Positions 1 through 31,992 of a stretch of DNA of 31,992 nucleotides are shown here, piece after piece. The stretch lies in IMG/VR virus record IMGVR_UViG_3300034198_003105, positions 1-31,992 of that record; one strand, given 5' to 3'. Position 1 is the stretch's first letter; every line of letters begins with the position of its first letter. The stretch is from a virus. Both the position numbers and the translations under genes were made by a program. A model generated the notes under the pieces. That model was not told the origin of the DNA, searched no databases, and worked only from the letters and a program-made list of their open reading frames with translations.

Positions 1-377
1 CCATCATCATCAACGGCTTGCAAAGATAAAAGCGATTGTAATGTTCCCCTTCGGAAATAAGTAACCGCGGAAAGTATTTTTTGGGGATCTGTAATCAATG
101 GCAATCTCATAAAAGATTCAATCATTTCCCCGGAATCAATATCAATGATTTGAGTAGTTACAACATCATCTTTAATTGGCTGTAATAATACAAGGCCATT
201 TTCCCAAAGTAATGGTTCAACTGTTTCAAGCAATGCATTGATATCGGCATAACTCTTTTTAAAGTGGGGATTGGTTGCGTTCTTTTGAACTTTACCGATT
301 AATTGTTTCGCGGCATGAAGCTTCGCGTAAATTCCTTTTGGAGCGGTTGGCTCCGGTGTTTGTGTTGTTGTTTTCAT
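1..377 (-). CDS. erf: ERF-family single-strand annealing protein (3' end outside window)
   Basis: Partial gene: ATG at 375-377, still open at base 1, so about 125 N-terminal residues are visible. ERF proteins (P22 Erf type) anneal complementary single strands in phage recombination and end repair. The sequence shows the two family hallmarks: an NPHFKKSYADINALLE segment near residues 37-52, followed by a start-of-sheet LLWENGLVLLQP, and then TYFRRGTLQSLLSLQAVDDDG at the left edge, matching the family's Y-x-RR...L...DDDG block. It is the last visible gene of the early operon, after the VRR-NUC gene, with its own promoter candidate in the 39-base gap. An annealing protein next to nucleases and an SSB-like protein makes a complete recombination set. 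The C-terminal part is missing, so domain completeness cannot be judged. Confidence 0.85.
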   Translation of the reverse strand, partial: MKTTTQTPEPTAPKGIYAKLHAAKQLIGKVQKNATNPHFKKSYADINALLETVEPLLWENGLVLLQPIKDDVVTTQIIDIDSGEMIESFMRLPLITDPQKILSAVTYFRRGTLQSLLSLQAVDDD

Positions 378-403
378 CTTGTTGTTTTTAGTTGTTTATT
401 TTG

Positions 404-433
404 TAAAGTTAATCATTTATTTTAAATATGCAA
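404..433 (-). promoter_or_regulatory. Promoter candidate for the ERF gene
   Basis: Read on the minus strand, TTG (431-433) is followed after 19 bases by TAACTTTA (404-411), close to the Bacteroidota TTTG / TAnnTTTG promoter. It lies 27 bases before the ERF start and overlaps the last codons of the upstream gene. Its core is nearly identical to the stronger promoter at 6881-6913: both have TTGCATAT, an A/T tract, then AAATGATTA and CTTT. The last base of the -7 element is A instead of G, so it may be weaker. Confidence 0.5.
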
Positions 434-881
434 GTAAATTTTTGTAAAAAAGTATAAAAGAATCAAAATCTTTTGCGATATAATAAATTCCCCCGGCGCT
501 TTCAACCGATTCTTGATATTGTTTTTGAACTTCGGATTGTTTATCCTTGCCAAATTTTACTTCAATCTTTACGGAACGCCCCTGGATGATTGCGGAAATA
601 TCCGCGGATCCCTTGGTTCCGGTGCTTGGTGTAAACATCCCCTTCAATTGGCGGGTATTTTCCCCGACTTTAATTTTTTTACCTTCGCGATAAATTCCCA
701 TTGTGTTGATTCGTTCGGCTTGGCAATTTGAGTAATTCAAGAACTTAATAATACATTTGGTCAATGCATTGGTTGAATTATCATTGTAATCTTCGGGAAC
801 AATATACGGATTGCTTGGATATTTATTTTTAAGATATTCAAACTCCAGGGCTTTGAGCAATGCTTTGTTTTCTTTATTCAT
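417..881 (-). CDS. VRR-NUC domain nuclease
   Basis: 154 residues. VRR-NUC domains are PD-(D/E)XK nucleases, often Holliday-junction resolvases or flap nucleases in phage recombination modules. The C-terminal half carries the pattern: KGSADISAII (G-x-x-D, D about residue 94) then VKIEVKFGKDKQSEVQKQYQ with E-x-K about residues 107-109 and the conserved Q, and a following GGIYYIAKDFDSF. The N-terminal 80 residues are not recognised. It starts with ATG inside the end of the preceding nuclease gene (8-base overlap), so it is translationally coupled. The position between a nuclease and ERF supports a role in processing recombination intermediates. Substrate and cleavage mode are inferred only. Confidence 0.75.
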   Translation of the reverse strand: MNKENKALLKALEFEYLKNKYPSNPYIVPEDYNDNSTNALTKCIIKFLNYSNCQAERINTMGIYREGKKIKVGENTRQLKGMFTPSTGTKGSADISAIIQGRSVKIEVKFGKDKQSEVQKQYQESVESAGGIYYIAKDFDSFILFYKNLLAYLK

Positions 882-1359
882 GATTCAATTGTTTTAATTG
901 TGAAATTGTCATTGTCATTGTATCGCATTTATAAGTAAAATCATTTTCCTTTTCTCCTTCCAGATGCAAAACAGCATTATCAAAGAAATCTTTTTTTGAA
1001 ACATAACCATTAATAAAAACTTTTGTAAAGTCATTCATTACAGAAATGAAGCAATAGTAATCGCATTTTTGCCGTAAGTTATGAGAAGATAAATTGCAAT
1101 GATGCAACAACCTTGGAACCGTATTCACGCGCATTGCTTTAACTTCAATCTTCTTATTGGTTAAAATAAAATCATAATCATAATGCTTCGCATGAATTAT
1201 ATCTTTGCCAATTGACGAAAAGTAATCAAAGAAACATATTTCGGCAATTGCCCCGGCTGCGGATCCATCGCCTTGAGTTATCGAATTATCTAAAATTCCA
1301 AAATCGTAAAGAGTTTTTGCTCTTTTTAATTGGTCTAAACTTGGAGTTATTGTAATCAT
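874..1359 (-). CDS. PD-(D/E)XK endonuclease-like protein
   Basis: 161 residues, no exact family recognised. The fold signature of restriction-type nucleases is visible: an acidic residue in a helix (GAIAEICFFDYF, E40), then YDYDFIL (D63) and KKIEVKAM (E72, K74), the D...E-x-K arrangement. The rest is a conserved-looking alpha/beta domain with no other motif. Its ATG overlaps the stop of the aminotransferase gene by ATGA, and its end overlaps the VRR-NUC gene, so three genes are coupled. It could be a second resolvase, a host-DNA degrading enzyme or a nicking enzyme; the motif supports nuclease chemistry but not the target. Confidence 0.6.
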   Translation of the reverse strand: MITITPSLDQLKRAKTLYDFGILDNSITQGDGSAAGAIAEICFFDYFSSIGKDIIHAKHYDYDFILTNKKIEVKAMRVNTVPRLLHHCNLSSHNLRQKCDYYCFISVMNDFTKVFINGYVSKKDFFDNAVLHLEGEKENDFTYKCDTMTMTISQLKQLNHE

Positions 1360-2567
1360 GTTGTTTGTTTTTTAATTGAAAAAATTATTACTTGTATTAT
1401 TGTTTGAATTTGTTCATCCGTTAAATCAAAATAAACTGGCAAAGAAATTTCATTTTGATATTTATTCCAAGTTTCCGGATAATTTATTATTTTATAACCG
1501 CGCTTTTTATATGCTGTTAAAATTGGAAGCGGTAAAAAATGAACGTTAACCGAAACATTTTGATTGAAGATTTCATCAATTATTTTATCTCTCATTGATT
1601 CATCTATTCCTTTTATCCTTAATTGATAAAGATGAAAGCTGCTAATTTTATCTTGAGTTGTATGCAATGGAAGCATTGCCCAATCATATTTTGAAAATGC
1701 TTTATCATAAAGTTCAAATATTTCTTTACGGCGCGTTAAATTTTCTTCGTAGCGTTCCAATTCAACCAAGCCAATTGATGCTTGTAAATCAGTCATATTG
1801 CATTTAAAACCGGGATGAATAACATCATAACGCCAATTTCCTTTTTGGCTTTTGGATAATGCATCTTTATTTTGGCCATGCAAAATCATTTCGCAAAACT
1901 CTTTATAAATTTTATCATGATCAAATCTCTTTGGTAAATCAAAACAAAGCGCCCCGCCTTCGGCGGTTGTTAAATTTTTAACGGCATGAAATGAAAAGCT
2001 TGTTATATCGGTTAAACTTCCGGCGCGTTTATTATTGAACAAAGCTCCAAAACTATGCGCGGCATCGCTTATTATTAAAATACGGCCAAGTTGTTTTTGC
2101 AAAGATGAACTTGGATTGAATTGTTGCTTTATTAATTTCTCTTTAACTAATTTATTTACTGCAATATAATCGCAAGGAAATCCGGCAATATCAACCAGGA
2201 TAATTGCTTTTGTTCTTGGCGTTATTGCTTTACGAATTTCATCAATAGAAATATTAAAATCATCTTGATTAATATCAACCATTATTGGCTTGGCTCCAGA
2301 ATGAATAATAACGTTTGCGGTTGCGCAATAAGTATATGCCGGCAATATAATCTCATCGCCTTCTTTTATTCCCCAGTAATTCAAAAGAACTTGAACGCCA
2401 TTTGTCCAGGAATTTACGGCAACGGTTGTTTTGCATCCGGTATATTCGGTTATTTTCTTTTCAAAAAGTTTTGTTTTATGGCCGGTAGTAATCCATTTGC
2501 TTTGCAAAGTTTTTACAACCTCATCAATAATTTTATCATCAATTCTTGGAATAAAAAAAGGAATCAT
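1356..2567 (-). CDS. DegT/DnrJ/EryC1/StrS-type sugar aminotransferase
   Basis: 403 residues, full length for the family. These are PLP enzymes that add an amino group to nucleotide-linked keto-sugars. Visible features: substrate loop SKWITTGHKTKLFE (23-36), ILPAYTYCATAN (74-85), the PLP-contacting aspartate in ISDAAHSFG (D168), and the Schiff-base lysine in SFHAVKNLTTAEGG (K197). A charged stretch around residues 138-160 separates the two halves of the cofactor site and looks like a family insert. The gene is coupled on both sides by 4-base ATGA overlaps, upstream to the primase-helicase and downstream to a nuclease, so it belongs to the replication operon rather than to an obvious sugar cluster. 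No dehydratase or other nucleotide-sugar enzyme is next to it; the substrate is unknown. Confidence 0.88.
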   Translation of the reverse strand: MIPFFIPRIDDKIIDEVVKTLQSKWITTGHKTKLFEKKITEYTGCKTTVAVNSWTNGVQVLLNYWGIKEGDEIILPAYTYCATANVIIHSGAKPIMVDINQDDFNISIDEIRKAITPRTKAIILVDIAGFPCDYIAVNKLVKEKLIKQQFNPSSSLQKQLGRILIISDAAHSFGALFNNKRAGSLTDITSFSFHAVKNLTTAEGGALCFDLPKRFDHDKIYKEFCEMILHGQNKDALSKSQKGNWRYDVIHPGFKCNMTDLQASIGLVELERYEENLTRRKEIFELYDKAFSKYDWAMLPLHTTQDKISSFHLYQLRIKGIDESMRDKIIDEIFNQNVSVNVHFLPLPILTAYKKRGYKIINYPETWNKYQNEISLPVYFDLTDEQIQTIIQVIIFSIKKQTT

Positions 2568-4966
2568 AAGTTCATTGCTTTAGTTGTTAATTCATCCCAA
2601 ACATCCCCGGCTTTCGGAGCGTTGAAATTTTCAATTCTAAAATAGCGCCCGGAACTGTTCCGGCCTTTTGTTAATTTTAGTTTGTTAAACTTGGCATATT
2701 CTCCAACCCACTTTAAAAATCTTCGCGCTTCAAGATCCTTCCATCCCGCTGTTTCATTCTTGAACATCTCAAGATAAGAGTTGTTAAATATAAATTCATC
2801 AATCTTTATTGGATTATCATTCACAAAATCATAAAAATCTTTTGATGTTGCTTGGATAAATCTCTTTGCTTCGGCATTTATTGAAACCGATTTAAGCAAT
2901 CCATTCTTTAAGAAGCTTTGCAAGTTGTGAATCATATAATTGTCAAATTTTAACCAGTCAATTTCAGTCCATGAATCAAATAATAACCGGCCATAAATAT
3001 CAAGCGGGGATCTTTGCGCATTAAAGTATTGAAAGAACTCCAGTTCGTGCCTTCTTCGATCATGAGATGAACCGGCGCCAGCAATAACATAATTGGTTGT
3101 TAAAACTATTTTCGGAGAACGCTCAAATGGAATAAAGATTTCATCCTTGTTTTTTCTGTTTACTGTTATGCCTTCGGAAATCAAAGAGAATAAATCTTCA
3201 AAAACAAAATTTTTCTTTACATCATCCAGCGCCAAAATTTGAGAATCCAAATTAACTCTTTGATAAACAAAATCGCCTTTCAAGTTGAAAGCTTTGCCAT
3301 CAATTTTTACAATTTTTCGAAGGTATCCGAGCGCGGTTAACATCAAGGATTTACCGGAACCGCCGTTTGCATTATCATCAATTTCTTGATCATTAAAGAT
3401 AATTGCCTTTTGATCTGTTTTATCTTTAAAAGTATGCAATAAATATCCAAGTGTTGTTTCAAGCGAAGCGGTACGGTTTTCATCTTCATTGCTTACTTTA
3501 TAAACAAGATCCTTGAAATCATTATCAAAGGAATCAAGCTTCGTAAAATCCCGGCCAATTATTTGATTTTCCCAAATGTATCCATTAACATCAATGTAAC
3601 TTTGCAAAACAACTTCTTTCTTGGTTATTTTAGCAACTCCATTTTTAAAGGGGATAAAAGAACAATCAATCGTATCTTGAAGCATCTTTAATGCAATTGA
3701 ATCAATCATATTTAAATGATTCTCATTGAATAGATAAGTTGATTTCGAGCAATAGTTCCAAACTTTTATTTCTCCTTTGCTTAAAAGAAAGGTTAAAACA
3801 AAATCTTTTATTTGATCCGTTGAACTTAACCGAACTTTATTTTCTTGAACGCGCACAAAAGTTGGCTTTTCGGCATTTTCCGGATAATACTTATTGAATC
3901 CATTCTTAACCAAAAACTCCGAATATTTCATCGGTTCGATGCTTATTGTTTCAACTCCTTTTTTTATTTCTATTTGCCAAAATACATCTTCGGTTGTTGC
4001 AAGTTCATCTTTAACATCATTAATTATCGAATCATCAACATTCAATTGTTTCTTTATATCTCGCGGATTGATGCCTTGCTTCAATTTATTCTTTACTTTA
4101 ACAACAAGCTCCGTATTCTCAAAGTATTTGATTCCTTGGTTTGCTTTCTTATAAGCGGATTTAACTGTTTGTATTAATTCGCCTTGTGTGAAGCCAGGGG
4201 AAACAAATTGATTTTGCAAATAATATTCGGCAGCATCTTTGGAAATATTGTATTCACAAAAACAAGCTGCAACTTTAAAAACATATTGGTTCCGGGAACC
4301 TTCGGAAAAAGTACATCCAAAATCGAACTTCATTATCCGTTCAATTATTTTATCTTCATCATTTAAGATACAAACCGGGGCTTTATCATGGAAATCAAAT
4401 CCTTTTTCTTGGTCGATTTGAGTAAACTCATCGCAAAATTCATTGATGTAAGCATCTGGATCATATGATTCAAAACAAACCCGGGAAACATTGCAGCTCG
4501 TTGGATCAAAATAATCCGAATTAAAGAACTTTTGAAATGCTTGGAACCTTCTTTTGTGTTCATCCTTGGTTGATTTGGGTATTTTAATAACCACTTTCAA
4601 ACCTTTGCCCCCTGGCGATGTAAATAATAAATAAACAAAGGGGCAATTTTGTAATTTTTGCCTTTCTTCATTCATTGTTTGTTCATCTGGATAATCATCG
4701 AAATCCAAAACACAAAGCCCGGAATGTTGAATCAATCCATTATCATTGCGCTCATTAAATTGGCCGTTGAACATTATCGCAAGCAACGAATTTTTCAAGT
4801 TTCGATGTTGCTCGGATGTTTCATCTAAATTTCTCAACCTTTCAATCTTTTTATTTAGATCGGAATAGCCATTTTTAATGCGCTCAAAGACTTCAAGCAC
4901 TGTTAATGAGTAAGGAGTTTCTTTTGCGTTAAATAAGCTCTTGAATACGCTAACTTTTGGAATCAT
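2564..4966 (-). CDS. Primase-helicase with VirE-N/BT4734-like and SF3-type helicase domains
   Basis: 800 residues. The N-terminal part resembles the VirE-N/BT4734-like domain: RNLKNSLLAIMFNGQF (55-70), LCVLDFDDY with D88/D90/D91, and TSPGGKGLK (116-124), a primase-like acidic centre. The middle (about 200-280) looks like a PriCT-type helical linker. The C-terminal part is a superfamily 3-like helicase: Walker A NGGSGKS (534-540), Walker B ILALDDV (577-583), a VLTTN sensor (621-625) and an arginine cluster SHDRRRHE (634-641). Together these would prime and unwind phage DNA. It directly follows the iteron cluster and the DnaA-like gene, and its stop overlaps the aminotransferase start. Domain roles come from family knowledge; activity is inferred. 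Confidence 0.85.
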   Translation of the reverse strand: MIPKVSVFKSLFNAKETPYSLTVLEVFERIKNGYSDLNKKIERLRNLDETSEQHRNLKNSLLAIMFNGQFNERNDNGLIQHSGLCVLDFDDYPDEQTMNEERQKLQNCPFVYLLFTSPGGKGLKVVIKIPKSTKDEHKRRFQAFQKFFNSDYFDPTSCNVSRVCFESYDPDAYINEFCDEFTQIDQEKGFDFHDKAPVCILNDEDKIIERIMKFDFGCTFSEGSRNQYVFKVAACFCEYNISKDAAEYYLQNQFVSPGFTQGELIQTVKSAYKKANQGIKYFENTELVVKVKNKLKQGINPRDIKKQLNVDDSIINDVKDELATTEDVFWQIEIKKGVETISIEPMKYSEFLVKNGFNKYYPENAEKPTFVRVQENKVRLSSTDQIKDFVLTFLLSKGEIKVWNYCSKSTYLFNENHLNMIDSIALKMLQDTIDCSFIPFKNGVAKITKKEVVLQSYIDVNGYIWENQIIGRDFTKLDSFDNDFKDLVYKVSNEDENRTASLETTLGYLLHTFKDKTDQKAIIFNDQEIDDNANGGSGKSLMLTALGYLRKIVKIDGKAFNLKGDFVYQRVNLDSQILALDDVKKNFVFEDLFSLISEGITVNRKNKDEIFIPFERSPKIVLTTNYVIAGAGSSHDRRRHELEFFQYFNAQRSPLDIYGRLLFDSWTEIDWLKFDNYMIHNLQSFLKNGLLKSVSINAEAKRFIQATSKDFYDFVNDNPIKIDEFIFNNSYLEMFKNETAGWKDLEARRFLKWVGEYAKFNKLKLTKGRNSSGRYFRIENFNAPKAGDVWDELTTKAMNL

Positions 4967-5010
4967 AAGTTGTCTGTTTTTTGTATATATGTAAAAAAGG
5001 GGCTAAAATC

Positions 5011-5276
5011 ATGACAATAAATGACGATAATCGGGGAATATTCCACATAAAAAAATTTATCGTCATGGCTGTATCGTAATGCTGTTATGCGATTGCTCAA
5101 AGTCATGACGATATGACGATAAAATTTCAAAAATTTTGAGCCAATTCCGCACTTTTTAAAAATAAGGGTAACTCTCATATAAAATTTATCGTCATTGTCA
5201 TGAAATCGGCTACTTTGCAACAAGCATATGGCTTTAAGGCCATGACGCTATTTTTTTTATCGTCATTCATTGTCAT
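5011..5276 (-). repeat. Iteron cluster, probable replication origin
   Basis: The 8-mer ATGACGAT occurs six times exactly in both orientations: plus at 5021-5028, 5105-5112 and 5113-5120 (the last two in tandem), minus at 5059-5066, 5188-5195 and 5259-5266. Four one-mismatch copies are also present: 5011-5018, 5194-5201, 5242-5249 and 5269-5276. All lie in about 270 bases between a DnaA-domain-IV-like gene and the primase-helicase. Such clustered short repeats beside an initiator-like gene are the classic layout of a phage or plasmid origin. The stretch is AT-rich with A and T runs. An 86-codon reading frame crosses it on the minus strand but is probably not a gene. Confidence 0.65.
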
Positions 5277-5636
5277 TCAATAAATGTTTTTATTAATCAA
5301 AGTCTTAAGTTTATTAAGTTCCTTCATGTTTTTGCAATCAATTACTTGTTTTTGCAATGGCTTGTAATATTTCTCAAATGGAAATTCTTCGCGAAGCTTC
5401 AAGGTGCAATATAAATAAAGTTCATCTTGTTGTTTCATCCAATTATGATGGCAATCAATTCCATGAATAACGCTTGCATGATGCTTGTTAAACATTAATC
5501 CAATATGTTGGAACGGCATCCCCTGGGTACGCAACAAAGCGTAAAGATAATATCTTTGATAAGTTATTGCAAAGTTTCTGTTCGGAACATCAAGTTCATT
5601 TTCTTGAATGTACTCTTTAATCATATCTAAATTCAT
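5277..5636 (-). CDS. DnaA domain IV-like DNA-binding protein
   Basis: 119 residues. Residues about 25-65 resemble the C-terminal DNA-binding domain of DnaA: RYYLYALLRTQG, then the helix-turn-helix MPFQHIGLMFNKHHASVIHG, comparable to the DnaA signature IG..FG.DHSTV.HA. The AAA+ ATPase part of DnaA is absent, so this is a free-standing origin-binding or DnaA-competing protein. Its gene ends exactly at the last iteron of the neighbouring repeat cluster, which strongly suggests that it binds those repeats. The ATG at 5634-5636 follows an A-rich tract. It could alternatively be a transcription regulator; origin binding is inferred from family and position. Confidence 0.7.
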   Translation of the reverse strand: MNLDMIKEYIQENELDVPNRNFAITYQRYYLYALLRTQGMPFQHIGLMFNKHHASVIHGIDCHHNWMKQQDELYLYCTLKLREEFPFEKYYKPLQKQVIDCKNMKELNKLKTLINKNIY

Positions 5637-5642
5637 AATTTG

Positions 5643-5675
5643 TAAAGTTTATTTGCTGTTATTTGTAAGATCAAA
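5643..5675 (-). promoter_or_regulatory. Weak promoter candidate before the DnaA-like gene
   Basis: On the minus strand TTTG (5672-5675) is followed after 20 bases by TAAACTTTA (5643-5651), one base longer than the TAnnTTTG element. It sits seven bases before the start at 5636, in a 120-base gap after the last small gene. The fit is imperfect and nothing else in 5676-5756 stands out. Confidence 0.3.
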
Positions 5676-5756
5676 TCGAATCATATAATAGCTAAATTGT
5701 TTCAAAATAGCCATAAATGTCTAATATGTTAGTTAATTTGTCTTTGTGAAATTATA

Positions 5757-5900
5757 TCATTTATCTTCATTGATTGCTTTTAAATATTTAAGATATAAAT
5801 CAAGGTTAAAATTCGTTGAAATTTCATGATGCCATCTTCGGCGGCTCCAAAACTGGAGTATTGCTGCAAAGGTTGGTTGATTTTTATTGGTTGTTTTCAT
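5757..5900 (-). CDS. Small hypothetical protein, 47 residues
   Basis: Reading frame from ATG 5898-5900 to TGA 5757-5759. The product starts MKTTNKNQPTFAAILQF and continues with a strongly basic, Trp/His-containing WSRRRWHHE segment (residues 18-26) and a helical LDLYLKYLKAINEDK end. The frame overlaps the end of the acidic 105-residue gene by 17 bases, continuing the chain of coupled small early genes. No family recognised. The RRRWHH patch could contact nucleic acid. The amino acid composition looks coding, but a chance frame is possible. Confidence 0.45.
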   Translation of the reverse strand: MKTTNKNQPTFAAILQFWSRRRWHHEISTNFNLDLYLKYLKAINEDK

Positions 5901-6201
5901 GATAAAATTCTTTTTCCATTAATAATTGTTGTTCGTAACCGTATTCATTTGGCCAATTTTCAACTCTTTCAATAACCATTTCGGCAAGTTCTTTGGAAAG
6001 CTCGCGATCTGGGAATATTTGCCTTTCAACTCCTTTGAATTTTTGAGTTAAATAGATATGTTCAATTTTGCAAATTACATCATCATCATGTTCTTCTTCT
6101 TCAAAATGAAAATAAACTTGTGCTTCAAATTCAATTTCATCATCCATGCAAAGCCAAGTAATGGTTGCGCAATAATCTTCGATTTCTATTTCTTTATTCA
6201 T
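5884..6201 (-). CDS. Highly acidic early protein, 105 residues
   Basis: Not recognised. About 30 of 105 residues are Asp or Glu against about ten Lys/Arg, with a dense run FEEEEHDDD near residues 33-41. Alternating EIEIEDYCATITWLC and EFEAQVYFHF segments suggest beta strands at the N-terminus, followed by a helical ELSKELAEMVIERVENW. ATG at 6199-6201 overlaps the stop of the preceding 72-residue gene (ATGA), so it is coupled within the early operon. Early acidic phage proteins are sometimes DNA mimics or host-enzyme inhibitors, but nothing specific shows this here. Confidence 0.7.
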   Translation of the reverse strand: MNKEIEIEDYCATITWLCMDDEIEFEAQVYFHFEEEEHDDDVICKIEHIYLTQKFKGVERQIFPDRELSKELAEMVIERVENWPNEYGYEQQLLMEKEFYHENNQ

Positions 6202-6416
6202 GACACAAATTTTTCATCGTAGAATTTTTTTGCCAATTCCCTTGAATTTACATCTTGATCTTCAATTAAACGGCCATCATAAAAACCCATTTGATAAGCA
6301 TAATAAATAGATTGTTTTTGATAAGCTTGTAAGCTTGCGATTTGTACGGCATCCAGTTTAATTCCATTTTCTTCAAATAGATCGATGCATAATTGTAATG
6401 TTGTTTCTTGTTTCAT
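6198..6416 (-). CDS. Small hypothetical early protein, 72 residues
   Basis: Not recognised. The product is mostly helical by composition, with TLQLCIDLFEENGIKLDA, then a YQKQSIYYAYQMGFYDG segment rich in Tyr and Gln and a RELAKKFYDEKF end. Start ATG 6414-6416 and stop both overlap neighbours by four bases, which argues strongly that it is a real gene in the early operon. Many Bacteroidota phages carry similar short proteins with a QxxxxYxxGxxDG-type segment; function unknown. Confidence 0.7.
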   Translation of the reverse strand: MKQETTLQLCIDLFEENGIKLDAVQIASLQAYQKQSIYYAYQMGFYDGRLIEDQDVNSRELAKKFYDEKFVS

Positions 6417-6565
6417 TGTTTTTCGATTTTTATTATTAAATTATCATTCTTTTGAATTAATATTTTTACATGATTCTCATCATATGCTTCAACAATCCTT
6501 GTTTGGATTACAAGCGGGGAACCTGGTCGCAACCAAGTTTTGAAAGTTGCTTTGTATTTAAACAT
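6413..6565 (-). CDS. Small hypothetical early protein, 50 residues
   Basis: Start chosen at ATG 6563-6565, giving MFKYKATFKTWLRPGSPLV. A longer frame to 6655 exists, but its extra part lies inside the preceding 54-residue gene and has an unnatural Lys/Phe-rich composition. The protein looks like a small beta-barrel: KATFKTWLRPGSPLVIQTRIVEAY, then HVKILIQKNDNLIIKIEKQ. It overlaps the upstream stop by eight bases and the downstream ATG by four, so it is translationally coupled. No family recognised. Confidence 0.6.
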   Translation of the reverse strand: MFKYKATFKTWLRPGSPLVIQTRIVEAYDENHVKILIQKNDNLIIKIEKQ

Positions 6566-6722
6566 AATATTCCGGAAAATAATTTTCTTTTTCGCAAATT
6601 TCAATAATGGAGTTTGTAATTTGAACCGCTTTATCAAGCTTTGCTTCGTAAGCAAAAACTTTCATTTCACCGGAATTAATCATTGCGCAAATTACTTGCG
6701 TTAAAATTTGTTCTTTGTTCAT
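6558..6722 (-). CDS. Small hypothetical early protein, 54 residues
   Basis: Frame from ATG 6720-6722 to TAA 6558-6560. The product begins MNKEQILTQVICAMINSGEM, then a helical AYEAKLDKAVQITNSIIEIC and an aromatic end NYFPEYYV. Its ATG shares an ATGA overlap with the stop of the upstream membrane peptide, and its end overlaps the next start by eight bases. This consistent coupling supports it being real although it is under 60 codons. No family recognised; it is likely helical and soluble. Confidence 0.6.
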   Translation of the reverse strand: MNKEQILTQVICAMINSGEMKVFAYEAKLDKAVQITNSIIEICEKENYFPEYYV

Positions 6723-6859
6723 AACGTGTTTTTTAAAAAAGTTAATATTGGAAATAAATTTGTAATGAGAGCAGCAATCAAAATTACTGCAATAAAGATT
6801 TTGGAAAAATAGATTTGATCTTCTCCAATTGGTTTAAAATAGTTAAATAGTTTTTTCAT
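6719..6859 (-). CDS. Small membrane protein, 46 residues, first gene of the early operon
   Basis: Frame from ATG 6857-6859 to TGA 6719-6721. One clear transmembrane helix, roughly residues 18-40 (FSKIFIAVILIAALITNLF), preceded by a short basic MKKLFNYFK head. It lies about 20 bases after the best promoter in the window and so is the first translated early gene. It is coupled to the next gene by ATGA. Small early membrane proteins in phages may act in superinfection exclusion or host takeover, but this one shows no motif. Confidence 0.6.
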   Translation of the reverse strand: MKKLFNYFKPIGEDQIYFSKIFIAVILIAALITNLFPILTFLKNTL

Positions 6860-6880
6860 GGTGTTTGTTATTTGTTTCAA

Positions 6881-6913
6881 CAAAGATAATCATTTAATTT
6901 TCATATATGCAAA
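6881..6913 (-). promoter_or_regulatory. Strong Bacteroidota-type promoter of the early operon
   Basis: On the minus strand TTTG (6910-6913) and TATCTTTG (6881-6888) are separated by 21 bases, an exact match to the Bacteroidota -33 TTTG / -7 TAnnTTTG pattern. Transcription would start near 6875, about 15 bases before the first early gene. The core repeats almost exactly ahead of ERF (404-433). Confidence 0.75.
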
Positions 6914-7217
6914 TAATAATTAACATTTTTTGTTAATTTATAATCATTCTAAATAAGGTAAAACATATAATCAAGGTTAATTTTACTTAATAATGTAATA
7001 AAATAAAGTAAAACAATTAATTTGTGGCCGCAATTTGCGACTGCAAGCAACTTGGCGGGAATAACGCCAGGTTAAAACCTTAAAACCTTTTAAGTTATTA
7101 CGGTTACGCCCTTAAAAAGTCCAGTTTATTAATTAATAAACAAGCCAAATTTAAAGTATTACTTTGAAATTACATGATAATCGGAATTTAACCGATAATG
7201 CAAAGCATATTAGTCAT
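6914..7217. other. Gene-free region with three stem-loops
   Basis: About 300 bases between the late terminator and the early promoter, without a credible reading frame. It holds a tight inverted repeat CGCAA/TTGCG (7029-7039), a 9-base-pair hairpin with a 7-base loop (AACTTGGCG 7049-7057 with CGCCAGGTT 7065-7073, one G-T pair), two tandem copies of TTAAAACC (7072-7087), and a CTTAAAA/TTTTAAG inverted repeat with a two-base loop (7079-7094). A smaller repeat ATCGG/CCGAT lies near 7179-7196. The rest is AT-rich. This could be a small RNA, a regulator-binding region or a packaging or recombination site; nothing decides between these. Confidence 0.5.
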
Positions 7218-7250
7218 AAAAAGGGCGGTTGCTTCTAACTCCCGCCCCTT
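7218..7250 (-). terminator. Intrinsic terminator after the lysis operon
   Basis: On the minus strand AAGGGGCGG (7242-7250) pairs with CCGCCCTTT (about 7220-7228), nine pairs with one G-U, and is followed by more T. It lies 29 bases after the metallophosphoesterase stop. It is the strongest terminator in the window and separates late from early transcription. Confidence 0.8.
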
Positions 7251-7278
7251 AAAACAACACTATGAACGCCAAATATAA

Positions 7279-8316
7279 TTAAAAATTATGAGTTAACCGC
7301 GCAATTTGACCAAATTCTTTATGAAAAATAAATCCTTCAACCGATTTTGGAACCCCAGTATATCCATTTTTATGATGCCATGCATCTGTTCCGGAAGGGG
7401 ATCGCAATGTTTCAAAGGTTACTCCAATCATGTCTTTGCTTATTTTATGATGAACATGGTGGGAAAAAATGTAACGGTGTTTTGTTTCACTCCAAAGAAT
7501 TGGAAATTCGGTTGCCAATAACATTGGAAGGTTTTCAACCTTGGCGCCATCGCCATGAGTTGTGCCAATTAAATTCTTTCCGTACTTAAATGCTTTGCGA
7601 TGTAGCAAATCAACATTGAATTTGATATTTGATTTAGCAAAATGCGCTTCAATTAATTGCATCAAGAAAAATCCATGAGTTAAATCATGGTTACTTGGAT
7701 TATACACAACCTCAACTTCCGCAAAACTCATCAATTGTTCCAACAAATCAATGTAAAGATTCTTTGCCATAATGAAATTTTGATGCCATTGGCCATCTGT
7801 ATCTTGTTGGGTTCCGGCGGTTGTGCTTCTCCTGGTGTTATCGGTGTGCAATATATCATTCCCCGCAACGAATAAAACTTTATCAATGGTAAATCCTTTG
7901 GCTTTGTCTAAAATGCCTTGCATCCCTTCTTTTGCGCGTTTAACGGCAATCTGGCAATTGTAATCTTCGCCGGTTTCAAAGGCGGTTGATAGTTTACCAA
8001 TATGCAAATCGGCAATATCAATAATTAACAAATGATAATCCGGGCTTGATTTAGTTTTTATCGCCGTATATTTTGGCGCATATGCTTTCACTTCGGCAAT
8101 GGCTTGATCCTTGATTTTTTGAATCTCATTTAACTCTTCGGCTTTAAAGTTTGGATTCTTAAAAAATAAAGAAGCTTCTTTTGTTTTTAACCAACCATGT
8201 TTAACATCTTTATCATCAACCCCGGCTTCATCGGTTGCATTCTTGATGCCGCGATATTGCATGAGTATTTCGATCTCATCCTTTTTCAGGCGAAATCGTG
8301 CGCTTGTATTTTTCAT
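7279..8316 (-). CDS. Calcineurin-like metallophosphoesterase
   Basis: 345 residues. All metal-binding motifs of the superfamily are visible in order: DLHIG (D103, H105), GND (152-154), NHD (209-211), THGDG (H254) and SHHVHH (285-290). The N-terminal 90 residues form a separate helical part with a charged KIKDQAIAEVKAY helix and no match. Such enzymes hydrolyse phosphomono- or diesters, sometimes DNA or RNA ends; the phage substrate is not known. It is the last gene of the lysis operon, six bases after the spanin gene and just before a strong terminator. Similar enzymes are frequent in Bacteroidota phages. ATG at 8314-8316. Confidence 0.85.
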   Translation of the reverse strand: MKNTSARFRLKKDEIEILMQYRGIKNATDEAGVDDKDVKHGWLKTKEASLFFKNPNFKAEELNEIQKIKDQAIAEVKAYAPKYTAIKTKSSPDYHLLIIDIADLHIGKLSTAFETGEDYNCQIAVKRAKEGMQGILDKAKGFTIDKVLFVAGNDILHTDNTRRSTTAGTQQDTDGQWHQNFIMAKNLYIDLLEQLMSFAEVEVVYNPSNHDLTHGFFLMQLIEAHFAKSNIKFNVDLLHRKAFKYGKNLIGTTHGDGAKVENLPMLLATEFPILWSETKHRYIFSHHVHHKISKDMIGVTFETLRSPSGTDAWHHKNGYTGVPKSVEGFIFHKEFGQIARLTHNF

Positions 8317-8321
8317 AAAAT

Positions 8322-8780
8322 TTAGATTATGGATTTAATTGCGTATTTCCAAAGCCAGGAAAGAAGCAATCCAATTGCAACCCCGACAAATAATAAATTC
8401 AAATTTCCTTTTGGCCGGTTGCTCTTTGCTTCCGATTTTGCTTTTTGCCCTTCGCTTTTTGCCTTGGCTTTCTCAACAACTCGATCTTTATAAATTGTCT
8501 TTAACTGAATTTTATATTTGTATTTAATTTCGGTTCTAACTTGCCATTTGGTTTTTGGAATATAAACATTCTTGTAAATTATAACGGTGTCTTTGGTAGT
8601 TAAAAATTTTTCCCAAACAATTGTGTCATTCACAATGTAAGGAATGGAATCCAAAGTTGTTATTCTTATTGTATCGGATGTTTCGGCGCATTTAAAACCC
8701 TTCTTTGTTGCTTTATTAATATGATAATTAACGGAACAGCTGCAAAGCATTGCTATTAAAATAAATAATATATATTTCAT
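8322..8780 (-). CDS. Unimolecular spanin-like lipoprotein (u-spanin)
   Basis: 152 residues. It begins with a lipoprotein signal MKYILFILIAMLCSC, with a lipobox-like LCSC ending at C15, so an outer-membrane lipid anchor is expected. The middle (20-120) is periplasmic, with beta-type IRITTLDSIPYIV and TDIIYK-like strands and a charged helical EKAKAKSEGQKAKSEAK segment. Near the C-terminus is one transmembrane helix (about 126-147, LLFVGVAIGLLLSWLW). An N-terminal lipid anchor plus a C-terminal inner-membrane helix is the architecture of u-spanins such as T1 gp11, which fuse inner and outer membranes in the last lysis step. The setting after holin and cell-wall enzyme fits. The lipobox has Cys at -2, which is unusual. 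Confidence 0.75.
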   Translation of the reverse strand: MKYILFILIAMLCSCSVNYHINKATKKGFKCAETSDTIRITTLDSIPYIVNDTIVWEKFLTTKDTVIIYKNVYIPKTKWQVRTEIKYKYKIQLKTIYKDRVVEKAKAKSEGQKAKSEAKSNRPKGNLNLLFVGVAIGLLLSWLWKYAIKSII

Positions 8781-8911
8781 CCTTGTCGTGTATAAGATTT
8801 AACGTAATTTTTACTTGATTTGAGCTTGCTTGTCTTTGATTTTGCATGAACGCCAGGCCGTTTTACTTTCGGCTTGATTCTTTTGGTTGTATCTTGTTTG
8901 ATTTTAGCCAT
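8777..8911 (-). CDS. Small basic protein, 44 residues
   Basis: Frame from ATG 8909-8911 to TGA 8777-8779. Product is very basic, with about 15 Lys/Arg, and contains RPGVHAKSKTSKLKSSKNY, a pattern I recall from many short conserved proteins of Bacteroidota phages and related elements (KSK..S..K.SK.Y). Its start overlaps the end of the preceding lysis gene by eight bases and its stop overlaps the spanin start (ATGA), so it is embedded in the lysis operon. Function unknown; no membrane segment or metal motif. Confidence 0.65.
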   Translation of the reverse strand: MAKIKQDTTKRIKPKVKRPGVHAKSKTSKLKSSKNYVKSYTRQG

Positions 8912-9497
8912 TAATATCGCTTGATATTATTAAAGTGTATGTAAAATGATTGCCATGGATCTCTTTTGCCCGGTTAATTAAAACCATAAAATCATTAAAA
9001 TCTTTTGTTCGCTTAAATACTTGGCAACCTTCGCTCCAATTCTCAACAAAATTCGAAACCGTTCCGGCTTTGTGGATGTTAATTCCAAACATTCCAGTAT
9101 CTCGAATTATTTCATCATAATCCATATCGCGGTTTTTATCTCTCCAAACAGTTACATCCCCCAACCTTTGGCAAAGCGCTTGATATTTCCCTTGATGCAT
9201 TGAAACAGCGTAAACGCCGCGGTATTGATCCGGAACCAATCTGGCAACGCCCCCGGAATTATGGAATTGCATAACTCCTTTTTTTCCCGGTTCCGTAGTT
9301 GCATCCCAAGAATGAAAGAACCATTCGCCGTTAATCTTATAAGACAAAGTTAATTTATCATCGAACAGATTTGTAACCTTTTGCCCTGGTGTTGCGTTCC
9401 GAACTCCAACAATGTTTACATCATAATCTTTTGCGCCATCAAACCAAACATATCCTTGCGATTTTACGGCCTTTTCAATTTGTTCTTTTGAATACAT
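8904..9497 (-). CDS. SxGC-motif cell-wall enzyme, endolysin candidate
   Basis: 197 residues. The key feature is GMFGINIHKAG (H142) followed by VENWSEGCQVF with S155 and C158, the His...SxGC arrangement of L,D-transpeptidase-like (YkuD-type) catalytic domains. There is no signal peptide. It directly follows the holin gene by one base and precedes the spanin, so it occupies the endolysin slot. It could cut or remodel peptidoglycan; no other lysozyme or amidase is visible in the operon, which makes it the best lysis-enzyme candidate. Reaction type is inferred from the motif and position. ATG at 9495-9497 with an A-rich upstream tract. Confidence 0.65.
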   Translation of the reverse strand: MYSKEQIEKAVKSQGYVWFDGAKDYDVNIVGVRNATPGQKVTNLFDDKLTLSYKINGEWFFHSWDATTEPGKKGVMQFHNSGGVARLVPDQYRGVYAVSMHQGKYQALCQRLGDVTVWRDKNRDMDYDEIIRDTGMFGINIHKAGTVSNFVENWSEGCQVFKRTKDFNDFMVLINRAKEIHGNHFTYTLIISSDING

Positions 9498-9498
9498 G

Positions 9499-9963
9499 TT
9501 ATTTTTTTATTTTATCAACATCATCTTTTAATTCCGCGCCGCGCTTAAGCAATAGCTTCAAGCTTTCCCAAATATTCAAACCGTAGATTATTTTATAATT
9601 CTCCGAAATGGAAATCAACTCGATGCTGCAAAGCGTTAATGCTGTAATTTTTGTAACCATTAATGGAACGGAAAAGAATTTTAGAACAATTGCATCCAGG
9701 ATCCAGTAATCAATCAAGTACAACATAATAACAGCAACTTCGTAAAGAGCTAATTTACTAATAATAGCGGAAAGCTTCCGGGATGTAATTGGTTGCTTTA
9801 ATTTTTTAGCTTTCCAAACTCCAGTAATTGTATCGATAAGAATTAAAAACCCAACAAGAAAAATAATGCCGGATATTGGCATAAAAAACGCGGTTATAAT
9901 GCTAATCAAGGTTAATAAATTTGTTTGGATGCTTAATAATAATATTGCTAATTGTGTTTTCAT
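9499..9963 (-). CDS. Phage holin (holin-4 type)
   Basis: 154 residues. Several membrane helices: about 5-25, 27-46 (PISGIIFLVGFLILIDTITG), 72-90 (LYEVAVIMLYLIDYWIL) and about 98-115. The segment IDTITGVWKAKKLKQPITSR followed by SRKLSAIISKLALYE matches the bacteriophage holin family 4 pattern of a D-x-x-TG-x-x-KA linker after the first helices. The charged C-terminus (LLLKRGAELKDDVDKIKK) is cytoplasmic. Holins open the inner membrane and set lysis time. It is first of the main lysis genes, coupled by ATGA to the small membrane protein before it and followed after one base by the cell-wall enzyme. Confidence 0.82.
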   Translation of the reverse strand: MKTQLAILLLSIQTNLLTLISIITAFFMPISGIIFLVGFLILIDTITGVWKAKKLKQPITSRKLSAIISKLALYEVAVIMLYLIDYWILDAIVLKFFSVPLMVTKITALTLCSIELISISENYKIIYGLNIWESLKLLLKRGAELKDDVDKIKK

Positions 9964-10118
9964 TCTTCAATCAATTGTTCAATTAATATAAAATTTAAAT
10001 ATGCGTTGAACGTTAATCCAATCATTTTTAAATATAATGCATCTTCAAAAAATAAAACGCCGGTTGTAAGGTAACCAAATATAAAGAATAAAACGCTCCA
10101 AATTTTTAAATGAATCAT
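9960..10118 (-). CDS. Small two-helix membrane protein, 52 residues
   Basis: Frame from ATG 10116-10118 to TGA 9960-9962. Product begins MIHLKIWSVLFFIFGYLTTG, then LFFEDALYLKMIGLTFNAYLNFILIEQ, giving two likely transmembrane helices (about 5-24 and 29-46) and an acidic end. Its stop overlaps the holin start by ATGA. It is preceded by one of the five copies of the 19-base element. Being a small membrane protein coupled to a holin, it may be an antiholin or holin partner; this is inference from position only. Confidence 0.6.
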   Translation of the reverse strand: MIHLKIWSVLFFIFGYLTTGVLFFEDALYLKMIGLTFNAYLNFILIEQLIEE

Positions 10119-10121
10119 ATA

Positions 10122-10140
10122 TAATATGTTTAATTGTTCT
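10122..10140 (-). repeat. Late-gene 19-base element, copy E
   Basis: Minus strand AGAACAATTAAACATATTA, ending four bases before the ATG of the small membrane protein at 10118. It is the most divergent of five copies (others at 16691, 17301, 25511, 28310) and overlaps the end of the preceding gene. Confidence 0.45.
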
Positions 10141-10594
10141 TAAAATCATAATTATCAAACGGAATATTGCACCAATTCTCCGTATCGTATATGTTTACGG
10201 CGAGTTCCATCGTCCATCCGGCCGTCATATCTTGTGAACGGTTGATGAATGGAGTTGTTCCGATTGTTCCTTCAATATCAAGGAACTCATCAAAGCGCCA
10301 TTGCTTGAATGTTGTATGAATATCTTTGCAAATGGAAATGCAATCCGAATGAATTTCGTTTATTTGATCATAATCGGATTGGTTGTATTTATCGCATATT
10401 GTAATTATGGCATTTATGCCAACATTGAAATCGCCAATTTGCGAAGGTTGTAACGAAACAACCATCATTGGATAAGTTACGGCATCCCGGGAAACAGCAT
10501 CCAAAAATTCTCCAAAGAAAAAGGAGTTAATTTGCCGGTGTTCGGTTGCGATCAGCTCGAACTCCTTCCGTAGTTGGTTTAATGTTTTTTCCAT
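10130..10594 (-). CDS. Head-tail joining / minor structural protein
   Basis: 154 residues. The sequence has NSFFFGEFLDAVSRDAVTYP, MMVVSLQPSQIGDFN and a C-terminal AGWTMELAVNIYDTENWCN, a layout I recall from structural neck or tail-terminator-like proteins of Bacteroidota phages; the exact role is not certain. No transmembrane or signal segment. It is the last gene of the structural block, preceding the lysis genes. The start ATG 10592-10594 gives a natural MEKTLNQLRKEFELIATEH helix. A 41-codon frame overlaps its first 68 bases. Confidence 0.6.
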   Translation of the reverse strand: MEKTLNQLRKEFELIATEHRQINSFFFGEFLDAVSRDAVTYPMMVVSLQPSQIGDFNVGINAIITICDKYNQSDYDQINEIHSDCISICKDIHTTFKQWRFDEFLDIEGTIGTTPFINRSQDMTAGWTMELAVNIYDTENWCNIPFDNYDFKNN

Positions 10595-10652
10595 AATTAT
10601 TTAAGTATTTTTTAAGCTGTTCAATTTGTTTCTTTGATGCTTTAAACTTCAT
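10527..10652 (-). CDS. Possible small protein, 41 residues, overlapping the next gene
   Basis: Frame from ATG 10650-10652, overlapping the stop of the connector gene by ATGA. The product starts MKFKASKKQIEQLKKYLNNY, a basic helix, and ends in a polar tail. It fills the 54-base gap but overlaps the next gene by 68 bases, and the tail part mirrors that gene's coding sequence, so only the first half looks like an independent protein. A longer frame to 10709 lies inside the connector gene and is not accepted. Confidence 0.35.
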   Translation of the reverse strand: MKFKASKKQIEQLKKYLNNYGKNIKPTTEGVRADRNRTPAN

Positions 10653-11167
10653 ATAATAAAATTTATTGGCGTATATCCCGAGCGATCCGCAAGCATATCT
10701 TCGGAACAAGCTCCAGGGCTTGAAGATGATTGATTATATTCCGGATATAAAGTTCCATTATCCGCTCTCAAATGAACGATTAATCTTTCTTTGTAGAAAT
10801 ATGCATCTTTTCGCAATTGATCTCGCAAAGCGCTTGTTTCGCCATCGGTATTCGGTGTTATATTTTCATCTTGAATCCTTCCAACGGATTTATTCGTTAA
10901 TTTCTCATTCAATAAAAGCGCGCATCTGTAATCAACAAATGCAACCAAGCAAGGCGTAACAAAATCATTCATTAAATCCAAGTATGGTTGTGTCCAAGTG
11001 TTTGTATTTACGCGTAATAATAGCGCTTTGAATAATGGAGTTGTTAACGCCGGTTGTAATTGTATATCCTGGCTTCTTTTAATAGCAACCGCGAGTAATT
11101 TAGTGTCCGTATTCATGTGAATCAATCCAAGCTTCTTTAAATTGTCAACCGATAATAGATAATCCAT
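10649..11167 (-). CDS. Head-tail connector / adaptor protein
   Basis: 172 residues, mostly helical. It has an IQLQPALTTPLFKALLLRV helix, a TWTQPYLDLMNDFVTPCLV segment, and DQLRKDAYFYKERLIVHLR, which I recall from adaptor-like proteins that sit under the portal in Bacteroidota siphophages. The polar NQSSSSPGACSED loop near the end is typical of structural proteins. Gene order (portal, MuF, small Cys protein, then this) agrees with a head completion role. Family assignment is by pattern and position, not by a strict motif. Confidence 0.6.
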   Translation of the reverse strand: MDYLLSVDNLKKLGLIHMNTDTKLLAVAIKRSQDIQLQPALTTPLFKALLLRVNTNTWTQPYLDLMNDFVTPCLVAFVDYRCALLLNEKLTNKSVGRIQDENITPNTDGETSALRDQLRKDAYFYKERLIVHLRADNGTLYPEYNQSSSSPGACSEDMLADRSGYTPINFII

Positions 11168-11180
11168 AATTTTATTTTTG

Positions 11181-11366
11181 TTAAGTTGTTAAATTTTCTT
11201 CAATTATTGGTTCAAATATAAATTTGCCAATTTGCCCTTCAATAATTTCGGAATGATCATTTTCGCCAAGCAATATTTCATCTGGAATACTTTCCGGAAA
11301 AGCCGGGCAACCAATTATTGTAAAATTTTTACATTTTACACAAATTAAATCTAAATTTTGTGTCAT
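11181..11366 (-). CDS. Small cysteine-containing protein, 61 residues
   Basis: C9, C12 and C20 (ICVKCKNF...GCPAFPESIP) followed by an EILLGENDHSE segment suggest a small metal-binding fold; with H37 the set could hold one zinc. The pattern C..C.....GC.AFP..IP..I..G...H is one I recall in short proteins near phage portal and MuF genes. The start ATG 11364-11366 overlaps the end of the MuF/metallopeptidase gene by four bases, so the two are coupled. Function unknown; it may help head assembly. Confidence 0.6.
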   Translation of the reverse strand: MTQNLDLICVKCKNFTIIGCPAFPESIPDEILLGENDHSEIIEGQIGKFIFEPIIEENLTT

Positions 11367-12391
11367 TTTTTAAAGTGTTTATCAATTAAATTTCCGACTA
11401 ATATAGCATATTTTGATGGATTTGAATTTAATTTATATTCCATAAATAATTCGGCATGAAATTCATCAATATTTGAATTTGAATATTTTCCGGTATAAAT
11501 TTTATTCAATCCTTCAATGTCTTTATTTTTATATAATTCTAAAACTTCTTTGTTATAATTCTTTTTAATTTGTGCCAACTCTTTCCAATATTGCAATTGC
11601 TTTGTGTTGTTTGTAAATGATGCCACTCTACTGTTTGCAATTACATGCGCAAATTCATGAGTTGTAACTCCAATTTGTGAATTTTTTACATCAATTTTGT
11701 TTCCAAAACTTTCTTGACTATATCCTTTATCTGTTATCCAAGCTCTTCTTGGATCAATTGATTCGTAATCAACTTTATGGCCAACATTTATATCTGTAAT
11801 TTTGTACTTCATTCCTTCGATAGTTCTTTCTCCAATTTGTCTAACTACCCCCAATACTCGCCCCTTTGAATTAAAAACTAAATTTATTTCATCGGAAATA
11901 TTATTATCAATTTTATATTCACTAAATAATTTTTTTATTGCAATCAATCTTTTTTCAAAATTTTCAACTTTCAATTCCGAACTAACTGAAATCTTTGCTT
12001 TTATTCCAAGCGCTTCTTCAATAATTTTTTCCGCAAATTGCTTTCCTTCTTTTATTGTTTGTATTTTTATTTCGCCAACTTCAATTAATGGAGCTTCCGG
12101 GGCTGTTTCAACCGATGGCCTTTTTATTGTAATTTGTTGAACCCATTCATGGCGGCAAAATGGAGTTGTAACTCCAGTTTCCGGGTTTGTGTACCAACCG
12201 CCTTTGTATTTCCAAACATCGCGATCAACCCTGGATGATATTGCATTAATATCTTCGCGAGTAAAGATCCGATTTAATTCAAGCAATTTTTCACAAAACG
12301 CCCTTGTTTCGGTTTTAACCGGTGGCACATCGGGGCGGGTTCGATATGAGTAGCGAATTTCAAATTCCGGGGTTTCGCCATCCCCAGTTAC
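11363..12391 (-). CDS. MuF-type head protein segment with C-terminal zinc metallopeptidase, probably made by -1 frameshift from portal
   Basis: 342 codons in the -1 frame after the portal stop. The first part has SYRTRPDVPPVKTETRAFCE, GGWYTNPETG (43-52 counted from the GTG at 12328) and TPFCRHEW, a conserved C-terminal block of portal/MuF proteins. Residues about 75-321 form a separate domain with HEFAH (224-228, same numbering) and a likely third zinc ligand in DEFHAELF (E293), the pattern of gluzincin-type metallopeptidases fused to phage head proteins and of injected toxins. The frame has no ATG; only a poor GTG lies inside the conserved block, so independent initiation would cut it. Expression by fusion to portal is the better explanation. 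The metallopeptidase may mature the head or enter the host with DNA. Confidence 0.75.
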   Translation of the reverse strand, partial: VTGDGETPEFEIRYSYRTRPDVPPVKTETRAFCEKLLELNRIFTREDINAISSRVDRDVWKYKGGWYTNPETGVTTPFCRHEWVQQITIKRPSVETAPEAPLIEVGEIKIQTIKEGKQFAEKIIEEALGIKAKISVSSELKVENFEKRLIAIKKLFSEYKIDNNISDEINLVFNSKGRVLGVVRQIGERTIEGMKYKITDINVGHKVDYESIDPRRAWITDKGYSQESFGNKIDVKNSQIGVTTHEFAHVIANSRVASFTNNTKQLQYWKELAQIKKNYNKEVLELYKNKDIEGLNKIYTGKYSNSNIDEFHAELFMEYKLNSNPSKYAILVGNLIDKHFKK

Positions 12392-12397
12392 TTTCCC
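12367..12397 (-). promoter_or_regulatory. Programmed -1 ribosomal frameshift signal
   Basis: The minus strand reads G GGA AAG TAA: the slippery heptamer GGGAAAG (12391-12397) is in the right phase and directly followed by the portal stop. It is the same heptamer used in the lambda G/GT tail chaperone frameshift. Three bases later GGGG (12382-12385) can pair with CCCC (12369-12372), extended by flanking pairs to six, as a small stimulatory hairpin. A slip of one base leads into 342 open codons. Confidence 0.7.
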
Positions 12398-13944
12398 TTA
12401 CCGCCTGGAGTTAAAGTTATTTCTCCAATCTTATCAAATAATTGATCATGCCTTTTCATTACTTCATCATGCGGAGTATTCCATTCAATTGGAACGGTTC
12501 CCAAAACAATATAATCATCTTTGCTTTCTCCAAACTCTTCAAATATCTTTATTTCTTCATTTGAAAATGAATCATGTTTGCATTTTGAAAAGCCAATTGT
12601 TGGCAATCCAACAATTTTGCGCGCTTGTGTTTCATCAATGGAAGGAAATGAAGCCAAAATTATATTTAACGCGGCATCTTTTGTAAGGATTCCGGTATTA
12701 ATTTGGGCGGCAACTTCAATTAATGAAGCAATTTGCGCTCCATTTAACGCGGATTTTGCAACATCAACCGCAGCAACATCCACAACTGGAGCAATAACGC
12801 CCGGATTTGTTGTGTCAAGAACTGCATTTGCATCGGTTTGTTCAATAAGTAACGGCATAACATCGGTTAATTTTACGCTTCCAACATAACCGCCAAGCTT
12901 TGCCATGTAATTAATCATCCATTCAATGCGCTTTTGCCTTGCGGAAACATAAGTTGTTTTAAATATCTCAAATAAATCCGCGGATTCCGCAGCATTAAAT
13001 GAACCGGTTTGAATAACTCCAAACAATGTTGGTGCGGTTACACTATGCGCAACTAAAATATTTTGTTGAACGGATGCCGCGGTTACTGAATAACGCTTAT
13101 CAAGATCATTGCCATTTAATTGTTGAACGCTTGGCGCCAAATCCGCGCCATCGGAAAAGGTTATAATAATTTCGCCGGCATCTTCAACGGATTGCGTACG
13201 GCCTTTGATTGAATCAGTAATCCTTCGCAGCTCTTCGCTTGATTCCGGGAATCCGCTTGGCATATTGATCAAGGTTCCGGATTTGAATCCATTTTGCAAT
13301 TCGTACATATGAAATTTAGCAATATCAACATCTGTTTGAATCGCTGTCAAACCCCCTTGATAAGTTGGCTTCGGATAAATTCCCTTTTCTTTGCGAGATT
13401 TCTTTGCCGGTTCCTTATAATAAAGAACAAATTGGCCAACCCGGTTATTTTCATCCAGGGCGGGGAACATTCGTAAGTTAGTTTTTTCCGAAGATTGTTG
13501 CATTGCGCTCCAATCATCCGAGATGTAATAAGTCTTTTCATCTTCGCTCATTCGAATGCGATCAACATCCAAATATTCCCACAAAGCAACGCGAGTTCCT
13601 TCCCGGTTCCAAGTACCTTTAACACAAAAACCCCCGAACATCTCAAAATCAAAAGCCATTTGTTCGGCAATCTCATTCATATCAAATTCCGAATATTGGT
13701 TGCGGATAAATTCATCCATGTTCCCGGATACGGTTTCAATTCCATTGCCGGCAATATAAAAAGTTTTTGTTTTTATAATTCCTTGATGCCAAGCGCTTCC
13801 ATTATATAAATCAATCAAAAAATAAGGATAATCATTTTTCTTTCCCCACTTTACAAATCCAAGTTGGCGATCTTTTTCTTCTTCTGGTAGCATGAAATCT
13901 TTTCGAAAAGATAAAGATGTCATTTTTATTTTGTCGTTATTCAT
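12388..13944 (-). CDS. Portal protein
   Basis: 518 residues from ATG 13942-13944; a TTG nine bases upstream is less likely. Portals form the dodecameric ring through which DNA enters and leaves the head. The sequence shows the usual order: an N-terminal DYPYFLIDLYNGSAWHQGII with the early helix, FEMFGGFCVKGTW, WEYLDVDRIR, a DIAKFHMYELQNGFKSGTL stretch that is a recognisable portal segment, and ITTS-type helix SVTAPTLFGV with FNAAESADLFEIF near the C-terminal part. The C-terminus has an EEFGESKDDYIVLG tail and ends GGKGK before TAA. The stop is the second half of a frameshift site that would join it to the metallopeptidase frame, giving an 860-residue fusion. It overlaps the preceding gene by eight bases. 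Confidence 0.88.
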   Translation of the reverse strand: MNNDKIKMTSLSFRKDFMLPEEEKDRQLGFVKWGKKNDYPYFLIDLYNGSAWHQGIIKTKTFYIAGNGIETVSGNMDEFIRNQYSEFDMNEIAEQMAFDFEMFGGFCVKGTWNREGTRVALWEYLDVDRIRMSEDEKTYYISDDWSAMQQSSEKTNLRMFPALDENNRVGQFVLYYKEPAKKSRKEKGIYPKPTYQGGLTAIQTDVDIAKFHMYELQNGFKSGTLINMPSGFPESSEELRRITDSIKGRTQSVEDAGEIIITFSDGADLAPSVQQLNGNDLDKRYSVTAASVQQNILVAHSVTAPTLFGVIQTGSFNAAESADLFEIFKTTYVSARQKRIEWMINYMAKLGGYVGSVKLTDVMPLLIEQTDANAVLDTTNPGVIAPVVDVAAVDVAKSALNGAQIASLIEVAAQINTGILTKDAALNIILASFPSIDETQARKIVGLPTIGFSKCKHDSFSNEEIKIFEEFGESKDDYIVLGTVPIEWNTPHDEVMKRHDQLFDKIGEITLTPGGKGK

Positions 13945-14305
13945 ATATTTCAAAAGTTATTGGCGATTCATAAAAATTATTTGTTGTTGGTGCTTCAACC
14001 ACTTCGGCGCGCCCGGTTTCAACAATTCCTTGCGATAATGTTGGATCCAAATTTATTGCGCTTGTTTGTTGGTAAATATTATAAACATAAGAACCGTTAT
14101 AATCAAAAGTCAAATCAACGCCATCAATCAAAACAAATTCATCAAAGCGCGAAATTGCTTGGCTTACATTCGTTAAAATGCAAAAATAAGATTTGAAGCT
14201 TTGTTCGTGGATGAACTCAAATAGATAGTTCGGCGCCGGGATTGTTGTCAATTCCGTTACCGTTACCACTATCGGAGTGCTTCCGCTTCTTTGTATTATC
14301 AACAT
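13937..14305 (-). CDS. Small structural protein, 122 residues
   Basis: Starts MLIIQRSGSTPIVVTVTELT and continues with PNYLFEFIHEQSFKSYFCIL, a beta-sandwich-like pattern common in short neck or tail proteins of Bacteroidota phages. No catalytic motif or membrane segment. The ATG at 14303-14305 lies inside the preceding small gene (89-base overlap), and the end overlaps the portal start by eight bases. It is probably a virion component; the exact role is unknown. Confidence 0.65.
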   Translation of the reverse strand: MLIIQRSGSTPIVVTVTELTTIPAPNYLFEFIHEQSFKSYFCILTNVSQAISRFDEFVLIDGVDLTFDYNGSYVYNIYQQTSAINLDPTLSQGIVETGRAEVVEAPTTNNFYESPITFEIYE

Positions 14306-14453
14306 ACTTTATTAATTTTGGTTGATCATTGTCATAAATGTAAAATATCCCCAGGTTCATATATAATTCGCCTTGGCTTTCTTCAATTGTGTAAAATCTT
14401 TCTGTTAATTTACTCCAACATCTTGCTCCAATATACTCTTTTTTTATTTTCAT
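14217..14453 (-). CDS. Small hypothetical protein, 78 residues
   Basis: Product begins MKIKKEYIGARCWSKLTERF and includes YTIEESQGELYMNLGIFYIY and DNDQPKLIKYV, all of which look like a real folded small protein; the last 20 residues (SGNGNGIDNN) are low-complexity and coincide with the overlap with the next gene. It follows a strong terminator by 16 bases, so it may need its own promoter; TATATTTA at about 14458 is a possible -7 element but no clear -33 is visible. Its place among head genes suggests a virion or assembly role; nothing more can be said. Confidence 0.55.
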   Translation of the reverse strand: MKIKKEYIGARCWSKLTERFYTIEESQGELYMNLGIFYIYDNDQPKLIKYVDNTKKRKHSDSGNGNGIDNNPGAELSI

Positions 14454-14468
14454 AACGTAAATATAAAC

Positions 14469-14506
14469 AAAAAAAAAGGAAAGGAATATATTTTCCCTTC
14501 CCTTTT
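14469..14506 (-). terminator. Intrinsic terminator after the tail tube-like gene
   Basis: On the minus strand GGAAGGGAA (14493-14501) pairs with TTCCTTTCC (14478-14486), nine pairs with one G-U, loop of six bases, followed by nine T. It would end or reduce transcription before the 78-residue gene and portal. Confidence 0.75.
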
Positions 14507-14528
14507 ATGATAAATTAAACTAAACTAA

Positions 14529-15062
14529 TTAAACAGATGGCGATTGTTGGCCAGATAATGTTGCAAAAATTGCAGCGGTTACATCTGGAACTGGTTCGTT
14601 TTCCATACCATTCAAAACAATTACATGGCCTTTTCTATCTCCTTTGGTTACGCCGCTTGTGTACTCATTCGCATCCGCAACTTGTAATCCTTCGCCAAAA
14701 CCAAGGGCAACAATTGATCCATCCGCGTTCTCAACCAAAGCAACAACTAAATTTTGAGCAAGTAAATGAAGCTGCGCTCTCAATTCTTTTGTATCCGAAG
14801 CCAAAATCATTGATAAACTTTCTTCATAAAAAAGCGTTCCATTGTCTTTATTAACTTTGATTGGCGCTGTATAGCTTGACAAATTCGATTTTAATTTATA
14901 TCGAAATGTTTCGCCGCTAACCGTTAATGTAGTAATTTGATTATTTACAACGGCGCTGTTAATTATCTTACTTATCGGAAAGATTAGAACCGATTTGATC
15001 CCGCCTTTTCCATTTGTACAAACGCGGTCATTATATCCCGCTGTCATATCACATAAACCCAT
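14529..15062 (-). CDS. Tail tube-like major structural protein
   Basis: 177 residues. It has MGLCDMTAGYNDRVCTNGKGGIKSVLIF at the start (two cysteines and a GIK strand), SYTAPIKVNKDNGTLFYEE and a GVTKGDRKGHVIVLNGMENEPVP end, alternating beta strands of the tail-tube type. Flanking terminators on both sides fit a gene made in large amounts, like the capsid gene before it. A tail tube gene would normally sit beside the tape measure; here it is near the head genes. Another abundant head or decoration protein is also possible. Confidence 0.55.
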   Translation of the reverse strand: MGLCDMTAGYNDRVCTNGKGGIKSVLIFPISKIINSAVVNNQITTLTVSGETFRYKLKSNLSSYTAPIKVNKDNGTLFYEESLSMILASDTKELRAQLHLLAQNLVVALVENADGSIVALGFGEGLQVADANEYTSGVTKGDRKGHVIVLNGMENEPVPDVTAAIFATLSGQQSPSV

Positions 15063-15080
15063 TTTCTTTTCTTTTTTTTA

Positions 15081-15102
15081 AAAGGGGAATTTTCATCCCC
15101 TT
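15081..15102 (-). terminator. Hairpin terminator after the capsid gene
   Basis: On the minus strand AAGGGGA (15096-15102) pairs with TCCCCTT (15082-15088), seven pairs with a seven-base loop, then TT and an A run. It lies 15 bases after the capsid stop. The short T run makes it a partial terminator or an mRNA 3' stabiliser. Confidence 0.55.
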
Positions 15103-15116
15103 AATTATTAATTAAA

Positions 15117-16088
15117 TTATATTGGCGAACTTGTTCCGTTCCATACTCCAACGTTATTCAAGAAAGGAACTTGAACTCCCGCTCTAAATTTAGAACGAAG
15201 ATAAATTAAATCATCATCAAAAGAATACCAAAGATCGTAACTTTCGAAATCGCTTGATAAGTCTGTTCCAAATACAAAGTGAGATGAACGGCCAGTATAG
15301 ATATTATCTTTACCATTCAATCCGTTTACTTTAACAACTCGCATGTTTGTTCCTGGTAGTAAAATCTCATCCATTGTTGCGATTGCAGTTGGATCGTAAT
15401 TGAACAAGTTCAAAGTTACAAGATTCTTTAACAAAAAGTTAAATGATTCACGTCCGCAAAAACAAATGAAATCTTGAGATTCCGCAACGTTTGCCGGTGT
15501 ATTTGAGAAACATGCATAAAATACATCATATGCATTTGATGCTGTTAATGATGCAACCGCTGTTGGATTTAAATCAACACAACCCGCAGCTGTTGTAAGC
15601 AACTTACAAAAACCATTCATAAAAGCAAGGTTACCAGAACCCGAAACTTTGTTTCCTTTCCAAATTAATTTGTCAAGTTCAAAAGCATGAAGCTTCAATA
15701 AGTAATCTGTAATTTGTGCCTCAAATGGAAGGTTTTTATCTTCGGCCATTGCGCCTGGAGTCAATGCAATTTGCGCCCAAAAACCTGCAAGGTCTTTTTG
15801 ACAAAATGATTTCATATATCCAAGTGTTTCAACCGCGATATCTCTTTGCGTGAAAACTGTATTCCCGGAATTTGTCATTGTGCAATCGCCAGCTTGATAA
15901 ACAATTGAATCGTTCATTAAATTTAATGCTTCCGATCCTTTTATTCCTTGTTGGATTGCGATATATTTAAGTGTTTGCGCTTCGGTAACCGAACGAACAA
16001 TTAAATCTTGTCTTGTTTCATCTGTGTATGCGGTCAAACCGGATACATCATATGAGAAATTATTGCTAATATACTTTTTTAAGCTCAT
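15117..16088 (-). CDS. Major capsid protein
   Basis: 323 residues, usual length for HK97-fold capsid proteins without a fused scaffold. It follows protease and scaffold-like genes and is bounded downstream by a hairpin terminator, as expected for the most abundant product. Visible landmarks: an N-terminal helix with SVTEAQTLKYIAIQQGIKG, TNSGNTVFTQRDIAVETLGY, QITDYLLKLHAFELDKLIWK, and a C-terminal part with GRSSHFVFGTDLSSDFESYD and a basic YLRSKFRAGVQVPF, a segment order I recall from Bacteroidota siphophage capsids. ATG 16086-16088 has an A-rich upstream tract. The fold itself is inferred. Confidence 0.8.
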   Translation of the reverse strand: MSLKKYISNNFSYDVSGLTAYTDETRQDLIVRSVTEAQTLKYIAIQQGIKGSEALNLMNDSIVYQAGDCTMTNSGNTVFTQRDIAVETLGYMKSFCQKDLAGFWAQIALTPGAMAEDKNLPFEAQITDYLLKLHAFELDKLIWKGNKVSGSGNLAFMNGFCKLLTTAAGCVDLNPTAVASLTASNAYDVFYACFSNTPANVAESQDFICFCGRESFNFLLKNLVTLNLFNYDPTAIATMDEILLPGTNMRVVKVNGLNGKDNIYTGRSSHFVFGTDLSSDFESYDLWYSFDDDLIYLRSKFRAGVQVPFLNNVGVWNGTSSPI

Positions 16089-16107
16089 TTTATTTATTTT
16101 TTAGAAT

Positions 16108-16674
16108 TTATAATTTATTATATTTTTTTAACCATTCTTGGCGCGCTGTTAAGCTACCAACTTTTGCGAACTTTTCGCTTTCATTTGTTGCATTTATTGG
16201 AGCGGATTTGAATGTTTCAAAATCGCTTTTCAATGTTGCAAACTCATTTACTAAATTTGTGTTTTGATCCGCAATAACTTTCATCATTTCGGCAACCGCT
16301 TCAAAGCTTGTTGCGAATGAATTTAATTTCGCGTCAATAATCAATTCCACTTTTTCCGCACTCATTTGCTCTTCAATTGGAGCTTCTTCTTCGGCTGCTA
16401 CTGCAACTCTTTCATCAATTATTTCTGTTATGATTCCTTGAGCATCAACAACAATTGAAAGCCCTTCGTAATCGCCGCTCAAAGCATGCGTTCCTTCCGG
16501 TGCCGGGATTGTTTCGGTTTCGGTTACAATAAAAACCGGTTGGCCAACTTCAAGCGAATCAAATTCAACAATTGTTCCATCCATTAAAGATGCTTGTTCA
16601 AACTTTTGTTTCTTGGCAAATGACAATTTCATTTCCGAAATTAAGTCAAGAACCGCTTTAAAATTTTTATTCAT
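16108..16674 (-). CDS. Scaffold-like head assembly protein
   Basis: 188 residues, acidic and largely helical. Layout: an N-terminal helix with MKLSFAKKQKFEQASLMDGT, a small FDSLEVGQPVFIVTETE beta segment, an acidic AAEEEAPIEEQ linker, a long helix (about 105-160, VELIIDAKLNSFATSFEAV) and a basic SLTARQEWLKKYNKL tail likely to touch the capsid protein. The place between protease and capsid genes is the classic scaffold slot. It is preceded by copy C of the 19-base element. Cleavage by the prohead protease is expected but not shown. Confidence 0.7.
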   Translation of the reverse strand: MNKNFKAVLDLISEMKLSFAKKQKFEQASLMDGTIVEFDSLEVGQPVFIVTETETIPAPEGTHALSGDYEGLSIVVDAQGIITEIIDERVAVAAEEEAPIEEQMSAEKVELIIDAKLNSFATSFEAVAEMMKVIADQNTNLVNEFATLKSDFETFKSAPINATNESEKFAKVGSLTARQEWLKKYNKL

Positions 16675-16685
16675 TTTATTTCTGT

Positions 16686-17297
16686 TTATGTATTATGTTT
16701 TCTTGTTCGTAAATTTTGTTTCAAATCAAGCAACGCTTGAAATATCGATGCCATTTGTTCATCTTCTTTTGCATCCATTAAATTGAAAACTCCTTCAATT
16801 GAGAATCCATTGAACTTCCCTTCTTTTGCTTGGTTGAATATTTCTTTGTCGGTTACTTTGTAGCTAACAATCCAAGATCCATCATTCGCATCTTTGAATC
16901 TCTCAGGCGCTGTAAATCCTTTTTCATTATCTATTTGATAAGAATGAATCATATAAATTCCCTTAACAACTTTGGAAGGATCATGATCCAGATTAACATT
17001 GTTAAAATTTTCTTTTCTCGCATAATCAAATATTATATCCTTAACCGCTTGTTTGGTAAAAACAACATAATATTCTTCGGCTGTTTCTTTTTCATATCGA
17101 TAAATTGGAGTATCCGCGGAAATTGCTATTCCGGTTATTACTTGTTCTTCTTCATTAAATTCAAAAGCCATTTGCTTGGAAAAAGTCATAAAGTTTTTTT
17201 CATGCGCCGGTTCCCCAACAAGTGAATTAAAAGAAACGGTTGTTTCGGAATCTAATAAATCGATTGATATTTCGTAAATTGGTAAATCTTTTATCAT
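16686..17297 (-). CDS. Prohead maturation protease (XkdF-like)
   Basis: 203 residues. The pattern is that of XkdF-like serine proteases of Bacteroidota phages: SLVGEPAHEKNF (25-36), VITGIAISADTPIY (53-66), NNVNLDHDPSKVVKGIYM with H105, GSWIVSYKV (140-148) and FNGFSIEGV with S166. H105 and S166 are the probable catalytic pair. The enzyme would trim scaffold and capsid during maturation. It lies directly before the scaffold and capsid genes. Copy B of the 19-base element abuts its start, and copy C overlaps its last codons. The divergent Stealth gene starts just upstream. Confidence 0.82.
   Translation of the reverse strand: MIKDLPIYEISIDLLDSETTVSFNSLVGEPAHEKNFMTFSKQMAFEFNEEEQVITGIAISADTPIYRYEKETAEEYYVVFTKQAVKDIIFDYARKENFNNVNLDHDPSKVVKGIYMIHSYQIDNEKGFTAPERFKDANDGSWIVSYKVTDKEIFNQAKEGKFNGFSIEGVFNLMDAKEDEQMASIFQALLDLKQNLRTRKHNT
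16691..16709 (-). repeat. Late-gene 19-base element, copy C
   Basis: Minus strand CGAACAAGAAAACATAATA, overlapping the end of the protease gene and 17 bases before the scaffold ATG at 16674. It is identical to copy D apart from the second-last position, TAATA versus TATTA. Confidence 0.55.
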
Positions 17298-17300
17298 ATA

Positions 17301-17319
17301 TATTATGTATTTTTGTTCG
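17301..17319 (-). repeat. Late-gene 19-base element, copy B
   Basis: Minus strand CGAACAAAAATACATAATA, three bases before the protease ATG at 17297. Read on the plus strand the same bases contain TATTTTTG (17308-17315), an exact TAnnTTTG -7 element pointing at the Stealth gene, so the stretch may work in both directions. Confidence 0.55.
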
Positions 17320-17982
17320 ATGAATTTTGTTTATCCATATAAAAAACGTTCCGAAGAGTTTGAACTCATCCATTCAATCCGATGGATTCGAATGAGTTTT
17401 CCCCTGGCAAAAGTTTATGTTGTTGGCGATTATTTCCCGGATGTTATTCACATCCCTTGCAAACAATTTAATAATATCCGCGGTTGCGATGTAACCAATA
17501 AGATGTTAACTTTTGCAAATCAAATTGGCGGGAAATTCATTTATATGAATGATGATTTCTTTTGTACTCCAAATTTAAAACCCGAAAATCCAATTTATAA
17601 GGGGAATTTAATCGTTAATGAATCTCATCCCCCGCATTATCAAGTTGCTGCAATGAATACCCTTGAATTTTTAAAGTATTACAACCGGCCAACTTTAAAC
17701 TATGAAACCCATTCGCCCGTTTTAATGGATTCTAAACGCTTAATTAAAACATTTGAACAAGTTAATTGGAAGGATGATAATCATTTCATCAAATCAATCT
17801 ATTTAAATAGTAATATCCCCAAGAAATCCATTGAAGGATTCAATTGCAAAATCAATTCATCCAACATTCCAACCGCTTTGCAATATTTGGATGTTCATGG
17901 ATGCTTTTCAACCGGCAAAGCGTTCCTTGATGATGCCGGGGCAACCTGGATTAAAACTTTGATTTTTGCTCCGCAACCATAA
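17320..17982 (+). CDS. Stealth-type sugar-phosphate transferase
   Basis: 220 residues, the only plus-strand gene. Stealth proteins transfer hexose-1-phosphate in capsule synthesis and are recognised by the NDD motif; here KFIYMNDDFF (72-81, D78/D79), then SHPPHYQVA (102-110), NYETHSPVLMDSKR with H131, and a C-terminal FSTGKAFLDDAGATWIK. Length matches the core without N-terminal extension. An upstream in-frame ATG at 17305 exists, but it would put TATTTTTG, a probable -7 element, inside the gene; with the ATG at 17320 the message would be leaderless. Its 3' end overlaps the tape measure gene convergently by 32 bases. Likely a moron acting on host or virion glycans; donor and acceptor unknown. 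Confidence 0.78.
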   Translation: MNFVYPYKKRSEEFELIHSIRWIRMSFPLAKVYVVGDYFPDVIHIPCKQFNNIRGCDVTNKMLTFANQIGGKFIYMNDDFFCTPNLKPENPIYKGNLIVNESHPPHYQVAAMNTLEFLKYYNRPTLNYETHSPVLMDSKRLIKTFEQVNWKDDNHFIKSIYLNSNIPKKSIEGFNCKINSSNIPTALQYLDVHGCFSTGKAFLDDAGATWIKTLIFAPQP

Positions 17983-20863
17983 CATTGTTTTGCACTTGAG
18001 AAATATCCGATTCCAAAACAAATACTTGGCCGGTTGTTGGTGTATTGCTTCCATTTCCAAGCAATCCCGCGGTTGCGGTTGTTGTTGCCGGTGTTATTGG
18101 CGCAAATTGTTCCCCGCTTGCTCCAGTAGAACCGCCGCCGCTTGAAAAGCTTGGCATTGATGGCGCGGTACCGCCTTGATATTTTGAAGCGGCAACAACG
18201 GCTAATTGAGCAGCTCCAAGCGCGCCGGTTGCAATTGCAAAAGGTATTCCGGCCGGGGCGCCGCCATTTTCGGCAAGCGATTTAACAACGGCTTCGGCGG
18301 TTGAAATAACAATTGATGTCATTTTCATTGCTTTCTCGCGATTAAATTTTTCGCGGTTTAATTTATCTTCAATATCAAATGCTTTCTTTTGAACGTTATA
18401 TTTTGCAATTGCAAACTTTTCTTCAATGGCTGTTTTTTGTTCCGCTGTTAATCCGGCTTGGCTTAATTCTTTTGCTTGTTGCGCATCCAAACTGGCAAGC
18501 TCTTCATCCCGGCGGTTGTTTGTTTCTTGAATCTTTTGTTCCGCAGCTTGATTGATTACGGCATTTATTTCATTGGCAAATGCTTGGGCTTTTTGCGCTC
18601 CTTCAATAATATTAATTAACCCTTGATTATCTTCTTCAAATTGTTGCTTTGCGATTGCCTTTGCGGATTCCGTTCCTTTTTCTTTTATGCCTTTAATCTT
18701 CTTTTGCTTTTCTTCTTCAAGTTTAATCAATGCATCATCATGTTGTTTTTGAGTTATTTTCTCATTTGCATTCGTGCTGTTTAACAATTCCAATAACCTG
18801 GCCTTTGCATCAATATCTTCAAATTCAATATTGGCAAGCGCATTTTCTTGTTCATTCAACATTATATCATTCAAGAATTTTGCGGTGTTTCTCTTTTCTG
18901 TTTCATTTTTGGCCGCCTTATCTTTGTCAATCTTTGAATATTTATCATTTATTTCTTGAATCTTTTCTAACCTTTGAGCTTCCGTAATATCTTTTTGATC
19001 AAATGCTTTATTAATATCATCGATTTCAAGTTCTTGAGCGGATAATAACAACCTTCTTTTATCTTCATTTAATTTGGTTGTTGTCAAAGTCATTAATGAA
19101 TTTTCCGCATCATTGAAATTCTTTGTTCCGGTTTCCATTATAATCTTTAACTCATCGCGATATTGTTGCTCGGTTAATGTTCCAAGTTTTAATTTTTCAT
19201 CAATGGCATCGATTTCATTCTTGTTTGCTTTCTTAATTAAATCATCTCTAAAATCGCCATAAGTTTCATCCAATATTGCAAGCTGTTTGGCTTTGCCTTC
19301 ATTCATCATGGAAATCTTTAAATCTTCGGCGCTTTCAATGGCGCTTGTTTCCCTGGATAATTTATCTTGAACTACATCCGCAGCTTTTGCAAGCGCTTCA
19401 TTTTGCGCATCAATAGCTTCTTTTGTTTTATCAATAGCATCTTTTTTTGATTTTTCGGCGGGAACAAATTTTTTGCCATTATCCGATAATTCATTTTGTG
19501 AATTTAATAATTCGGTATTTGTTTTTCCAATTGTTTCAACCATTGCATTATTTTTTGCAATCTTTTTATTAATGGCCTCAATTTCTTTGTTTGTGCTTGT
19601 TTCAATTTGTTTCGTTAAAATTTCCGTATCTTGTTTCATATCGGAAAAACCTTGTCTATATCCTTGAACAGCTTTTTCCCTTCCTTTTCCTTCTTTTAAA
19701 AGATTTTCTTGAATCAATCTGGCTTTTTCTTTTTCAAGATTCATGCCGTCAATAACCAATTTTTCAAAAGCTTTTTCCCCGGCTTGAATTTTAATTTTTG
19801 CGGTTTGATATGCAATATAATTTTTTACTTCTTGATTCAATGCAAATTGAAATTTTGCTTCGTCCTTTAAATTGGTTAAAGTAGTTCCGTAAGTTGAATT
19901 TATTTGCTTGATTAATGTTGCTCGATCCTTGCTTCCGTTTGTTGTGTTTTTTAATTGTGTTGTTAATAAAATAAATCCGGATGTTTCTTTTGCAATATTT
20001 GATGTTTGTTCCTTCGCCGCATCCGATGCCGCCTTTTGAGATTTCTTTAATTTATCCGATGCTTCGCTTGCATCCATAAATTTGCTAACTAAATAACCAA
20101 CCCCAACAACAAGCGCTCCAACTCCGGTTGTAATCATTGCAGCTCTCAAAGCTTTCATTGCCCCGGCTGCAAATATTGCGGAACCCCCAACGGCGGTATT
20201 TGCCCCGGATAAAACTCCTTCTCCAACGGCGGCTTGTGTTGCGGCTTTTGCCGAATCGCCCATTACAAAGTTCTTTATCTTTTCAATGGCAATTCTTAAT
20301 TGAATACCAAGAACAGCATCGCTATTTAAGGCCAATGCCACTTGATTAACAGCATTCGCAATACCTTGAGCGGCTTGCAACTTAACCATTGTTTTGGTTA
20401 ATTGTTCATTTTCTATTCCAGTTAATGCAATCGCGCCGGATAATCCTTGGAATACCGCAGCGCCGGTTCCAATTCCAGCAATGGCAATATCCAATCTTTT
20501 AAAATCGGATGATGCAACTTTTGTTTGCGCTTGAAGATCTTGAATCCGGTCTTTTAATGCACCCGCTTGGGCAATGGCTTCCCGGCCAACAACGGATTCT
20601 TCGCCGGCTGCAATAGCAACGGATTGATATTCCCGAATAACTCTTGAAAGCTCGCGGATACCAAGCCCCCCGGCTTTAACTTTTTGGTCAATGGCTGCAA
20701 GCTTCGCGGCGAAATTATCCGAACCCTTTGAATCCGATTGGATTGTTTTGGTTTGTTGCAAATCCTTGTTGAATCCTTGGATTGCTTTATCCGCTGCATT
20801 GATATCCGCAACCGAGTTTCCGGTGTCAACCCTTAATTTAAATACCGCTTCTTTTGTTGCCAT
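17951..20863 (-). CDS. Tail tape measure protein
   Basis: 970 residues, the largest gene. Features: N-terminal coiled coil (about 1-110), a Gly/Ala-rich hydrophobic region about 125-270 including ITTGVGALVVGVGYLVSKF, long charged coiled coils (270-820) rich in Lys, Glu and Gln, a hydrophobic VISTAEAVVKSLAENGGAPAG-type Ala/Gly segment near 890, and a Ser/Gly/Thr-rich end. These define tape measure proteins, which set tail length and pass through the tube; at about 0.15 nm per residue the tail would be near 145 nm. It is the last gene of the tail block. Its end meets the Stealth gene tail to tail. Confidence 0.85.
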   Translation of the reverse strand: MATKEAVFKLRVDTGNSVADINAADKAIQGFNKDLQQTKTIQSDSKGSDNFAAKLAAIDQKVKAGGLGIRELSRVIREYQSVAIAAGEESVVGREAIAQAGALKDRIQDLQAQTKVASSDFKRLDIAIAGIGTGAAVFQGLSGAIALTGIENEQLTKTMVKLQAAQGIANAVNQVALALNSDAVLGIQLRIAIEKIKNFVMGDSAKAATQAAVGEGVLSGANTAVGGSAIFAAGAMKALRAAMITTGVGALVVGVGYLVSKFMDASEASDKLKKSQKAASDAAKEQTSNIAKETSGFILLTTQLKNTTNGSKDRATLIKQINSTYGTTLTNLKDEAKFQFALNQEVKNYIAYQTAKIKIQAGEKAFEKLVIDGMNLEKEKARLIQENLLKEGKGREKAVQGYRQGFSDMKQDTEILTKQIETSTNKEIEAINKKIAKNNAMVETIGKTNTELLNSQNELSDNGKKFVPAEKSKKDAIDKTKEAIDAQNEALAKAADVVQDKLSRETSAIESAEDLKISMMNEGKAKQLAILDETYGDFRDDLIKKANKNEIDAIDEKLKLGTLTEQQYRDELKIIMETGTKNFNDAENSLMTLTTTKLNEDKRRLLLSAQELEIDDINKAFDQKDITEAQRLEKIQEINDKYSKIDKDKAAKNETEKRNTAKFLNDIMLNEQENALANIEFEDIDAKARLLELLNSTNANEKITQKQHDDALIKLEEEKQKKIKGIKEKGTESAKAIAKQQFEEDNQGLINIIEGAQKAQAFANEINAVINQAAEQKIQETNNRRDEELASLDAQQAKELSQAGLTAEQKTAIEEKFAIAKYNVQKKAFDIEDKLNREKFNREKAMKMTSIVISTAEAVVKSLAENGGAPAGIPFAIATGALGAAQLAVVAASKYQGGTAPSMPSFSSGGGSTGASGEQFAPITPATTTATAGLLGNGSNTPTTGQVFVLESDISQVQNNVMVAEQKSKF

Positions 20864-20866
20864 AAT

Positions 20867-21463
20867 TTATCCGATTCTTGACATTATTACTGATGAACTT
20901 GGTGTTACTACTCCGGTATGCGCGGATTCTGTTATAAGTTTAAAATTCGGTTTAGCCATTACGCAATAAATTTCTATAGAATCGCCGCCTTTTAATTCAA
21001 CAAGCCAACTCGTTGAATAAGATCTAACATGGTTATTATCCGGCGCGGTCATAAATTTTGAACTTTTTGGAATATTTGTTCCATTTTTCTTTAAAAAAAA
21101 TCCAACATGGTAACCAGTTGCCGAGCCGCCGCCATCATTCCAAATTGTTGCCGTAAAATCAACTTTATAAATACCAGATTTATCAACGGTCAATTTTGTT
21201 GGAGCCGGTACGCCAATATAATTTGCTAAATCAACATATCTAAAATCTATTGCCTTTGCAACCCCCCCCACAAATGTTTGATTGACATCATAATAAGCGG
21301 ATAAATAAGGGCTTGCAAACATCATTCCCTCGTAAAGTTGATCGCCGCTTATTGCTTCGCTTGTGTAACCGCCGCCGCCATCATCCCTGGATAATTCCAT
21401 TAAATCAATTGGATATATTACATCGACTGCAAGTGTTAATTGTGAAATTTTTTTGTTTGCCAT
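20867..21463 (-). CDS. C1q/TNF-like jelly-roll virion protein
   Basis: 198 residues. The N-terminal KKISQLTLAVDVIYPIDLME resembles short attachment regions of phage fibres, and the C-terminal 120 residues (LTVDKSGIYKVDFTATIW, FFLKKNGTNIPKSSKF, WLVELKGGDSIEIYC) have the strand pattern of a C1q/TNF-like jelly roll, common in trimeric receptor-contact proteins. ATG 21461-21463; two bases separate it from the next upstream gene and three from the tape measure gene. It may be a tail or head fibre. Receptor unknown. Confidence 0.65.
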   Translation of the reverse strand: MANKKISQLTLAVDVIYPIDLMELSRDDGGGGYTSEAISGDQLYEGMMFASPYLSAYYDVNQTFVGGVAKAIDFRYVDLANYIGVPAPTKLTVDKSGIYKVDFTATIWNDGGGSATGYHVGFFLKKNGTNIPKSSKFMTAPDNNHVRSYSTSWLVELKGGDSIEIYCVMAKPNFKLITESAHTGVVTPSSSVIMSRIG

Positions 21464-21465
21464 AA

Positions 21466-23784
21466 TTAATCTATTATTCTTAAGTTAGTATTTTCTTCTA
21501 TTTCTCTAATTTCATCCGCTTCGGTTATTCGATAAAATGTTTCCGCGCTATCCCCTTGTAATATGCGAATCAGTTCGATTTCCGTTGATTGTTGTTTACC
21601 AGGATCAAAATCTTTAATACTTTGTAAGCGATAAACAACATCATCAATTAAAATTAAATTCTTGAAATCCAATTGATTAATGATGGATGAATTAAGCATT
21701 ACGCTCAAAGTTACAAGCTTGCCATATCTCGAAACAATTTCCTTGATGAATGTTTCATGATAAGCGTAAAGATTATTATTTGTGTAATCATACGCCGTAT
21801 AAAACACAACATCCGGAACCCCAAAATTTAAATCAAAGGTTGGTTTATCAATATTATCCAAATGGCCAACATATGGATAATAATCATATAATGTTGGTCC
21901 ATGATACCAACCGCCTTCTCTCATTTCTCCAAGTTGAACAATAAACGGTTTGCCTTTCATTGGAACAACTTGGCCGGTTGCGGATTCATCAAAATTAACT
22001 TGATAAGCTCGCGGAATAATTAATTTGGTTTTTGGAATTACAACCAAAGGTTTTTGAGAAAATGGAAGCTTTAAATCGGTGTTGTTGGTTGCATATTGAT
22101 TTTGTGTATCGAATAAAAAAGAACCGTATTGTTCGGCATATTCATTTAAATATTTTGAGTTCCAATAATCATTATCGCTATCAAATTGAAAACTATAATT
22201 CTTGGCGGCCAAATTTGTGGTTGGCGTTACTTTTATTTCTTTTGAGCGATCAAGCAAATAAGTCCAATCAAGCGCAGCATTGGAACCATTATAAAAATCA
22301 TTTAATGGTTCGATTTCAATGATTGTTGGATCCGTATTTTTTGGCCTTAAATATAAATTAAACATTGTAATCAATCCCTTGAAAAATACATCGCCAGTCA
22401 TATCCGACAAAAATTGATTTAACCTTATTGTATCCCCAACATTTAATTGTTGAATTTGTTTGTTAATATTTAATGCAACGTGGCTTGATGTTGCGGTAAA
22501 TTGAATCGTGCTGTTTGTGCTGTTTGCAAAAGTATTATTATATAATAAAAGAGTTGTTTTGATTTCAAAAGTTAGTTCATCATTAACCAATAAATTAATT
22601 GTTGAAAAATAATTAAATGCTTTGGTTATTGTATGGGAATTTGAAACAGATGATTGCCCGGTAAAAATTTCATTTGTACTTATTACAACATTATTTTTTT
22701 TAACAACCAAATAAGTTCTATAATTAAATTGAACGGAATCCCCCCCAACAACTGGAGTTTTTGTAATATTAATAATATGATCGCCAAGATATTCAATATT
22801 AAAAAGCCCGGTTGTTAATGCTTTAAATTTAAATGGCAATGTAGTAACTGTTTGCCCAGTTGGATCCGTTAAAATAGTTACATCAACAAGATCAACCATT
22901 GTTGTTGGATTTGCAAAAATTTGTTTTGGATATGAATTGATATCAAGCCCCGTTGTACTTGTAACGCTTTGATTCATTATAAAACCCCCGGCGTTATTAT
23001 TTTCGGTTGCCGTAACGCTTGCATCCGCAGCTTGCCCCGCTGTTATTTCCGGAAGGTTCCCGCCAAAATATGCAACCAATAATCTTTTAAATCTTTGTGT
23101 TTCAAAGAATGTTGATTCCCAGGTTAATCCAACGGCTTTAAATAATTTTTGTAAAACTTCGTAAACAAAAACTTGCGGGGCTAATTGATTAAAATCAAAT
23201 GTATCCGGTGCAACCCTTGGATATCCGTAATCAATAAGGCCGTAATAATAACCAATACCAAGCCAATCCGCGCCGGATTTAATTGATGTTGTAACTCCGT
23301 TGATTTGATTAAATCCCGACCATGTATCGCCTTGGTTGTGGTGATTGCATAAATGATCATATTCGCTAAAATCAAGTTCGTTAATTTTAATCTTTTTCAT
23401 CAAAGCAATGTAATCAATCTGGTTGCTTACCATTGAAATCTCAAAGCTCCAAGTTCCATTGTTTAATTTGCATTGTAATAATTGCGCAATTCCATTAAAT
23501 ACAAGCAAGCCATTCTCATAATATTGGCAAAGAGATTTTACGCTTGGATCAAAATCCAAAAACTGCGATTCAACGGATGTTATTAATTTTTCCCGGGATG
23601 TTGTCAAATATACGCTTGCCATCAACGCGCAATTGTTCGCGGTTCCGGGCAATGTAATTGTTTTGGATTTGTTTCCCTTGCGAGATGATAAATCCTTTAC
23701 ATCCGAGATGTTGTAAGTAAATGGAAACGGCAAAGCTTCATTGATATCAATTAACCGGCCGTTAATATAAAGTTCGCCGTTCAT
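21466..23784 (-). CDS. Large tail protein (tail tip / baseplate-like)
   Basis: 772 residues, mostly beta by composition. The start MNGELYINGRLIDINEALPF and DLSSRKGNKSKTITLPGT (31-48) are a pattern I recall from large tail proteins of Bacteroidota phages, where it stands in the place of the tail-associated hub protein. No peptidase or glycosidase motif is visible. The C-terminus ends with TFYRITEADEIREIEENTNL. It is coupled with the preceding tail gene, whose stop shares bases with its start, and lies next to the fibre-like gene, which supports a tail-tip role. Exact position in the tail is inferred. Confidence 0.65.
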   Translation of the reverse strand: MNGELYINGRLIDINEALPFPFTYNISDVKDLSSRKGNKSKTITLPGTANNCALMASVYLTTSREKLITSVESQFLDFDPSVKSLCQYYENGLLVFNGIAQLLQCKLNNGTWSFEISMVSNQIDYIALMKKIKINELDFSEYDHLCNHHNQGDTWSGFNQINGVTTSIKSGADWLGIGYYYGLIDYGYPRVAPDTFDFNQLAPQVFVYEVLQKLFKAVGLTWESTFFETQRFKRLLVAYFGGNLPEITAGQAADASVTATENNNAGGFIMNQSVTSTTGLDINSYPKQIFANPTTMVDLVDVTILTDPTGQTVTTLPFKFKALTTGLFNIEYLGDHIINITKTPVVGGDSVQFNYRTYLVVKKNNVVISTNEIFTGQSSVSNSHTITKAFNYFSTINLLVNDELTFEIKTTLLLYNNTFANSTNSTIQFTATSSHVALNINKQIQQLNVGDTIRLNQFLSDMTGDVFFKGLITMFNLYLRPKNTDPTIIEIEPLNDFYNGSNAALDWTYLLDRSKEIKVTPTTNLAAKNYSFQFDSDNDYWNSKYLNEYAEQYGSFLFDTQNQYATNNTDLKLPFSQKPLVVIPKTKLIIPRAYQVNFDESATGQVVPMKGKPFIVQLGEMREGGWYHGPTLYDYYPYVGHLDNIDKPTFDLNFGVPDVVFYTAYDYTNNNLYAYHETFIKEIVSRYGKLVTLSVMLNSSIINQLDFKNLILIDDVVYRLQSIKDFDPGKQQSTEIELIRILQGDSAETFYRITEADEIREIEENTNLRIID

Positions 23785-24980
23785 TAATTAAGTTGTGAAT
23801 TAAATGAATATGTTCTTTGAATCTCAACAAGTTCTTGAATCAATCCATCTCTTCGGCTAACCTTCAATTTATAACTGGCATTCGTTACATTAACCGGTTC
23901 AAAGTTGCCATCCGATTCAAGATAAACTTTCGGCGATTCATATAATTCACGAACCAACCATTGTTGAACATCTTCTTTAATCCAATCGGAATTAAGCGTT
24001 AATGTATCTTCGGCGCGCTTGGAGAATGTTGTTGCTTCCCCTTGATATAATGGATAAACATAATCTTCATTATTCCAAACTCCTTTTTCTTTTTCATAAC
24101 GGTTCCCTTCAACTTTGGTTGAATCGGTTGAAACCAAATCAAAAGTAAATGAATCCCAAACTCCAAACTTATTCAACCAATGCAATCGCCTTGATGGATA
24201 TCTTTGGCATTCCGTATCGATGTAAATTTTAAAAACTTCGCTCCTTCCAGGATACGCTCCGATTCCGGTTGCATTTGTTCTAACGGTGTAATATGCGCAC
24301 GTTGAAAAGTTGCCGGATGTTATGGCGGTGTTGTTAATTATATTTTGCGGGCTTGCATCAATAACATTTAATGGTTGAAAAGTAATTGCATTTCCCACGC
24401 TAAAAGCAATTAAAGTATTTGCCGAATTAAATAAACGGATATCAACGGTAAGCCCCGAATCATTACTAATAAATCCAAGGAATACTTTTTCATTTAATCC
24501 GCAAAAATATTTATAAGTTCTTGGCCATGATGTTAGATAAGGAATTCCGGATAATGGATTTGCTGTGGATATATTATAATCCCAATAATCCCAGTTAACA
24601 AAATCCGGATGCCTCAAAGCTCCATTGAAAACATATCTTATATTTGAATCATTGCTTGCTTGAATTGCCGGCGGTGTTCCATATTGTTCGTAAACAATAA
24701 TTTCAATTAGATCAAAAGCGGTTTCGTATAAAGTTACAAGCGATCCATCCAACAACAATGGCGAAGATAATAATCCCCTTGCGATTTCCGAAGCATTGAA
24801 CTTGGCATATATTCCATTTTGTGGGAATACTTGGTGCGTTGAATGAAGGATCGCATTAACATAAACCTCAACAATATATGAGAAATTTGGTTGCGCTGTT
24901 TCATCGCTTGAAAAAGTCCAAACTACCGGATTGCTTCCAGGTGTAAAAACTTGCGGGTATGTGTGAAATGTTATTGCCAT
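23784..24980 (-). CDS. Tail protein, distal-tail-like
   Basis: 398 residues, beta-rich. Begins MAITFHTYPQVFTPGSNPVV and has FSYIVEVYVNAILHSTHQVF near residues 34-53, a fibronectin-like sandwich pattern; C-terminal part includes YPSRRLHWLNKFGVWDSFTF and a KLKVSRRDGLIQELVEIQRT end. I recall this arrangement in structural proteins placed beside the large tail protein in Bacteroidota phages, possibly a distal-tail or hub adaptor. It touches both neighbours without a gap. No enzymatic motif. Role is inferred from order. Confidence 0.6.
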   Translation of the reverse strand: MAITFHTYPQVFTPGSNPVVWTFSSDETAQPNFSYIVEVYVNAILHSTHQVFPQNGIYAKFNASEIARGLLSSPLLLDGSLVTLYETAFDLIEIIVYEQYGTPPAIQASNDSNIRYVFNGALRHPDFVNWDYWDYNISTANPLSGIPYLTSWPRTYKYFCGLNEKVFLGFISNDSGLTVDIRLFNSANTLIAFSVGNAITFQPLNVIDASPQNIINNTAITSGNFSTCAYYTVRTNATGIGAYPGRSEVFKIYIDTECQRYPSRRLHWLNKFGVWDSFTFDLVSTDSTKVEGNRYEKEKGVWNNEDYVYPLYQGEATTFSKRAEDTLTLNSDWIKEDVQQWLVRELYESPKVYLESDGNFEPVNVTNASYKLKVSRRDGLIQELVEIQRTYSFNSQLN

Positions 24981-25505
24981 TTATATTTGTTTTGTAGCTT
25001 TATCAAATTTAATACTAAATATTATTCCGGTTACTGCGGATAAATCATTTGCAATCTTTTCAAGAACCTTATCGGTTATTACATTATCGATTATTTCCTT
25101 GGGCTTGATTCCATGTTGCTTGATGTTATATGCAACGGCATACGCATGGCTCATATCCATTCCCTTCCATTGGCTTATTGCCTTGGCCATGTTTGCCGAA
25201 ACGCCAGGATAATTGAAAGAGAATCGACTTCCATAATTATTGGAGTTAACGGAATTTACTCCTTCATCTTGATAAGCAAAATAATCATCCGCTTTAATCT
25301 CAAAGGAAAGCGCCCCGGTTGGAAAGTAAACAACGGATGAAGCAAGGCCGCCAGTATTGTTTGCATTCTTCTTAATGTAAGCGCTTAAATCTTTGGTTAC
25401 TTTATTTCCAACATCCAAAAGAAACTTTTGATATGCTTTCTCCGGTTGCTTTACCGAACTTTCGGCAATGCCGAACCCTTCCAAGAAATCAAAATCTCCG
25501 GCCAT
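24981..25505 (-). CDS. HK97 gp10-like neck / tail-completion protein
   Basis: 174 residues. The pattern is VGNKVTKDLSAYIKKNANNT, GGLASSVVYF, EIKADDYFAYQDEGV and KAISQWKGMDMSHAYAVAYN, which fits the gp10-like family: an N-terminal helix, a strand with A-x-Y-A-x-Y-x-D/E-G and a C-terminal helix. Such proteins join the tail tube to the head. ATG 25503-25505, with copy D of the 19-base element six bases before it. Its neighbours are tail genes and a chaperone-like gene. Confidence 0.65.
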   Translation of the reverse strand: MAGDFDFLEGFGIAESSVKQPEKAYQKFLLDVGNKVTKDLSAYIKKNANNTGGLASSVVYFPTGALSFEIKADDYFAYQDEGVNSVNSNNYGSRFSFNYPGVSANMAKAISQWKGMDMSHAYAVAYNIKQHGIKPKEIIDNVITDKVLEKIANDLSAVTGIIFSIKFDKATKQI

Positions 25506-25510
25506 TACTT

Positions 25511-25529
25511 TAATATGTTTTCTTGTTCG
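25511..25529 (-). repeat. Late-gene 19-base element, copy D
   Basis: Minus strand CGAACAAGAAAACATATTA in the 61-base gap before the gp10-like gene, the only copy wholly outside coding sequence. It lies five bases before the ATG at 25505. Confidence 0.55.
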
Positions 25530-25566
25530 GCAATTATTTTAAAATAGTTAATCCAAAATAATGTTT

Positions 25567-26277
25567 TTATATATGGTTGGCTTGTAATCGCATCCAAACT
25601 GCATCCCAGTTCTTTTGATAATCGATGAAGGATTCCCGTCCAAATGAACCATTCGCTATCTTTAATTCTTGAATCATTTTCTTGTTCATCATCTCCGCTC
25701 TCAACATCTGGATCGACAAGATAGCGGCTTTCCGCTGTTCGTAATTGTGCAAAAAAAAACCAAAGTAATTCAAGAACTCATCCCCGGGGAAATGCTTCTT
25801 GAATAATTCGTAACGGATTGCGGTTGGATTTGTTATCCGGCCTTTGCTATCTTCTTGACAATAATCGAATCCTTCTTCAACATAACATATCGCAAGCGCC
25901 CGGCAAGGATCTTCGGCAACATTCTCGATAAGCTTCAAATCAATGATTGCCCCGGTTGTCATATGCGCAAAGTCTTTGTCAAAAATATAGTTCTTTCCTT
26001 CAATGGTTACTTTGCCAATTGGATCCGAACTTTTGTAAGCGCCCAAAACTTCAAGCATTGCATTTGCCGCCGCTTGAACATCATCAATGTTTCCCTTCTT
26101 TATCTTGGTTACGGATTGCCCGGAAAAGATTGAAAGAACCTGGCATTGAAATTCAATCATTTGCACAAAGCTTCGATTCTCATTCTCATTATCTTTGATT
26201 GCATCCGCAAGCATGATCCATTTTGTTAATTGATCCGGGGAACAATGTTCAACTTTATTTGGTAGTGTTAAGTTCAT
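25567..26277 (-). CDS. Tail assembly protein candidate, 236 residues
   Basis: Start ATG 26275-26277 chosen over an upstream TTG, because it follows an A-rich TAAAAAATATAACG tract and gives the natural MNLTLPNKVEHCSPDQLTKW. The N-terminal 120 residues (KWIMLADAI, FVQMIEFQCQVLSIFSG) and the YEQRKAAILSIQMLRAEMM helix resemble tail assembly chaperones of Bacteroidota siphophages, which hold the tape measure before tube assembly. No catalytic motif. It follows terminase and a 57-residue gene, and precedes the gp10-like gene. Role is inferred from family memory and position. Confidence 0.55.
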   Translation of the reverse strand: MNLTLPNKVEHCSPDQLTKWIMLADAIKDNENENRSFVQMIEFQCQVLSIFSGQSVTKIKKGNIDDVQAAANAMLEVLGAYKSSDPIGKVTIEGKNYIFDKDFAHMTTGAIIDLKLIENVAEDPCRALAICYVEEGFDYCQEDSKGRITNPTAIRYELFKKHFPGDEFLNYFGFFLHNYEQRKAAILSIQMLRAEMMNKKMIQELKIANGSFGRESFIDYQKNWDAVWMRLQANHI

Positions 26278-26428
26278 CGTTATATTTTTTAGCAATTAAA
26301 TAAGCATGTTCTAACATTAACAGCTCGCGCGGGGAATTTATTATAATTAATATCTTAACTCCTTTGCGATCATAAATGTATTGTTGCACAACCATTCGCA
26401 TCAAATTAAAGTTATGCTCGGATTGCAT
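26255..26428 (-). CDS. Small hypothetical protein, 57 residues
   Basis: Frame from ATG 26426-26428 to TAA 26255-26257, filling a 134-base gap. Product: MQSEHNFNLMRMVVQQYIYD, then RKGVKILIIINSPRELLMLE and HAYLIAKKYND, an alpha-beta-alpha pattern. It overlaps the terminase end by 17 bases and the next gene's start by 23. The composition looks coding. No family recognised. Confidence 0.5.
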   Translation of the reverse strand: MQSEHNFNLMRMVVQQYIYDRKGVKILIIINSPRELLMLEHAYLIAKKYNDELNTTK

Positions 26429-27614
26429 GGTAAATCCCTTTTCGTTTGTAATTCTTTAAGCAATGAACAGCCAAGGCCAATGATATTACGCCATCATCAT
26501 GCATTCCACTTGGCGCGCTATATTGAACGTTCCTGGTGTTCATGTTGTAAATATAAGTAAAAGATTCGAGTTCATCAACAAGCCATGTTTCATTAATTAT
26601 TTGGATGCTTCTTTGTTCGAAGCTCATGGCCAAATCTTCAATGATGATTGGCTTGGTTTTGCTTGTGGTTGTAAATGGATGAACAAGGTTCCGGCATTTG
26701 CCTTGAAGCATTTCATAAAATACATCGCCTTGATTGTTAACCTCAACCAACGTAACCGCTCCAAAGGATTTAATAACTTCGGCAACCTTGTCAATGATTC
26801 GGCTCCAATCATCATGGCGCCATCTTTGAACGTGAATCATTTGGCTTTTATCATTCAAGATAGTTAGAACGGTGTAATCATCCGCGCGGCCAATATCAAG
26901 GCCGGCATAATTCTTCGCGGTCTTGGAACCATTGCCGAAACATTCACGAACCCCCCGGAATAAACCGGAAGCATTATCCATAAATTCCGCAAGGTATTCT
27001 TGTCGAAATATATGATCCGGCAAAGAACGCTTACGTTCATCCAGTTCCCTTGCATCAATCATTGGATTATCATAACTCGAGTAATGGATATATTTATAAC
27101 GTTCATCGTAATTGTGTTGCATGCATATCCGATGGAAATGATTCTTTCCCTTTGGAGTTGATATAAAAACAATCTTCTTTCCCTTAACCATAACACAAGC
27201 GGAAAGAACTTCGTCCCAAAGTTCCGGCCTTGTAAATGCCATCTCATCGATAACCATATAATCAAACGTATTGCCTCGGATGTTATCCGGCCGTTCCCCG
27301 GAAAAGAACTCAATGGATGAACCGAACCCGCTAATCAGTAAATCGGATTTGTTGAAATCAAACAACCCGGATTTTGCAACGGCCTTCTCAAGTTCGGCAA
27401 ATACTTTTTTGCCTTGTTTATATACTGGAGTAATCCAAGCGATTTTGCATCCAGGATCATTGATTGCCCAATATAATAATTGATTGATGCCAAGTAAAGT
27501 TTTGCCGAATTGCCGGCCAATATTCAAAGCGAAATATTTCTCTTTCCCCTGGTTAATGGCTGCATGAATCAAACGTTGATTATCGTGCGGCTTATAACCT
27601 TTTATCAAACTCAT
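26412..27614 (-). CDS. terL: Terminase large subunit
   Basis: 400 residues. ATPase part: Walker A GRQFGKT (33-39), Walker B YMVIDEM with D123/E124, coupling motif STPKG (152-156). Nuclease part, RNase H-like: GLDIGRADDY (D240, D245/D246), VEVNNQG (E291) and HDDGVISLALA (D373/D374). The enzyme pumps DNA into the prohead and cuts concatemers. It is slightly short for the family. ATG 27612-27614 overlaps the small terminase gene by four bases. All catalytic residues expected for the family are present. Confidence 0.93.
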   Translation of the reverse strand: MSLIKGYKPHDNQRLIHAAINQGKEKYFALNIGRQFGKTLLGINQLLYWAINDPGCKIAWITPVYKQGKKVFAELEKAVAKSGLFDFNKSDLLISGFGSSIEFFSGERPDNIRGNTFDYMVIDEMAFTRPELWDEVLSACVMVKGKKIVFISTPKGKNHFHRICMQHNYDERYKYIHYSSYDNPMIDARELDERKRSLPDHIFRQEYLAEFMDNASGLFRGVRECFGNGSKTAKNYAGLDIGRADDYTVLTILNDKSQMIHVQRWRHDDWSRIIDKVAEVIKSFGAVTLVEVNNQGDVFYEMLQGKCRNLVHPFTTTSKTKPIIIEDLAMSFEQRSIQIINETWLVDELESFTYIYNMNTRNVQYSAPSGMHDDGVISLALAVHCLKNYKRKGIYHAIRA

Positions 27615-28009
27615 TCAAAATCAAATTTATCCACGCTCCGAGTTTCAAGTTGTTGGCGATCATGCATCCCCAAACGGTTCTTTGCGTAGAATATTCCCTT
27701 GCCTTCATTGGCTACAATATCCGCGGCCAAGGATTTAAAAAGTTCATCAATCTTTTTTATAGTGTCGACTTTTAATTTATCATCCGATTGAAGCCAATCA
27801 TAATAAGTTGCTCGATGAATTGTTTTCTCCTTTCTAATCAACGGAATCCATATCCTCAAGAAATAATCAATTGTCGGTATATGCCGATCCATAACAAGCA
27901 TAACTTCCCCCTTATTACTAAGCTGTTCTTTCTTATGAGAACAACATTCAGTAATATAAATAAAAGCAAGTTCCTCGAGCTTTAAAATAAATTCATTTGA
28001 ATATGCCAT
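27611..28009 (-). CDS. terS: Terminase small subunit
   Basis: 132 residues. The central part HIPTIDYFLRIWIPLIRKEK, followed by TIHRATYYDWLQSDDKLKVD, is the helix-turn-helix pattern of phage small terminases; a helical IKKIDELFKSLAADIVANEG follows and the end is a basic, polar tail. Position just before the large subunit with a 4-base overlap supports it. It should recognise the packaging site. It lies nine bases after the HAD-like gene, so packaging may be transcribed together with the glycosyltransferases. Confidence 0.8.
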   Translation of the reverse strand: MAYSNEFILKLEELAFIYITECCSHKKEQLSNKGEVMLVMDRHIPTIDYFLRIWIPLIRKEKTIHRATYYDWLQSDDKLKVDTIKKIDELFKSLAADIVANEGKGIFYAKNRLGMHDRQQLETRSVDKFDFE

Positions 28010-28018
28010 AATAAATAT

Positions 28019-28297
28019 TTAAAATAATTTACCAATAGAACCGAGTTCATTAATAACATCTTTATTATTATCGTAATGAATTTTAATATTAAGTTCTTTT
28101 ATCTTTTCAATCTTTGCTTTATTACTTCCGGTCGCAATAATATGATCGGCGCTTATTCCTTCAAACTTAATTCCGGAATCACTTCGGCGCGCTGTAATAA
28201 TATAAACATCAAATCCTTTATCAAGATAAGATTGAATCAATTCTTTTCCTTTCCTTGTTGATCCAGTTCCGTCCCAGTCAAATGAAATTTTTGGCAT
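28019..28297 (-). CDS. HAD-like phosphatase
   Basis: 92 residues, a minimal HAD domain. Motif I is DWDGT (D7 nucleophile, D9), motif II lies in VYIITARRS (T35), and the motif III/IV area is KIEKIKELNIKIHYDNNKDV with D76. Cap domain absent. Such short HAD enzymes in phages act on nucleotides, sugars or polynucleotide ends; the substrate is not visible. It lies between two glycosyltransferases and the terminases, with copy A of the 19-base element ahead of it. A sugar-phosphate role is a reasonable guess from the neighbours but unproven. Confidence 0.7.
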   Translation of the reverse strand: MPKISFDWDGTGSTRKGKELIQSYLDKGFDVYIITARRSDSGIKFEGISADHIIATGSNKAKIEKIKELNIKIHYDNNKDVINELGSIGKLF

Positions 28298-28309
28298 AGC
28301 TTTATTATA

Positions 28310-28328
28310 TATTATGTTTTTTTGTTCG
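28310..28328 (-). repeat. Late-gene 19-base element, copy A
   Basis: Minus strand CGAACAAAAAAACATAATA, overlapping the last codons of the GT2 gene and 12 bases before the HAD-like gene start at 28297. This is the rightmost copy, heading the packaging genes. Confidence 0.55.
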
Positions 28329-28950
28329 AATATCTTTCCCGAATACTATATATTTTAAACTGGCGTTCCATTTTATTCACTCCATTGCCAAGAGATTTTT
28401 GTTCGCCATGCCTTCGATAAAAGTAAAGAAATGCATTAACATAACCAAGCTTCAAATCATTATATAAACATCGCATGTTAAATTCATATTCTTCGGCGCA
28501 ATCAATTGATTCATCAAAGAATCCAATCTTATCAAATACATCCCGGCGATACATTAATGAACCGCCATGAATTGAATTGTACATAACCAATTGTTCAAAT
28601 GTTGGATTTGTACGTTCGGGAATATACTCCAGTTGTTTTCCGGCATGCATCCCTTCCATATAAATTGCAATTGCATTTCCATTAATGAAATCATAATCCT
28701 TCATTCCTTCAACGGAATCTTTAATTGAATTTGTTGGCAAGTAATCATCTTCGCAAAGGTATTTGATAAACGTACCGCTTGAAGCTTTGATGCCTTGATT
28801 TAAATTGTAACTAACCGAAGCATCATGATTGGATTCAATTATCTCGATTGCCCCTGGATAAGATTGGCGGTGTATCGATGCAATTGCTTTATTAAGATAT
28901 CCGCGATCTGTTCGGTATGGAATAATAATTGAAACGAGCGGATACGTCAT
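28312..28950 (-). CDS. Family 2-type glycosyltransferase
   Basis: 212 residues. GT-A fold: PLVSIIIPYRTDRGYLNKAI (4-23), ASSGTFIKYLCEDDY with the acidic DxD-type E67/D68/D69, then GGSLMYRRDVFDKIGFFDES and an AEEYEFNMRC acceptor-base segment, and a C-terminal FLYFYRRHGEQKS. It uses an NDP-sugar donor. No membrane helix. Start ATG overlaps the end of the other glycosyltransferase by four bases, so the pair is made together. It may modify virion proteins, host surface glycans or DNA; the acceptor cannot be read. Confidence 0.85.
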   Translation of the reverse strand: MTYPLVSIIIPYRTDRGYLNKAIASIHRQSYPGAIEIIESNHDASVSYNLNQGIKASSGTFIKYLCEDDYLPTNSIKDSVEGMKDYDFINGNAIAIYMEGMHAGKQLEYIPERTNPTFEQLVMYNSIHGGSLMYRRDVFDKIGFFDESIDCAEEYEFNMRCLYNDLKLGYVNAFLYFYRRHGEQKSLGNGVNKMERQFKIYSIRERYSNKKT

Positions 28951-29828
28951 TTAAGAAGATTTAAGAGATGTTTGCCCGCAGCTTCCATGTTATGCTTGCC
29001 GACAAACCCTTCATGCATTGAAGCGCGAATTGTTTCAAAATTATCTTTTGTAATAACGTTGAGAATATTATGGAATTTTTCTTCATTGTTTGCAAGTACA
29101 AAATTATGATTGCCATAAACATCTTCGTAAGCTTCCGGATTCAAGTTGTTCGTAATTACTAAACATCCAAGCGCCGTTGCTTCAAATGCCGTAACTCCAA
29201 AACAACCGTATAACTTTCCATTCAATAACGGTTGGAATAGTTCAATGTAAATATCGCATTTTGCAATCCTTTGAAGATTATTATAATGCGGATATCTTGT
29301 TTCATCGATATGGAAACTAAATTTATCTTTGAACGGTTTAATCATCTCTTTAATCTTATCGGTTCCCTTAACAATCGGATTGCTTGGGAAATGGCCAATT
29401 GTAATTGTTCCATCATAACGCTTTGGCCTTTTATCAACAAAAGAAAAGTGCGGGGCAATATAAGTGAAATCTTTGTTGTGTAGTAAAAATTCACATTGAT
29501 CCGTAAAGATTCTTTGCCCCCGGAACAAGCTATCATAAAATTCTTTATTGTTTCGGTACCTGGTTCCGGTATGGTAAATGATTAACTTTGGATGATTTCG
29601 AACCACTTCAAAGATTCTCGGATCGGAATGAAATACTTGAACAACATCATATTCCATGTAATGCCTTGCAATATCATTTATTGTAACTTGTTCGCTTTGA
29701 GTTTGATAATTGAATACATGCCGTTGAAAAGTCCAATCAACGCAATCCACTCCAACCGCCCGAAGAGAATTTGCATTCTCATGGCTCATGTTGGCGAAAT
29801 CCATTGATGCCAAATTTAGAACGTGCAT
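28947..29828 (-). CDS. GT-B fold glycosyltransferase (GT4-like)
   Basis: 293 residues from ATG 29826-29828; a TTG 54 bases upstream is rejected because MHVLNLASMDFANMSHENAN is the natural beta-strand start of this fold. The C-terminal half has GTITIGHFPSNPIVKGTDKI, a donor-site segment, and DIYIELFQPLLNGK then YGCFGVTAFEATALGCLVIT, the E-x7-E-type nucleotide-sugar binding region. Mostly soluble. It overlaps the small membrane peptide by 13 bases and the GT2 gene by four. It presumably acts with the GT2 enzyme on one glycan. Start choice affects the N-terminus only. Confidence 0.8.
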   Translation of the reverse strand: MHVLNLASMDFANMSHENANSLRAVGVDCVDWTFQRHVFNYQTQSEQVTINDIARHYMEYDVVQVFHSDPRIFEVVRNHPKLIIYHTGTRYRNNKEFYDSLFRGQRIFTDQCEFLLHNKDFTYIAPHFSFVDKRPKRYDGTITIGHFPSNPIVKGTDKIKEMIKPFKDKFSFHIDETRYPHYNNLQRIAKCDIYIELFQPLLNGKLYGCFGVTAFEATALGCLVITNNLNPEAYEDVYGNHNFVLANNEEKFHNILNVITKDNFETIRASMHEGFVGKHNMEAAGKHLLNLLK

Positions 29829-29899
29829 ATCTTGTATATCATTATCCAAAAAGAAACCCCCAGGATTAGCATTGCCAACCAAATTAAAAATTGATTCAT
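29816..29899 (-). CDS. Possible transmembrane peptide, 27 residues
   Basis: ATG 29897-29899 shares an ATGA overlap with the upstream stop, and its TAA lies inside the start region of the glycosyltransferase. The peptide is almost entirely one helix (MNQFLIWLAMLILGVSF...). It explains the otherwise unused 67 bases between the two genes. It could be a coupling leader peptide or a small membrane protein; the frame is short and chance cannot be excluded. Confidence 0.4.
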   Translation of the reverse strand: MNQFLIWLAMLILGVSFWIMIYKICTF

Positions 29900-30243
29900 T
29901 GTTTCAATAGATTAATTAAATGAATTTTTGTTGCATTCTTTCCGCTGTTTAATCCTTTTGCTTTAACCATTTTTTTAAGTTCTTGGATTGAAGCTGCTTC
30001 CGGATTGAATACATCCACTTTGATTCCGGTAAAATGAACAAGCTTCGGATTAACTCGCAGCATCTCGGAGTTCATCCGATCCATTGCAATACGAACACAA
30101 GTTGCGCAAGCGGTATTCAACCCGCCGAATCCATTATCGGAATACCAAACCGCAAGCTCGCGCTTTAATGTTTCATCCAAATGGCATGATCGCATCCTTG
30201 AGAATTGATCAAGTTGATATTTTAGTTCATCGCTTACTTTCAT
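29896..30243 (-). CDS. SAP-like domain hypothetical protein, 115 residues
   Basis: The C-terminal 32 residues (SIQELKKMVKAKGLNSGKNA, then TKIHLINLLKQ) look like a SAP/HeH-type helix-extended loop-helix motif that binds DNA. The N-terminal part has a helical start and a CATCVRIAMDRM segment with two cysteines. ATG 30241-30243 overlaps the membrane protein by 17 bases. No known homolog recalled as a whole. It may bind phage or host DNA; partner unknown. Confidence 0.6.
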   Translation of the reverse strand: MKVSDELKYQLDQFSRMRSCHLDETLKRELAVWYSDNGFGGLNTACATCVRIAMDRMNSEMLRVNPKLVHFTGIKVDVFNPEAASIQELKKMVKAKGLNSGKNATKIHLINLLKQ

Positions 30244-30433
30244 ATATTAAGATTAATTCGGCTAATAAATAAGAAACAAACGCCAGGGGAATCAATTTCC
30301 AATCAATGAATAAATAAATACTTGTTGCAATCCAAAAGGATAAGCAAGGTAAACAATTGAACGGCTTAATATTCGGAAGGTTCCAAGTCTGGAGCGCCCT
30401 CGCCATCGCCGTTGCGATAATTATATAGATCAT
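30227..30433 (-). CDS. Phage membrane protein, 68 residues
   Basis: Start ATG 30431-30433 chosen, because the resulting MIYIIIATAMARAL begins a membrane helix; the longer frame to 30475 lies inside the sigma-like gene. Two to three helices: about 1-14, 28-44 and 46-60. KPFNCLPCLSFWIATSIYLF contains a C-x-x-C between helices and resembles short phage membrane proteins of unknown function. It overlaps the sigma-like gene by 68 bases and the SAP-like gene by 17. Could be a superinfection-immunity factor; no motif shows this. Confidence 0.6.
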   Translation of the reverse strand: MIYIIIATAMARALQTWNLPNIKPFNCLPCLSFWIATSIYLFIDWKLIPLAFVSYLLAELILIYESKR

Positions 30434-30860
30434 ATTTAAATTTTTTAATTGCTTTGTGAATAGTATCCAAGCCAAGCCCGGTATTTTTTTTGATTTCTCG
30501 ATAAGTCATTCCATATAAATGCATCTTTGTTATTTCTTTGATGAATAGTTCTTGATCATCTTTGGGCATCTTATTTAAAAAATTGTGAATAAGTTCTTGA
30601 TATTGATTCGGATCTTGTTCATCATCTTCATTGGCAACATCAAAGAGTTCATTTGCCGGGAATCTAAATTGTCGGTTAAATTCCGATCCTGGCCAATTGT
30701 ATTGGTTCCAACAGAACCGAGCGAACATCTTCGGTAAAACATTCGCTTCAAGTTCATAATTGTGGAGTAAAAGATAAACATGGGAAACAAGATCGCGATG
30801 CAAAGGATCATTTGACGTAATCTTTTTCGCGATTTCATAAGCATCTTTTTCCCAAAACAT
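30366..30860 (-). CDS. Sigma-70-like / RNA polymerase sigma-type regulator
   Basis: 164 residues. N-terminal part SNDPLHRDLVSHVYLLLHNY and ARFCWNQYNWPGSEFNRQFR resemble the region 2 of small sigma factors of Bacteroidota phages; the C-terminal IKEITKMHLYGMTYREIKKN, followed by TGLGLDTIHKAIKKFK, is a region-4-like helix-turn-helix. An acidic linker EDDEQDPNQ joins the halves. Such factors redirect host polymerase to phage promoters. The five late 19-base elements downstream are natural candidates as targets, but this link is inference. ATG 30858-30860. Confidence 0.6.
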   Translation of the reverse strand: MFWEKDAYEIAKKITSNDPLHRDLVSHVYLLLHNYELEANVLPKMFARFCWNQYNWPGSEFNRQFRFPANELFDVANEDDEQDPNQYQELIHNFLNKMPKDDQELFIKEITKMHLYGMTYREIKKNTGLGLDTIHKAIKKFKYDLYNYRNGDGEGAPDLEPSEY

Positions 30861-30884
30861 GGGCTAATATAATATAATTTTCTT

Positions 30885-31109
30885 TCAATCAACAAAATCT
30901 TTTGAAAAAAACTCAAACCATTGAACAAAAAAATGTTGGCCAACTGGCTTTGAATTGATAAATCTGTTCATCATTGGATAAGAAACATTCATATCTTCGG
31001 CGAGATGTTTAATTTTATAGCGCTTGTTTATTGTGTTCTTAATATGCAAGCGCATAAAATCCGTTATGTTTTGATTTTCAGAAAGGTAAATCATCATCCG
31101 CTTGTTCAT
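30885..31109 (-). CDS. Small helix-turn-helix protein, 74 residues
   Basis: The middle KHLAEDMNVSYPMMNRFINS (39-58) reads as a Cro/CI-like helix-turn-helix with an A-x-x-x-x-V-S turn. The rest is one N-terminal helix and an aromatic WFEFFSKDF end. ATG at 31109 is used because an A-rich tract precedes it; internal ATGs at 31097 and 31094 are possible. It overlaps the DUF3127 gene by 32 bases. Probably a small transcription regulator of the late switch; target unknown. Confidence 0.6.
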   Translation of the reverse strand: MNKRMMIYLSENQNITDFMRLHIKNTINKRYKIKHLAEDMNVSYPMMNRFINSKPVGQHFFVQWFEFFSKDFVD

Positions 31110-31404
31110 CCGCTTGAATTTTAGTTTCTACTTTTGCACGCTCCAGGATATCGCAATCGAATCCTTGAAGGCGAGTAAAGAACTTTCCGTTCCATTCACG
31201 CCCGCGGATATCAAAAGATATCTCAACCGCATCATTTACGGAAACAGTTTCAATCAATGATGTTTTATCATTAATAAATTCAAATTGAATAACTTCCGGA
31301 TACTTGTCGTTTGTTTCAATGTTAATTTCTTGTTTTGCAAACTTCTCTGTAATTTGCACTTTTTCGCCAATTTTCTTGACTACTCCCATCATTTTGTAAA
31401 TCAT
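31078..31404 (-). CDS. DUF3127 protein with SSB-like acidic tail
   Basis: 108 residues. DUF3127 proteins are OB-fold-like Bacteroidota proteins, and the pattern here is full: VVKKIGEKVQITEKFAKQEI, NIETNDKYPEVIQFEFINDK and FDIRGREWNGKFFTRLQGFD. The C-terminus ends in ADEQADDDLPF, the same last six residues (DDDLPF against DDDIPF) as bacterial SSB tails, which recruit recombination and replication enzymes. It lies between an exonuclease gene and an HTH gene and is likely the phage single-strand binding protein for the ERF/exonuclease system. Start may be ATG 31404 or the internal ATGs at 31392 and 31389. Confidence 0.75.
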   Translation of the reverse strand: MIYKMMGVVKKIGEKVQITEKFAKQEINIETNDKYPEVIQFEFINDKTSLIETVSVNDAVEISFDIRGREWNGKFFTRLQGFDCDILERAKVETKIQADEQADDDLPF

Positions 31405-31426
31405 ATATTTATTTTTTGTTTGTTAC

Positions 31427-31992
31427 TTATTTATCATTTAATTCAGCAATACACATCGCATAAAACATCGAAGCATGTACTAACTTTTCATTCATAAATT
31501 CTTCTTTCTCAACATTGCGTTCATATTTAAGAACCGTTATTCTTTTGGCCGGTTCGATATGATCAACCTGGTGTATTGTTTTATTATCCCAATCGGAAAG
31601 CAAATCATCGCCGGTTGTAATCATGCAATAAACAAGCTCGAATAATGGCTTATCATATAACAGCATGTATGCAACGCCTTGCCATTCATATTTTGAGTTG
31701 TGCGCTTCGGAACCAAATGCCGGAAATGTTTCCAAACTCCAGGATGTTTTGCAATCAATGATTGAATCTTCGGTTATTATATCGCATTCCCCGGATAAAT
31801 ATTCACTTTCAACCCGAAGATTATTTTTCTTGTAATCGGTAAATCTAACGGCATTTAATAAAGCAATTGATTCAAGTTCTTGATCAATGCCTTTCATTAC
31901 TGGCTTGGTTCTTATTTCCGATTTATAACCATAAAAGTTTTGCTTTGCAATTTCCCGGATGTAAGTTTTTGCCCCTTCCGATAATGCTTCGG
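31427..31992 (-). CDS. PD-(D/E)XK exonuclease (5' end outside window)
   Basis: About 188 residues visible; the frame is open to base 31992, so the ATG at 31897 is not the start. The fold pattern is YqaJ/Cas4-like: LSEGAKTYIREIAKQNFYGY, then KGIDQELESIALLN (helix with a conserved E), LSGECDIITEDSIIDCKTSW with GECD and D-x-K, and a Q motif KYEWQGVAYMLLY. These are the metal and DNA contacts of recombination exonucleases that resect ends before annealing by Erf-type proteins. It is followed by the SSB-like gene after 22 bases. Together with ERF at the other window edge, it suggests one continuous recombination operon across the missing part. Confidence 0.8.
   Translation of the reverse strand, partial: EALSEGAKTYIREIAKQNFYGYKSEIRTKPVMKGIDQELESIALLNAVRFTDYKKNNLRVESEYLSGECDIITEDSIIDCKTSWSLETFPAFGSEAHNSKYEWQGVAYMLLYDKPLFELVYCMITTGDDLLSDWDNKTIHQVDHIEPAKRITVLKYERNVEKEEFMNEKLVHASMFYAMCIAELNDK

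Follow-up and report, generated by a model that had tools for sequence, protein, structure and literature searches.

A dense cluster of short repeated boxes in a 32-kb record from a Bacteroidota-type phage is, with a probability we put at roughly 0.7, the phage's replication origin, and together with the downstream primase-helicase gene it would make up a single functional cassette. The window analyzed here is the entire record, a virus contig of 31,992 bases (IMG/VR IMGVR_UViG_3300034198_003105). On its minus strand, a gene for a free-standing DnaA domain-IV-like (DnaA-IV) protein is followed by the box array and then by the primase gene (Table 1), and Pfam matches agree with both neighbors as originally described. 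The central result, drawn from a comparison of related loci, is a double dissociation of the boxes from the DnaA-IV protein: box type was shown in this comparison to be inherited and swapped with the primase, irrespective of the DnaA-IV gene. Adjacency would name the DnaA-like gene as the initiator, and the sequence-only reading had indeed made its product the specific binder of the repeats. The swap data contradict this assignment because near-identical DnaA-IV proteins are found beside three unrelated box types and the boxes follow the primase.

Exact copies of ATGACGAT number six in the whole 31,992-base record, all of them within 5021-5266, against a window-wide expectation of 1.2 and a count of six that was reached in 0 of 100 shuffles. 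The 10-mer TTATCGTCAT has five copies, all within the array, while its reversed control has none in the whole record. When 300-bp stretches of the window were scanned, the array gave a word count of 6, the next-best word elsewhere gave 4, and the shuffle maxima were 2-4. The whole-record count, the shuffles and the scan therefore confirm what had been read from the sequence alone, namely six exact copies in both orientations at a density found nowhere else in the record. Four one-mismatch copies had been claimed as well; all are present (5011, 5073, 5194 and 5242), but the count was one short, as a fifth lies at 5269. Because such copies are numerous outside the array too (40 window-wide versus 31.5, no enrichment), what stands out is the set of exact copies and how densely it is packed. 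Standard DnaA boxes, of the form TTWTNCACA, show no enrichment in the window (7 versus 6.2), and no Rfam match or tRNA was found in it. A GC-skew plot of the window showed no switch, which is uninformative as an origin test in a genome with almost every gene on the same strand.

Relatives of the primase are numerous in viral contigs, and conserved repeats were looked for at the same place in these phages and found: among homologues with enough upstream sequence, almost all are immediately preceded by a DnaA-IV-like gene, with boxes clustered in the space that separates it from the primase gene. A search of 16 related records over their full length placed the ATCGTCAY cluster at a single site in each. 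Boxes read ATCGTCAT in the clade of the window and ATCGTCAC in neighboring clades, and more distant types include GCGTCAT/CTTGTCAT, GTTGTCAC, GTAGTG, TTTGCAC and TTCCACAT. In some distant primase relatives the 400 bp upstream contain no clear cluster of boxes. A degenerate viral scan could not be based on alignment A2, which was too divergent. Upstream of the primase, L186 and L176 carry TTCCACAT boxes, which are closer to the bacterial DnaA box; a search of limited sensitivity found no DnaA_C match in the 22.5-kb record of L176.

The dissociation is clearest in the L284-L327 clade, where DnaA-IV proteins that are 98-100% identical adjoin GTCA, TTTGCAC or GTAGTG boxes. For example, the L319 and L321 proteins are identical (118/118) and their box classes differ; the proteins of other pairs differ at 1-2 positions. 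Between members of swap pairs the DNA is ∼90-96% identical through the final base of the DnaA-IV stop codon, past which the array and primase are largely unrelated, bar a short helicase stretch, until the sequences become alike again at the primase end. TTTGCAC cassettes exchange exactly at the stop codon. GTCA/GTAGTG pairs are a partial exception in that their primases are still homologous and diverge mainly in the C-terminal domain, being 69-70% identical before this domain and 33% within it. The primase N-termini are BT4734-like in the GTCA and GTAGTG cassettes and of the Prim-Pol type in the TTTGCAC cassettes. In L306, L321 and L300, alternative ori and primase cassettes follow DnaA-IV genes that are almost unaltered. 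Mapped on the gene trees, box class changes nine times among the DnaA-IV genes (at least six changes are forced by supported branches) and twice, the minimum for three classes, among the primases. The other side of the dissociation is provided by L343, which has TTTGCAC boxes and a primase 79% identical, with a DnaA-IV protein only 41% identical over 76 residues, and by ATCGTCAC boxes, which accompany DnaA-IV proteins 26-36% identical to one another. Across the swaps the DnaA-IV gene is under strong purifying selection (crude dN/dS 0.00-0.12); since it has accumulated synonymous but hardly any amino-acid changes, it is a functional gene to which the type of box makes no difference. As the boxes lie next to the primase, recombination could carry both along even if they did not interact. 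The argument about the reader rests on the DnaA-IV protein being unchanged while the boxes change. Covariation between the DnaA-IV recognition helix and the boxes was also considered. A hint of it in L180, in which FNQTHATV is replaced by FEKSHATV and the boxes have changed, was overturned by further members with unchanged helices and different boxes.

The primase-helicase of the window has BT4734-like_N and PriCT_1 domains, followed by the motifs from which we infer its helicase class: a Walker A GGSGKS (residues 535-540), LALDDV (578-583) and TTN (623-625). The Walker A/B and TTN motifs are largely invariant among its relatives. No Pfam helicase family matched the window's protein, and DUF5906 was matched in only one of nine relatives. 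Its C-terminal domain models as a winged helix, a generic fold match with a best Z of 6.6; no P4 or SaPI origin-binding domain was among the matches in this fold comparison, and the domain may still be one. Within the GTCA class, loci with GCGTCA and TTGTCA sub-boxes differ most strongly in windows at residues 741-760 and 341-360 of a 774-aa protein. A column-by-column association with box type gave several primase columns that score well, with 7 of the 12 top columns in the last 150 residues, a result that is confounded by descent. At the wing tip, His occurs with GTCAC boxes and Ser, Ala or Val with GTCAT boxes at 43 of 44 loci, L191 being a possible exception. This rule was noticed post hoc and represents three independent contrasts only, all agreeing (sign test p 0.25), so the association between wing residue and box base is suggestive.

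The array is two-sided, with oppositely directed inner boxes and mirrored pairs whose centers are 76, 90 and 182 bp apart, and this spacing is identical in the window, L017, L018, L032, L037 and L039. The mirror symmetry is individually significant only in L037, L018 and L039 (p 0.24 in the window), so its weight rests on the spacing being repeated across clades. Between the inner mirrored boxes lies a 63-bp gap that is 75-90% AT across loci and 75% AT in the window. The best-conserved element in many relatives is the tandem pair at 5105..5120, and the conserved arrangement consists of such a pair, 8 bp apart, and then an inverted box 45 bp on. As a single strand the array folds far more stably than shuffles (z -6.3), as expected for a nested inverted array. 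The assignment of the array as an origin thus draws support from its anatomy: two-sided iterons, an AT-rich gap, an adjacent primase-helicase gene and a conserved place all fit such a role.

Table 1. Features of the array locus in the window.
Feature	Position	Strand	Basis
Box (iteron) array, ∼10 boxes over 265 bp	5011..5276	.	Repeat counts, density, relatives
Exact ATCGTCAT cores	5021-5028, 5059-5066, 5105-5112, 5113-5120, 5188-5195, 5259-5266		Array boxes
Tandem pair of boxes, 8 bp apart, TATCGTCAYATCGTCA on - strand	5105..5120	-	Relatives
AT-rich array center, proposed melting region (function inferred)	5121..5185	.	24.6% GC versus 34.8% in the window
Free-standing DnaA domain-IV-like protein, 119 aa, outside the swapping cassette	5277..5636	-	Pfam, predicted fold
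Primase-helicase, 800 aa, proposed origin reader	2564..4966	-	Domains, motifs
Primase C-terminal winged-helix region, ∼residues 693-800, proposed box-reading domain	2567..2890	-	Predicted model
Wing tip GRNSSGRY	Primase residues 768-775		Winged-helix region

The DnaA-IV protein itself is real, strongly conserved and the more novel part of the locus. Its sole Pfam match is to Bac_DnaA_C, below threshold (E 1.4e-5; 25.5 bits, cut-off 31.5). The AlphaFold2 model has a pLDDT of 90, and its top three structural matches are all DnaA-containing entries (Z 9.9, 9.7 and 8.8), the best two being complexes of DnaA domain IV with DNA (1j1v, Z 9.9; 3pvp, Z 9.7). The AAA+ ATPase domain III is absent, and the description of the protein as DnaA domain-IV-like without the ATPase part therefore stands. 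In ∼60-kb phages whose primase is related to that of the window (37% identity), two free-standing DnaA-IV-like ORFs are often present, several kb apart and flanking the primase (L204-L283; MW202828.1 [L091, L098, L100]), which argues for a role worth finding. No relatives of P0001 were detected among INPHARED phages at E 0.01, and we found no paper in the open-access literature naming a phage-encoded free DnaA domain IV.

How else might the locus be read? If the array is an origin, the free DnaA-IV protein could be its specific binder and recruit the primase-helicase, as was first proposed. Gene adjacency in nearly all relatives, the DNA-bound DnaA structures among its best fold matches and the agreement, by inspection, of boxes TTATCGTCA with the DnaA box TTATCCACA at 7 of 9 letters all speak for it. 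Against it, L319 and L321 have unrelated boxes next to DnaA-IV proteins that are identical, the two trees give nine versus two changes, and the same boxes accompany DnaA-IV proteins 26-41% identical; we consider this proposal very improbable. Only slightly more credit can be given to a reader that is some other cassette-linked or host factor, the primase merely traveling along. Linkage alone cannot name the reader, but the exchanged segment, from the DnaA-IV stop codon to the primase end, holds no other gene in swap pairs, and the divergence of the primase C-terminal domain where the boxes differ counts against a reader other than the primase.

The boxes might instead be mainly operators through which the primase or another cassette product controls the primase operon, with the origin lying elsewhere. 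The array is directly upstream of the primase, and several relatives have a TATATTTG-like stretch between the boxes and the start codon. However, some ten boxes in 265 bp, arranged in mirrored sets around an AT-rich gap, exceed what repression needs and match published PICI origins, making this explanation unlikely. A regulatory site could also double as an origin, so the two roles are not exclusive. As for chance repeats or a coding constraint, an ORF of 60 or more residues can be drawn across the region (4963-5223), and conserved codons of a real protein would have undone the origin assignment. Besides the repeat density relative to shuffles and to the rest of the window, the intergenic stretch that holds the array ranges in length from 203 to 1051 bp among relatives, with the boxes retained. 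Since the cluster keeps its place and is confined to that locus, the array is neither chance nor coding, and we treat this rival as refuted.

We therefore favor the origin reading, in which the array and the primase-helicase gene form one cassette. We infer that the primase would bind the boxes, probably through its C-terminal winged helix, by analogy with P4 alpha, SaPI Rep and Cch2. Primase-helicase molecules would load as two sets on the two half-arrays and melt the AT-rich center, after which the SF3/D5-like motor would unwind outward and the N-terminal AEP-like domain would prime. The DnaA-IV protein would work with more than one ori and primase cassette, which means that box specificity would not come from it. 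Its role may be that of an accessory factor or a regulator, or it may act on another site, such as host DnaA boxes. We hold only tentatively the idea that it is a separate factor hitting host DnaA sites, thereby blocking or hijacking initiation, or else a universal accessory for unrelated phage origins. Either possibility, if true, would give a stand-alone DnaA DNA-binding domain a use not described before. More broadly, hundreds of uncultured phages with at least three exchangeable cassette types provide a natural experiment on origin recognition by primase-helicases, one in which a single protein-DNA contact, between the primase wing residue and a box base, can be guessed.

Several other features of the record were observed. 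Directly after the primase, at 1356-2567, is a gene for a 403-aa DegT/DnrJ/EryC1/StrS aminotransferase (E 7e-92), whose presence in the replication region is possibly related to DNA-base or sugar modification. The only long plus-strand ORF that is likely a gene, at 17305-17982 among minus-strand structural genes, encodes 225 aa (phrog_7999) with a very weak Stealth_CR2 match. The contig ends within an Erf-like annealing gene and an exonuclease gene (1-377 and 31427-31990). Because these ends lie inside genes and no terminal repeat was found in the record, it is probably nearly complete and not closed.

The locus resembles several known systems without coinciding with any of them. The predicted structure of the 119-aa protein matches DnaA domain IV, but unlike DnaA at oriC the protein has no AAA+ domain, and the swaps indicate that the boxes are not its specific target. 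The P4 alpha protein combines primase, helicase and a C-terminal winged-helix origin-binding domain in one polypeptide and acts with ori/crr. The phage primase would share this layout, with its helicase motifs and predicted C-terminal winged helix in one protein, but it differs in its boxes and its primase N-terminus, and no PDB sequence match to P4 alpha was detected. In SCCmec, the C-terminal domain of the Cch2 helicase binds short iterons (AAGTG) (PMC7581432), much as proposed here for the phage primase; relative to Cch2 and CCPol-MP, however, the phage has primase and helicase in one polypeptide and other, many more boxes. There are also parallels in architecture with PICI origins, in which two iteron sets flank an AT-rich region (PMC6092414), and with SaPI Rep, whose C-terminal domain recognizes the iterons (PMC7581432). 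Here, too, two iteron sets surround an AT-rich region, as mirrored boxes around the 63-bp gap, and the putative initiator would have a helicase motor, judged by its motifs, with the primase linked or fused. On the other hand, the phage array is 5' of the primase gene whereas the PICI/SaPI origin is 3' of the initiator gene, and a free DnaA-IV gene precedes the array in the phage. The record is also that of a phage carrying structural genes of its own (matches to portal, terminase large subunit, tape measure and protease) rather than that of a satellite island. Given these genes and the position of the array 5' of its gene, we do not file the module as a PICI, despite the likeness of its two-sided iterons to the Rep-ori arrangement.

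What the first reader, a model, noticed from the sequence alone, without database searches (positions are those of the whole stretch)
12367..12397. Lambda-type -1 frameshift (GGGAAAG before TAA) fusing portal to MuF/metallopeptidase
Seen: the portal gene ends G GGA AAG TAA, an in-phase X-XXY-YYZ slippery heptamer with the stop directly after it, and a GGGG/CCCC hairpin three bases later. The -1 frame then stays open for 342 codons and has no ATG. Known: the same heptamer works in lambda G/GT, and portal-MuF fusions occur in related phages. Inference: a minor 860-residue portal fusion would carry a zinc metallopeptidase into the head. I recall frameshifts mainly from tail chaperone genes, so a portal site would be unusual.
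Basis: partly seen in the sequence, partly recalled or inferred. Interest (0 to 1): 0.85.

Follow-up and report, generated by a model that had tools for sequence, protein, structure and literature searches.

The report
Frameshift puts peptidase on phage portal
In a group of uncultured phages the gene for the portal (the DNA gate of the virus head) carries a conserved slip site at which some ribosomes probably change reading frame, so that only a share of portal subunits gets a protein-cutting tail; such ratio control is known for phage tail and coat proteins, but no portal case turned up in the papers searched.

Summary
On the minus strand the portal gene (12388-13953) ends AAG GGA AAG TAA; G_GGA_AAG is in phase, its -1 frame is open for 344 codons, and a GGGG/CCCC stem starts 5 nt later. 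In 12 of 12 non-redundant loci whose portal and next domain lie in different frames, GGGAAAG stands at the junction; the codon before it is TCG, GGG or AAG, always ending in G. The extension is a CRHxW domain, in frame with the portal in 88 of 88 tail-less relatives, plus an HExxH peptidase of ATLF/PPEP-like predicted fold. A second group reads portal, CRHxW and peptidase in one frame with the same heptamer at the homologous place; there slipping would give the short portal, as in dnaX. The peptidase also sits on true MuF proteins (for example Flavobacterium phage lotta8), and a 58-67 aa companion gene follows it in 19 of 19 testable portal loci, 4 of 4 MuF loci and 0 of 88 tail-less ones. Best reading: frameshifting sets the share of portal subunits that carry a MuF-type effector. 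The fusion itself is not detectable MuF. Against: 16 of 88 tail-less loci have the heptamer too, and no protein evidence exists.

The parts
12388..13953 (-). portal protein gene (521 codons from TTG, 518 from the ATG at codon 4), frame-0 product ends ...PGGKGK*
   Evidence: phrog_11226 7.4e-27 and phrog_33693 1.9e-16
12391..12397 (-). slippery heptamer G_GGA_AAG, in phase
   Evidence: present in 12 of 12 non-redundant loci with a frame change between portal and CRHxW
12388..12390 (-). frame-0 stop TAA directly after the heptamer (TAA in 8, TAG in 4 of the 12 loci)
12367..12387 (-). stem-loop CTGGGG-N9-CCCCGG; the conserved core is GGGG/CCCC 5 nt after the heptamer
   Evidence: one G-C to C-G double change and a varying inner pair; modest support
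12119..12376 (-). CRHxW domain in the -1 frame (extension residues 8-93); in frame with the portal in tail-less relatives
11366..12067 (-). HExxH metallopeptidase domain (extension residues 111-344; HEFAH 247-251, DEFHAE 311-316)
11363..12397 (-). whole -1 frame extension from the heptamer to its stop codon
11181..11366 (-). 61-aa CxxC companion gene, ATGA overlap with the end of the peptidase; immunity-like by position only
   Evidence: 19 of 19 testable peptidase-tailed portal loci, 0 of 88 tail-less ones
10649..11167 (-). DUF6712 gene; its like directly follows the portal in the five tail-less relatives looked at (boundary of the cassette)

Best explanation
At G_GGA_AAG, the last codons of the portal gene, a share of ribosomes slips back one base, probably helped by the stem-loop 5 nt downstream. 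Most ribosomes stop and make the short portal; the rest make a portal of about 860 residues that carries the CRHxW domain and a zinc metallopeptidase. The portal ring is therefore a mixture, and the slip rate sets how many subunits carry the peptidase. The peptidase with its small companion gene is a movable cassette that in Flavobacterium phage lotta8 and three metagenome loci is carried by the MuF minor head protein, so it most likely rides in the head as an effector with an immunity-like partner. In the second group of relatives the same heptamer would work with reversed polarity: normal reading gives the long form, slipping the short one. Shown: sequence anatomy, conservation, domain sharing, companion linkage. 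Inferred: the slip itself and its rate, incorporation into the ring, activity and role of the peptidase, immunity role of the companion.
For: (1) Heptamer in phase, stop abutting, -1 frame open at once. (2) Of 12 non-redundant loci with portal and CRHxW in different frames, 12 have GGGAAAG at the junction (42 of 42 loci before removing repeats); the codon before GGA AAG is TCG 6, GGG 4, AAG 2: the residue changes, the final G does not. (3) In 11 representatives GGGAAAGTAA and the GGGG and CCCC arms are invariant, while 19% of 96 portal and 24% of 80 extension third-codon positions are. (4) Stem: 91.7% of cells pair against 35-70% when slid, with a G-C to C-G double change in L149. (5) In L009, L032, L048 and L060 the first ATG, GTG or TTG of the -1 frame is codon 105, in L049 codon 110 (which counts from 0), so the conserved CRHxW domain (residues 8-93) cannot be made by separate initiation at such codons there. 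(6) In 88 of 88 non-redundant tail-less loci the CRHxW domain is in the portal's own open frame. (7) Group 2: CTG GGA AAG identical in 10 of 10 sequences, though CTG is 4% of Leu codons and only 44 of 234 residue-invariant columns are codon-invariant (Leu 1 of 14, this one; Gly 2 of 27; Lys 3 of 17); GGAG lies 14 nt upstream in eight of nine and 13 nt in L127, where 752 of 3906 (19%) other codon positions have any of five SD-like words 5-17 nt upstream; the -1 frame closes within 11 codons. (8) Tail and heptamer go together: 20 of 21 tailed against 16 of 88 tail-less loci. (9) Same peptidase on MuF proteins L177, L195, L202 (PF04233 4.6e-14, 9.3e-14, 6e-7) and lotta8-2 gp028, each followed by the companion. 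(10) A separate XkdF-type protease is encoded at 16686-17297.
Against: No peptide, ribosome-profiling or reporter evidence. The window's stem is not unusually stable for its composition (z 0.19 over 50 nt; the other seven stretches folded gave z from -1.46 to 0.43). The covariation rests on few changes: of 500 shuffles, 23 reach the covariation score, 26 the percentage paired and 155 the number of pairs changed on both sides. The junction is not the most conserved block: 23 of 31 invariant positions, the best 31-nt window of the 870 nt has 25. 16 of 88 tail-less relatives also have an in-phase GGGAAAG at the homologous place, within an LGK or MGK motif, 13 of them as CTG GGA AAG, so the heptamer is not exclusive to peptidase carriers and in group 2 may partly be inherited with that motif; L099 has another tail without it. 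With low slip rates group 2 would make mostly long portals, so 'a few copies of cargo' does not follow there. Fisher p and counts ignore shared ancestry. The loci were found by likeness to the window's portal or extension or to group 2. 11 of 12 group-1 loci have no SD-like site 5-17 nt upstream.
Confidence: 0.85

Rival explanations
1. The frameshift is real, but the peptidase serves virion assembly (clipping portal, scaffold or another head protein) and not an infected cell; the companion is an assembly chaperone or inhibitor.
For: The peptidase is attached to the portal or to MuF, both head proteins; proteolysis in phage heads is common (recalled).
Against: The window has its own XkdF-type protease; 88 of 109 non-redundant loci do without a tail; other tails occur at the same place (HELRH type in L073, a different tail in L099); a small gene behind the effector fits gene pairs described for MuF toxins (PMC11699363, passages).
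Confidence: 0.25
2. The peptidase is translated separately, by reinitiation or from GTG 12328, and the heptamer is incidental.
For: A GTG stands at codon 24 of the extension in the window, L001 and L023-L025 (5 of 16 loci).
Against: In the other 11 loci the first possible start is codon 41 (L006, L067), 57 (L007, L008), 86 (L026, L027), 105 (L009, L032, L048, L060) or 110 (L049); the conserved CRHxW domain starts at residue 8-12 and would be cut; the invariant heptamer would need another reason. Starts in L149 and L154-L157 were not listed.
Confidence: 0.05
3. The heptamer is kept only because of the protein it encodes (an LGK or GGxGK motif) and no slipping occurs.
For: In tail-less relatives the homologous place is often xLGx, and 16 of 88 have GGGAAAG there in an LGK or MGK motif.
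Against: In group 1 the frame-0 residues before GK change (K, S, G) while the base stays G; in group 2 the rare CTG codon is invariant; and in group 1 the peptidase frame would then be hard to reach.
Confidence: 0.06
4. Sequencing error or a broken gene.
For: A single record would allow it.
Against: The same junction is in 12 non-redundant loci (the 11 relatives carry 11 different IMG dataset numbers) with TAA or TAG, and 12 of 12 -1 frames keep HExxH.
Confidence: 0.01

Closest known systems
Lambda G/GT tail chaperone -1 frameshift (that lambda uses GGGAAAG is recalled; the frameshift itself is in PMC5009743, passages)
   Same: Heptamer in phase, downstream frame fused to the end of the first product.
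   Different: Here in the portal gene; the stop directly abuts the heptamer; the fused part holds an enzyme domain, and relatives have the opposite polarity.
Frameshifted phage capsid and tail-tube proteins (Lactobacillus A2, Listeria PSA/A118/A500, T3: PMC5009743; SPP1 gp17.1*: PMC6316719; passages read)
   Same: Two forms of one virion protein, one with a C-terminal extension.
   Different: Those are major head or tail proteins, several with Ig-like extensions; this is the portal (a ring of twelve, recalled) with a peptidase.
dnaX frameshift (PMC4066793, passages read)
   Same: Group 2 resembles it: SD-like site upstream (as in dnaX, recalled), -1 slip giving the shorter product. The paper says dnaX slipping gives a shorter protein in many bacteria and a longer one in a few, the same reversal as between groups 2 and 1.
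   Different: Viral structural gene; heptamer GGGAAAG; no downstream structure was tested in group 2.
In-frame portal-MuF fusions of Microbacterium phages, subclusters EA3, EA5, EA8 and cluster EB (PMC7302621, passages read)
   Same: A minor head domain fused to the portal.
   Different: The passages tell of frameshifts for tail chaperones only; here the fused domain is not detectable MuF.
MuF polymorphic toxins (PMC5576092 and PMC11699363, passages read)
   Same: Peptidase domain shared with MuF proteins; small gene behind the effector; [quoted passage not shown]
   Different: The carrier is the portal, not MuF, and a frameshift would set the dose.
ATLF/PPEP-like gluzincin metallopeptidases (solved structures listed)
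   Same: HExxH plus downstream Glu and similar predicted fold (best Z 9.7 over 180 residues; PPEP-1 7.7 over 145-152).
   Different: At most 18% identity; Pfam ATLF matches only 2 of 14 members at best E 0.05; substrate unknown.

Membership tests
-1 programmed ribosomal frameshift (X_XXY_YYZ type) | slippery heptamer in phase | tested here: met
-1 programmed ribosomal frameshift (X_XXY_YYZ type) | downstream frame open, coding and conserved | tested here: met
-1 programmed ribosomal frameshift (X_XXY_YYZ type) | heptamer conserved beyond protein constraint | tested here: met
-1 programmed ribosomal frameshift (X_XXY_YYZ type) | stimulatory structure | tested here: inconclusive
   conserved stem with few compensatory changes, ordinary stability
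-1 programmed ribosomal frameshift (X_XXY_YYZ type) | measured frameshift product | not testable with these tools
   needs reporter or mass spectrometry
MuF family (PF04233) | PF04233 profile match in the fusion's CRHxW part | tested here: not met
   no match in the window, in the extension at E 1 or in L061, L002, L073 at E 0.1; it matches L177, L195, L202
MuF polymorphic toxins | C-terminal effector domain shared with MuF proteins | tested here: met
MuF polymorphic toxins | N-terminal MuF domain on the carrier | tested here: not met
   portal, not MuF
MuF polymorphic toxins | small adjacent gene behind the effector | tested here: met
MuF polymorphic toxins | toxicity and its neutralisation | not testable with these tools
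   needs expression in a laboratory strain
HExxH gluzincin of ATLF/PPEP-like fold | HExxH and downstream Glu conserved | tested here: met
HExxH gluzincin of ATLF/PPEP-like fold | fold similarity | tested here: met
   pdb_via best Z 9.7, rmsd 4.4, 180 aligned; rows 1-47 are metallopeptidases or putative metal-dependent hydrolases. The tool warns that models without clear relatives often reach Z 7-8; Foldseek alone gave no match under E 0.1
HExxH gluzincin of ATLF/PPEP-like fold | curated Pfam cut-off | tested here: inconclusive
   no family in the extension at E 1; Peptidase_Mx in 6 of 14 relatives at best 1.5e-4, bit score and cut-off for those not shown
phage portal protein | profile match | tested here: met
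   PHROG portal families; no Pfam portal match for the window's protein at E 1

The most novel reading that the evidence does not exclude
Portals are a second loading dock for head-borne effectors: a peptidase-companion cassette moves between MuF and portal carriers, and when it sits on a portal a GGGAAAG slip site at the junction splits portal subunits into cargo-free and cargo-bearing ones, with either polarity, so that ribosomal frameshifting sets the number of effector molecules per virion.
Probability: 0.5. Interest if true: 0.9.

Novelty: new variant of a known kind. Interest (0 to 1): 0.8.

Why it matters
The phage frameshifts told in the papers read set ratios of tail chaperone, tail tube or capsid forms; here the ratio would be set in the ring that every genome passes through, and the minor part is an enzyme. 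It makes two questions testable: whether portal rings are mixed, and how phages keep head-borne effectors at few copies. The reversed polarity in relatives suggests that what is selected is having both forms, not which one is the default.

Tried and rejected
MuF label for the fusion: rejected for lack of a PF04233 match. Foldseek against PDB with the extension model gave only weak unrelated matches (best E 0.12); 104 of its 344 residues have pLDDT under 50; the VIA-align second look was informative. Structure of the whole in-frame fusion L061: poor model (mean pLDDT 54.7), not used, so the CRHxW domain has no usable fold. Host genomes: one hit in genome contigs, a tail-less portal in an Enterobacterales bin (L203), not used for host inference. 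Annotated phages: portal hits only four Nonlabens phage records at 22% identity; peptidase only lotta8 records. Integrase in five relative records: 0 of 5; records may be fragments, and the window was not searched for it. Rfam and tRNA on the window: nothing. ncbifam on 14 relatives: only weak scattered matches. One search put the companion in lotta8 and one unannotated faecal phage record (E 5e-4), not followed up. A first count of '12 of 12 keep the heptamer' taken was circular, as that class was defined by the heptamer; one search replaces it with loci defined by frame alone, same result.

Literature searches for a frameshift in a portal gene: (one search was for lotta8), open-licence PMC papers only; none found in the listings or in passages of 14 papers. 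In PMC3711429 and in the first 300,000 of 475,107 characters of PMC5009743 the word portal does not occur; in PMC4066793 it was not searched for. No paper was read whole.

Full report
WHAT IS THERE. On the minus strand the portal gene (13953-12388; PHROG portal families 7.4e-27 and 1.9e-16) ends ...CCA GGC GGT AAG GGA AAG TAA. G_GGA_AAG is an X_XXY_YYZ heptamer in phase. The -1 frame has a TAA directly upstream of the heptamer and then runs 344 codons to the stop at 11363. A GGGG/CCCC stem starts 5 nt after the heptamer. The chance that a gene of this window ends xxG GGA AAG is 8.5e-5, or 0.003 over 35 genes.

RELATIVES, GROUP 1. A search with the portal gave 123 relatives in IMG/VR, of which the best 80 were kept; searches with the extension (42 loci), a junction pattern (12, all on contigs), the group-2 extension (14) and a profile (449, best 80 kept) added more. 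Of 197 loci with the CRHxW domain (window included, repeats of contigs included), 153 have it in the portal's frame, 42 in another frame and 2 have no portal; 42 of those 42, or 12 of 12 after removing repeats at 98% identity, have GGGAAAG at the junction and HExxH further on in the 12. The stop after it is TAA in eight and TAG in four (L149, L154-L156). The codon before GGA AAG is TCG in six, GGG in four and AAG in two: the residue changes, the G stays. Among 11 representatives without the TAG loci the GGGAAAGTAA block and both stem arms are invariant, while 19% of 96 portal and 24% of 80 extension third-codon positions are; but as a 31-nt window the junction (23 invariant) is not the most conserved of the 870 nt (25).

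STEM. In 13 aligned junctions (10 distinct) the stem of columns 12-17 with 25-30 pairs in 91.7% of cells, against 35-70% in slid versions; one pair changes G-C to C-G in L149 and the inner pair is A-U, G-C, G-U or U-A. Shuffles reach the covariation score in 23 of 500, the percentage paired in 26 and the number of pairs changed on both sides in 155, and the window's own 50 nt are no more stable than shuffles (z 0.19). The stem is probable, not proven.

TAIL-LESS RELATIVES. In 88 non-redundant loci nothing follows the CRHxW domain, and in 88 of 88 it is in the portal's own open frame. So the start of the extension is by descent a part of the portal, which argues that the fused product is a portal form. 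Before it some of these portals have a winged-helix-like stretch (weak Pfam matches in L002 and, in the tailed outlier, L099).

RELATIVES, GROUP 2. In L061, L062, L123, L126, L127/L128, L129, L132 and L059 (and L073, L074, L076, L130, L131, L134 with a different HELRH tail) portal, CRHxW and tail are one frame, and the same heptamer stands in phase at the junction as CTG GGA AAG. Here slipping gives a short portal: the -1 frame closes within 11 codons (GKD*, GKE*, GKEIRRE*, GKVRRRD*, GKDSRRNRNL*, GKVNRRDSESI*). In ten sequences, 50-98% identical, CTG GGA AAG never varies; CTG is 4% of their Leu codons, and of 234 residue-invariant columns (Met and Trp left out) only 44 are codon-invariant (Leu 1 of 14, Gly 2 of 27, Lys 3 of 17). 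GGAG lies 14 nt upstream in eight of nine and 13 nt in L127; 19% of 3906 other codon positions in these portals have any of five SD-like words 5-17 nt upstream (words after PMC4066793, the spacing limits nearly so). Group 1 lacks such a word in 11 of 12. So two kinds of stimulator and two polarities would serve one heptamer at one place. The same reversal is told for dnaX (PMC4066793, passages).

LINK WITH CARGO. Of 110 non-redundant junctions, 20 of 21 with a tail and 16 of 88 without have the heptamer in a usable phase, and one was truncated (Fisher p 3.5e-11; shared ancestry not removed). The tailed exception is L099, with another kind of tail. The 16 tail-less ones count against exclusivity: all sit 37-43 nt before the CRHxW match in an LGK or MGK motif, 13 as CTG GGA AAG, and their -1 frame closes within 8 codons. 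They may be relics, chance, or sites that make a CRHxW-less portal. On a portal tree of 70 sequences group 1 and group 2 each need five changes, so the junction with its tail behaves as a cassette exchanged between portals.

WHAT THE CARGO IS. The AlphaFold model of the extension is fair to good for residues 111-344 and poor before. The best structural matches are ATLF/PPEP-type gluzincins (Z 9.7 over 180 residues; PPEP-1 7.7; a putative zinc metallopeptidase of Bacteroides caccae 5.8); the tool warns that Z 7-8 is common without kinship. HExxH and the later Glu are kept wherever the aligned sequences reach them. The extension has no Pfam or PHROG match; relatives match Peptidase_Mx at best 1.5e-4. 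The same domain sits behind true MuF domains in L177, L195 and L202 (PF04233 above cut-off in the three) and in lotta8-2 gp028 (annotated with PF04233; 32% identity to the window's domain). lotta8 is filed under Pippivirus, and its authors hold their pippiphages to be only lytic (PMC7077304, passage); 'structural protein' for gp028 rests on similarity, per the record's notes.

COMPANION. A 58-67 aa CxxC protein (window 11366-11181) follows the peptidase in 19 of the 21 tailed loci, the two misses being L059, whose contig ends inside the peptidase, and L099, which has another tail; in 4 of 4 MuF loci (three of which also served as queries); and in 0 of 88 tail-less loci, 80 of which hold 300 nt or more behind the portal. 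L073, with the HELRH tail, lacks it. MuF toxins are described with small, in part proven, immunity genes behind them (PMC11699363, passages). An immunity role here is inference.

HOW IT PROBABLY WORKS. Short portals are the default in the window's phage; a share of ribosomes slips and makes portals with CRHxW domain and peptidase. In E. coli GGGAAAG is among the three best heptamers, about 0.3% without stimulators and far more with them (PMC4066793, passages). [quoted passage not shown] this number is inference. For group 2 the same rate would leave mostly long portals, so a common dose is not shown.

WHAT IS KNOWN. Frameshifted capsid and tail proteins, in-frame portal-MuF fusions and MuF toxins are known; a frameshift in a portal gene was not found in the searches named under Tried and rejected. 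I file it as a new variant of a known kind.

Noticed in passing
L073, L074, L076, L130, L131, L134: Portal fusions with a different tail (HELRH, weak PhageMetallopep match in L073) behind the same CTG GGA AAG junction; L073 lacks the companion gene: another cargo at the same dock.
   Followed up: partly
L099, L115: Distant portals (850 aa open frame) with yet another C-terminal tail; L099 has no in-phase GGGAAAG near the junction.
   Followed up: no
L070, L075 and 14 loci between L171 and L198: Tail-less portals with an in-phase GGGAAAG at an LGK or MGK motif, -1 frame closing within 8 codons; may be chance, relic or a site for making a CRHxW-less portal.
   Followed up: partly
tail-less portals such as L002, L012, L053: A winged-helix-like stretch stands between portal core and CRHxW domain; by eye it is missing in groups 1 and 2.
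   Followed up: no
13846: A second in-phase GGGAAAG near the portal's N-terminus at KWGKKND; also near the start of many in-frame relatives, probably from the protein sequence.
   Followed up: partly
L150, portal-frame stop at 2377: Portal reading frame interrupted about 350 nt before the junction, unlike in L149 with the same junction sequence.
   Followed up: no
1356-2567: DegT/DnrJ/EryC1 aminotransferase gene in the phage (Pfam 6.9e-92).
   Followed up: no
17305-17982 (+): A 225-aa plus-strand ORF between the tape-measure-like and protease genes, no Pfam match at E 0.001.
   Followed up: no
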